A DNA stretch of 43,953 bases, taken from assembly GCA_040757335.1 (NCBI GenBank), contig JBFLXB010000031.1:1-43953 (forward strand), given 5' to 3'. The position numbers and the translations under genes are program-made. This document shows, piece by piece, positions 1 through 43,953 of this stretch. Positions within the stretch are counted from its first letter, which is position 1; every line of letters begins with the position of its first letter. The DNA is from Nitrospirota bacterium. GTDB taxonomy: Bacteria > Nitrospirota > Nitrospiria > 2-01-FULL-66-17. The notes under the pieces are model-generated. The model was given only the letters and a program-made list of their open reading frames with translations. It had not been told where the DNA came from and did not search any database.

Positions 1-501
1 CTTCTGATCCCTGCTCAAGCCCGTTGGCAGAGCCATGCCCCGCAACAAGCCCTCGATGCCCGACGCGTTCAGTCGGACCTGGCCAACCGCTGTTTTGATC
101 ACTTGGTGTTGGCTGTGAAGCGCTCTAAGCGCCTCTTGGCTCGGCGCCCCTTGCTCGATGGCACGCGCCAGCCGATCCACGGCTCGTCGGCCCTCTTCCA
201 GCTCGCGGCTGCTCTGGGCAACCGCCTGCTCTAGGCTCTTGAGTAGGCCGGTAAGTTGCGCCTGGAACGCGTCGCCGTCCCGTGCCGATCGGACCTGCTC
301 TTTGATGAATCTCAGATTCTTTTCAAAGCCCTCCGGCGCGCTCGGGGCTTTGGGCTGAGATGCCGTGGCAGAGGTGACGCGCGCGGTCGGCAGGTCCTGC
401 GCCGCCAGGGCGTAGTTCCACGGCTCGATCGAAAACCACGTGAAGAAGACCAGCACAACAGCCGCGATCGGTCGAAGGCGGCGCAAGAACAAGGGGTGCA
501 T
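1..501 (-). CDS. N-terminal part of an exported coiled-coil protein (runs off left edge)
   Basis: An open frame runs from an ATG at 499-501 leftwards to the window edge without a stop (167 codons seen), so the gene is truncated by the window and not shown to be broken. Residues 1-34 form a signal peptide: basic start (RRLR), hydrophobic stretch (IAAVVLVFFTWF), then an ALAAQ cleavage region. From about residue 50 the chain is charged and helical, rich in E, Q, R and L, as expected of a periplasmic coiled-coil region. No catalytic motif lies in the visible part. The signal-peptide style (IEPWNYALAAQ) reminds me of large secreted transglutaminase or RHS-type proteins, but the visible part cannot prove that. 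Coding is supported by the unbroken frame and the signal peptide; function is unknown. Confidence 0.7.
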   Translation of the reverse strand, partial: MHPLFLRRLRPIAAVVLVFFTWFSIEPWNYALAAQDLPTARVTSATASQPKAPSAPEGFEKNLRFIKEQVRSARDGDAFQAQLTGLLKSLEQAVAQSSRELEEGRRAVDRLARAIEQGAPSQEALRALHSQHQVIKTAVGQVRLNASGIEGLLRGMALPTGLSRDQK

Positions 502-751
502 GGGGCCCCAAAGGAGTAGCCGGGAATATAAATACCTTACCGGAGAATGTCAATCAGGAATTTCACACGGCCGTTGTCCCCCCGGTCACGACCGGGATAC
601 TCATCACTAGCCCTCTTGCCGGACTTCGTGAATCCAATATAAAAGTACAAGGACCGTGCCCGAGCCGCCGTGCATCTCCCCGAACGTCCTGTGGCAGAAA
701 TTTGCTGTGGATATTTGAGAGGTTCCTTTGCTGAATCAGGGAGATCGATGT

Positions 752-788
752 GTCGCAATCCCCTTCAGGGAATCAGCGATTTTAAAAC
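752..788. repeat. Solitary CRISPR-repeat-like sequence (37 bp)
   Basis: The 37 bases begin GTCGCAATCCCC and end GATTTTAAAAC. They hold a short internal inverted repeat (TCCC, loop CTTCA, GGGA). The length, the CAATCCC...GGGA core and the A-rich end finishing in AAAC resemble direct repeats of type I/III CRISPR arrays. Only one copy is visible: no second copy occurs at repeat-plus-spacer distance on either side, and no cas gene is in the window. It is therefore not called an array. It may be an orphan or decayed repeat, or chance. Confidence 0.35.
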
Positions 789-824
789 GACGATTAACCG
801 ATTCAGTCCGTTAGTATCCTGCGG

Positions 825-851
825 CGACAAATTTGCCCGACAAATTTGTCG
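825..851. repeat. Short palindromic repeat
   Basis: The 14-bp sequence at 838-851 (CGACAAATTTGTCG) is a perfect palindrome. It is preceded 13 bp upstream by an 11-bp direct copy of its first part (825-835). A close variant, GTAGCGACAAATTG, occurs at 42740-42753. It could be an operator for a dimeric regulator or a remnant of a dispersed repeat; nothing here decides which. Confidence 0.4.
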
Positions 852-870
852 CTACCGACGAATTGCGCGC

Positions 871-1422
871 CTACGATTCAGTCCTATAACCAGAAACGCC
901 ATTTTCAGTCCCAGCCATATCACCCTCCCTCCCTAACCGTGCGTCGCTCTTCCCCTCATTCTGACGGCACACATGACTCCTGATCGTGGTTTGAAATGAA
1001 AACGCGCCTTGATCAGTACGAATGTTCAACCGGAAGGCACGCCCACCCCACCATCCTAACTGCTCACGAACAGCTCGAACCTCGTTCCATGGGCTTTGGA
1101 TTCGAGTTAGCAGTTGGATTTGCCCTCGACGCCTTCTGGTCCTTTGGTATACGAGCCCCTCATCACTGAGCGTCAGCGACGTGCTCGTAGCTCTGATCAT
1201 CACCTCTACATAGAGATAGCCAGCCGCACCCAGCACTATAGCGGCCATCATTCCCAATAGAATCGCTGAATAATTCAGGGTTCCCTTGGCCCAGCCGATC
1301 CCGACGAATAGAGTTCCAAAAGGGATGGCGATGCCCAAGATGAACGCGATCGCCCAATGCTTAGCCTCCGAGCGCGCTTCTTCTACGCAGCCCAGGAACG
1401 GGCGGAACTCACGACGGTCCAT
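871..1422 (-). CDS. Two-helix membrane protein with PH-like domain
   Basis: A 183-residue protein if translation starts at the ATG at 1420-1422 (MDRREFRPF); seven upstream codons are also open. Two hydrophobic helices follow at about residues 25-45 and 53-75. The remainder is a strand-rich soluble part with alternating hydrophobic residues and a WNEVRAVRE segment. This layout, two N-terminal helices then a beta-rich domain, is that of small bacterial PH-like membrane proteins. The last 35 residues are polar and unlike the domain, so the tail may be poorly conserved. It is divergent from the gene at 1569, and the 146-bp gap should carry both promoters. No function can be assigned. Confidence 0.65.
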   Translation of the reverse strand: MDRREFRPFLGCVEEARSEAKHWAIAFILGIAIPFGTLFVGIGWAKGTLNYSAILLGMMAAIVLGAAGYLYVEVMIRATSTSLTLSDEGLVYQRTRRRRGQIQLLTRIQSPWNEVRAVREQLGWWGGRAFRLNIRTDQGAFSFQTTIRSHVCRQNEGKSDARLGREGDMAGTENGVSGYRTES

Positions 1423-1568
1423 AACGCTGAATATAAACCACACCCGGCCGATTCGGAAGCCGGTGGGCCTGCACAGCGTGACGACCGCCGTTGGGTTCCC
1501 GCCTTCTTGCTTGATTAGGACGCGACAGAATCAGCGGCTATACTTCTGAAGGGTGCAGGGGGCTGGCC

Positions 1569-3512
1569 TTGAGAACACCCTTGTGGGTTGTTCTGATCGG
1601 CGTGGTTCAGGGCGCGTTGCTCGCCGAGGGGCAACTGCTGGCGGCTCGCAACGTTTGGCCGGTCGAGACCTTTACTGGCTTGATTATCTGGTTCACCCTC
1701 GTCGTCGGTCTTGGCTTTAGTCTGCAACTCCTCATCCGCTTTGTCGCCACGATCCGCTTTTGGCTGGTGTTCGGCACGGTCGCCCTGGTCCTCGGCGGAC
1801 TGGCTTGGTATACGGGGCAGACCATCCCCTCACCGAAGCACGCCTCGCTCATCCTGAGGCCTTTCGCGTTTACGACCGGTATGGGCCTCTTGATCATCTT
1901 GACGGTGGCTCGAGCGAGGCTGGCGAGCGACGGTGTTCCGACCCGGTATCATGACCTCTTCGATCATGCGTTGGAGACCCTGTTCCTCGTGGCTTTGGCC
2001 GTCTGGTTTATCGCCACGTATGCGATCGGACTCCTCGTAATTGGCGTGTTTGTCCAAGCATGGCTGGTAGCGACAGGCATTTTGTCGTCCGTTTATATGC
2101 CGGTCTTGAAGGCCACGTTCCTATACCCCTTTGCCGGTCTGTTCTCAGGAATGGCGATTGCGCTGGGCCAAAGTTCGACGCACCTGATGCCAACGCTGCG
2201 CCATGCCCTGCTCAAGTCGTGTACCTGGAGCCTCCCCGTGCTCGCACTGGCCCAATTCGGCGTCGCGATCACTATGCTGGCGGTTTCTCAAGAATGGATG
2301 TTCCTTCCGTCGTCATTCAAATATTCGTCATTCAAATACCTTGTGTTCGTATGGGCAGCAGTGGCTCAGGTACTGACTCTTCTTGCAATCAACGGAGTGT
2401 ATCAGGGTGGCGAAGCGACTGAGCCTCTGCCGCGCGTCACCCGAGGGTCGACTACGATTGTGATTATTCTGGGCCTCTTAAACTGCATGTTGTATCTGCA
2501 ATGGCTGACGACCACGATCAGGGGGCCGGAATGGACCCTGGGACCCGCATGGATCAGTGTGTTCGAATTCCTCGTTGCACTCACTCTGACCGGATACCTC
2601 ATTGCTGCTGTCGAGCGGAATCGACCGTGGATGCGGCTGGTGGCGCCGGTCAACGTTGCCGTGGCCTCGGTGATCGTCGTGCTTGCCGGGCTCATCAACA
2701 CGCCGGTACTTGACCCCAAACGAATCGTGGTAGCCTACCAGCTCCATCGTGTGCTGGATAGCGCCCGTTTTCAGCCGTCGGTGCTCTTCTGGTCCGGCAG
2801 CTACGAGTTCTTCTCCCTGGGACAGGCAGGGCTCGATGCCGTGAGCCGACTGGCACGCGTCGAACAGCATCCGCGAGCCGAAACGATCCGGAGCATCGCG
2901 GGGAACGCGCTCAAAAATCTCCAGTGCGGCATGAAGCCGCTCCGCGGGTCCGGCGCGCCGGCCTCCACTCCTGAAGGAAACGGCCGCGTATATCTGGCGG
3001 CCCTGGACATAGCCTCGATCCCGCGCGTCGCAGAACTAGCTCGGTATTATCAGCAGGACCTCAACCTCTCGGTCGAGACCCTACTGGATGTTCCTCTGTT
3101 CGAAATCGCGGACGAGATAGGCGTCGCGTGGGACGACGATAGCGATCAGCTCGTGGCCGAAGAGGCGGTTACGCTCATGACCAGGCAGTTTGCGGTCGTG
3201 GCCGATGATCAGGATTCGATCTTGATCGGCCTGACCGTTCTTGACATGTACATTCGCGACTCCGCGTGGCGCTTCGCCTTTTCCTTCCGAGACCAAGACC
3301 GGTTCGCGATCGTCTCAAGCCATCGGATGGATCCCGCCACCTTCAGGGATGCCCCGAATGAGGAACTGTTGGTGCGACGCATTCGCAAGATGATAACGAA
3401 AAACATCGGCATGCTCTATTATCGGCTTCCCGAAAGCGAGTACCGGAACAGTGTGATGTGCGGACCAATCACGGATATCGAAGATCTAGATTTGATCGGC
3501 GAGCGTTTCTAG
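1569..3512 (+). CDS. DUF4153-like membrane protein fused to a degenerate archaemetzincin-like domain
   Basis: A 647-residue protein starting at a TTG preceded by a purine-rich AGGGGG six to seven bases upstream. Residues 1-375 contain about ten transmembrane helices. After the last helix the INTPVLDPKRIVVAYQLHR segment and a helical repeat-like stretch (about 377-455) resemble the ends of DUF4153/DUF4173 integral membrane proteins. Residues about 472-647 form a soluble domain whose order of segments (ILIGLTVLDMYI, FAIVSSHRM, then a helix) recalls archaemetzincin-type zincins. Where the HExxHxxGxxH zinc site should be, the sequence reads KMITKNIGMLYYR (607-619), so the zinc ligands and catalytic Glu are absent. 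A sensory or scaffold role is inferred rather than proteolysis. The family link is by pattern, not by search. Confidence 0.75.
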   Translation: MRTPLWVVLIGVVQGALLAEGQLLAARNVWPVETFTGLIIWFTLVVGLGFSLQLLIRFVATIRFWLVFGTVALVLGGLAWYTGQTIPSPKHASLILRPFAFTTGMGLLIILTVARARLASDGVPTRYHDLFDHALETLFLVALAVWFIATYAIGLLVIGVFVQAWLVATGILSSVYMPVLKATFLYPFAGLFSGMAIALGQSSTHLMPTLRHALLKSCTWSLPVLALAQFGVAITMLAVSQEWMFLPSSFKYSSFKYLVFVWAAVAQVLTLLAINGVYQGGEATEPLPRVTRGSTTIVIILGLLNCMLYLQWLTTTIRGPEWTLGPAWISVFEFLVALTLTGYLIAAVERNRPWMRLVAPVNVAVASVIVVLAGLINTPVLDPKRIVVAYQLHRVLDSARFQPSVLFWSGSYEFFSLGQAGLDAVSRLARVEQHPRAETIRSIAGNALKNLQCGMKPLRGSGAPASTPEGNGRVYLAALDIASIPRVAELARYYQQDLNLSVETLLDVPLFEIADEIGVAWDDDSDQLVAEEAVTLMTRQFAVVADDQDSILIGLTVLDMYIRDSAWRFAFSFRDQDRFAIVSSHRMDPATFRDAPNEELLVRRIRKMITKNIGMLYYRLPESEYRNSVMCGPITDIEDLDLIGERF

Positions 3513-3763
3513 CGAGTTCTCAAGCCGAAACCAACGATATCTCCATTCTGATCCTGGGCCTCTCTGTCGCCAAATGACGCCCCGCATCGGGTGCGCGCGC
3601 TTCGTCTCTCAGCGGCCAGCGAAACGCACGTTGCATATCCCGACGTGAACCCCCGCACCGTTGACTCTCCGATCCACCATCGCGACAATAGAAAAACCTC
3701 CTCCGAACAGTGATACTGGGAGCGTACGGAGTGACGTGCAACAGGGCGCCGGAGGCGCGTTTC

Positions 3764-4174
3764 ATGTCGATCAGAACGCTCGCTGCGATCACGCTGCTGG
3801 TCGTCGCGCCGTGGGGATGTGCGGGCGCGCCGGAGCCCGCCCCGGTGACGATTCCCCCTGAACGCGTGGAGCAACTCATTCGGGCGCTGTCGACCCCGGT
3901 CGATCGGCCCCCGATGCTGAAGGATCCGGTCGCGCACCCCTACTATCCGAAAGAAGTGATCCCCGACAAACGGCCAGGGCTGGTCCTGCTCAAAATCGAC
4001 GTCGATGCCCAGGGTCGCGTGACTGCGGTCGAGGTGATCGAGTCCACGGCGTTGATCTTCGAGTCGCAAGCACGGCAGGCCGCTCGCCAATGGTCCTTCG
4101 AGCCCGCGCAACGGGACGGCGTGGCCGTGCCCGCCACGATCGTCGTACCTGTGGAGTTTAGCGAGAGAGAGTAA
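3764..4174 (+). CDS. TonB C-terminal domain protein, exported
   Basis: The ATG at 3764 is preceded by GGAGG eight bases upstream, which selects this start over the longer frame. The 136-residue product has a signal sequence ending near Cys19 (APWGC), a poor match to a lipobox but possibly a lipidation site. Residues about 55-136 form a TonB-C type fold: YYPKEVIPDKRPGLVLLKI, VDAQGRVTAVEVIES, then ARQAARQWSFEPAQRDG with the WxFxPA signature, closing on a hydrophobic strand. In TonB proteins this domain docks to outer-membrane transporters. Here there is no Pro-rich spacer or ordinary TonB anchor, so it is more likely a periplasmic TonB-domain protein. It is convergent with the cupredoxin gene. 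Confidence 0.8.
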   Translation: MSIRTLAAITLLVVAPWGCAGAPEPAPVTIPPERVEQLIRALSTPVDRPPMLKDPVAHPYYPKEVIPDKRPGLVLLKIDVDAQGRVTAVEVIESTALIFESQARQAARQWSFEPAQRDGVAVPATIVVPVEFSERE

Positions 4175-4199
4175 GCGTCTGGCGACTCACGAACGAGCC

Positions 4200-4619
4200 C
4201 TATCGCACGATCAGCGTGCCCTTCATCCCCGACTCATGATGGGACACCGGAACCTCCGCATCGCAGCGGAATCCAAATTCCCCCGCTTTCTTGGGTGTAA
4301 AGCGCAGCACCACCGTGGCACCCGGTAACACTTCGAGTTCCTCGACGCCATGAACGAGCGCAATCGTGCCCTTGGTTTCCAGATCCACGGTCACGTCCGA
4401 CAAGACATCGCTCACGAATTCATGGAGGACCTTGCCCGAGTTGACCAGGTGCAGTTCAACCGGCTTGCCGCTTTGGACCTCGACTCGAGCGGGTTCGTAC
4501 TTGTATTCAGTCAATGTGATCGTAACTTCCTGCGGAGCCGGCGGCGTGGTTCGCTCATCCGCCAGGGCGACGGCAGGAATGACCGCTGTCAGTACTCCAA
4601 ACAGAATCCAATACTTCAT
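4200..4619 (-). CDS. Periplasmic cupredoxin (blue copper) protein
   Basis: The 139-residue protein starts at ATG 4617-4619 (MKYWILFGV), with a signal peptide through about residue 20 (AVALA). The mature part is a beta-sandwich cupredoxin. Candidate copper ligands are His66 (KVLHEF), Cys119 (FRCDAE), His127/His128 (SHHESG) and Met132, the usual His...Cys...His...Met order. Its start overlaps the stop of the upstream four-helix membrane gene by 4 nt (ATGA), so the two are translationally coupled. Function is inferred as a periplasmic electron carrier or copper-binding partner of the flavin protein encoded two genes upstream. A frame extending upstream to 4748 overlaps that gene and is not the likely start. 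Confidence 0.85.
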   Translation of the reverse strand: MKYWILFGVLTAVIPAVALADERTTPPAPQEVTITLTEYKYEPARVEVQSGKPVELHLVNSGKVLHEFVSDVLSDVTVDLETKGTIALVHGVEELEVLPGATVVLRFTPKKAGEFGFRCDAEVPVSHHESGMKGTLIVR

Positions 4620-5110
4620 CGCTTCGCTCCCTTTCCCCACATGTCCAACAACGGCACCCCGATCAACACAATCGCGGTGCCCGTCATCACCACCCAGCTC
4701 GTGACCTGCAATAAGGCGAACCCTGGCGCCGCGAACCGAATCAGCCACGGCGAAGCCAAGTCGCTGAACGTGCCCGCAAACGCCAGCGCCACAACGGTTC
4801 GTTTGAATGAGCGGCCCACCGAGGTCGCGACAAACAGATGCGTCAACACCAACAACATGATCCCTTCGATAAAGGCGTGAAAGTGCATCTCTTCCAACAT
4901 CTGTCCCACCGGCCGGGGAAACAGATCCCCGTTGTCTGTACCCCGGTAGTGCTCGACAATCTGCTGATACTGCGGACCAACCCTGGTGAGCGCGATGGCG
5001 ACGAGCGTGAAATAACCGACCGCCGCAAACACCAGGAAGCCGGTGTAAATCGCTTTGACCTCGAAGGGGCTGTTCCGGATCTGGAAACCGTTGCGGGAGA
5101 AGTCCTTCAC
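4616..5110 (-). CDS. Four-helix membrane protein of the flavin/cupredoxin operon
   Basis: A 164-residue integral membrane protein with four predicted helices (about 20-43, 78-98, 104-124 and 130-155). It starts with a GTG whose bases overlap the stop of the ApbE/FMN gene (GTGA) and ends overlapping the cupredoxin start (ATGA), so it sits in a tightly coupled operon. Helix 2 begins with MHFHAF and ends with THLF, giving His76, His78 and His91. Histidines spaced along one membrane helix could ligate haem or metal, but no family signature is recognised. The 30-residue loop between helices 1 and 2 is polar and probably periplasmic. A role passing electrons between quinones and the flavin/copper partners is inference from context. 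Confidence 0.8.
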   Translation of the reverse strand: MKDFSRNGFQIRNSPFEVKAIYTGFLVFAAVGYFTLVAIALTRVGPQYQQIVEHYRGTDNGDLFPRPVGQMLEEMHFHAFIEGIMLLVLTHLFVATSVGRSFKRTVVALAFAGTFSDLASPWLIRFAAPGFALLQVTSWVVMTGTAIVLIGVPLLDMWGKGAKR

Positions 5111-6630
5111 GACGCGGTGGCCCCTGCCCCGTACACGACCGCGACCAGCGCCAAGGCTTTCTTCACCGCGTAGGTCGTCGATCGAGACGACAGGCTCGCG
5201 CCGCTGATTCCGTGCACGTCACGACCCAGTTTGAGCGGCGCGGCCAGGGTCTTGCCGGCAAACTGATCGAGAAAACGTTTGGAACGAATTTCCGATCCCT
5301 GCGATTCACGGTAGGTCAACACCTGCACGCCCCGCACAGATCCTTCGGGTGCGACGGCGACCATGAACGTGATCGGCTGTTCTTTGCCGATCACGTTCAA
5401 CACGGTCGCGTAGCCGATCACCCGTCCCTCCCGCTCGCCGACCCAAAACGTCGCCTCGGTATCGCGAATCCGACCGTCCATGAGCGTTTGCATGCGCGCT
5501 CGATGCGCGTCCGTCAGCGCGATGGTCTCATCTCTGAATCGATCGGCGTCCGGCATCAGCACCCGTAGAGCTTCCTCGCGGCTAAGGTAGACCACCGCGA
5601 ACCCGAGGGAAGGACGGATCGCCATGGCCGCAAACATCGCCAGCAGACCGCCGAGCACCCGCCGCCTGCTCACCAGACCGCGCGTTCGTTGTCCCACCAC
5701 CAGTCCCTTCCACCCCGGCGTCTCGACCATCGATAACTGCCGGGTGTCGCGGGCCACGATGAGACCTTGAACGCCCGCGCGGGTCAGGCACTCGACGCCG
5801 GGCTTCGGTCCCAGAACAAAGGCGGCGGTGGACAGAGCGTCCGCTTCCAACGCGCTCCCTGCCACGACCGATGCGCTCAGCGACGCGTCGGCAGGCCACC
5901 CACTCCGCGGGTCGAGGATATGGCCATACGGGGTGCCGCCGAGAATCACCGCCTGCTGATCGTTCGCCGACGTCGCAATGGCGCGGTCGCTGAGCTTGAC
6001 CACTTCGATGAGCCGGTTGGGATCCCGTGGGTTACGGATCCCCACGCGCCATGCCCCTTTTCCCGGTGGACGACCGAGCGCGTAGGTGGTACTTCCGAAA
6101 TGGACGAGCGCCGACGAAACGCCGTAAAGGCTGAGCAGGTGGACGACCCGGTCCACCGCGTACCCTTTGCCCATGGCCCCGAATTCGAGTTCAACCCCGG
6201 GGCACTGATACGCCACCGTGCCCGCGCGGTGATCAACCACGACACGGGTTGTCCCGGTTTTCGACAACGCCTTGCTGAATTCAGCGGCCGGCGGCGGCCC
6301 GTTGCGGTCGTCCTGATTCCGCCAAAGTCTTGTCAGCGGCGCGACCGTTGGATCAACCGCCCCTCCGCTGACTTTCGACAAACGCATCGCTTCGTCAATC
6401 AGCCGCAGCACGTCCGGCGACACATGCACCGGTCCGTACCCTGCCTCGCGATTGAGCCGAGAGACGTCGCTTTGCGGGTCGAATATGCTGAGCCGCTGCT
6501 CAAGGCGCACCGCCTCGTCAAACGCCGCGTCGAGCACCTCCCGGCCTCGCCGCGCGTCAATCCCGACCAACGTAATCTCCAACACGCACCCCATACAGGG
6601 GCGCGCGCCTTTGAGCAGCGGCCCACGCAC
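5107..6630 (-). CDS. ApbE-like FMN transferase fused to an FMN-binding domain
   Basis: A 507-residue fusion. Residues about 11-310 are an ApbE domain (FAD:protein FMN transferase): LSIFDPQSDVSRLN at 47-60, GAMGKGYAVDRV at 151-162, ILDPRSGWP at 238-246 and LEADALSTA at 261-269. Residues about 346-500 are an FMN-binding domain of the RnfG/NqrC type, with the attachment-type motif SGAS at 476-479. Between them lies SRRRVLGGLLAMFAAM (321-336), a twin-arginine-like or membrane-anchor segment. If functional it would leave the ApbE part cytoplasmic and export the flavin domain, whereas most ApbE proteins act outside the membrane; the topology is unresolved. The likely start is GTG at 6628-6630, 8 nt after the porin stop. 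Confidence 0.88.
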   Translation of the reverse strand: MRGPLLKGARPCMGCVLEITLVGIDARRGREVLDAAFDEAVRLEQRLSIFDPQSDVSRLNREAGYGPVHVSPDVLRLIDEAMRLSKVSGGAVDPTVAPLTRLWRNQDDRNGPPPAAEFSKALSKTGTTRVVVDHRAGTVAYQCPGVELEFGAMGKGYAVDRVVHLLSLYGVSSALVHFGSTTYALGRPPGKGAWRVGIRNPRDPNRLIEVVKLSDRAIATSANDQQAVILGGTPYGHILDPRSGWPADASLSASVVAGSALEADALSTAAFVLGPKPGVECLTRAGVQGLIVARDTRQLSMVETPGWKGLVVGQRTRGLVSRRRVLGGLLAMFAAMAIRPSLGFAVVYLSREEALRVLMPDADRFRDETIALTDAHRARMQTLMDGRIRDTEATFWVGEREGRVIGYATVLNVIGKEQPITFMVAVAPEGSVRGVQVLTYRESQGSEIRSKRFLDQFAGKTLAAPLKLGRDVHGISGASLSSRSTTYAVKKALALVAVVYGAGATAS

Positions 6631-6638
6631 GTTACGCC

Positions 6639-7832
6639 TCAGAACTGATACGCCACCCCCAAATTGAACCGGCTGCCGTCGTTGTCGGCGCCGTCTTCCC
6701 AGCTCTCCACGTCGCCCTTCACCGCAACATCCGGTATCGGGTAATACGCCAGTCCCGCGGTCATGACCTGGCGGTCATTGGCGGGGTCAGCGGTGAACCC
6801 GGCCGGAACCGACTCTTGGGTATTGAAGTCTTCGTAGCGGACAAACACCACGACCGCCTGGTTCGTGTCGGAGGCCACCAGCCTGAGGACGTCGTAGGCG
6901 GCTTCAAGGTACCACCCCGTCATCTCCTCTCCGATCGTCTCGGTCGTGAAGGCGCTGATCTGGTCGGCGCCGTCGACCTGGATCATCGTGTACACGCCGC
7001 GCAGGTCAAGGCCCGCCATGCGCAGCCGCGCATCAGCCTCCCAAATCCCGACTCCCGCATCCGACAACGCTGGATTCTTCGTGGTATTGGCACCGCCCTG
7101 GTAGGCCGAGAGTCCCAACTCCACGCCAGGTAGCCCGACGTATTCCAATCGTCCCACCACCGCGAGATCCTCGGAAGGCTGCTCCGCCACGTGTCCGCGC
7201 CCGCCGCGAATCCCGTTCGACGCGGAAAAGCCCTCGGCATTCAAGCCTGAAACGACATACACTCGATATTTGAGCCCCGCCGGAACCGAGCCGAAGAGCC
7301 CAACGCCACCCTCCTGCCAGGTGGTCGGGATGATGGTCCGCTGCACGTACGGCCGCTCCACGCTGTAGAACAGCGGCGGTTCATGAAATTCGTTCAGAGG
7401 ACCGACCGGCATGAGCATGCTGCCGGCGCGCACGTTGAACGCCGGCGTGATGAGAAAATCCAAGTACGCGAATTCGAGTTCGATTTCGGTTGCAGCGTGC
7501 TCAAAGTCCACCTCGGTGTGCACGCTGATGCGGTCGTTGAACTGGTAGCTCACCCCCCACACCATCCGGTGCAAATCCATGATCGCCGGATCGGCATCGT
7601 CGGGAACGCCCGATCCTTCGGGGCTGTTGAAGTGCAACTCGCCGTACCCGTGAAAGCTCAGTTTGCCCCCGCCGGATCCGCCGTGCGACTCCTCTCCACC
7701 GCCCGCTATTTGATCGAGCCGTCCCTCGATCCGATCCAGTCGTTCTGTCACCGACTCCTCCGCCAACGCATTCACCGCCAGCGGCCCTGCAAGCCACACA
7801 CAGATCCCCAGCGCCATCACCATCCTTCGCAT
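6639..7832 (-). CDS. Outer-membrane porin, OprP/OprO-like beta-barrel
   Basis: A 397-residue protein. The ATG at 7830-7832 has GGAGG six bases upstream; an adjacent GTG at 7835 is too close to it. A signal peptide (to about residue 24, ALA) is followed by a short coiled coil (VTERLDRIEGRLDQI), a Gly-rich spacer, then alternating amphipathic strands starting HGYGELHF and ending with a C-terminal Phe (NLGVAYQF), the outer-membrane assembly signal. Features such as DFLITPAFNVRAGSMLMPVG resemble phosphate-selective porin-type proteins, though the substrate cannot be read from sequence. It is the first large gene of the operon with the flavin, membrane and cupredoxin genes, suggesting a shared metal or electron route across the outer membrane. 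Confidence 0.85.
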   Translation of the reverse strand: MRRMVMALGICVWLAGPLAVNALAEESVTERLDRIEGRLDQIAGGGEESHGGSGGGKLSFHGYGELHFNSPEGSGVPDDADPAIMDLHRMVWGVSYQFNDRISVHTEVDFEHAATEIELEFAYLDFLITPAFNVRAGSMLMPVGPLNEFHEPPLFYSVERPYVQRTIIPTTWQEGGVGLFGSVPAGLKYRVYVVSGLNAEGFSASNGIRGGRGHVAEQPSEDLAVVGRLEYVGLPGVELGLSAYQGGANTTKNPALSDAGVGIWEADARLRMAGLDLRGVYTMIQVDGADQISAFTTETIGEEMTGWYLEAAYDVLRLVASDTNQAVVVFVRYEDFNTQESVPAGFTADPANDRQVMTAGLAYYPIPDVAVKGDVESWEDGADNDGSRFNLGVAYQF

Positions 7833-7944
7833 CACGTTCCTCCGTGGGTTAATGGTTCATCGGGCGCTGGGTGCTCGTCGTGCGCGGGGTGCTCGGTACC
7901 TGAAGACCGCTGGCCGCTGTGATGTGTGTTTCGCCCCTTCGATA

Positions 7945-8133
7945 TCAGGGCGCCTCTGGATCGCGCGGACGCGGCGCGAACCCCGTGATCTGATCCTGCG
8001 GGATCAGCATCGTCCGTTTACAGCGACGGCATTTCAGCTCAAGCGCGCCACCCTTCCAGCGCGCCAGCAAGCCCCCGCACAAGCACCGCACCTCCGTGGC
8101 GCGGCCTCTCGCCTCCGGTTGGCGGGGAGTCAC
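7945..8133 (-). CDS. Small Com-like zinc-ribbon protein
   Basis: The product has 62 residues, starting at GTG 8131-8133. It contains two Cys pairs, CLCGG (18-22) and CRRC (35-38), separated by WKGGALELK. That is the pattern of Com-family zinc ribbons named after the phage Mu translational activator Com, where the protein binds mRNA. It ends in a Pro/Arg tail. Located between fur and the porin operon on the same strand, it could be the first cistron of that operon, because the 110 bp before the porin show no promoter. A regulatory, RNA-binding role is inference from the family resemblance. Confidence 0.65.
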   Translation of the reverse strand: MTPRQPEARGRATEVRCLCGGLLARWKGGALELKCRRCKRTMLIPQDQITGFAPRPRDPEAP

Positions 8134-8179
8134 CGGAGGCGGCCTCCCCTGCCTGACGCACCCGGGAGCGTCGAGAGGT

Positions 8180-8207
8180 AATTGATATTGGAATTAGATT
8201 TCATTTT
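8180..8207 (-). promoter_or_regulatory. AT-rich promoter/operator upstream of the Com-porin operon, possible Fur site
   Basis: A sharply AT-rich island in GC-rich surroundings, about 50-80 bp before the Com-like gene. Read on the minus strand it contains AAATGAAAT (8198-8206), the same 9-mer found just upstream of fur (8785-8793, opposite strand). It is a weak match to the GATAAT-hexamer form of a Fur box. A metal-responsive operator is likely but unproved. Confidence 0.35.
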
Positions 8208-8285
8208 CACTCACGAGGGACGCATCATAGTCTGGATCTCGCGAGGTTGTCAAGGGGTTAACGGGTTAGGTTGTTACGGATCGGT

Positions 8286-8783
8286 CTAGTGGTTGTGGTG
8301 GTGCGGGACGGGGTGCGCCCGCCGTCCTTTGTCATGACGGCCGGCCTCGCAGGCTTTGCACAATCCGTATAACTCGAGCTTGTGGAACGTGATCCGGAAA
8401 TCATGCTCACGAGCCACTTGCTCCTGGAACTCCTCGATCTGAAAATTCTCGAATTCGATGATCCGCCCGCACTGCGTGCAGATCAAATGGTCGTGGTGAG
8501 ATTTCCAGGCGACGTTGTCATAGATGGTTTTACCTTTTCCGAAGTGTCGTTCCTGGGCGAGTTCCCACTGACACAGCAACTTGAGGGTTCGATACACGGT
8601 GATAATGCCGATCGAAGGATCTTTCTTGGCGACCTCGTGGTAGAGGTCCTCGACCGTAATATGGTCCTGGTGCAGAAAAAGTTGCGCGATCAACTCACGC
8701 TGGTGAGTCAGTTTGAGCCCGTGTTCGCGAAGCCGTTCGTGCAGCAGATCTCGGGAGCGGGCCTTGATGGTGTTTTTCGCCAT
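8286..8783 (-). CDS. fur: Ferric uptake regulator family repressor
   Basis: A 165-residue Fur-family metalloregulator. The N-terminal winged helix is seen in LKLTHQRELIAQLF and IGIITVYRTLKLL (recognition helix). The C-terminal dimer/metal domain has HHDHLICTQCGRIIEF and a second CxxC pair, LYGLCKACE, matching the structural zinc site. The tail is His-rich (PHHHNH). The N-terminal extension and HDHLICTQCG fit Fur better than PerR or Zur, but metal specificity is not certain. No Shine-Dalgarno sequence precedes the ATG; instead an imperfect palindrome (8785-8800) sits directly before the start, suggesting autoregulation. The downstream minus-strand genes encode a porin and redox proteins, plausible Fur targets. 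Confidence 0.93.
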   Translation of the reverse strand: MAKNTIKARSRDLLHERLREHGLKLTHQRELIAQLFLHQDHITVEDLYHEVAKKDPSIGIITVYRTLKLLCQWELAQERHFGKGKTIYDNVAWKSHHDHLICTQCGRIIEFENFQIEEFQEQVAREHDFRITFHKLELYGLCKACEAGRHDKGRRAHPVPHHHNH

Positions 8784-8784
8784 G

Positions 8785-8800
8785 AAATGAAATTTCGTTT
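8785..8800. promoter_or_regulatory. Imperfect palindrome before fur, probable auto-operator
   Basis: AAATGAAATTTCGTTT is a 16-bp inverted repeat with one mismatch between arms. It lies one base upstream of the fur start codon. Its half-site AAATGAAAT recurs upstream of the Com-porin operon. Binding by Fur is inferred from position and shared half-site. Confidence 0.4.
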
Positions 8801-8940
8801 AGAGACAACACAATACGACGACCCCGAAGAGTCTGTCAAGGTATTGCGGCCACCAGCACTCGTGCCTTGACTTTCACCAGGGTTTCCTTACAATGGCCGT
8901 ACTTTTCGGGAAACGACCCCAGGGGTGACGAGGAGATCGC

Positions 8941-9147
8941 ATGGCGTCTGGACGGGAACGAGCAAAAGAATTACGACGGCGTCAGAAGCGCCGCCGGGAA
9001 CGACTACGCGAGCGGATCAAGACTCTGAAAGCCAAAGCACAATCCCAGGCCGCCAAGAAACCGGTCAAGGCCAAGCCCAAGCGAGAGAAACCCGCTCCGG
9101 CCGCAACCACGCCCGAGTCGGCCGCGCCGACCGGTCAGCCAAGCTGA
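8941..9147 (+). CDS. Small Lys/Arg/Ala-rich basic protein
   Basis: A 68-residue protein with GAGGAG ending about 5 bases before its ATG. The first 30 residues are an extremely basic helix (RRRQKRRRERLRERIK). They are followed by Lys/Ala/Pro-rich repeats (AKKPVKAKPKREK) and an Ala/Pro/Thr tail, a composition like histone H1-type or ribosome-associated bacterial proteins. It is divergent from fur and convergent with the GAF/ANTAR gene. Nucleic-acid binding is inferred from charge alone; no domain is recognised. Confidence 0.65.
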   Translation: MASGRERAKELRRRQKRRRERLRERIKTLKAKAQSQAAKKPVKAKPKREKPAPAATTPESAAPTGQPS

Positions 9148-9151
9148 CGGC

Positions 9152-9172
9152 ACGCGGTTCGGAAAACCGCGT
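9152..9172. terminator. Bidirectional hairpin terminator
   Basis: ACGCGGTT, loop CGGAA, AACCGCGT forms a perfect 8-bp stem between two convergent genes. The A-run on the right arm side gives a short U-run on the minus-strand transcript only weakly, so termination strength is uncertain. The hairpin ends on the last base of the leftward gene's stop codon. Confidence 0.6.
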
Positions 9173-10413
9173 CAGAGCCGATTGCGGGCTGTGACGATCA
9201 CGGCTTCAGCGACCTGCCGCATCGGCCGGCGGTTGTTCATGCTCTGCCGTTGGAGGACGCGGAACGCTTCTTCTTCGGTCAGACGGCGATCCCGCATCAG
9301 GATTCCTTTGGCCTTCTCGACCAGCTTCCGCAACTCCAGCGCATCGTGCATTTGAGCGCTTTCCTGCATCAATCGCGTGTTCTCGATCGCCACCGCCGCT
9401 TGATTCGCGATCGCCTGCAAGAGCTCGATCTCATCCGACAGGAAAACGTGCGGAGCGGCGGTGTAACTGTTGATCACGCCCACCGCGCGGTTCTGGTAGA
9501 GCATCGGCACCGAGAGTAGCGACCGCAGCCCCTCGCGGCGTGCAAGGTCGGGATAGGCGTAGCCGGGATCGGCGGTCACGTCGAAGACCGCGATCGGGCG
9601 TTTTTCCAATACCGCGCGCCCGCTCACGGCTTCGCCGATCTTGAGTGGTGGTTTGCTCCGGTACGCGTCCGACAGACTCTGCGTCGCCGCGATACGAAGC
9701 TCCCGGCGTTCGTCGTCGGTGAGCATAATCGAGCAGATTGCCGACCCCATGGTGCGCGCCGTGATGGTCACGATCAGGTGTAACATCTCCTCGAGGTAGC
9801 GCGTCGACGTAATGGTGGTGCTCACCTGGAGCAGCGTTTCAAGCTGGAGCGTCTTGCGCCGCATGGCCTCGTAGAGGCTGGCGTTTTCGATGGCCCCGCC
9901 GACCTGATGGCCGATCGCGGTCAGCAGCGCGATTTCCGACCCGCTGTGCCGGTGAGAGCGGCGGTGTTGGACGTTGATCACGCCGATGACTTCGTTCTTG
10001 GCGATCACCGGCACGGAGAGAAACGCCTGGTAGCGGTCTTCGGGCAGGTTGTGGAAACACTTGAACCGCGGGTCCTCGCTCGCGTTCTTGTCGATGGCCA
10101 CGGGCGTGCGCTCGCGCGCCACCCACCCGGTGATCCCCTCTCCCATCTCAAGCTTGATCCGCCCGATCAGGCGCGGGTGGGGCTGCTTGGAGGCCCTGAG
10201 CACCAGCTCTCTGCGCGCGCCGTCCACCAGGTAGAGAAAGGCCGCGTCACCACCAGTGACCTCCACGACCAGATCGATGATTTGCCGGAGCACCGCTTCC
10301 TGGTCGAGGGTCCCACTGATGGTTTCGCTGATCCGGCGCAACACGTCCAACTCGCGGTTGGTCTCGCGGAGCGCTTTCGCCGTGGAGCGAGGGAGGCGGG
10401 ATCGCGTGGTCAT
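9172..10413 (-). CDS. GAF-GAF-ANTAR regulator
   Basis: A 413-residue protein. It has a short N-terminal helix, then two GAF sensor domains at about 37-175 (GRIKLEMGEGITGWVA...FLSVPVIAKNEVIGVINV) and 195-340 (PPLKIGEAVSGRAVL...LLSVPMLYQNRAVGVINS), with a linking signalling helix after each. The C-terminus (about 352-410) is an ANTAR domain: KLVEKAKGILMRDRRLTEEEAF then a three-helix bundle. ANTAR domains bind paired RNA hairpins and prevent transcription termination. This protein should therefore couple a small-molecule or redox signal to antitermination. It lacks a receiver domain and no histidine kinase is adjacent. Target transcripts are not identifiable here. Confidence 0.93.
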   Translation of the reverse strand: MTTRSRLPRSTAKALRETNRELDVLRRISETISGTLDQEAVLRQIIDLVVEVTGGDAAFLYLVDGARRELVLRASKQPHPRLIGRIKLEMGEGITGWVARERTPVAIDKNASEDPRFKCFHNLPEDRYQAFLSVPVIAKNEVIGVINVQHRRSHRHSGSEIALLTAIGHQVGGAIENASLYEAMRRKTLQLETLLQVSTTITSTRYLEEMLHLIVTITARTMGSAICSIMLTDDERRELRIAATQSLSDAYRSKPPLKIGEAVSGRAVLEKRPIAVFDVTADPGYAYPDLARREGLRSLLSVPMLYQNRAVGVINSYTAAPHVFLSDEIELLQAIANQAAVAIENTRLMQESAQMHDALELRKLVEKAKGILMRDRRLTEEEAFRVLQRQSMNNRRPMRQVAEAVIVTARNRL

Positions 10414-10458
10414 GGCGCGGGCATTCTAGCAGTCCACACCCAAAGTCTCAAACAGGGC

Positions 10459-12081
10459 TCACTCCGACGTCACCAGAAGGTCGTATGTCCCCAGCTCCCC
10501 GGCCGAGGGAGGGGCATCCGGGGACCGCGTGATCCGGATGATATACGGCGTGCCCATCGTGGCCGTGAAGGTCACGCTGGAGGACAACGTGGTGGCGTCG
10601 TTCGGAGGGCAGCTCGCCAGGGCACACGATAGGGAGTACGTCTGACCGTTGAGGTTGTCCGCGGCCGTGCCGTCGTCGGAAAGGCTCAGCACATCCAGGA
10701 CGGTGTCCGCGGCATTGGAGACGCGGGCATCGCACACCACGGGAAAACCCGTACAGCGAGACGTCGCCACCGTAAACGTCCCAACGGCGGGAGCGGTGAA
10801 CGCGACATAGTCGATGTCGCCCCCCGGATACAACGAGTGGTGCTGGACGGCCGTCGGGTTGTTCCCCACGAAGAGCTCGATCGGCTTGGCCCGCGACGGG
10901 TCGTCATCGTTGCCCCCGGCTTCTTGGTCGTCGGCCCACAGGTCGATACTCCGGGCCTCCAGAATCGGCTGCAGGTCGCCGGGATTTGCCGATTGCCACG
11001 CGATCCAAAAGTCCTCGAAGCTCACGGGTGAAGTCGCAAGCCCGCTCACCACGCCCCATACCGCAGGAAGGAGCCCGCTCAGAGAACCGGCGCCCTCGTC
11101 CGCATCATCGGCGTCGTGCGCATCCCACAACACCGCGGCGACAGCGAGTTCGTTGGTGTCGTACCGGGTCGCCGTGCCGAACGAAGGGCCTTCGATCTCG
11201 AACACCAGGCGGACCCCTGTTCCGCTCGTGTCCACGTGCACGGGATCGTTTCGCACCACGCTGGAGAAGAACGTGGCCCAGCCCTCCGACCATGCCAGAC
11301 GGAGGTCCAGCGTCTCGTCTCCCAAGACGTGGGGACCTCCGGGCGAATCATCGCGGGAATACACGTCGAGAACGTAGTGGCCGTATTCGTGGAGCAACAC
11401 GGCGTCGTCAAACTCGTCGGGGTCCGCCGTTGTCCCCAGGACTGTGATGGCTTTGGCCGAGGGGTCGTAGCTAGTACCCGACGAGTTACCGGGGAACCAG
11501 AACCATACCAGCGGCGATACCGGTGCGGCGCCGGTGAGGTTCTCGACCACCTCTGCACCGCGAACGCCTTGATCCAGAATATTGAACGCCCCGGCTCCGA
11601 GGCCGCTTCGCGCCTCCAGCCCCTGAACCGACTGGATCTCCCCGTCACCCGCATCGTCATAGGCCGAGGAAGCCAAGCCGTACAGAAACGGCTCCGCCGC
11701 GGAGCGCTGCACGCTGACCCGGTATCGATCGACTGAGGAAAGGACGCGGAGGTACACACCGACTCGGCCCGGGTTGTTGAACGTGATCTGGAATCGTCCG
11801 TCGCCATCCGTCTGTCCTGAAGCCAGCACCGCGCCGGTTTGGCAGCTGATCAGTTCGACGTCGGCGTATCGGATCGGTGTGGGCGTCACGGCGCCGGTCG
11901 GCCCCTGCGGCGTGATGACCCGCTTGGAATACGTGGCGAGCCCCTCCGCCACGCCGGCTCCTCCCACCTCGGCGCGTCCCTCGAACATGCCACACGACGT
12001 ACCCAAACTCCGCGGTGATCCGTCCTGGCAGCCCAACACGGCCAGAGCCAGGAGGGCGCCTCCCACGCGAACCGCGGACAC
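10459..12081 (-). CDS. Lipoprotein zinc metalloprotease with C-terminal PPC-like domain
   Basis: A 540-residue exported protein. It has a signal peptide with lipobox VLGC (Cys18). A carboxypeptidase-regulatory-like beta domain follows at about 70-125 (ADVELISCQTGAVLASGQTDGDGRF). The zinc motif is HEYGH at 231-235, with the third ligand probably Glu266 in AWSEGWATFF, a gluzincin arrangement. The C-terminal part, about 390-540, contains GGDIDYVAFTAPAVGTFTV, resembling bacterial pre-peptidase C-terminal (PPC) domains. It starts at GTG, 4 nt after the stop of the zinc-ribbon gene, so it is likely co-transcribed. It probably acts on the cell surface or in the periplasm; substrate unknown. Confidence 0.85.
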   Translation of the reverse strand: MSAVRVGGALLALAVLGCQDGSPRSLGTSCGMFEGRAEVGGAGVAEGLATYSKRVITPQGPTGAVTPTPIRYADVELISCQTGAVLASGQTDGDGRFQITFNNPGRVGVYLRVLSSVDRYRVSVQRSAAEPFLYGLASSAYDDAGDGEIQSVQGLEARSGLGAGAFNILDQGVRGAEVVENLTGAAPVSPLVWFWFPGNSSGTSYDPSAKAITVLGTTADPDEFDDAVLLHEYGHYVLDVYSRDDSPGGPHVLGDETLDLRLAWSEGWATFFSSVVRNDPVHVDTSGTGVRLVFEIEGPSFGTATRYDTNELAVAAVLWDAHDADDADEGAGSLSGLLPAVWGVVSGLATSPVSFEDFWIAWQSANPGDLQPILEARSIDLWADDQEAGGNDDDPSRAKPIELFVGNNPTAVQHHSLYPGGDIDYVAFTAPAVGTFTVATSRCTGFPVVCDARVSNAADTVLDVLSLSDDGTAADNLNGQTYSLSCALASCPPNDATTLSSSVTFTATMGTPYIIRITRSPDAPPSAGELGTYDLLVTSE

Positions 12082-12085
12082 GATG

Positions 12086-12814
12086 TCAGGCTTTTTGCGA
12101 GGCCAGCTCGGGCGTCGGCCAGAACAGAATGCGGTGGCAGTAGGTGCAGGTCAGTAACTTGTCGTTCTTGCGAAGGTCGGCGATGAGTTGCGGAGGGAGC
12201 GCTAGTCGGCACCCTTGACACGCGCCGTTCTTCAGGGGAACCACGGCGAGCCCTTTGCGCGTCGTCTTGAGATGGTTGTACGTCTGGCGGTTGGAGGGCG
12301 AGAGCTGCGCCGCAACGGCCTTCGCATCGGCCGAGAGACGCTCGGTCTCCACCTCCATCGCCCGCTGCTCGGCCTCGATGCGGGCGCGCTCCTGCTCGTA
12401 GTCCCGCTTGCGGGCCGCCAAGGCATCTTCCCGCTCTTTGATGGTGCGCCCAAGCGCCTCGGCACGATCCATCATCTCGATCAGGCGCTCCTCGACCGTC
12501 CCCTTTTCCTGCTGAGCCAACTCAATTTCAAACAGATGCGCCTGGTATTCCTTATTGGACTTGATCTCTCCGGATCGCCCCTTGAGCTTTTCGATCCGCT
12601 CCTCCCGCTCCTTGAGGTCCTGTTCCTTGTCGCGTCGATCCCGGTTCAGCGTGTCGAGGTCGCCTTTGACCTTTGTCAGTTCCGCGGTCGCGTCTTCGAC
12701 GGGCTTGGTCGCTGCTTCGATCAGGAGGGGCACCTGACGACGCTTCTCCGCGTTGGCGTCGAGCTGCGTGTCGAGATCCTGGAGTCGGATGAGGAGTGCA
12801 AGTTGTTCGTTCAA
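12086..12814 (-). CDS. Coiled-coil protein with C4 zinc ribbon (CT398/CdsZ-like)
   Basis: A 242-residue protein. Residues 1-170 form a long antiparallel coiled coil rich in E, K and R. Residues about 195-235 are a C4 zinc ribbon: CQGC then CTYC (ACQGCRLALPP...LLTCTYCHRIL). This is the architecture of the Chlamydia CT398/CdsZ family (former DUF164), found across bacteria and often linked to RpoN or secretion proteins; its bacterial role is poorly defined. It follows the tRNA in the rpoD direction and precedes the metalloprotease by 4 nt. No enzyme motif is present. Confidence 0.88.
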   Translation of the reverse strand: MNEQLALLIRLQDLDTQLDANAEKRRQVPLLIEAATKPVEDATAELTKVKGDLDTLNRDRRDKEQDLKEREERIEKLKGRSGEIKSNKEYQAHLFEIELAQQEKGTVEERLIEMMDRAEALGRTIKEREDALAARKRDYEQERARIEAEQRAMEVETERLSADAKAVAAQLSPSNRQTYNHLKTTRKGLAVVPLKNGACQGCRLALPPQLIADLRKNDKLLTCTYCHRILFWPTPELASQKA

Positions 12815-12915
12815 TCAGGTCCTTGGATGGTAGGGGCATTCATGTGAACGCTCCTACAGGCGTCGTGGAGTTGGGCCGACCACTTTCGTCGCGGCCGCAT
12901 GCGTTGTTCCTGTTG

Positions 12916-12989
12916 TGGGCCCACCAGGACTCGAACCTGGGACCAACCGGTTATGAGCCGGCAGCTCTGACCAACTGAGCTATGGGCCC
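12916..12989 (-). tRNA. tRNA with CAU anticodon (tRNA-Ile2 or elongator tRNA-Met)
   Basis: A complete cloverleaf reads on the minus strand. The acceptor is GGGCCCA/TGGGCCC, the D stem GCTC/GAGC, and the anticodon stem GCCGG/CCGGT with loop CTCATAA. The T arm is CCAGG TTCGAGT CCTGG and the discriminator A. CCA is not encoded. The CAU anticodon with a GGCTCATAACCG core resembles lysidine-modified tRNA-Ile2, but elongator Met cannot be excluded by eye. It lies between rpoD and the zinc-ribbon gene, all on one strand. Confidence 0.95.
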
Positions 12990-13055
12990 CACCGAGCTTG
13001 CTGGGCCGAACGTAGGCGCCGTCCTCCCGCGCCGAGGCTCGGTGTCTTTTGCCTC

Positions 13056-14876
<1,821 letters not shown>

Positions 14877-14912
14877 GAACGCTACGCTCCCGCCGCCCGC
14901 TTGACGCACCGT

Positions 14913-16793
14913 CTACGAGGCCGCCGCATGTGAGCCTCGATGTTGTTCGATCTCCATGATCTCTCTCTTGAGTCGGTCGAGTTCACGCTGTAATTGCTCT
15001 CGTTCTCCCTGATCGCGGCATTGATCAATCGCTCGGGGCAGTTCCCCCACGCGGCGTTCGTGTTGAGTACGGCGGACTCTCACCACGCAGTCGCGGATCT
15101 GCTGATCGGGATCATCTCCATCGAACGGGTAGGTCGCCAGTTTGGCGATCGCGCCCGCCACGTCGTCACGTCCCTCGGCCAGGGCGCGATCGCGAAGGGT
15201 GATGGCCAGATCGGCGTCACGCGACCCGATCTCTTCCCGCGCCAACTCGACCACCGACCGCAACGTCTCGTCCGTCAGGGCGTCGCTGGAGATACGGGAA
15301 AGCAGCGCCGCGGCCAACCGACCCTGGATCAACGCGGCGGCAACGACCTCCTCCGCGTGCGGCCACGCGCGACGCGCTTTCGAGGCGGGGTGGCGCGCAC
15401 CTCCGGGCGATGGTTGCGACGTCCCCCCGACGGCCGCGTGCCGTCCGCGTTGCAGCTCCGCGCGCAAGGACGACTCCGCCACCCGGATGCGGTCGGCGAG
15501 CCATCTCAGGTGGTGGTCGCGGTCGATCGCGTTGACGAGTTTCGCGATGACGGGCAGCGCGCGCGCTGCCGCGGCCTTCTTCGCCTCCGTCGAGCGATAG
15601 TCCCCCGGAGGTACCAGATGGTTCAGCACGAATTCGGTAAGGCTGACGGCCTGCTCCAGCACCGCGCGAAACACGTCGGGTCCGTCTTCGTGAAGCACCC
15701 GGTCGGGGTCCTTTCCGGTCGGGAGCGACGCCACGTCCACGCGCAGATCCATGGGGGCGAACAGGTCGACGGTCCGGAGCGCGGCGCGCACGCCGGCGGC
15801 GTCCGGATCAAACACCAGGCACACGCGACTGACCAAACGGCGGATCGTCTCCAAGTGCGCGGGGGTCAACGCGGTGCCCAGCGTCGCGACCACGTTGCTG
15901 AAACCGGCTTGGTGCGCCGCGATCACGTCGAAATAACCCTCGACCACAACCAGCACCCCGCTCGCCGCCAACGACTGGCGCGCGCGATCCAGCGCGAACA
16001 GGTGCCGGCCCTTGGTAAAGATCGGCGTATCCGGTGAATTCAAGTATTTGGGGAGCGCGTCGTCCAGCACCCGTCCCCCGAACGCCACGACCTGACCGTG
16101 CGCGTCGCGGATCGGACAGATCAGTCGGTGCCGAAAGCGGTCGTACCACCCGCCCCCCTGGCTCCGCGGAACCGCCAGGCCCGCGTCTTCGAGCTGCGCC
16201 GGGGTCCACCCTTTGCTGGTCAAGGCCGTCAACGCGTCATCCCAGGACGACGCCGCATAGCCGAGTCCGAAGGCTTCAAGCGCGTCGGCGGTGACGCGGC
16301 GCGATTGGATATAGCGACGGGCGATGTCCCCTTCTCGGCCGGCCAGCCGCCGCCGGAAATGGTCGGCGGCCGCGACGTGGATGTCGTACAACAGTTGGCG
16401 GCGTCGGTCGGCCCCCGAGGATTCGCTCGTGGGGAGCGGCACGCCGGCTTTGCGGGCCAGCCACTGAACCGCCTCGGGAAAACTCACCGACTCGCGCTGC
16501 ATGACGAACGCGAAGAGATCACCGCCGGCCCCGCAGCCGAAACAATGGTACAACTGCTTCGAGGCGCTCACCGTAAACGACGGGCGTTTCTCCGCGTGAA
16601 AGGGACAGAGCCCGACGGCGTTTTGGCCGGTACGCTTCAGCGAGACGTGAGTGCCGATGAACTCGACGAGGTCCACTCGCTCGCGGATCGCGCGAAGCAC
16701 CGCGTCGGAAAACCCTCGCACGGGACGACCTACTCGGCCCGGTCCGGGAACCGCCCGCTCAGCAGCGGGAGGATCGTGAGCTGTCAACGCCAT
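14913..16793 (-). CDS. dnaG: DNA primase
   Basis: A 626-residue primase that lays RNA primers at replication forks. The N-terminal CHC2 zinc finger shows VGLCPFHAEKRPSF and YHCFGCGAGGDLF. The TOPRIM core includes GVLVVVEGYFDVIAAHQAG with the catalytic Glu, and VCLVFDPDAAG with the DPD metal motif. The C-terminal helicase-interacting region is divergent. The ATG directly abuts the stop of the YqeY gene (TAAATG). The first 24 residues are Pro/Ala-rich and not typical of DnaG, so a GTG at 16719-16721 (before RGFSDAVLRAIRERVDLVEF) is a serious alternative start. Confidence 0.97.
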   Translation of the reverse strand: MALTAHDPPAAERAVPGPGRVGRPVRGFSDAVLRAIRERVDLVEFIGTHVSLKRTGQNAVGLCPFHAEKRPSFTVSASKQLYHCFGCGAGGDLFAFVMQRESVSFPEAVQWLARKAGVPLPTSESSGADRRRQLLYDIHVAAADHFRRRLAGREGDIARRYIQSRRVTADALEAFGLGYAASSWDDALTALTSKGWTPAQLEDAGLAVPRSQGGGWYDRFRHRLICPIRDAHGQVVAFGGRVLDDALPKYLNSPDTPIFTKGRHLFALDRARQSLAASGVLVVVEGYFDVIAAHQAGFSNVVATLGTALTPAHLETIRRLVSRVCLVFDPDAAGVRAALRTVDLFAPMDLRVDVASLPTGKDPDRVLHEDGPDVFRAVLEQAVSLTEFVLNHLVPPGDYRSTEAKKAAAARALPVIAKLVNAIDRDHHLRWLADRIRVAESSLRAELQRGRHAAVGGTSQPSPGGARHPASKARRAWPHAEEVVAAALIQGRLAAALLSRISSDALTDETLRSVVELAREEIGSRDADLAITLRDRALAEGRDDVAGAIAKLATYPFDGDDPDQQIRDCVVRVRRTQHERRVGELPRAIDQCRDQGEREQLQRELDRLKREIMEIEQHRGSHAAAS

Positions 16794-17261
16794 TTAGGCT
16801 GACGATGGAAGGCGCTCCAAATATCGTTTGACCGCCGCGTTGACGGTCCCACCCTCCGCGCGTCCCGCGACGCGGGACATGGTCGTTTTCATGACCTTTC
16901 CCATGTCTTTGACGCCGGACGCACCGATCTCCGCACCGACCTCGCGCACCAGGTCGTCCAGCTCGTGCTCCGAGAGCGGCGGTGGAAGATAGGACTGGAG
17001 GATCGCCACTTCTTCTTCCTCTTTGGCGACGAGATCGGATCGGCCGGCCTTTCGGAATTGCTCGATCGAGTCTCGCCGCTGTTTGATGCCGCCGTGAATG
17101 ACTTCCAGGACGTCGTGGTCGGTGAGGGGACGGTCCTTACCTCGATCGATTTCCCGGTTCTTCAGGGCGGCGCGGATCATGCGAATGGTGGAGACCTTCG
17201 CGGTTTGGCCGCTCCGCATCGCCTCCTTCATCTCTTCCACCAACCGTTCCTGGAGAGCCAT
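16794..17261 (-). CDS. GatB/YqeY family protein
   Basis: A 155-residue YqeY-type protein: a helical N-terminal part (LQERLVEEMKEAMRSGQ, TIRMIRAALKNREID) and a C-terminal tail-like domain shared with the GatB amidotransferase subunit (GKVMKTTMSRVAGRAEGGTV, then NAAVKRYL). It possibly binds tRNA, but the biological role of stand-alone YqeY is unsettled. The start at ATG 17259-17261 is supported by the family N-terminus; the open frame extends far upstream but that extension overlaps HIT and hisIE. The stop abuts the dnaG start. YqeY next to dnaG/rpoD is a recurring arrangement. Confidence 0.93.
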   Translation of the reverse strand: MALQERLVEEMKEAMRSGQTAKVSTIRMIRAALKNREIDRGKDRPLTDHDVLEVIHGGIKQRRDSIEQFRKAGRSDLVAKEEEEVAILQSYLPPPLSEHELDDLVREVGAEIGASGVKDMGKVMKTTMSRVAGRAEGGTVNAAVKRYLERLPSSA

Positions 17262-17323
17262 TATTCCCCGTTCGCGTGAGGGGGTAAAAAGGTCATTATT
17301 ATACGGAAACGCTTTCAGAAGGG

Positions 17324-17674
17324 TCAACCGGGCGGCCACGTCATCGGGCGCCCTCCGAGCAAATGCACGTGAAGGTGGAACACGGTTTGGCCGCCGTCGG
17401 GTCCCGTGTTGATCACGGCCCGGTAGCCCGACGACGCGACGCCGGTCTGCATTGCCAACCGGTTCACGCACGCGAAGAGGGACGAGATGATCGAGGCATC
17501 CGCGTCCGCGAGCGCTTGCAAGCCGTTGACGTGAGTTTTCGGGATGATCAGGAGGTGGACCGGCGCTTTGGGGGCGATGTCCTGAAACGCGAGCACCTCG
17601 TCGGTCTCGTAAACGATCGTGGCCGGAAGCTCCCGGCGGACGATCCTGCAGAACAGACACGAGGATGCGCTCAT
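17324..17674 (-). CDS. HIT family (HINT-like) nucleotide hydrolase
   Basis: A 116-residue protein with the full HINT signature: CLFCRIVRRELPATIVYE at the N-terminus, APVHLLIIPKTHV in the middle and the histidine triad GQTVFHLHVHLLGG near the C-terminus. It has the standard HINT length. Such proteins hydrolyse adenosine phosphoramidates; the central His of HxHxH is the nucleophile. It sits 35 nt downstream of hisIE and before YqeY. Placement after the histidine genes recurs in related genomes, although no pathway role is proved. Confidence 0.93.
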   Translation of the reverse strand: MSASSCLFCRIVRRELPATIVYETDEVLAFQDIAPKAPVHLLIIPKTHVNGLQALADADASIISSLFACVNRLAMQTGVASSGYRAVINTGPDGGQTVFHLHVHLLGGRPMTWPPG

Positions 17675-17709
17675 GCCGTCTCCTATTCAGCGGGAAGGCA
17701 CTGTGTGGA

Positions 17710-18435
17710 TCAGCGGGATCGAGCTCGCGGGGCTCGCTTCGCTCGGCCCGCCGGGCGCTCGGCACCCGCGCGCCGAGGACGCGCTCCCATCCTGCGCTCC
17801 AGTTCTTCATAGATCGCGGCGGGCGGGATATCGTGATAGCCGAGCGCCACCAGCGAATGAAACCACAGATCCGCGGTCTCCCAGACGATCTGGCTGCGCT
17901 CCCCGTCTTTGGCGGCCAGCAAGACCTCTCCGGTCTCTTCCGCGACCTTCTTGAGGATCTTGTCAAGGCCCGCGGCGAACAGCGCGGCGACGTACGACCC
18001 GTCCACGGGATGGGCCTTCCGGTCGCGGATCACGCCGTACACCCGATCCAGGACCGCCCCGGTCGCTCCGGCGGCGGCGTGGACGAGGCGTCGGCCTTCG
18101 GCGCGCCTAAAGAAACACGAGGCCTCGCCGGTGTGACAGGCGGGCCCGACCTGCTCCACCTCCACGATCAGCGCGTCTCCATCGCAGTCGAGTCGCAGCG
18201 ACACGACCGTCTGCCTGTGCCCGGACGTCGCCCCTTTCTTCCATAACGTGCGGCGCGAGCGACTGTAAAAGTGCGTGAAGCCCGTCTTGAGCGTGAGGGC
18301 CAATGCCTCGCGGTTCATGTACGCGAGCATGAGGACCCGACCGGAGCCGTGCTCCTGGACGATCGCCGGCACCAGACCCGCCGCGTCGAACCGCACCGCC
18401 CGCTGGAGAGCGGTCGTTGCCCGCTGCTTCGCCAC
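17710..18435 (-). CDS. hisI: Bifunctional phosphoribosyl-AMP cyclohydrolase / phosphoribosyl-ATP pyrophosphatase
   Basis: A 241-residue HisIE fusion catalysing histidine steps 2 and 3. The cyclohydrolase domain (about 10-115) contains [28 protein letters not shown], the metal segment [14 protein letters not shown] and [11 protein letters not shown]. The pyrophosphatase domain (about 125-220) contains [17 protein letters not shown] and [15 protein letters not shown], the MazG-like metal helices. A basic tail ([15 protein letters not shown]) follows and is unusual. The start is GTG at 18433-18435 with GGAG a few bases upstream, 8 nt after hisF stops. The frame stays open across hisF but that extension has no family similarity. 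Confidence 0.95.
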
Positions 18436-18443
18436 CGCCGCTC

Positions 18444-19223
18444 CTAGGAAGGACGAACCACCACGCCGCGACCGGCCAAAAACGCCTTGACCTGCTTGAT
18501 CGTCAACCGACGGTCGTGAAACAGCGACGCCGCCAGGACCGCGTCCGCTCGGCCCACCGCGAGCGCATCGTAGAAATGCTCCAACGTGCCCGCGCCCCCC
18601 GAGGCCACCACCGGGACGTTGACCGCCGACGACACCGCGCGCAGCAGCTCGACGTCGTACCCCTGCTGCGTCCCGTCTCGGTCGATGCTCGTGAGCAGCA
18701 CCTCGCCGGCCCCCAGATCCACGGCGCGTTGCGCCCACTCCACCGCGTTCAAGCCGGCGGGGCGACGCCCGCCGTGGGTCAACACGTCCCATCCTGTTGC
18801 GCCCGCGCGCGCGTCGATCGCCACCACGATGCATTGACTGCCGAATCGCTCCGCCGACTCACGGATCAACTCGGGCCTGGCGACCGCAGCGGTATTGATC
18901 GAGACCTTATCGGCTCCGGCCAACAACAACGCGCGGATGTCGTCCGTCCCGCGAACGCCTCCCCCCACGGTCAGCGGGATGAACGCGCGCTCCGCGGTGC
19001 GGCGGACCACGTCGAGCAAGATCGGTCGCTCATCGGACGACGCCGTGATGTCCAAGAAACACAGCTCGTCCGCTCCCTGGGCGTCGTACCACGCGGCGGC
19101 CTCGACGGGATCTCCGCTGTCGCGGAGATCGACGAACCGCACGCCCTTCACGACGCGGCCGTCCTTGACGTCGAGGCACGGAATGATCCGCTTTGCAAAC
19201 GTGGCCGCTTCGACCGCGCTCAC
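18444..19223 (-). CDS. hisF: Imidazole glycerol phosphate synthase cyclase subunit
   Basis: A 259-residue TIM barrel. It uses ammonia from HisH to convert PRFAR to IGP and AICAR. Hallmarks are [16 protein letters not shown] with the catalytic Asp at strand 1, LCFLDITAS, the phosphate loops LTVGGGVRG and [13 protein letters not shown], and VVAIDARAG, ending near VVVRPS. It starts with GTG overlapping the hisA stop (GTGA), indicating translational coupling. The full-length family size is kept. Confidence 0.97.
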
Positions 19224-19942
19224 GTCGGCCTCGCCGCGGCGATGGCGTCGCGAAGCGCCAACGTGCCCCGATAAAGCGCCTGTCCCACGATCGCCGATTC
19301 CACCCCCTTGATCCCGGCCAGCATCCGGACGTGTTCGATCGTCGCGACCCCGCCCGACGCGATCACGGGTGTGGACACGACGTCGGCCACCGCGGTCAGC
19401 GCGTCCAGATTCGGGCCTTCCTGCGTGCCGTCGCGCCGGATGTCGGTATACAGCAGCGCCGCCGCCCCCGCTTGGGAAGCCTCAAGCGCCACATCCAGCG
19501 CCGGGCGGTCGGTGGCCTCCACCCATCCGCGGATCGCCACGCGACCGTCCCGTGCGTCGATCGCCACCACCACCTTCCCGGGAAACCGGCGGCAGACCTC
19601 CAGCAGGAACGCGCGGTCAAGGGCCGCGCGGGTGCCCACCACAATCCGGTCGGCCCCGGCGGACAAGTAGTCTTCGATCGTTGCCACCTCCCGAACGCCT
19701 CCACCCACCTGTACGGGAACCTTCACCGCCGCCAGGATCGCGGCGACCGAGTCGCGGTTTCGGGGCGAACCGGCCGCGGCTCCGTCCAAATCAACGACGT
19801 GGAGGCGTTCCGCTCCCTGGGACACCCAGCGTTCGGCCATGGCGGCGGGATCGTCGCCGTACACGGTTTCGGCGTCGAACCGTCCCTGCCAAAGCCTGAC
19901 GCACCGTCCCCCTCGGATATCAACGGCCGGGATGATGGTCAC
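19220..19942 (-). CDS. hisA: ProFAR isomerase
   Basis: A 240-residue TIM barrel that isomerises ProFAR to PRFAR. The N-terminus [19 protein letters not shown] carries the catalytic Asp. Other signatures are [26 protein letters not shown] and the second catalytic Asp in [25 protein letters not shown] is the second phosphate loop. The start is GTG 19940-19942, overlapping the hisH stop (GTGA); the longer frame upstream covers hisH and is not used. It is a paralogue of hisF, which follows directly. Confidence 0.97.
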
Positions 19943-20580
19943 AACACGGACCTGGCGGCTTCGTCGCGGGAAACCGCGAACCGCCGCAGCAGCGCGAGTC
20001 CCAGCGCCTGACTTTTCTCGGGATGGAACTGGCACGCCACGACGTTCCTCCAAGCCAGCACGGACGCAAACCGCACGCCGTACGTGGTCTCTCCCGCGAT
20101 CACTTGGGGATCATCCGGCACCACGTAGTAGGAATGCACGAAATAGAAATAGCCGTGGTCCGGAATCCCCTCCAGCGGCTCGGTCCGCCTCCGGATCGAG
20201 ACCGCGTTCCATCCCATGTGCGGCACCTTCAGTCCCGCCATGGCCGGGCTCTCCGGAAAACGCACGACGCGGCCGGGAATCACGTTGAGCCCCCGGTGCC
20301 GGCCGAACTCCTCGCTCTCCGTCATGAGCAGTTGCATCCCGAGGCAAATCCCCAAAAACGGAGTCCCGGCGTCGATGACTTCGCGGATCACCGGCTCGAG
20401 CCCCAGACGCGTGAGTTGCTCCATCCCGGCGCGAAACGCCCCGACGCCCGGCAGCACCACGCGGTCCGCGCGTCGGATCCGATCGGGATCGCTGGTCACT
20501 TCGACCGACGCCCCGAACTGCTCGAACGCCTTCTGGATGCTTCGCAGGTTGACGACCTGATAGTCGATAATGGAGATCAT
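19939..20580 (-). CDS. hisH: Imidazole glycerol phosphate synthase glutaminase subunit
   Basis: A 213-residue class I glutamine amidotransferase that supplies ammonia to HisF. It has IIDYQVVNLRSIQKAFE at the start, VVLPGVGAF, the nucleophile loop GICLGMQLL and the catalytic CQFHPEKSQ near the C-terminus. The oxyanion-strand segment is KVPHMGWNAV and HSYYV follows. The start ATG at 20578-20580 has no Shine-Dalgarno sequence: it directly follows the 8-bp repeat array (20581-20644), so initiation may depend on the array's structure or on readthrough from hisB. Ends in a GTGA overlap with hisA. Confidence 0.96.
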   Translation of the reverse strand: MISIIDYQVVNLRSIQKAFEQFGASVEVTSDPDRIRRADRVVLPGVGAFRAGMEQLTRLGLEPVIREVIDAGTPFLGICLGMQLLMTESEEFGRHRGLNVIPGRVVRFPESPAMAGLKVPHMGWNAVSIRRRTEPLEGIPDHGYFYFVHSYYVVPDDPQVIAGETTYGVRFASVLAWRNVVACQFHPEKSQALGLALLRRFAVSRDEAARSVL

Positions 20581-20644
20581 GGGTTCAAGGGTTCATGGGT
20601 TCAAGGGTTCAATTGAACATTTGAACCGTTGAACGCTTGAACGT
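20581..20644. repeat. Inverted array of eight 8-bp units between hisB and hisH
   Basis: On the plus strand the 64 bp divide exactly into GGGTTCAA, GGGTTCAT, GGGTTCAA, GGGTTCAA, then TTGAACAT, TTGAACCG, TTGAACGC, TTGAACGT. The first four units are roughly the reverse complement of the last four (TTCAA against TTGAA), so the transcript can form an interrupted hairpin with four 5-bp pairings spaced every 8 nt. The array abuts the hisH start codon. It is likely repeat expansion; effect on hisH expression is not known. Confidence 0.85.
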
Positions 20645-20649
20645 GGCTC

Positions 20650-21291
20650 TTACTCGATCTTTCCTTTACTCGACGGCACGCCCGCCACGCGGGGATCGAT
20701 GCGCGTCGCCTGTTCCAGCGCGCGGCCGAACGCCTTGAAACTCGCCTCCAGCATGTGGTGCGCGTTCTTGCCGTAGGGCACCTCCACGTGCACGGTGAGC
20801 CCGCCGTGGACCGAAAGCGCCTCGAAAAAGTGCTCGACCAATTCGGTGTCGAACGACTGGACCTTGCGGGTCGCGAGGGGTACCCGGTAGACCAGGTACG
20901 GGCGCCCCGAGAGATCCACTGTGACCCGCGCCAGCGTCTCGTCCATCGGCACCGCCGCCGACCCGAAGCGCCTGATCCCGGCCTTGTCCCCCAAGGCCTG
21001 TTTCAGGGCCTGCCCGAACACGATACCCAGATCCTCCACGGTGTGGTGATCGTCGACCTCCAGATCGCCCGCAGCCTTCACGTCCAGGTCCAACAGGCCG
21101 TGCTTGCCCATCACCGTCAGCATGTGGTCCAGAAACGGAATCGATGTGGCCACGCGGGTCCGCCCCATCCCGTCCACGTCGAGCGTCACGTTCACCGCAG
21201 TTTCGGCGGTCTTCCGCGACACCGTGGCCCGACGGATCGGGGCGCGGCGTGCCGACGTACGGGCCCGTCCAGGCCTCACCCGTCCCGCCAC
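20650..21291 (-). CDS. hisB: Imidazoleglycerol-phosphate dehydratase
   Basis: A 213-residue single-function IGP dehydratase (histidine step 6). Signatures: [35 protein letters not shown] with the Mn-binding HHxx[15 protein letters not shown], and the second metal motif [18 protein letters not shown]. It has no HisB-N phosphatase domain, so histidinol phosphatase must be elsewhere. GTG 21289-21291 is chosen because GGAGG lies nine bases upstream, within the last codons of hisD; it gives an N-terminal extension of about 20 basic residues compared with the family. GTG at 21279 or 21222 are alternatives. Confidence 0.94.
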
Positions 21292-21295
21292 GTCC

Positions 21296-22594
21296 TTAAT
21301 CCTCCGGGCGCATGCGAATGTCCACGGCCTGCGCGTGCGCTTCGAGGCCCTCGACGCGGGCGATCTGAACCACCTTTTCCGCAAACCGCCGCAATGCATC
21401 CTGCGAAAACGCGATCACGCCGCTCTTCTTCGTAAAGTCATCGACCGACAGCGGAGAAAAAAACCGCGCCGTGCCGCCGGTCGGCAACACGTGGTTGGGC
21501 CCCGCAAAGTAGTCGCCCAAGGCCTGCGGTGTGTGGTGGCCCAGAAAAACCGATCCCGCGTTCCTGACGTATTTGAGGACCTTGTACGGCCGTTCGATCG
21601 ACAATTCCAGATGTTCCGGCGCCACGTCATTGGCGATCCCGATCGCGTCCAGGACTTCCGGGACCACCATGGCGACGCCGCGGTGTTTCAGCGACGCTTC
21701 GGCGATCTTTCGGCGATCCAGCTTGGCGATCTGGATCGCGATCTCCTTTTGCACCTTCTTGACGAACGAATCCGACGTCGCCGCCAAGATCGTCCACGCG
21801 TCTTCGTCGTGCTCGGCCTGCGAGAGGATATCCGCCGCGACGTGCGCGGGGTGAGCGGTTTCGTCCGCAATGATGAAGATTTCGCTCGGGCCCGCCACCA
21901 TATCAATGTCCACCGTCCCGTACACCAGGCGTTTCGCCGTGGCCACGAACGCGTTGCCTGGGCCCACGATCTTGTCCACGCGCCGGATCGTCTTGGTCCC
22001 GTACGCCATCGCGCCGATCGCCTGCACCCCGCCGATCCGATACACCTCGTGAATGCCGACCAGGTCCGCGGCGACCAGCACGTAGGGATTCAGTTCGCCG
22101 CGGGGCGTGGGCGTGCACATCACGATCCGCTCGACGCCGGCCACCTTGGCGGGAATGCCGTTCATCAATACCGACGACGGATACGCGGCCTTGCCGCCCG
22201 GCACGTACAATCCGGCCGAGGCCAGCGGACGAAGCTGTTGCCCGAGGGTGACGCCCGCCTCTTCGAAGCTCCAGGAATGGGATTGCTGTTTGGAGTGGAA
22301 CGCGTAGATTCGGTCGGCCGCCATCTTGAGCGCTTCCACGACCTTGGGGTCGGTTTTGGTCAGCGCCGCCGCCCGTTCCTCGATGGTCACCAGAAAGCGT
22401 TTCGGCGACATCGCGATGCGGTCGAACTGCTTGGTGTACCGCGAGACGGCGACGTCACCCTTGGCGCGCACGTCGTCCAGAATCGCACGGACCTTGTGCT
22501 CGATGCGCCGGTCGTCGGGCTCACCGCGGTTGACGAGCTTCGCGAGCTCCCGGCGCCCCGCTCCGGTCTTGAGTTTGATGACCTTCATCGCCAT
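21296..22594 (-). CDS. hisD: Histidinol dehydrogenase
   Basis: A 432-residue NAD-dependent, zinc-containing dehydrogenase for the last two steps of histidine synthesis. Signatures: [33 protein letters not shown]-type segment ([18 protein letters not shown]), [33 protein letters not shown] and the zinc/catalytic region [22 protein letters not shown] carries the catalytic Glu-His. The ATG at 22592-22594 has AGGA about six bases upstream. Length is normal for the family. Confidence 0.98.
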
Positions 22595-22628
22595 AACTCG
22601 TCCTTTCCGCCTCGGTTGTCCCAGGCCG

Positions 22629-23282
22629 TCACGCGGGCATTGGGCTGGCTGCCGTGACCCGCTCGACCAGTTCGCTGATTCTGGGGTATTTGACCTTCAT
22701 GCTGGCTCGATTCACGATCAGCCGCGCGGTGGATCGCACGATTTCCTCAACGATCGTCAGCTCGTTCTCTTCCAACGTCTTGCCCGTGGACACCAAGTCC
22801 ACGATGCTTTCGGCCAGGCCGATCCGCGGAGCCAACTCCACCGCGCCGGACAGCTTCACGAGCTCGACCGACAGACCGTGCTGCGAAAAGTACCGCTCCG
22901 CGATGTTGGGGTACTTGGTGGCCACGCGGCGCTTGCCCGTCCGCAGGCCACCCCGCGAGTCCGCGGGCTTCCGCGGCTCGGCCCACACCACCCGGCACAG
23001 GCCGTACCCAAGATCCACGGGCTCGTACACCTCTTTGGGATGCTCGAGCAACACGTCCTTGCCCGCCACGCCCACGTCCGCCGCGCCGTACTCCACATAA
23101 GTCGGCACGTCGACCGCACGCACGATCATCACCGACACGCCGTCGTGGTCGGTCCGAAACAACAGCTGTCGCGTTTCGCGCGTGAGCCCCTTGGGACGGA
23201 TGCCGAGGCCGGCAAACAAGTCGAGCGTCGGTTCGAGCAATCGGCCCTTGGGGAACGCGATGACCAACGGTGCGCGAGTCAC
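22629..23282 (-). CDS. hisG: ATP phosphoribosyltransferase, short form
   Basis: A 217-residue HisG catalysing the first, committed histidine step. It shows VIAFPKGRLLEPTLDLF, the ADVGVAGKDVLLE segment, RVATKYPNIAERYF and the PRPP loop LVSTGKTLEENEL. It stops at about 210 residues, so it lacks the regulatory C-terminal domain of long HisG. Short HisG normally needs HisZ for activity and histidine feedback; no hisZ is in the window. It starts with GTG overlapping the murA stop (GTGA). Confidence 0.97.
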   Translation of the reverse strand: MTRAPLVIAFPKGRLLEPTLDLFAGLGIRPKGLTRETRQLLFRTDHDGVSVMIVRAVDVPTYVEYGAADVGVAGKDVLLEHPKEVYEPVDLGYGLCRVVWAEPRKPADSRGGLRTGKRRVATKYPNIAERYFSQHGLSVELVKLSGAVELAPRIGLAESIVDLVSTGKTLEENELTIVEEIVRSTARLIVNRASMKVKYPRISELVERVTAASPMPA

Positions 23283-24541
23283 GCCGCCTCGCGAATGCGC
23301 CGAATCATCGCTCCCACTCGACTGAGTTTCTCCTCCATCCGTTCGTACCCCCGGTCAAGATGGTACACGCGGGAGATCGTCGTCTCGCCCTCCGCCGCAA
23401 GCCCGGCCACGACCAGGCACGCACTGGCGCGCAGGTCGGACGCCATCACCGGTGCGCCGCTCAGCCGCGGCACGCCTCGCACCACGGCGTGGTTGCCCTC
23501 GACGCGGATCGAGGCGCCCATTCGTTTCAATTCCGCGACGTGCGTCATCCGGTTCTCGAACACGGTTTCGGTCACCACGCTCGCGCCATCGGCCACGCTC
23601 AGCACCGCCATCATCTGCGCCTGCATATCCGTCGGAAAACCGGGGTAGGGCGCAGTGGTAAAATCCACCCCGCGCAGCGATCGAGTGCGAACCAGCCGCA
23701 GCCCGCTCCCATCGACGCTCACATCCGCGCCGGCCTCGCGAAGTTTGGCGAGCACCGCATCGAGGTGCCCGGCTACGGCGCCCCGGAGCATGACGTCGCC
23801 TCCCGTGATCGCAGCCGCCGTCAAATACGTCCCGGTTTCGATTCGGTCCGGCATCACCCGGTACCGACCCCCGCCGAGCGCGGTCACCCCTTCGACGGTG
23901 ATCACGTCCGTCCCCGCGCCGCTGATCTTGGCCCCGCGGGCGACCAACGCGTCGGCCAAGTCGATTACCTCCGGTTCGCGCGCCGCGTGCTCGATCGTGG
24001 TCTTTCCCTCCGCCAGCGTCGCGGCCATGAGCAGGTTTTCGGTTCCCGTCACGGTGGGAAGATCCAGCGCGACGCGGGCGCCGCGAAGTTTCCCGGCCTT
24101 GACGCGGATGTACCCGTGTTGGATCGACACCTGGGCGCCCATTCGCTCGAGTGCTTCGAGGTGCAAGTTGACCGGACGCGCGCCGATCGCGCAGCCGCCG
24201 GGCAACGACACGCTCGCCTCGCCGCACCGCGCAACCAGCGGGCCCAGCGCCAATATCGACGCGCGCATGGTTTTGACCAGGTCGTACGGCGCGTCGGTCG
24301 CCGAGAGCGCGGCAGCCGTCACGCTGACGGTGTCTCCTCCGTCATCGTGTGTCCGCGCCCCGAGATGCCTGAGCAGCGAGAGAATCGTGGACACGTCGCG
24401 AAGCCGCGGGACGTTGGAGAACACGCATTCCTCGGCGCTGAGCAGCGCCGACGCCAGCAGCGGCAGCGCCGCGTTCTTGGCGCCGCTGATGGGAATCTCC
24501 CCGGCCAGCGGGCGTCCTCCTTGCACCGCGATCACGTCCAT
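23279..24541 (-). CDS. murA: UDP-N-acetylglucosamine 1-carboxyvinyltransferase
   Basis: A 420-residue enolpyruvyl transferase that begins peptidoglycan precursor synthesis. It has the two inside-out alpha/beta domains: GEIPISGAKNAALPLLA near the N-terminus, and the active-site loop SLPGGCAIGARPVNLH with Cys117, the residue alkylated by fosfomycin. Its presence predicts a fosfomycin-sensitive enzyme type. Later signatures include GTENLLMAATLAEG and YPGFPTDMQAQMMA. Its first ten bases overlap the end of prmC. It lies between prmC and hisG, a gene order conserved in several phyla. Confidence 0.97.
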   Translation of the reverse strand: MDVIAVQGGRPLAGEIPISGAKNAALPLLASALLSAEECVFSNVPRLRDVSTILSLLRHLGARTHDDGGDTVSVTAAALSATDAPYDLVKTMRASILALGPLVARCGEASVSLPGGCAIGARPVNLHLEALERMGAQVSIQHGYIRVKAGKLRGARVALDLPTVTGTENLLMAATLAEGKTTIEHAAREPEVIDLADALVARGAKISGAGTDVITVEGVTALGGGRYRVMPDRIETGTYLTAAAITGGDVMLRGAVAGHLDAVLAKLREAGADVSVDGSGLRLVRTRSLRGVDFTTAPYPGFPTDMQAQMMAVLSVADGASVVTETVFENRMTHVAELKRMGASIRVEGNHAVVRGVPRLSGAPVMASDLRASACLVVAGLAAEGETTISRVYHLDRGYERMEEKLSRVGAMIRRIREAA

Positions 24542-25431
24542 GGATTCCCCCCAGCCAACGTCATGATCCGGGCAATGCCGTTGAAGTCCGCATCAACGCG
24601 TTCCACGCGAAATCCGTGGCGCTCGGCGATCGCCCGGACCGCGTTCGCCTGCCCGAACCCCAGCTCCAACACGACCCGACCGTGTGGCGACAACACGGGC
24701 GACACCTCGGCGATGATCCGGCGGTAAAACCACAGTCCGTCGGACCCGCCGCGCAACGCCGTGTCCGGCTCGAACCGAACCTCGGGCTGCAACGTCTCGT
24801 ACTCGGCATCCGCCACGTACGGCGGGTTCGACACCATGACGTCGGCCCGTATTGCCTGTTGCGCCAACGGAGTCAGCAGGTCCCCGTGAAGCCACCGCAC
24901 CCGTGGGGCCAATCCGAGTCGTTCCGCATTCTGGCGCGCCACCTGCAGAGCGGCCCCGGACCGATCTACACCGTACACCACGGCGTCCGGTCGCGCCGAC
25001 GCGATGGCCAGGGCCAGACAGCCGCTGCCCGTTCCCAGGTCCGCGACCACGGGACGATCCAGCGCTGCGATCGCGCCAAGGACGGCGGCCACCGCGCCTT
25101 CGGTCTCGGGCCGCGGGATCAACACGTCCGGCGTGACGACCAGCTCCAATCCGCAAAACGTTTCTCGACCGATGACGTACTGAAGCGGTTCCCGGCGCGC
25201 CCGGCGTCGCACGACCGCGAGAAACCGCGCCTGCTCCGCGTCCGTCAACGGCGTCTCGGGCTCGATGTACGCGGCATGCCGCGGGCCGCCGATCACTTCC
25301 GCCAGCAACGTCTCGGCCTCCACCCGCGGTACAGCGAGCCCCGCGCGCGCAAGCAGGCCGCTGGCCCAGCGGACGGCGGCCCCTCGCGAGAGGACCTTCA
25401 GAGTCGCTGCAGTTGAGCGGTCTGAGTCCAT
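24532..25431 (-). CDS. prmC: Release factor glutamine methyltransferase
   Basis: A 299-residue SAM-dependent enzyme that methylates the Gln of the GGQ motif in release factors. The helical N-terminal substrate domain (about 1-80) is followed by PLQYVIGRETFCGLEL, VLIPRPETE, the SAM motif VADLGTGSGCLALAIA and the catalytic motif SNPPYVAD. The start overlaps the end of prfA by 34 bp and its end overlaps murA by 10 bp, so it is tightly linked to its substrate gene. Confidence 0.96.
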   Translation of the reverse strand: MDSDRSTAATLKVLSRGAAVRWASGLLARAGLAVPRVEAETLLAEVIGGPRHAAYIEPETPLTDAEQARFLAVVRRRARREPLQYVIGRETFCGLELVVTPDVLIPRPETEGAVAAVLGAIAALDRPVVADLGTGSGCLALAIASARPDAVVYGVDRSGAALQVARQNAERLGLAPRVRWLHGDLLTPLAQQAIRADVMVSNPPYVADAEYETLQPEVRFEPDTALRGGSDGLWFYRRIIAEVSPVLSPHGRVVLELGFGQANAVRAIAERHGFRVERVDADFNGIARIMTLAGGNPWT

Positions 25432-26495
25432 GTTTGGAGCGCGTCGATCAGTTCGTCCAACTCACCGCCGAGCACCTGGTCCAATCGGTGAAGCGTCAGG
25501 CCGATGCGGTGGTCCGTCACGCGATTCTGGGGAAAGTTGTAGGTGCGGATCTTCTCGCTTCGTTCGCCGCTCCCCACCTGCGCCTTGCGGTCTTTGGCGA
25601 TCTGCGCTTCCTGGCGTTCGCGCTCCACCTCCACCAGACGCGACCGCAAGATCCGCATGGCCTTCGCCCGGTTCTTGAGTTGTGATCGTTCGTCCTGGCA
25701 ACTCACCACGGTCCCGGTTGGAATGTGCGTGATCCTGACCGCCGAATAGGTCGTGTTGACGCTCTGACCGCCGGGCCCCGAGGAGCAAAACGTGTCGACG
25801 CGCAGGTCCTTCGGATCGATGTGATAGTCGATTTCCTCGGCTTCGGGGATGACCGCCACCGTCACCGTGGACGTGTGAATCCTCCCGCCGGCCTCGGTGA
25901 CGGGAACCCGTTGCACGCGGTGCACGCCGCTTTCGAACTTGAGGCGGCTGTAAGCCCCCTTGCCTTCGATCAACAGAATCGCCTCCTTCATGCCGCCGAT
26001 GCCGGTTTCGCTCGTCGAAACCAGTTCCACCCGCCATCGATGCGCTTCCGCGTACTTCGCGTACATGCGCAACAGTTCCGCTGCAAACAGCGCCGCCTCG
26101 CTGCCGCCGGTTCCGGCTCGGATTTCGAGGACGATATTCTTTTCGTCACGCGGATCTTTCGGAAGCAGGGCCAGACGAAGGGCCTCCTGCATCGCGACCT
26201 TCTTCGCGGCGAGTGCCCGGACCTCCTCGACGGCCAACTCGCGAAAGGTCGGTTCGGTGCGGGGATCCGCGGCCATACGCTCGGCCTGCTCCAACTCGGC
26301 GAGCACCGCGCGATATCCGTGGTACAGGCCCACCACGTCGGACAGTTCGGCCCGCTCCCTCGACAGCCGCTGCACCGCCTGGCGGTCGTTGACCACGGAA
26401 GGATCGCCGAGGCTCCGCTCGATCTCGGTAAATCGCGAGGCGAGCGCTTCGAGCCTGCCGATGAGCAGATCAGCTTGTTCAGTCACGGAAGACAC
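25398..26495 (-). CDS. prfA: Peptide chain release factor 1
   Basis: A 365-residue class I release factor for UAA/UAG codons. The codon-recognition region GVHRVQRVPVTEAGGRIHTS contains PVT, the RF1-type tripeptide (RF2 would have SPF). The peptidyl-hydrolysis loop SSGPGGQSVNTTYSAVRI carries GGQ, the PrmC target. The N-terminal coiled-coil domain (about 1-110) and C-terminal RTYNFPQNRVTDHRIG are standard. The start is GTG at 26495 or GTG at 26486; they differ by three residues. Confidence 0.97.
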   Translation of the reverse strand: MSSVTEQADLLIGRLEALASRFTEIERSLGDPSVVNDRQAVQRLSRERAELSDVVGLYHGYRAVLAELEQAERMAADPRTEPTFRELAVEEVRALAAKKVAMQEALRLALLPKDPRDEKNIVLEIRAGTGGSEAALFAAELLRMYAKYAEAHRWRVELVSTSETGIGGMKEAILLIEGKGAYSRLKFESGVHRVQRVPVTEAGGRIHTSTVTVAVIPEAEEIDYHIDPKDLRVDTFCSSGPGGQSVNTTYSAVRITHIPTGTVVSCQDERSQLKNRAKAMRILRSRLVEVERERQEAQIAKDRKAQVGSGERSEKIRTYNFPQNRVTDHRIGLTLHRLDQVLGGELDELIDALQTWTQTAQLQRL

Positions 26496-26537
26496 GGACG
26501 CCCAGAGGCCGCAGGATAGGGGTGCGGCTGTGGTTCG

Positions 26538-26744
26538 TTACTTCTTGTTGTTGCTGTACTTTTTTCGGAACCGCTCGACGCGGCCTTCGGTATCAACGAT
26601 CTTTTGCATCCCCGTGAAAAACGGATGGCACACCGCGCAAATCTCCACGCGGATGTCCTTAACAGTGGACCGTGTCCGAAGCATACTTCCGCACGCACAG
26701 GTAATGGTGGCTTCCTGGTAGGTGGGATGAATATCAGTTTTCAC
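26538..26744 (-). CDS. rpmE: 50S ribosomal protein L31, zinc-binding form
   Basis: A 68-residue L31. It begins [16 protein letters not shown] and has Cys16, Cys18 (CAC) and Cys37, Cys40 (CAVC) followed by HPFFTG, the C+ zinc-binding type. The C-terminal RVERFRKKY and Lys-rich tail are typical. It is the first gene of the minus-strand superoperon, preceded by a strong promoter. Zinc-binding L31 usually serves as a zinc reservoir when a C- paralogue exists; no paralogue is seen here. Confidence 0.97.
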
Positions 26745-26813
26745 CGCATCACGCTCCGATCTTTTTGAATTTACGATAGAATCTCACCCTATGGTCCTTA
26801 TACAAACCGGTGT

Positions 26814-26842
26814 ATTATACCGTGTTGATCCGTCCTTTACAA
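26814..26842 (-). promoter_or_regulatory. Sigma-70 promoter for rpmE and the superoperon
   Basis: On the minus strand TTGTAA (26842-26837) is followed by a 17-bp spacer and a perfect TATAAT (26819-26814). Transcription should start near 26807, giving a leader of about 60 nt before rpmE. This is the best promoter match for any gene in the superoperon. Confidence 0.75.
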
Positions 26843-26935
26843 GGACCCGGCCTAGAATCTTCACCAAATCGCCCCGGCGGCCGCTCCGCACCGCTGCTTG
26901 CGGACCTTCTGAGGCGTGTGCTACCCTCCGCCCCA

Positions 26936-27937
26936 ATGTGGCGATGTTTCGTCGCGCTGGCTGCGTGGACGGCCCTACTTTCGGCTTGTACGCGCGGCGA
27001 ACCCACCGTCGTCGCCATCGCGGTCCACCCGACGAACCCCCAGATCGTGTACGTATCGTCGAGCCAAAAGGGCGTCCTGAAAACCCGGGACGGCGCCGCA
27101 ACGTGGTCTCCCATCAACGAGGGTCTGGAACACTCCCAGGTGCTGGCGTTTGCCATCGATCCGACGGCTCCATCAACGGTGTACGCTGGGACGTTCGCCA
27201 ACGCCATTTACAAGAGCAGCGACGGCGGCCAATTGTGGCGGCCGGCCAACGTAGGGATGAAAGAGCACGTCTCAGTGGTTAATGCCTTTGCGATCTATCC
27301 ACGAGACCCCCAGGAAATCTACGCCGCCACCACGGTGGGCGTGTTCCGGACTAGGGATGGCGGAGCCAGTTGGGTGGAAACGGTCCACGGCATGGAAAGT
27401 GTGTATACGGTGGCCATCGCCTTCGATCCCCACACGCCCGATACCCTGTATGCGGGCACGAGCGGCGGAATGTACAAGAGCCGCGACCGGGGCTCCCGGT
27501 GGGAGATCATCAACCGAGGACTGATCGCGGGAGAGGTCGGCACCGCCATGGCGTTGGGCGTCAACGCCATCTCCGTCGACCCTGACCAGCCCCAGAGTCT
27601 GGTGATCGCAACCGGCAAGGGCATCTTCCTCAGCCGCAACGGCGGAGGCTCGTGGGAATCGCGAGCCACGGGTCAGTCGGTGCCGTTCATGACCGCGCTC
27701 CAGCGCGACCCCGCTGATCACGCGCGCTTGTACGCCGGCGGAGACAGCGGCGTGTTCGTCAGCATCGATCGCGGTGAGACGTGGCGGCCGGTGAGCACCG
27801 AACCGCGGCCCGGCGTGGTGCGCGCGTTGGCCGTTGATCCATCGACCCCCGGCGTGGTGTACGCGGGCACGCAGCGCGGGTTGTTCAAAAGCACCGACAG
27901 CGGCGGGACGTGGGTACGGATCGCAGGTTTGCGGTAG
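26936..27937 (+). CDS. Beta-propeller lipoprotein (BNR/sortilin-type repeats)
   Basis: A 333-residue exported protein starting at ATG 26936. The signal peptide WRCFVALAAWTALLSAC ends in a good lipobox (LSAC). The rest is about seven propeller blades of 40-45 residues, each with the pattern hydrophobic-DP...VYAGT...G(V/L)(F/Y)(K/R)S.DGG..W, e.g. STVYAGTFANAIYKSSDGG and GVVYAGTQRGLFKSTDSGG. Such repeats resemble VPS10/sortilin and YCF48-type photosynthesis assembly propellers. The upstream open frame lacks a signal and is not the start. Its last 28 bases overlap the outer-membrane protein gene, so the pair is an operon. Ligand unknown. Confidence 0.85.
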   Translation: MWRCFVALAAWTALLSACTRGEPTVVAIAVHPTNPQIVYVSSSQKGVLKTRDGAATWSPINEGLEHSQVLAFAIDPTAPSTVYAGTFANAIYKSSDGGQLWRPANVGMKEHVSVVNAFAIYPRDPQEIYAATTVGVFRTRDGGASWVETVHGMESVYTVAIAFDPHTPDTLYAGTSGGMYKSRDRGSRWEIINRGLIAGEVGTAMALGVNAISVDPDQPQSLVIATGKGIFLSRNGGGSWESRATGQSVPFMTALQRDPADHARLYAGGDSGVFVSIDRGETWRPVSTEPRPGVVRALAVDPSTPGVVYAGTQRGLFKSTDSGGTWVRIAGLR

Positions 27938-28557
27938 CCCTCACGCTCGCCGCGACCGCCTTCTTCGCCGCCACCGCCCCGGCGCATGGCGAGATCGAAC
28001 GACCCCACTCCTTCGCCTTCAAGCTGGGCTACCACTTCTATCCCAACAGCAGCTACTTCGACGTCTCCGAGGAAAACTTCATCGGAGGTGCTCAGGACTT
28101 GTCCGGACAAAGCCTTGAGCTCTTCGATTACACCTACCAGTGGCCCTCGCGTTGGAGTCTGAACATGTCCCTGCTGGGCGGGTACTACCAAGAGTTCGTC
28201 CCGACTCAAACCGCGCAGCAGTCCATCTTCGTGCACACCATGACGGTGACGCCGCTGTACCGACTCACGGGATCCGACGCGATCGGGGCGTGGAAGATCT
28301 ACGGCGGCGTGGGCCTAGGCCGTTACAACATGAACATCCGATTCGATTTCAGCCAGACCGAGAGTACCGAGGTCCACACGTACACGCTGGGTTACCAGGC
28401 GTTGATCGGCGCGGAGTACCGGTACAACGAACAGACCGGATTCTTGATCGAGGGGCAGTTTTCCCGCGCACGGATACGATTCGGATCCGACTTGGGAGAC
28501 TTGGAGATCGACGTGGGCGGCCTGAACATTTTGACCGGCGTCCGACTCCACTTCTGA
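27910..28557 (+). CDS. Outer-membrane beta-barrel protein
   Basis: A 215-residue protein starting at GTG 27910 inside the propeller gene. It has a signal peptide (to about AHG, residue 27). Alternating polar/hydrophobic strands follow, such as SFAFKLGYHFYP, SLNMSLLGGYYQEF and KIYGGVGLGRYNMNI, and it ends in a C-terminal Phe (GVRLHF), as expected for an eight-strand barrel of the OmpW/OprF-like size class. Family membership is not clear. The overlap with the propeller lipoprotein gene suggests co-translation and a shared outer-membrane location. Confidence 0.85.
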   Translation: MGTDRRFAVALTLAATAFFAATAPAHGEIERPHSFAFKLGYHFYPNSSYFDVSEENFIGGAQDLSGQSLELFDYTYQWPSRWSLNMSLLGGYYQEFVPTQTAQQSIFVHTMTVTPLYRLTGSDAIGAWKIYGGVGLGRYNMNIRFDFSQTESTEVHTYTLGYQALIGAEYRYNEQTGFLIEGQFSRARIRFGSDLGDLEIDVGGLNILTGVRLHF

Positions 28558-28567
28558 CCGATGGTTT

Positions 28568-28585
28568 CCGTCGGTCCACCGACGG
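28568..28585. terminator. Hairpin between convergent genes
   Basis: CCGTCGGT, two-base loop CC, ACCGACGG: perfect 8-bp arms (at least the outer 7 can pair) between the convergent barrel gene and the SmbP-like gene, ending one base before the latter's stop codon. No U-tract is visible, so it may act as a bidirectional or Rho-assisted terminator. Confidence 0.5.
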
Positions 28586-28996
28586 CTACAGCGCCTCGGC
28601 GTGACCGGCTCCGCGGCGGACTTGCCTGAGCGCCCGTCCCGCGTGCGCCAACGCGTCATCCGACCGCCCGCGGTTCGCGGCTTCGACGACCTGTCTCGCG
28701 TGGTCCATGGCGCGGCGCACGTGCTCGGCCGCGTCTCGTGCGTGACGGTTGCCGGGGCGCGGCAGGGCGGCCAATGCGCGCTCGCCGGCGTCCACCACCT
28801 GTTCCGCCTCGGCGATCATTCGCCCGAGGTCGCGGCGATCGCCGCTGTCGACCATGGCCCGTGCGGCGGTCATCATCTCGCCGATGGCGCGGTTGACCGC
28901 AGCGGAGTCCGTTGCTCCCGCGGATCCGGCGACCGCCGACCAGACCGCGATGGCCGAAGCGACCCCGAGCACGGCCCACGAAATCGTTCTGCCCAT
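28586..28996 (-). CDS. Small helical periplasmic protein, SmbP-like
   Basis: A 136-residue protein with signal peptide (MGRTISWAVLG...GSAGA, to about residue 29). The mature chain is all-helical with Ala-rich heptads and repeats such as AAEHVRRAMDHARQVVEAA and ALAHAGRALRQVRRG. That pattern resembles the small metal-binding protein SmbP of nitrifiers, but with fewer His, so metal binding is doubtful. The ATG at 28994-28996 is two bases beyond the stop of the upstream propeller gene, so the two are one operon. The longer frame upstream covers that gene and is not used. Confidence 0.65.
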   Translation of the reverse strand: MGRTISWAVLGVASAIAVWSAVAGSAGATDSAAVNRAIGEMMTAARAMVDSGDRRDLGRMIAEAEQVVDAGERALAALPRPGNRHARDAAEHVRRAMDHARQVVEAANRGRSDDALAHAGRALRQVRRGAGHAEAL

Positions 28997-28998
28997 GG

Positions 28999-30930
28999 TC
29001 ACCGCAAGCCGAAGAAACCTTGCTTCGCCGCAAGGTTGACCCCCACAAAAACCCCGTGCTCGTGCGATCCCGCCATGATCAATCCCGTGTCCGCCACCGC
29101 AATCGTTTCGAACGGCACCACCGGGAACGCTCCGTGCGTCGGCCTCCACTCGCGGCCGCCGCGACTCCACCACACCCCGGCGCTGGTTGCCGCCAACAGG
29201 ACGTCGTCGCGGCCGCCATCATCTCGAGCCAACGCCCGAATCAGGACCGATCGAGGGAGGTCCGCGCCGATCGCCTCCCAGCCCTTAGAGGATCCTCCGT
29301 GTCGGTACACGGTTCGGTCGGTCCACGCGTAGAGCGAGCGGCCGGCCGCCACTCCCAGCACCTCCTGCGACGCCGCGGGGGTTCCGAGCGACGTCCACCG
29401 ATCACCGTCATCGCGCGTGAACACCTCGCGCGCGGTCAGGACCACGATCCGATCGTCCGGAGTCAGCGCCACATCCCGCACCGGTCCGGATGACGGATCA
29501 AGCGCCACGGCCACCCACGCCGAGGCTCCGAGCGCCCGCGTAAACAGGCCCGAGGATGTCGCCGCGTACAGGAAATTCGCACCCGCCGCCAGTTCGATCG
29601 GAGAGCCGGAGAGTCCTTCGATGTCCGGAACCCAACGGCTCTTGGTCCAATCCGCGCGATAAATCACCTCGGGAGTTGCGGCGTACTGGACCCCCTTGGA
29701 GTCGACGACCAACGATCGGATCGTCCTGGAGTCGATTCCGTCGTTAAACGGTCCCCAACTCTGGCCCCCGTCCTTGCTCCGATAGAGGCCGTTGGTGTGT
29801 GTCCCGGCGAATAAGCCGCGCCGGGCGTCGGCCGCCAGCGTGTTCACGCCCGGAAACAGCAGGCCTCTGTCGATCGTCCGCCACTTCCCGTTGACGTCGC
29901 GAACCGCGACGCCGGCCGACGTGCCGGCATACACCGCCCCGTCGCGAGCCAGCAACAAACTCTGAACGTTCCGGTTCGGCATTCCCTCGCTGATCGACTC
30001 CCAGCGGCGTCCGCCGTTGACGCTGTGGAACACGCCATCCCCGGTCCCGGCGTACACGGCGTCCGGGCCCACGGCCAAACCCCGGATCGACAGGTTCGTC
30101 AACCCCTCATTGGCCGGGATCCAGTGGCGACCTTGGTCGGTGGTCTTGAACACGCCTCCTCCGAAGCTGCCGGCGTAGATCGCGCCCGAACCGTCAATGG
30201 CGAGCACGCGAATGAAGTTCTCTCGCAGCCCGCGCTCGTCGAACAATCCCTCGTTGATGGGCCGCCACTTCGCACCTCTGTCCGCGCTGGCGAACAGCCC
30301 GTTGCCGCCCGTGCCGGTGTAGAGGGTGCCGTCGGGCCCGAGAGCCAACGATCGTGCCAGCGTAAGCTCCAAACCGCTGTTGGCCGCATCCCACCGACGG
30401 CCCCGGTCCGCACTCTTGAACACGCCGGACCCGGTGCCCGCGTAGAGGAGACCGGAGCGCGGGTCGTGAAGGATCGACGCCACCTGCTCGGGGCCAATGC
30501 CCTCTCCGCTCGCCACCCAGTGGCGTCCGCCGTCTTCGCTGCGGAACAAGCCGCCTTGAATCGTCCCGGCGAACACCGCGCCGTCCGGCGTCGTCGCCAG
30601 GGTCATCAGGAACCGGTCCGTGGGGCCCTGCTCGGCCGGCGTCCACAGGTCCGCGTCGCGGCGTTTGATGTACACCCCGTCCCCGAACGTCCCGGCGTAG
30701 ATGGTGCCATCCGCACCCTCGGCAAGCGCTTGAACGCTGCCCGCGGTCACTGGGCCGTTGGTCTGGTACAACGTCACGTCTCCCGGCACCGGCGTCTGAT
30801 ACCCCTCCTCACGAGTGAGATATTCGAACGGCTCCAGCATCTTGCCGTTGCCGGTCTGTTCGCACCCCTGCGGCTGGCCGCCCATCGCCACCCCGACCGC
30901 CACCACTATTCCCCACAATCGTGTACGCAC
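28999..30930 (-). CDS. Large beta-propeller envelope protein (BNR-type repeats)
   Basis: A 643-residue exported protein. The GTG at 30928-30930 has AAGGAGG five bases upstream; an adjacent GTG is too close. The signal sequence TRLWGIVVAVGVAMGG ends near a Cys (PQGC) that is a weak lipobox. About thirteen repeats of 40-45 residues follow, with the motif G.(I/L)YAGT..G(G/V)(V/L)F(K/R)S.D.G..W, e.g. GTIYAGTFGDGVYIKRRD and SGLLYAGTGSGVFKSADRG, enough for two propellers. It is convergent with and similar in design to the propeller lipoprotein at 26936. Function unknown; protein or polymer binding is typical of such folds. Confidence 0.85.
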   Translation of the reverse strand: MRTRLWGIVVAVGVAMGGQPQGCEQTGNGKMLEPFEYLTREEGYQTPVPGDVTLYQTNGPVTAGSVQALAEGADGTIYAGTFGDGVYIKRRDADLWTPAEQGPTDRFLMTLATTPDGAVFAGTIQGGLFRSEDGGRHWVASGEGIGPEQVASILHDPRSGLLYAGTGSGVFKSADRGRRWDAANSGLELTLARSLALGPDGTLYTGTGGNGLFASADRGAKWRPINEGLFDERGLRENFIRVLAIDGSGAIYAGSFGGGVFKTTDQGRHWIPANEGLTNLSIRGLAVGPDAVYAGTGDGVFHSVNGGRRWESISEGMPNRNVQSLLLARDGAVYAGTSAGVAVRDVNGKWRTIDRGLLFPGVNTLAADARRGLFAGTHTNGLYRSKDGGQSWGPFNDGIDSRTIRSLVVDSKGVQYAATPEVIYRADWTKSRWVPDIEGLSGSPIELAAGANFLYAATSSGLFTRALGASAWVAVALDPSSGPVRDVALTPDDRIVVLTAREVFTRDDGDRWTSLGTPAASQEVLGVAAGRSLYAWTDRTVYRHGGSSKGWEAIGADLPRSVLIRALARDDGGRDDVLLAATSAGVWWSRGGREWRPTHGAFPVVPFETIAVADTGLIMAGSHEHGVFVGVNLAAKQGFFGLR

Positions 30931-31190
30931 CACAACCTCCTTCGCTCCCGACACGCCGCTGTTCGACCGCATCATTTGACGCGGACCCAGGTCCACCCGA
31001 CCACGCAACGCCGGATCTTCCTCGGGTTACCCACTCTGGATGTTTTCGGCCAATTCCACCAGGGTTATGGCTCCCGTCTCCTCACCGATCCCCTTGATTA
31101 CTGGCGGAGAGCACGCCGGACGCGGCGCGGCCTCCTTCTTGCTACCCGTGATGAGGTTTCCGCTGGCGTATCTGGGCTCATTGTTTAACC

Positions 31191-31208
31191 CCGTCTGTGG
31201 ACAGACGG
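31191..31208. repeat. Perfect inverted repeat upstream of the small membrane protein
   Basis: CCGTCTGT GG ACAGACGG has complementary 8-bp arms. It ends 18 bases before the ATG at 31226, just before the GGGGAGG ribosome binding site. It could be an operator or an RNA hairpin in the 5' leader. It resembles the hairpin at 28568-28585 in design. Confidence 0.5.
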
Positions 31209-31225
31209 AGAAGGGGAGGCGTGAA

Positions 31226-31396
31226 ATGGAAGACTGGGGTCTGGCGGCGCTGTCATTCGCGGCGATCAGCGGAGGGTTGTCGTGGGTGGCGTACTTTGCG
31301 TGGGATCTGTACACGAACGTTCCACCCGGTTCGCAATCACCGCCGCTTAGCAAACCCAAGAAGGACCACCGCCGGGGGAAACGGGCCGCCGCGTAA
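31226..31396 (+). CDS. Small single-helix membrane protein
   Basis: A 56-residue protein whose ATG is preceded by GGGGAGG six bases upstream. One transmembrane helix (about 5-24, LAALSFAAISGGLSWVAYF) is followed by a basic Pro/Lys-rich tail (KPKKDHRRGKRAAA), predicting N-out, C-in topology. No family is recognised. It is convergent with glnD and separated from it by a hairpin. Coding is supported by the ribosome binding site and the clear membrane/basic-tail layout. Confidence 0.6.
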   Translation: MEDWGLAALSFAAISGGLSWVAYFAWDLYTNVPPGSQSPPLSKPKKDHRRGKRAAA

Positions 31397-31411
31397 GGTT
31401 TCGGCGAAACC
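31397..31411. terminator. Short hairpin after the small membrane gene
   Basis: GGTTTC, loop GGC, GAAACC starts right after the TAA at 31394-31396 and lies between convergent genes. It is a 6-bp stem with no U-tract, so termination is plausible only as a weak or assisted signal. Confidence 0.35.
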
Positions 31412-31447
31412 GCTGAATTCCGGATAACCGTGATGGTCAGCATCGGC

Positions 31448-34141
31448 TTACGTCGCGGCCCCTTCGGCGACCGGTCGGCCTCGACCGGCCGCCGCGGCCG
31501 CCACGTAGGCATCCACGGCTTGGGTCAGAGTGCGCTTGATGTGGGCGAGGCGCTCGCTGTCCACGATTTTCCCGCCTCCAGGGTCCTGGACGTAGAACAC
31601 GTCCACGATCTGGTCGATGCGGGTGGCGATCTTCGATGAATGGATGGAGAGCCCGAGCTCGAACAACGTGCGCGTGATCACGTACAGCAACCCCTGGACG
31701 TCGGTCGCAAACACGTCGATGATGGTAAACCCGTCCGAGGTCTCGTTGTCGATCTCCACCTGCGTGGGCTCGGTCCCGTGCGGCAGCAGCCGGACGCGCG
31801 GCAGACGGGTCCCCCGCGTGAATAACTCCTCCACCCGCTGCTTCCCCATCACCACGGCGCCGAGCGTGCGCTTGAGCTCGTTGACGCGGCGGGACGGCGG
31901 TTCTCCCGCGTAGTCCGGATCTTGGAACCGAAACGTATCCACGACCACGCCGTCCAGCCGGGTAAACACTTGGGCGCCCAGGATCTGAAGCCCCAAGGCC
32001 GCCAACGTTCCCGCCAATTTGGAGAAGAGGCCTGGGATGATCGAGTCGAACGTGGCCACGGTCAACTCGGTGGCCTGTTGATCGGCGTCCCAGCGGGTAT
32101 CGACGAGCACCCCGTCCGGCGGAAGGCGATACACCAACTCCAGATGCCGGACGATCTGCTCCGGCGGCGTCACCAGAAAATAGCGGTCCGGCATGGCTTC
32201 GAACTGCCCGTGGAGCCACAACGCGGGCAGCCGGTCTCCGACCAGATCACGCACGGCGGCTTCGGCGCGTCGCCGCGCCGAGGCGTCGCCGGCCACGCGA
32301 CCGCCCGCCAGCGCGTCCATGGCCCGGGAGTACAGTTCGTGCAGCAGGTCGTGCTTCCACGCGGTCCACGTCCCGGGGCCGACCGCCGTGATATCGGCGT
32401 AGGTAAACACGAGAAACATCTGGAGCAGCTCGGGCTGGCCCACCTGTCGGGCAAATCGCACCAGCACTTTGTCGTCGCTGAGGTCTCGCCGAAACGCGAT
32501 GTGCGACATCAGCAGGTGATGCCGGACCAAAAAAGTCACCACCTCCCGCTCGTGCGCGTTGAACGCCAGGCGGTCCGCAACGCGCACCGCGATGTCCTCC
32601 CCGATCTGACTGTGATCCCCGCCTTTGCCCTTCCCGATGTCGTGCAGCAGAAGGGCGAGGTGGAGCAGGTCCTTTCGGTGAATATCGCGGTAGACCGCTG
32701 CGAGGGCCCCGTCGCTCTCCGCGAGCGCACACGCGGCCTGGACCGCGCGCAGGCTGTGCACATCAACGGTAAACTTGTGATATTGGTTAAACTGCATCAG
32801 ACCCCGAGCAGAGGCAAACTCGGGCAAGACCCGCTCCAGGATGCCGACCCGGTGCATCGCCTCCAGCGTCCGGCCGATGCCGGGCGCCCGAAACAACGAA
32901 AACACGCGCCGCTGGATCGCGGGGGCGGCGTACGCGTGCTCGGGATGGTCGGACGCCGCGCGATACACCGCGTCCAGCGTGGACTCCGCGATCGGCCGCC
33001 CGTGTTCCTGGGCCACGGCGAACAGCCCGATCACCGTGTCGGGGTCCGCCGCCAGCGCCTCCCGGCGTCGTTCCGGCAACAACACCGCGTTTCGCGTGAC
33101 CACAAACCGGTCCTGAATTTCCCGCGCGGTCACCGCGGTGACCAGCCGGCGCCAGCGCGTGGGGCGCTGCAACCGACGGAGGAAGCGGTTGCTGGTTTGG
33201 TGTAAGGAGGTGGATAAGCGATAGTACTGCTGCATGAACCGTTCGACCCCGAGCAGCTGCGGACCGTCCTCGAACCCGAAGAATCCGGCCAACCGGACCT
33301 GTTCGTCGAACGTCAACACGTCACCGGCTTTGCCCGCGTAAAAATGCATCTCGTTGCGGACGACCCACAGGAAATCCCGGGCCTCGACCAGGTCGCGGTG
33401 CTCCGCGTCGGTCAGCACCCCCGCCTGGACCAATTCCTGCCACGACGACGCGCCGTAGACCGCGCGCGCCAACCAGCCGATGTAGTGCAGGTCGCGCAAC
33501 CCGCCTTTGCTCTTTTTGAGATCAGGCTCCAGCAGGTACACGGTCGAGCCGTATCGTTCGTACCCTGCTTCGCGCTCGGCCAATTTCTGCGCGATGTAGG
33601 GGCGGAGGTCCTTCCGCAGTTGTGAGGCAAACGCGGCCTCGAACTCTTCGAAGAGCCGCCGGTCGCCTGCCAACCAGCGGGCTTCGAGGAGCGCCGTGCG
33701 GATCGTCGCGTCACCACGACTCAGGTCCAGGCAGTCACGGATACGGCGGACGCTGTGTCCGACGGCGTACCCCAGATCCCACAACGCGTGGAGAACGCCT
33801 TTACTGACCGCCAGACCTTCGCCGTGGGCGGGCGGGTCGAAGAGGAACATCACGTCGACATCGGACGCGGGAAAGAGTTCTCCGCGTCCGTACCCCCCGA
33901 CCGCAACCACCGCGCACCCGGAACCCGGGCGGTCCACCTCCGACGGCGCCACCACCCCCCGATAGAGCGACGTCACCACCGCGTCCATGAGGGCGGAAAG
34001 GCCCGCGACCGTGTCCGGCCCGCACCGGCGACGCTCGTGATCTTCGCGAAGCCGCGCGCGTTGTTCTGCAACGAGCTCGCGCAACCGCCCAGCGTCGTGC
34101 CGAACCGCCGCCACGGTTTCCTGATCGATGAGTTTGATCAT
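31448..34141 (-). CDS. glnD: Bifunctional PII uridylyltransferase/uridylyl-removing enzyme
   Basis: An 897-residue GlnD (from ATG 34139-34141; TTG six codons upstream is possible). It senses glutamine and adds or removes UMP on PII. The nucleotidyltransferase motif GGYGRGELFPASDVD lies at about 82-96, followed by a helical linker domain. The HD hydrolase domain holds VDVHSLRAVQ and LLHDIGKGKGGDHS (roughly 460-540). Two C-terminal ACT domains (roughly 690-760 and 810-885) bind glutamine. All catalytic residues recognised are intact. No PII or ammonium transporter gene is adjacent. It is divergent from the CarD-like gene. Confidence 0.96.
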   Translation of the reverse strand: MIKLIDQETVAAVRHDAGRLRELVAEQRARLREDHERRRCGPDTVAGLSALMDAVVTSLYRGVVAPSEVDRPGSGCAVVAVGGYGRGELFPASDVDVMFLFDPPAHGEGLAVSKGVLHALWDLGYAVGHSVRRIRDCLDLSRGDATIRTALLEARWLAGDRRLFEEFEAAFASQLRKDLRPYIAQKLAEREAGYERYGSTVYLLEPDLKKSKGGLRDLHYIGWLARAVYGASSWQELVQAGVLTDAEHRDLVEARDFLWVVRNEMHFYAGKAGDVLTFDEQVRLAGFFGFEDGPQLLGVERFMQQYYRLSTSLHQTSNRFLRRLQRPTRWRRLVTAVTAREIQDRFVVTRNAVLLPERRREALAADPDTVIGLFAVAQEHGRPIAESTLDAVYRAASDHPEHAYAAPAIQRRVFSLFRAPGIGRTLEAMHRVGILERVLPEFASARGLMQFNQYHKFTVDVHSLRAVQAACALAESDGALAAVYRDIHRKDLLHLALLLHDIGKGKGGDHSQIGEDIAVRVADRLAFNAHEREVVTFLVRHHLLMSHIAFRRDLSDDKVLVRFARQVGQPELLQMFLVFTYADITAVGPGTWTAWKHDLLHELYSRAMDALAGGRVAGDASARRRAEAAVRDLVGDRLPALWLHGQFEAMPDRYFLVTPPEQIVRHLELVYRLPPDGVLVDTRWDADQQATELTVATFDSIIPGLFSKLAGTLAALGLQILGAQVFTRLDGVVVDTFRFQDPDYAGEPPSRRVNELKRTLGAVVMGKQRVEELFTRGTRLPRVRLLPHGTEPTQVEIDNETSDGFTIIDVFATDVQGLLYVITRTLFELGLSIHSSKIATRIDQIVDVFYVQDPGGGKIVDSERLAHIKRTLTQAVDAYVAAAAAGRGRPVAEGAAT

Positions 34142-34212
34142 TGACTTTTGACCGTTCAATCCGGCAGTCTACGGTATTCTGGTTGCGTCAACCTCTGTGA
34201 GAAAGGACGATT

Positions 34213-34635
34213 ATGACGGCTTCTCAGGTCACACCCCCGATAACGGCGGAGCCCGTGTCCGGGACATGTTCCACGTGTGAACAGATCGTCGCGCGGTTCG
34301 CGGGCGCGGGCATCAGACCCTTGCGCGTGGCCATCAAGTGCCGCCGTTGCGGAGCCGTCCATCGTCATCACGCCTCTCCATCCAGTCCCCCCCTGAAAGC
34401 TCGGCGAAGCGCCAAAGCGGCCGCGGCGCTCGCGCACGAGGTCACGTACGAGCGGCTGCTCGCCGTGACGGCCGGCCGCAAGAGCCGACCCTACTCGGTG
34501 TCCGGTATCTTCAGGCCCAACGACGTGATCGAACACCCGACGTTCGGGCTGGGGGTGGTGACGCATCTACTCGCCGGGGACAAGATTCAGGTCGTCTTCA
34601 AGAACGGCGACAAGCTGCTGGTCTGCCGTCGCTAG
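34213..34635 (+). CDS. Zinc-binding protein with CarD/KOW-like C-terminal domain
   Basis: A 140-residue protein with AAAGGA about five bases before the ATG. The N-terminus has CSTC (19-22) and CRRC (43-46) about 20 residues apart, a plausible zinc ribbon. The C-terminal 45 residues (FRPNDVIEHPTFGLGVV...IQVVFKNGDKLLVCRR) match the small beta-barrel pattern of CarD/TRCF RNA-polymerase-interacting domains and UvrD-type tails (F..GD.V.HP.FG.G.V). A transcription-linked role is inferred. A basic Ala/Lys linker joins the halves. I know similar proteins from myxobacteria and Nitrospira but cannot name a family. Confidence 0.75.
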   Translation: MTASQVTPPITAEPVSGTCSTCEQIVARFAGAGIRPLRVAIKCRRCGAVHRHHASPSSPPLKARRSAKAAAALAHEVTYERLLAVTAGRKSRPYSVSGIFRPNDVIEHPTFGLGVVTHLLAGDKIQVVFKNGDKLLVCRR

Positions 34636-34648
34636 CTGATCGGAGACG

Positions 34649-35059
34649 TCAGCGCCGAGACCGTGCGGTCCGCGCCGATCGCCGTTTGGCCGGCTGAGCG
34701 GCCGGGCGCGTCGGCGTGGTCGGCGGCGGAGGCGCCACGTAGGCGGCCAGCGCAGGGTGCGTGTCAGGATCGATGGGGTGACTCCACGTCAATCCCACCA
34801 GGAACCCTCGCGGTGACGGCGCCAGCCACGCGACCATCCCCGACAGCTTTTCCTGGGTCGGGGTCCCCGCCTGATCGAGAAACGCCATCGTGACGGTGAC
34901 CGCCTCGTTCGGCGGGATGGCCTCCGGTACCCGCAACCCGGCGCCCGTCGAGCTCACGTTGGTGACCACCGCCGTCAACGCGCGGCCTCCCGACCCCGGG
35001 ATAACCAGCGTCGTGCCCGTAAGCGTGACGCGACGCGCCGTTCGTTTTTCCGTAATCAT
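34649..35059 (-). CDS. PilZ-like domain protein
   Basis: A 136-residue protein starting at ATG 35057-35059 with GGGGAAGG close upstream. Residues about 5-105 form a PilZ-type barrel: RTARRVTL carries a basic cluster as in RxxxR, and VVTNVSSTGAGLRV is the position of the (D/N)xSxxG motif. The first Asp of the consensus is Asn here, so c-di-GMP binding is possible but not certain. A Pro/Thr/Arg-rich disordered tail follows. Two other c-di-GMP-linked signals are in the window (riboswitch at 41075). It is convergent with the CarD-like gene. Confidence 0.75.
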   Translation of the reverse strand: MITEKRTARRVTLTGTTLVIPGSGGRALTAVVTNVSSTGAGLRVPEAIPPNEAVTVTMAFLDQAGTPTQEKLSGMVAWLAPSPRGFLVGLTWSHPIDPDTHPALAAYVAPPPPTTPTRPAAQPAKRRSARTARSRR

Positions 35060-35341
35060 ACCTTCCCCCTCATCATGAGAATCGCTGGTCCCGGCGCTTC
35101 GCTGAGCGCGAAGGGACCTGCCCGTTCCGCCAACGGGCACTGGTCGGCCTACCGCCGAAGCCCCCACACAATCGTTCGCATCTGCGCGGCGCCCCTTGGG
35201 GAGACCACCGCGTCTTGGAGTCGAGGTCGGGCCAGCATATCACAACCCAGCCGCGGGGAGAAGGCTTGTTCCGGCCGGGCAAACCGTGTATCATCCGCCG
35301 GTTGGATCAAGGACCACTGTCACGCATACCAACGGATCCCC

Positions 35342-35674
35342 ATGGCAACTACCGACCATTTGACACCAGGACAACACCAAGCGCCCAGCGCTCACCACCG
35401 GACCCTGGAACAGCGCGTCGCCGAACAAGAGGCGCTGCTCCAGGAGCTCCATCGCGAATTACAGCGGACCCGTCAGGAACTGGAGTCGCTTCGTGCGACG
35501 GTGGAGCGTCTGTTGGATCAGAGCGTCGCGACCTGCAAGAAGTGCGGCGCGACCTACGACGTGTTCCGCCACCATTATAGCATTGGACTGTTCGACAATA
35601 TCGTCTATGTGAAGTGCCCGCAGTGCCAAACCCCTATGCCGGTGGACCCGCACCTGGGCGTCCGGCCCGAGTGA
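35342..35674 (+). CDS. Coiled-coil protein with C-terminal zinc ribbon
   Basis: A 110-residue protein starting at ATG 35342. Residues 20-60 form a heptad coiled coil (LEQRVAEQEALLQELHREL). Residues about 68-102 form a zinc ribbon: CKKC at 70-73 and CPQC about 25 residues later, with YDVFRHHYSIGLFDNI between. It ends in a stop overlapping the GTG of the next gene (GTGA), starting a three-gene operon with an unknown protein and a cytochrome c. Function unknown. Confidence 0.75.
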   Translation: MATTDHLTPGQHQAPSAHHRTLEQRVAEQEALLQELHRELQRTRQELESLRATVERLLDQSVATCKKCGATYDVFRHHYSIGLFDNIVYVKCPQCQTPMPVDPHLGVRPE

Positions 35675-36069
35675 TTCCCCCGGTGGTGCACAGCGACAAG
35701 CTGTATACCGGCCTCACCTGGGAGCTCTACAAAGAACACGTCAAGAAGTTTTCTCACGCGGCCATCAAGGGTATGCCCACCGAAAACGAAATGAAAGAGG
35801 CCTTGGCGTCATTGGTGGACGCGTCGACTGTCAAGGTGCTCGCCCAGGAGCGGGTCGGAATGGTGGTGACGTTTCATTGGATCGATACGTTCCCGGCGCT
35901 CGACGTCTGTGAGGTAACCGACGTCAAGGGCTTCCTGAGCCAACGGTACGGAGGGGGCAAATTCAAGTTGAACCTGTACCACGGTATCAACTTCCTATCC
36001 ACCAAAAACTGGGAGACCGAAGGGCCACCGCGGTGGAAAACCATGATTCGGGGTCCAGAGGAGGCGTGA
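35671..36069 (+). CDS. Conserved-looking protein of unknown function
   Basis: A 132-residue soluble protein. The start is GTG 35671, overlapping the preceding stop (GTGA); an upstream frame to 35614 would overlap the zinc-ribbon gene. It has mixed helix/strand character with WELYKEHVKKFSHAA, VGMVVTFHWIDTFPALDV and WKTMIRGPEEA, no signal peptide and no cysteine pairs. It sits 3 nt before the cytochrome c gene, so it is probably translated with it. No family is recognised. Confidence 0.75.
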   Translation: MIPPVVHSDKLYTGLTWELYKEHVKKFSHAAIKGMPTENEMKEALASLVDASTVKVLAQERVGMVVTFHWIDTFPALDVCEVTDVKGFLSQRYGGGKFKLNLYHGINFLSTKNWETEGPPRWKTMIRGPEEA

Positions 36070-36072
36070 TCC

Positions 36073-36543
36073 GTGTCCAAGGCCGTGTACCAACTATTCG
36101 TGGTCTTCGTCGTCTTTTCCGCGGTCATCTACCTGTTGTTGTTGATCGGACCGGACCAGCCGGCGTCACGCCCCGGTGAGCGCGACATCACCATCCCACG
36201 CGCGCCGGCCGAAGCCAAGAACCTGGTGAATCCCATCCCCGTCAGCGACCAGGTCCTGCTCGAAGGAGAGCGGATCTACCAGACCAAAGGCACGTGCTTC
36301 ACCTGTCACGGGACAACGGGCCGCGGCGATGGGCCAGCCGGTTTGGAACTCAACCCCAAACCGCGCAATTTCACCAATCCCCAGTTCCACGAACTCCGCA
36401 CCGACGGGGAAATGTTCTGGGTCATCCGCAACGGAAGCCCGGGCACGCGCATGTTCTCCTACTCCCCATCGGTGATCACCGAGGAAGAGGCGTGGAAGGT
36501 CATCCTGTTCATCCGAACGCTCCCTACTAAGAGCGTGGGATAG
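36073..36543 (+). CDS. Membrane-anchored cytochrome c
   Basis: A 156-residue protein starting at GTG 36073. The N-terminal helix (about 8-26, LFVVFVVFSAVIYLLLLIG) anchors it. The haem c motif CFTCH is at 75-79 and the sixth ligand is probably Met127 (GTRMFSY), a class I fold with GRGDGPAGLELNPKPRNF between. This resembles cytochromes c of the cbb3/ACIII accessory type. It would carry electrons in the periplasm. It is the last gene of the three-gene operon and converges on the peptidase-hydrolase gene. Confidence 0.9.
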   Translation: MSKAVYQLFVVFVVFSAVIYLLLLIGPDQPASRPGERDITIPRAPAEAKNLVNPIPVSDQVLLEGERIYQTKGTCFTCHGTTGRGDGPAGLELNPKPRNFTNPQFHELRTDGEMFWVIRNGSPGTRMFSYSPSVITEEEAWKVILFIRTLPTKSVG

Positions 36544-36561
36544 CCGCCCGCCGGTCCTCCC

Positions 36562-38598
36562 TTAGTACTGAACATCGCGAGCGGTAAAGGCCCGCGCGGG
36601 TTCTCCGCCGAGAATCCGACGCAGGATCGAATTCAGCGTGAAGGGGTCGTTGTCGAACCCTTCGTGGGTGGTGCTGCGCGACATACTGGCTGCTCCCTGT
36701 CCGCGCCCGGCGATCACCAGCGCCGGTAGCCCTCCGACCGAACGTTGGACCAATCGATGGACCTCCTCGTCGGCCCCGAGAAACTTCTCCATCCCGAGGA
36801 TCGGGACTCCGCGTCGCCCTTCGAAGGCGTTACTGACCAGGTACAGCAACGAGTTTCCGTAGGGCCCGACCGAGTCGCTCCGCTCGGCCTCGTCCCCCAG
36901 CAGAAACAGGCTCGGGACCGGACACCGGCCCTCCCGGATAAAGGGCAACACCAGTCGCTTGAACAGCGCCACGGTGATCGCGGGCGCCATGAAGTGCACG
37001 CTCTTGACCGGCACGCCCAACCCGATCAAGTGGGGCAGGGCGTGCGCGGCAAAAATACTTCCGGCGCTGTGCCCGACCACGTGGAGTTCCCAGCGGCGCC
37101 GCTCGGATTCGCCGGCGCGTTTCAACGCGGCCTGGCCGTGACGCGCCAACATCTGCATGCCTCCCCGCTTGGCGGGATGCTCGGAGGCGAGACGCGCGTT
37201 TTCCTTCATCTCGTTCCACAGCGCGGTGCCGGGCACGGCTGCGGTCAGCTCCACCGACCGGTCTTTGGCCTCGAGCAGACCGTCGCGCAGGCGGTGCATC
37301 CACTCCGCGGCCCCGGCTCGCTCATCGACATCCGTGAACAAATCGCGGATCATTCCGCTGAGGGCCTCCACGATCCCCGACTCCCACATCACGTGGAGCG
37401 GATAGATCTCGTTGGCCAGCAGCACGTCCCGAAAGGCCACGATCCGTCTCGCGACCGCCTGCTCGTCGTTGAGCCCGCCGTGGAGGTAGAGCAGCACCCG
37501 ACGCTTGGACCACGTCCTCGTGGCGCCGGGAATGACCGCCTCGAAGAGGCGCGCGAGGTCCTGTTCAGTGGTCCAGTACGACCCCGAGGTGGACAATTCC
37601 CCGTTGTTCCCCACGTCGATGACGAAGGGTCGGATCGTCGCCAACGGAATGGCCTGGCTGGCGCGCTGCATCCCTTCGGTGGTGTCGGTCTCCCCGGCGG
37701 CCCACAGATCCACCGCCACCGGAACGCCGAGTTGCGCCACCCACACGTCGGTCGCGTGCAAGAGGTAGTCTTCGTACGGCAGCAGCGCGAATCCGTCGGC
37801 GCCCCACTTGCGCCCCCAGGAGTTCTGGACGATGAACCCCTGCCCGGTATACCCGACGATGGCCACCGCATGACCGCTGTCGGCCCGCCCTTTCCGGGCG
37901 ATCACGGGCAGTTCGCGTTGCCGCACCATCCCGCCCGATCGGTACGAAAGCTTCACCGTGCGCGGGCCCGGCCGGTCCCACCCCCCGTGCACCATGAGGG
38001 TCGCGTACAGGATCCCGACTTCGTTCAGCGCCGCGTGCATGTCGCGCACCTGGCGGTGCATCACGCGATAATACGCGCCGCCCGGCGTTGCGAGCGCTTC
38101 GGTCGCGATCTCCGGCGTGAAGTGGTGCACGCCGCGCCGGTCTTTGGGCCAGGAGCGCTCGGCGCACACCCCGTGGCGCACCCACCCTTTCATGGTGCCG
38201 CGGGCCGACGAGCCTTCGTACTGTTCACCCGGCCACTCGTCGTATCGCCGCGCCAGCTCGTACAACATCCGAGGACTGACGCGCCTGACCACCTTTCGCT
38301 GGTGCAGCAGGAAATTGATCACCGCCGCCAGCGCATAGCCGGTGCAAGCGCCTTCGGCGCCTTGATCCAGGATCTCAGGCACGAGGTCGCAATTGATCAA
38401 TTGGTCGGGAAGCGGAATCAGGCGGGGCTGATAGAACCAGTCACGGACGTCGACGCGATCCGGAAACGCGTCGAGGAGCCGTCCCGTTCGCTGCCCCGAG
38501 GACGGCGGGGTCTCCACTCGCGACCTCGCGCCCCGCGCGGCCGCTCGAGCGGGGCGGGAGCGGGATCGAGCCGACGCAGAACGGTGTTTGGCGGCCAT
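36562..38598 (-). CDS. Papain-like peptidase fused to an alpha/beta hydrolase
   Basis: A 678-residue protein (ATG 38596-38598, AAGGAG four bases upstream). After a basic N-terminal tail, residues about 60-300 form a C1A papain-type domain: Gln79 in ILDQGAEGACTGYA with nucleophile Cys85, His243 in DSGHAVAIVGY and Asn259 in IVQNSWGRKWGADGF. Residues about 365-655 form an alpha/beta hydrolase: oxyanion strand LLYLHGG (370-376), nucleophile elbow VVGHSAGS with Ser511, a likely acid near Asp569 (LLGDEA) and a late His645 (STTHEG). Both catalytic sites look complete. There is no signal peptide, so the protein is probably cytoplasmic or exported by another route. The substrate is unknown. Confidence 0.88.
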   Translation of the reverse strand: MAAKHRSASARSRSRPARAAARGARSRVETPPSSGQRTGRLLDAFPDRVDVRDWFYQPRLIPLPDQLINCDLVPEILDQGAEGACTGYALAAVINFLLHQRKVVRRVSPRMLYELARRYDEWPGEQYEGSSARGTMKGWVRHGVCAERSWPKDRRGVHHFTPEIATEALATPGGAYYRVMHRQVRDMHAALNEVGILYATLMVHGGWDRPGPRTVKLSYRSGGMVRQRELPVIARKGRADSGHAVAIVGYTGQGFIVQNSWGRKWGADGFALLPYEDYLLHATDVWVAQLGVPVAVDLWAAGETDTTEGMQRASQAIPLATIRPFVIDVGNNGELSTSGSYWTTEQDLARLFEAVIPGATRTWSKRRVLLYLHGGLNDEQAVARRIVAFRDVLLANEIYPLHVMWESGIVEALSGMIRDLFTDVDERAGAAEWMHRLRDGLLEAKDRSVELTAAVPGTALWNEMKENARLASEHPAKRGGMQMLARHGQAALKRAGESERRRWELHVVGHSAGSIFAAHALPHLIGLGVPVKSVHFMAPAITVALFKRLVLPFIREGRCPVPSLFLLGDEAERSDSVGPYGNSLLYLVSNAFEGRRGVPILGMEKFLGADEEVHRLVQRSVGGLPALVIAGRGQGAASMSRSTTHEGFDNDPFTLNSILRRILGGEPARAFTARDVQY

Positions 38599-38744
38599 GG
38601 GACTCCTTTTCCAGGTGGAACGAGCCGGCGATGAGTCGCACACCCACGGCAGGTAGCGGCAAGAGCATTAGCAAAGGCGGATTGCGAAGTCAAGCACGAT
38701 TATTTCGGCCTGGAATATCTCCAGCGACGGAGGGGTGGCCCTTT

Positions 38745-38968
38745 CAGGCTGCTCAAAAAGCCCAGATGCAAGGCCGCAGGGAGGAGGAAACCGCAGCGTA
38801 CTGGGAATTCCCTGGAGGTACGAAGCGTTCCCGGGGGATTGCGGTCGTACGTGAGGCGAGTGGCGCCACGAAGAAGTGGCGCCATGCTACGAGCGCCGCC
38901 GAGACGGTGAGGCGGCCGTGGCACCTTAAGGACCGAGAACGCAGCAGATGGGCTTTTTCAGCAGCCTG
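38745..38968. mobile_element. 224-bp terminal-inverted-repeat element (MITE-like)
   Basis: The left end CAGGCTGCTCAAAAAGCCCA (38745-38764) and the right end TGGGCTTTTTCAGCAGCCTG (38949-38968) are inverted repeats matching at 19 of 20 positions. The interior has no ORF of its own and holds local repeats (TGGCGCCA twice near 38870-38885). I recall this terminus in dispersed intergenic repeats of Nitrospira genomes. The right end stops one base short of the stop codon of the adjacent nucleotidyltransferase, so it can serve as its terminator. It is non-autonomous; no transposase is in the window. Confidence 0.8.
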
Positions 38969-38969
38969 G

Positions 38970-39896
38970 CTAGGCGCAGAGCGGGAGCGGAGCCGCGGAG
39001 GCACTATCAATCACCTCCTGCAGCCTCGCCTCCACCCCGCAGTCGGTCCACCCCGCTCCGCGGACCGGGATGACCGCGAGCGCGGGACGCGTGAGCCCGG
39101 GGAGCCGCCGAAGAAAGGTCGACGAGAAATTCAGCGGCTGGACGGTTCGGTATACGTCGTCGACCTCGGCGGGCGTTCCTGTGCTGACCGCGAGGCGACG
39201 GAACGCCCCGGCGAGCACCGGAGCCACTTCCCGCACATACTCCCACAACACGCTGGCGCGAAAGACCATCACGAACGTGTTCCACAGCCCGCCGCGCTCG
39301 ATCAGTTCCGCGGCCCGAACAGGCCCGGGCTTTTCCACGAACCGCGTCACGCTGCACACGCCGTCCGAGTCCGCAGGTCCGGGCAACACGTACCCGAAGT
39401 CCGCCGCGGGACCGATCGGCGGGACCGCTAGCAGTACGATACGAGACGACTGGCGCTCGACCGCCTCGTAGGCGCGATCGACCTGCGCCATAAACGCCTC
39501 GTCGTTCGCGATCGCATGGTCCGAGGGAAACACCGCCACCGTCGCGTCTCCGTACACCCGGCAGATACTGACCAGCGGCAAGAGCAGCCCGGGCGCCGTG
39601 TCCATGTTTTCGGGCTGCACCACCACGCTCCCGCCCGGACGATCCGCCAGTTGTCGCCACACTTCGGGGAACGCCAAGTGATCGCGACTGACCACGGTGA
39701 ACAAACGGCGCGACGGGATGAGGCGCTCGGCGCGACGGAAGGTGTGTTCGAGCAGCGAGCCGGTCCCCGTGAAGTCAACGTACTGCTTGGGCAACGCGTC
39801 GCCTCGCAACCGTCGCACGAACGCCTGCAATCGCCGCCCGTCTCCCCCCGCCAACACAATTCCGCAGCGCACCGTGGCTCCCTCCGCGTCGCCCAT
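38970..39896 (-). CDS. Mannose-1-phosphate guanylyltransferase-like nucleotidyltransferase
   Basis: A 308-residue protein starting at ATG 39894-39896, with GGGAGGAG just upstream. The N-terminal sugar-nucleotide fold has GIVLAGGDGRRLQAF (GGxGxRL nucleotide loop) and PKQYVDF. VFPSDHAIANDEAF is the metal-binding strand, and FVEKPGPVRAAELI then GGLWNTFVMVF are the classical sugar-binding segments. Identity as GMP-forming ManC-type is by pattern; other sugar phosphates are possible. It lacks the C-terminal isomerase domain of bifunctional enzymes. Its stop codon is flanked by the MITE-like element. Confidence 0.9.
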   Translation of the reverse strand: MGDAEGATVRCGIVLAGGDGRRLQAFVRRLRGDALPKQYVDFTGTGSLLEHTFRRAERLIPSRRLFTVVSRDHLAFPEVWRQLADRPGGSVVVQPENMDTAPGLLLPLVSICRVYGDATVAVFPSDHAIANDEAFMAQVDRAYEAVERQSSRIVLLAVPPIGPAADFGYVLPGPADSDGVCSVTRFVEKPGPVRAAELIERGGLWNTFVMVFRASVLWEYVREVAPVLAGAFRRLAVSTGTPAEVDDVYRTVQPLNFSSTFLRRLPGLTRPALAVIPVRGAGWTDCGVEARLQEVIDSASAAPLPLCA

Positions 39897-39986
39897 GACT
39901 CCTCCCGTCTGATGGATGGAAAACAAAAATGATCGGTTCGACAAAAACAGCGAAGAAGGATAGCCGAGGGAAGAGGTTCTGTAAAA

Positions 39987-40901
39987 CTAGACGATGAGAT
40001 AATGCCAAACCGGCAGCACGACGACGCTCGCCAGCGTCGAGGCCGTCACGGTCATGGCGTACCTGGCGGTGTCCAACCCGTAGCGATCGCAAATCACTAC
40101 GCCCAGCACCATGCTCGGCATCGCCGCCTCCAAGACCACGGCGCCCAGCAGGTCACCGTGAAGTCCCACCAACCCGGCCGCACCCCAGACCACCAGCGGC
40201 GCGATCAGGAAACGGATCAGCAGGACCGGAACAACCGCCGGCATCCGTTCGGCCCAGTCTTTGGGCCACTCCAGCGCCAAACCGATCGAGATGAGCATGA
40301 GCGGCACCACGCCGCCGGCGAGCCGGCCGAGCCCGTCGCCGACCGGATCCGGAATCGGTACGTGGAAGGCGCCGAGCCCGACCGCCGCGAGCGCGCTCCA
40401 CAGCGCCGGCACCTTGGCCAAGCCCAGCAACGGGTGTTCAGCGTCCTCCGACCGGCCGTGGGCCCGCGCGACCAGGATGCCCACGGTCAACAACAACGGC
40501 GTGCACGCAAACAGGTCATACTGGATGGCCACGCTGCGCGCCCAAGGCCCGAACGCGCTCTCCAGCACCGGGAGCCCCAGGTAGGTCACGTTGCCGAACG
40601 CGGCGGCCAGCAACAGCGCGCCGGTGCTGCCACGCGGCGACGGTCGCACGCGGTACCACCCCCAACCCGCGGTCAAGCCCGCGACCACGCCGATCGCCGC
40701 CACCGTCGCCACACGGAGCGCGTCCGCGCCCAGCGGCGCCCGCCACAACACATCGAGCACCAAGGCGGGGAGGAACAGCACGTAGACCAAGCCGCTCAGC
40801 ACGCGCCGCGCCGTGTTCGGATCGACTCCCCACGGCTTGAGCGCTCTCCACGCCGCACCGAACGCGATCAGTGCCGCGGTTTGCGCCAACACGCCGAACA
40901 C
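39987..40901 (-). CDS. AEC family transporter
   Basis: About 304 residues with GTG 40899-40901 as start; a TTG at 40943 would add 14 residues. It has about ten membrane helices in two groups of five. The first half shows SGLVYVLFLPALVLDVL and FGNVTYLGLPVLESAFG, and the second LEAAMPSMVLGVVICDRYGLD, the pseudo-symmetric Asn/Pro-rich crossover segments of auxin-efflux-carrier permeases. Bacterial members export or import malate or other carboxylates, but the substrate cannot be read. It is divergent from the c-di-GMP-controlled gene. Confidence 0.92.
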   Translation of the reverse strand: MFGVLAQTAALIAFGAAWRALKPWGVDPNTARRVLSGLVYVLFLPALVLDVLWRAPLGADALRVATVAAIGVVAGLTAGWGWYRVRPSPRGSTGALLLAAAFGNVTYLGLPVLESAFGPWARSVAIQYDLFACTPLLLTVGILVARAHGRSEDAEHPLLGLAKVPALWSALAAVGLGAFHVPIPDPVGDGLGRLAGGVVPLMLISIGLALEWPKDWAERMPAVVPVLLIRFLIAPLVVWGAAGLVGLHGDLLGAVVLEAAMPSMVLGVVICDRYGLDTARYAMTVTASTLASVVVLPVWHYLIV

Positions 40902-40959
40902 GGTCAGCTCGACGCGTCGCGAATCGTTGCAAATATCAAACAACTGTTCACGAGACGCC

Positions 40960-40989
40960 TTGACGCGGTTGTTTCCCGCGTGCTATGAA
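40960..40989 (+). promoter_or_regulatory. Sigma-70 promoter for the riboswitch transcript
   Basis: TTGACG (40960-40965), an 18-bp spacer, then TATGAA (40984-40989). Transcription would begin near 40996, about 80 nt before the aptamer. The match is good in the -35 and moderate in the -10. Confidence 0.5.
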
Positions 40990-41074
40990 ACCAACCATAC
41001 GCAACGAATAAAAGTTCACGGAACGCGGTTCATTCATCGGAAAGGACTCGATCTAAAGCAGACACAGTAGCAAA

Positions 41075-41161
41075 CACCTTCCATCAGGGCAAACTGCCGG
41101 CGACGGCAGGACGCAAAGCACCGGATCTTCTGGAAGCGAAGACAGCCGGGCTACCGAGGTG
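41075..41161 (+). promoter_or_regulatory. Cyclic di-GMP-I (GEMM-I) riboswitch aptamer
   Basis: P1 pairs CACCT (41075-41079) with AGGTG (41157-41161). The conserved GGCAAAC precedes a stem CTGCCG, GNRA tetraloop GCGA, CGGCAG (41094-41109). GGACGCAAAGC follows, the universally conserved core that binds c-di-GMP. A second stem has CCGG...TCTTC paired with GAAGA...CCGG and the CAGCCGGGCTACCG 3' segment. All features of the GEMM-I class are present. It regulates the anti-sigma-like gene 84 bases downstream. Confidence 0.95.
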
Positions 41162-41222
41162 GCAATAGTCGGATTCTAGATTATTGGCCTGTCGGGAGCC
41201 CGGCTTTGTTATTTCGGCTCCC
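41144..41222 (+). terminator. Riboswitch expression platform with alternative terminator hairpins
   Basis: AGCCGGGCT (41144-41152), which belongs to the aptamer, is perfectly complementary to AGCCCGGCT (41197-41205), followed by TTGTTATTT. Pairing these would form a terminator that destroys the aptamer's second stem. Ligand binding should therefore favour readthrough (an ON switch). A rival hairpin, GGGAGCC (41194-41200) with GGCTCCC (41216-41222), can also form and end near the ribosome binding site. Which is used is inference. Confidence 0.7.
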
Positions 41223-41244
41223 GCGGTCGTTGTCGCGGGGAACG

Positions 41245-42024
41245 ATGTACGACTGCTCGGAGATTCACAAGCTCCTGCACCCCTCCCTGGATCGGGAGCT
41301 GGACATCAAGGAATCCCTGCGCGTCCAGACCCATCTCAAAGATTGCGCCCCGTGCCGCGAACGGCTCCTCGATGAGCAGGAGCTCTTGACGCTCCTGCCG
41401 ACGATCCTGGCTCCGAGCCCCGCCCCAACCACGCTGCGTCAGGCCGTCGATGACACGCTGTCCCGCGAGGTCCAACGCCTCGACCAGGCCAGGCGCCGGT
41501 GGCGGGCGCTCGCGTCTCCCGCCATGCTCGCGGCCCTTGCGCTCCTGGCGCTGTTTTTCGCCGTTCCCCGCCCGCACGTCCCGCAGGTGGTGAAGATCGC
41601 CCTGGCCTCACATCGCCTGTACATGAAAAACCCCTCGTTGTTGCAGATCAAGAGCGCCGACATTCCAGCCCTCACGCTCGCGCTCGAACACCGGCTGCCT
41701 TTCCCCATCCACATTCCACCCAATACCGGGGCCGATGTCCGCCTGGACGGCGCCGATGTCCGAACCGCCCCCATTCCGTCCGTGGTGCTCGCGTACCGGG
41801 TGAACGGTTCACCCGTGTCGCTGCTCATCACCGCCCCGCGAGAAATTCCGGTATCCAATGCCGAGACCCGTACGTTCAAGAAGACGCTCTTCCACTCCAC
41901 GTCCCTCGAAGGCCTCCAGGTGCTGCAGTGGTCCGACCACCGCCACACCTACGTCCTGGTGGCCTGCCGCACCACCCCGATCGACGCCCTGCCCTTCGCC
42001 ATGCTCACGGCGGACGGGTCCTAA
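41245..42024 (+). CDS. Anti-sigma-like zinc-finger membrane protein
   Basis: A 259-residue protein starting at ATG 41245. The N-terminal zf-HC2-type anti-sigma zinc finger reads VQTHLKDCAPCRERL (HxxxCxxC). A single membrane helix lies at about 90-110 (MLAALALLALFFAV), followed by a periplasmic domain of about 150 residues with PVSLLITAPREIPV and TYVLVACRT. No sigma factor gene is adjacent, so it is an orphan or binds a non-sigma partner. It is controlled by the c-di-GMP riboswitch. The periplasmic domain has no recognised family. Confidence 0.88.
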   Translation: MYDCSEIHKLLHPSLDRELDIKESLRVQTHLKDCAPCRERLLDEQELLTLLPTILAPSPAPTTLRQAVDDTLSREVQRLDQARRRWRALASPAMLAALALLALFFAVPRPHVPQVVKIALASHRLYMKNPSLLQIKSADIPALTLALEHRLPFPIHIPPNTGADVRLDGADVRTAPIPSVVLAYRVNGSPVSLLITAPREIPVSNAETRTFKKTLFHSTSLEGLQVLQWSDHRHTYVLVACRTTPIDALPFAMLTADGS

Positions 42025-42086
42025 ACCCGTCCGCCGCCCGCCTTCAGCGCGTTTTACTGTCAGCGCCTAGATCTCTCTGACGGGGC

Positions 42087-42115
42087 TTGCACGGCCATAC
42101 AAGAACTTGTATCAT
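42087..42115 (+). promoter_or_regulatory. Promoter with overlapping operator for the toxin-antitoxin pair
   Basis: TTGCAC (42087-42092), a 17-bp spacer, TATCAT (42110-42115). Within it is the inverted repeat ATACAAG AA CTTGTAT (42097-42112), 7-bp arms, a likely binding site of the HTH antitoxin. Predicted start of transcription is near 42122, four bases before the toxin ATG, so the mRNA would be almost leaderless, consistent with the absence of a Shine-Dalgarno site. Confidence 0.75.
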
Positions 42116-42125
42116 TCGAAATACG

Positions 42126-42449
42126 ATGAAACCGGTCGCATTTCTCGGCAGCGCGCTCGATGATCTGCGAGCGTTTCCGCAGAATGCACGTCGGATGGCC
42201 GGTTATCAGATCGAACGCGTCCAACCCGGCCTGGATCCGGACGACTGGAAACCGATGACCTCCGTTGGACCCGGAGTACGAGAGATTCGCGTGCGCGACA
42301 CAAGCGGCGCCTTTCGAGTGCTCTATGTGGCCCAGCGCACGGAGGCGGTGTACGTATTGCACGCGTTTCAGAAGAAAAGCCAGCGCACCAGCCAGCATGA
42401 CCTGGACCTTGGACGGAAACGCTTTAGGGAATTGAAAGGACTGCGATGA
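42126..42449 (+). CDS. RelE/HigB-like toxin (phage Gp49 family)
   Basis: A 107-residue protein starting at ATG 42126; the upstream frame (to 42087) would cover the promoter and is unlikely. The fold pattern is Gp49/HigB: LRAFPQNARRMAGYQIERVQ, VREIRVRDTSGAFRVLYVA and VYVLHAFQKKSQRTSQHDLD with the Lys/Arg cluster used for mRNA cleavage. Family members cut mRNA at the ribosome. It overlaps the antitoxin start by 4 nt (ATGA), toxin first, as in higBA. Confidence 0.88.
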   Translation: MKPVAFLGSALDDLRAFPQNARRMAGYQIERVQPGLDPDDWKPMTSVGPGVREIRVRDTSGAFRVLYVAQRTEAVYVLHAFQKKSQRTSQHDLDLGRKRFRELKGLR

Positions 42450-42727
42450 AGAGTAAACGGTTCGCAAGCGTCTGGGACGCGATTGAAGACACCCCGCAGG
42501 CGGCCGCCAGCATGCGCGCTCGCTCAGACCTGATGATCGAGCTCGCGGAGATGATCCGACGTTCCGGCTGGACCCAGCGCGAGGCAGCCGAGGAATTCGG
42601 CGTCACACAGCCCCGTATCTCCGACCTGATGCGTGGCCGCATCAACCTGTTTTCCCTCGACACGCTCGTAGACATGGCCGCCACTGCGGGACTGAAACCG
42701 AGGATCACCGTCAAACGCTCCGCATAG
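42446..42727 (+). CDS. HigA-like HTH antitoxin
   Basis: A 93-residue XRE-type helix-turn-helix protein: WTQREAAEEFGVTQPRISDLMRG holds the recognition helix, followed by LFSLDTLVDMAATAG and a basic end. AAAGGA lies upstream of the ATG. It should neutralise the toxin and repress the operon through the palindrome at 42097-42112. It matches the short HigA class paired with Gp49 toxins. Confidence 0.9.
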   Translation: MKSKRFASVWDAIEDTPQAAASMRARSDLMIELAEMIRRSGWTQREAAEEFGVTQPRISDLMRGRINLFSLDTLVDMAATAGLKPRITVKRSA

Positions 42728-42949
42728 GCAGGTCTACCCGTAGCGACAAATTGACACAACACACCAGTCCGCGATAGAACTGCCCCGTTCACGAGGCCTC
42801 GTCCTCAACCGCAGGGTCAAAAACCTCGTCATGCCCTGCGTCTACGCGCGCGGTTCTCAGGCAGTTGGAAGCGTGAAAGAGGCGGGGCCAAAAACAAAAC
42901 TCTTCGGCACGCATTACAGATGCAGGTGTAGTCGGCCTCGGTCCTTTCC

Positions 42950-43672
42950 ATGGCAAAAATAGGCAGGATAAAAAGGCTTGCTAATCCCGGCGGTGGGACT
43001 GGTATCTCTTTTTCCGCGGATCTTCTTTTGGCGGCGAAGCTAATGCTTGAATACTCCTTGGAGGATCGAAAGGACAATGCCACTCCGCCGCTAGACAACC
43101 ACATGAGTAAGCATTCAATTGGAAGCATAGTTCTTTTGATCGCCGGGCTCGAATCATGGCTGAACGAGGCACTTGCACATCTGTCCACTTATGATCCAAC
43201 TCTTAGGACAAGAGGTAAAGACACTCTACTCACCAAGTATAAGTATCTTTGTAGCTGGGATGGCGCTGGCCGTATCGCACTTACTGATATTGCGACCCTA
43301 GCTCGGGCTCACTGCCTGAACCTATCCCAGATAAATGACGATCTCAAACTCGTGATCGAGGTTCGAAACGAGATAGTCCACCCGATGCCATTTGGAACTG
43401 GGAGCCCATGGAACGTTCCGAATGATTTCTTGCGCTTACACCACATGGGCCTCTTAATGACAACAGGAAAGCCGGACGAGGATTATGCGTTCAATGCAAA
43501 GTTACGTTCGTATGCTCTTGCATATTGGTGCTGGGAGGTCACCGAGACTGCTGTTAGCCTTCTCGTGAAGCACTTCGAACCTGACCAATTGGTAGCCTGG
43601 ACGGCCCCGAATTTTTCGCAGTACAAGAGCCTCTGTCCGCCAAAGGATCTGGCGAACTATGGTTTCCCATAG
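42950..43672 (+). CDS. HEPN-like protein with RNxxxH motif, probably transferred
   Basis: A 240-residue soluble, largely helical protein. The segment LKLVIEVRNEIVHPMPF contains Arg139-Asn140...His144, the Rx4H (RNxxxH) signature of HEPN RNases. The upstream helix (IVLLIAGLESWLNEAL) matches HEPN helix 1 character. Base composition is near 50% GC by rough count, well below the neighbours, and codon use differs, suggesting horizontal transfer. It has no MNT partner in the window. The ATG at 42950 lacks a good ribosome binding site. HEPN assignment is by motif only. Confidence 0.65.
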   Translation: MAKIGRIKRLANPGGGTGISFSADLLLAAKLMLEYSLEDRKDNATPPLDNHMSKHSIGSIVLLIAGLESWLNEALAHLSTYDPTLRTRGKDTLLTKYKYLCSWDGAGRIALTDIATLARAHCLNLSQINDDLKLVIEVRNEIVHPMPFGTGSPWNVPNDFLRLHHMGLLMTTGKPDEDYAFNAKLRSYALAYWCWEVTETAVSLLVKHFEPDQLVAWTAPNFSQYKSLCPPKDLANYGFP

Positions 43673-43845
43673 GGTCAGATTGGAGTCGCATCGGTGCGCT
43701 GTTCAACTTTAGAGTCATATTTCAGAAGCAGTTCTTTTTGAAGCGGAGTGGACCCGATTGCGGATCGCCAGACAATTCAGCGAGTTGTGACGGCTAAAAC
43801 CTAGAGAGTTATTGGTCAGGGTAGAACTAGGAGTGTGTCCGAGTA
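43673..43845. other. Lower-GC intergenic stretch
   Basis: No gene or clear repeat is recognised. The composition stays lower in GC than the core region and continues the atypical segment started near 42.73 kb. It may hold the promoter of the frame starting at 43846 and the end of a transferred island. Confidence 0.4.
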
Positions 43846-43953
43846 ATGGCGGTTAACCTCGATACGCCGGGTGTGGAAGCGCTCATGGGCAGCGATCGAG
43901 TGCGAGGCATTGAGAGCGTGTGCCGTCCGGGGGGCCTGAGGGCCTCCACGACG
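43846..43953 (+). CDS. Possible gene start, cut by right edge
   Basis: An ATG at 43846 opens 36 codons to the window edge (MAVNLDTPGVEALMGSDRVR...). AGGAG lies about 13 bases upstream, which is far. Minus-strand frames are also open here, so strand and coding status are unclear. It could be the start of a transposon gene or chance. Confidence 0.25.
   Translation, partial: MAVNLDTPGVEALMGSDRVRGIESVCRPGGLRASTT

Follow-up and report, generated by a model that had tools for sequence, protein, structure and literature searches.

A Conserved, Probably Iron-Regulated Gene Set of Nitrospirota Encoding a Porin, an FMN-Binding Protein, and a Four-Helix Membrane Protein as a Putative Reductive Iron-Uptake Module

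Introduction

Nitrospirota is the phylum of the main nitrite oxidizers. Nitrospira and its relatives drive nitrite oxidation, some lineages perform complete ammonia oxidation or manganese oxidation, and the enzymes of these organisms are very iron-rich. We found no explanation in the open-access literature of how they acquire iron. A locus from the class Nitrospiria, in which fur lies upstream of an operon for a porin, a flavin transferase fused to an FMN-binding domain, a small membrane protein, and a cupredoxin, raises the question of where electrons carried by such a gene set would go. The first-pass annotation of this DNA proposed an envelope electron-transfer module running from membrane to FMN to copper, linked to metal uptake through the porin and controlled by Fur. 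Here we analyze the locus in its 43,953-nucleotide stretch of DNA (the window) and compare it with loci in related genomes.

Results

A coupled operon downstream of fur

All six genes of interest lie on the minus strand. The Fur-family regulator (8286..8783) matches Pfam FUR at 1.8e-35, and the NCBIfam models that fit it best are of Fur type, none of them reaching its curated cut-off. Downstream are a 62-aa zinc-ribbon-like protein with a CxC...CxxC pattern (7945..8133), the outer-membrane porin (6639..7835), a 507-aa ApbE–FMN_bind fusion (5107..6630; Pfam ApbE 1e-71, FMN_bind 8.5e-10), a 164-aa four-helix membrane protein (4TM; 4616..5110), and an exported cupredoxin (4200..4619; Pfam Cupredoxin_1 1.4e-15). 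The arrangement of porin, fusion, four-helix protein, and cupredoxin with fur upstream is thus present as the first-pass annotation described it, by Pfam, AF2, and Foldseek. The sequence shows translational coupling within the operon: 4TM starts with a GTG that overlaps the stop codon of the ApbE–FMN gene, and the ATG of the cupredoxin overlaps the stop codon of 4TM.

The porin, FMN, and 4TM genes travel together

4TM was found in 76 of the 98 genomes sampled as relatives, and also in other classes of the phylum; outside Nitrospirota it was found on a single Acidobacteria-labelled MAG contig (L110), possibly mis-binned. Of the 76 loci where adjacency could be tested, 75 have an FMN_bind gene next to it, and 55 of 57 have a porin no more than 4.2 kb away. 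The pairwise distances among 4TM, FMN, and porin genes correlate at r = 0.86–0.97 across 70 loci, against a permutation maximum of 0.34. The porin–FMN–4TM set is not a chance assemblage, and the idea of a functional module survived the refuting test named for it beforehand, namely whether its neighbors co-occur in other genomes.

The window's porin has no Pfam match of its own, and its sequence profile matched nothing in the PDB, so that its placement comes from the fold search: the AF2 model has 16 strands (pLDDT 80), and Foldseek finds it similar to 16-stranded trimeric porins, including OprP (2o4v) and OprO, at E∼1e-11. Porin_O_P is matched by six of 11 relatives' porins. As first gene, the zinc-ribbon-like protein precedes the porin in most relatives, where RCxCG...ELKCKRCKR is conserved at the same position, a pattern indicating a real conserved small protein. 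Its earlier description as a Com-like zinc ribbon holds as far as a conserved small protein before the porin is concerned, but the Com label is weak: the 62-aa ORF has no Pfam match and Zn_ribbon_Com (PF10122) was not found in the window's genome at E≤0.01, and membership in that family was rejected.

The cupredoxin is an accessory

If copper were the working acceptor, with electrons passing from the membrane through FMN to the cupredoxin, the cupredoxin should belong to the core. Its coupling to 4TM in the window favors this reading, as do the cupredoxins that follow 4TM in four other loci (L031–L033 and L129); a fifth locus, L041, carries one elsewhere. No cupredoxin was found, however, at the large majority of porin–FMN–4TM loci, and those loci that have one also have FTR1 linked where this is visible, which points to re-oxidation for FTR1. 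The cupredoxin is therefore lineage-specific and the transfer from FMN to copper, the core step of the earlier proposal, is not supported; we regard copper as the working acceptor as very unlikely.

An FMN domain predicted to be loaded in cis and exported

The fusion consists of an N-terminal ApbE part without a signal, a twin-arginine signal-like segment (SRRRVLGGLLAMFAAMA), and the FMN_bind domain. PDB flavin transferases match the ApbE part with E-values down to 1e-40. The flavinylation motif of the window's FMN_bind domain is SGAS, and [ST]GA[ST] is present in all complete FMN proteins inspected, relatives having SGAT or TGAT (SGAT in all of L034, L035, and L037–L040). These motifs predict that the FMN domain is covalently flavinylated and exported. 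By motif judgement, a Tat-like RR segment directly precedes the FMN domain in 13 of 13 fusions read, while separate FMN proteins have Sec-type signals; in Nitrospira, ApbE is a protein of its own whose N-terminus is lipobox-like, and a Sec-type signal heads the FMN protein. The fusion occurs in several lineages, the window's among them. With a putative Tat signal lying between ApbE and its substrate in one chain, flavinylation probably takes place in cis, in the cytoplasm, before export. Membership of the FMN_bind protein in RnfG was rejected, at 33.1 bits against a cut-off of 102 (TIGR01947).

A four-helix protein family without a Pfam model

The AF2 model of 4TM consists of four long helices (pLDDT 87.8). 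His76, His78, and His91, noted in the first-pass annotation, are invariant in an alignment of 24 homologues, and Glu73 and Tyr55 are likewise invariant among module members. The sequence matches nothing in Pfam, NCBIfam, or the PDB; assignment to a known, unrelated family, the other outcome that would have counted against the module, was not found, and 4TM is a conserved protein family without a Pfam model. A Foldseek search of the model against the PDB, known cytochromes included, gave no fold match at E≤0.001. The best hits, MAPEG-like proteins and styrene oxide isomerase, were non-significant (E 0.7–1.1) and were set aside; styrene oxide isomerase is known to bind haem, but its match is too weak to bear on 4TM. 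The membrane proteins known from flavinylation clusters are NapH-, MsrQ-, PepSY-, DsbD-, and NQR/RNF-like, or DUF4405/FezC (PMC8238504, PMC11334425), and Pfam searches with 10 diverse 4TM family members returned no NapH, MsrQ, PepSY, DsbD, NqrB/RnfD, or DUF4405 match.

Distant relatives of 4TM contain a CxxCH c-haem insert between TM1 and the helix that bears an HxH motif, which they share with 4TM; His91 is not kept in these relatives. Histidine conservation and this CxxCH-bearing cousin suggest that 4TM itself may bind haem.

Iron genes and Fur sites surround the module

We scored as Fur-box-like any site that lies no more than 900 bp upstream of the porin and agrees with GATAATGATAATCATTATC at 14 or more of 19 positions; GATATTAATAATCGTTCTC is a candidate Fur site. 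Such sites precede the operon in 55 of 63 loci, at a density of 1.32/kb upstream of the porin versus 0.031/kb elsewhere, a 43-fold enrichment. Fur control, as earlier suggested, is likely in most relatives but was not evident in the window itself, where the search upstream of the operon turned up no Fur box and the best match reached 11 of 19. The gene set is conserved in Nitrospirota and probably iron-regulated.

The neighbors in relatives comprise Fur, encoded in the same cluster, an Fe(3+) ABC importer, ExbB/ExbD/TonB, FTR1, DtxR-FeoA/FeoB, ferritin, and bacterioferritin. The importer's binding protein is closest to 7li0, annotated "Fe(3+) ABC transporter substrate-binding protein" (E 8e-127), and also close to the PDB iron transport protein 2pt1; in five genomes (G003, G010, G014, G018, and G020) its gene shares a contig with 4TM at a distance of about 7–16 kb, and the Nitrospira island combines ExbB/ExbD/TonB with a Fut-type ABC importer. 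The genomes G007 and G016 have a linked FTR1; where FTR1 lies between fur and porin, in two relatives, it carries both REXXE motifs. L125 has DtxR-FeoA and FeoB next to the module, L124 has ferritin, and L095 has bacterioferritins. No importer gene adjoins the window's operon, whose genome encodes the Fe ABC binding protein on another contig (C19) and has no FTR1. FeoB_C was found in none of 96 Nitrospiria genomes searched, and FeoB was rejected as the importer of this class; an Fe(II) product would therefore need ABC, ZIP, or FTR1, and Fe-ABC systems are usually regarded as Fe(III) importers. The part of the earlier view that is supported is an envelope electron-transfer module that uses putatively covalent FMN and serves iron uptake by way of the porin; the further iron-transport partners lay beyond what that annotation could see.

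The same observations bear on two other uses of the module. In one, 4TM itself would conduct Fe(II) through the inner membrane as a channel or act as a metal-binding chaperone, using an ExxHxH...H site, and the FMN domain would obtain its electrons elsewhere. The invariance of Glu73 with the three histidines among module members, the lack of a fold match to a known cytochrome, the failure to find FeoB in 96 Nitrospiria genomes, and the absence of a linked importer from the window and several relatives are what such a protein would lead one to expect; against it, other importers adjoin the module in most lineages, making 4TM unneeded as an importer there, the HxH motif is common to relatives with a covalent c-haem motif, and known flavinylation clusters usually hold a transmembrane electron donor (PMC8238504). 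We consider this role for 4TM unlikely. The other use is respiratory or extracellular electron transfer, such as electron uptake from Mn(II) or Fe(II) or dissimilatory metal reduction. The module also occurs in the manganese oxidizer Ca. Manganitrophus (L036), and a porin with redox proteins recalls porin-cytochrome conduits, but the sequences contain no multihaem cytochrome in the module, which is spread across nitrite-oxidizing Nitrospira, and Fur boxes with iron-uptake neighbors are a signature of assimilation. Of all the readings weighed here, we give this one the least credence.

Discussion

We favor a reductive iron-uptake module in which electrons pass from quinol through a four-helix haem protein and FMN to Fe(III), with a probability of roughly two-thirds (0.68). 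Several observations weigh against it: the window's operon has neither a recognizable Fur box nor an importer gene next to it, FeoB_C was missing from the 96 Nitrospiria genomes, haem binding by 4TM finds no backing in a fold match, and the c-haem relatives do not keep His91. Iron, probably as Fe(III) chelates, would reach the periplasm through the porin. 4TM would draw electrons from the quinone pool and conduct them to the FMN domain, probably via a b-type haem on His76/His78/His91 and perhaps across a homodimer; ApbE would install the FMN of this domain. In this putative topology the FMN domain is periplasmic, and as the presumed ferric reductase it would reduce Fe(III) to Fe(II), releasing iron from its ligands. 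Import would be left to each lineage's own inner-membrane importer: Fe ABC in Nitrospira and Ca. Manganitrophus, FTR1 with cupredoxin-type re-oxidation in sister families, and FeoAB in another class.

A bolder proposal, which we advance tentatively and at somewhat less than even odds, is threefold: that small quinol-to-flavin b-type cytochromes form a new family, with 4TM as its founder; that ApbE-Tat-FMN is a self-flavinylating precursor, in which the N-terminal transferase acts on the C-terminal domain of the same chain while this is still in the cytoplasm, ahead of Tat export; and that the two together serve Nitrospira, where no FeoB was found, as its principal Fur-controlled ferric reductase. 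If the iron-uptake reading is right, the module would be a class-wide answer to iron acquisition in Nitrospiria, a conserved family without a Pfam model would gain a function, and flavinylation systems would gain a new transmembrane partner; the cis-fusion with its internal Tat signal would be a new route to covalent flavin loading before export.

In the open-access literature, the scope of our search, we found no Nitrospira system of this kind described. Related systems offer partial precedents. In cyanobacterial reductive iron uptake (porins/TBDT, ExbB-ExbD, ARTO, FutABC/FeoB/ZIP/cFtr1), iron entering by porins is reduced in the periplasm and taken up by FeoB, ZIP, Ftr1, or FutABC (PMC7676907). 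Porin entry, periplasmic reduction, and swappable importers are alike, and ExbBD-TonB with a Fut-type ABC importer is common to the Nitrospira island; the cyanobacterial reductase, however, is a terminal oxidase, whereas FMN and 4TM from one operon are proposed here, so that the likeness is one of analogy and not of reductase homology. P19-FTR1-FMN_bind clusters and EfeUOB/FtrABCD (PMC8238504, PMC9174327) find a parallel in two relatives that have FTR1, cupredoxin, and FMN_bind together, but the module has no P19 match (the sole periplasmic copper-protein candidate in the window matches Cupredoxin_1 in Pfam instead of P19, PF10634), the core additionally has the porin and 4TM, and the window's genome lacks FTR1. 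With RnfG/NqrC the module shares the FMN_bind domain, RnfG models matching weakly and far below family cut-offs, but its operon has no RnfD/NqrB partner. The window's module proteins contain no CxxCH by sequence, unlike a porin-cytochrome (Pcc/Mto) conduit.

The closest comparison is with flavinylation electron-transfer systems, in which flavinylation is already tied to iron transporters and Fur (PMC8238504). Common to both are ApbE, an FMN_bind domain with [ST]GA[ST], which in the module is predicted to be exported, a histidine-bearing membrane protein, and co-location with iron transporters; Fur repression in the PepSY type of those systems has a counterpart in the likely Fur control of most relatives. 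The module differs by its four-helix partner, and it adds a conserved porin, the zinc-ribbon protein and, in several lineages, the ApbE-Tat-FMN fusion. It is best read as a new variety of flavinylation-based electron-transfer system, with the additional feature of an ApbE fused to its own substrate through a putative internal Tat signal.

A compact operon downstream of a Fur-family gene

A compact operon occupies 4200-8207 on the minus strand, downstream of a gene for a Fur-family regulator (8286-8783, minus strand; Pfam FUR). In transcription order, it encodes a 62-aa CxC...CxxC protein (8133-7945), a porin (7835-6639), an ApbE-FMN_bind fusion (6630-5107; Pfam ApbE and FMN_bind), a 164-aa four-helix membrane protein (4TM; 5110-4616), and a cupredoxin (4619-4200; Pfam Cupredoxin_1), with overlaps of a few bases between the last three genes. 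The porin has 16 strands in its AF2 model, Foldseek matches that model to 16-stranded porins (OprP and OprO among them), and Porin_O_P matches 6 of 11 relatives' porins. Pfam, AF2, and Foldseek bear out the gene set described in the first-pass annotation, except that no model backs the "Com-like" label of the 62-aa zinc-ribbon protein. The convergent gene adjoining cupredoxin (3710-4174) encodes a short protein that resembles a lipoprotein and carries a TonB C-terminal domain; two large proteins at 26810-27937 and 29002-31008, both BNR/sortilin-like beta-propellers, are unrelated to the operon.

The porin, FMN_bind, and 4TM genes travel together

Of the 98 genomes sampled as relatives, 76 have the 4TM gene. 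The named genome collection yielded 218 relatives; nearly all of the 80 kept are labelled Nitrospirota, Nitrospira, or Troglogloeales. The neighbours of 4TM recur, as the first-pass annotation had proposed checking: FMN_bind lies directly upstream in 75/76 testable loci, and in 55/57 the porin is no more than 4.2 kb away. Pairwise distances of the three proteins correlate at 0.86-0.97 across 70 loci (permutation maximum 0.34), a correlation to which inherited relatedness contributes. The same core occurs in other classes of the phylum (loci L124 and L125) and in one Acidobacteria-labelled MAG (L110). Cupredoxin was not found at most loci of the module.

Most loci have the zinc-ribbon protein ahead of the porin; its conserved core is RCxCG...ELKCKRCKR, and it perhaps acts in RNA binding or regulation. 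In most Nitrospira loci this tiny protein is the first one encoded after the Fur box (L095:5069-5194; window counterpart 7945-8133). About 55 loci also hold a conserved small lipoprotein of ~150 aa between porin and FMN_bind (L095:6845-7306, L128:14533-14988), for which there was no confident Pfam family (best DUF3576, E 0.007, below cut-off).

The genomic context of the module is iron

In Nitrospira (L095, L128), a single island of ~12 kb carries fur, an FbpA/FutA-like binding protein, permease, ATPase, ExbB, ExbD, and TonB together with ApbE, zinc-ribbon protein, porin, small lipoprotein, FMN_bind, and 4TM. In Ca. Manganitrophus (L036), iron ABC genes, fur, ribbon, porin, ApbE-FMN, and 4TM stand in a row. 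In the PDB, the ABC binding protein is most closely related to Fe(3+) binding proteins; five of the genomes checked have its gene linked to 4TM. In two relatives laid out like the window, a gene for FTR1, a permease that has both REXXE motifs, lies between fur and porin. DtxR-FeoA and FeoB adjoin the module in L125, a ferritin lies beside it in L124, and bacterioferritins lie downstream in L095. FeoB_C was not found in any of 96 Nitrospiria genomes searched (controls 7/14 positive). The window's genome has an iron ABC binding protein, unlinked to the operon, and a ZIP transporter; FTR1 was not found there.

In 55/63 loci, a count in which the related Nitrospira copies are not independent, the 900 bp upstream of the porin contain matches to the Fur consensus (at least 14/19). 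Their density there is 1.32 per kb, compared with 0.031 per kb in the rest of these loci. Most Nitrospira matches are identical in sequence, GATATTAATAATCGTTCTC, and lie shortly before the ribbon gene; sequences differ in L034, L038, L059, L124, and L125, and in L129 and L032 the match sits upstream of fur. The window has no match at threshold (best 11/19), and therefore Fur control there, which the first-pass annotation had suggested, is unproven.

Flavin loading differs between layouts

All complete FMN proteins inspected contain an [ST]GA[ST] motif, SGAS in the window. Thirteen ApbE-FMN fusions with a readable joint carry a twin-arginine segment between the domains (e.g., SRRRFLK or NRRHFLA), and their ApbE part has no export signal. 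Nitrospira encodes the two separately: FMN_bind carries an ordinary Sec-type signal, and the N-terminus of ApbE is lipobox-like. The simplest inference from these sequences is that, in fused lineages, flavin would be attached in cis in the cytoplasm, after which the FMN domain would cross by Tat and ApbE would stay inside. ApbE fusions are already known, namely ApbE-DUF2271 (PMC8238504) and that in trypanosomatid fumarate reductase (PMC12052999); word searches of this ApbE review and of the former eLife survey gave no mention of Tat.

4TM has c-haem relatives

By sequence, 4TM matches nothing in Pfam, NCBIfam, or PDB. Its AF2 model is confident (pLDDT 88), and a Foldseek search of solved structures gave no match at E≤0.001. 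His76, His78, His91, Glu73, and Tyr55, among others, are invariant across 24 aligned homologues. His78 and His91 lie on one helix, 13 residues apart, as haem ligands do in the helices of cytochrome b. Because of this spacing, it is possible that a 4TM homodimer shares two haems between its subunits, an arrangement proposed for FezC (PMC11334425).

A profile search with 4TM retrieved distant relatives of ~250 aa, membrane proteins in which a single CxxCH follows the first helix and precedes the [TS]H[IV]H helix; one lies elsewhere in the window's genome (G000:C1:217156-217449; L122:5725-6480), others in L118-L121 and at L123:5124-5849. For two full-length members, Pfam gave no convincing match. 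His76 and His78 are among very few residues invariant across 4TM and all c-haem relatives; His91 is not invariant once these are included. Such members in the wider family favour, short of proof, a redox role for 4TM. On one Nitrospirota contig (L123:3928-5849), three genes stand in a row next to one for a P-type metal ATPase: they encode a short relative of 4TM, an FMN_bind-like protein in which GA[ST] is missing, and a c-haem relative. This may be the same module with haem in place of flavin.

A candidate reductive iron uptake system

In the mechanism we propose, the porin would admit ferric chelates, 4TM would carry electrons from quinol, probably via haem b, and FMN would reduce Fe(III); the importer would differ by lineage (Fe ABC, FTR1 with cupredoxin, or FeoB). 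Where present, cupredoxin most likely re-oxidises iron or hands it over, by analogy with Ftr1-type systems (PMC9174327); with FTR1 missing, the window's cupredoxin may be vestigial or work with another importer. The first-pass annotation had electrons passing from membrane to FMN to copper, perhaps for metal reduction or uptake through the porin. That interpretation stands in part, with its focus redirected from copper to iron by the iron-gene neighbours and the scarcity of cupredoxin. Cyanobacterial reductive iron uptake (PMC7676907) follows the same logic, but with a different reductase. The module belongs to a known kind, flavinylation-associated electron transfer, yet represents a new variant of it, because its membrane protein falls outside all the named classes of these systems.
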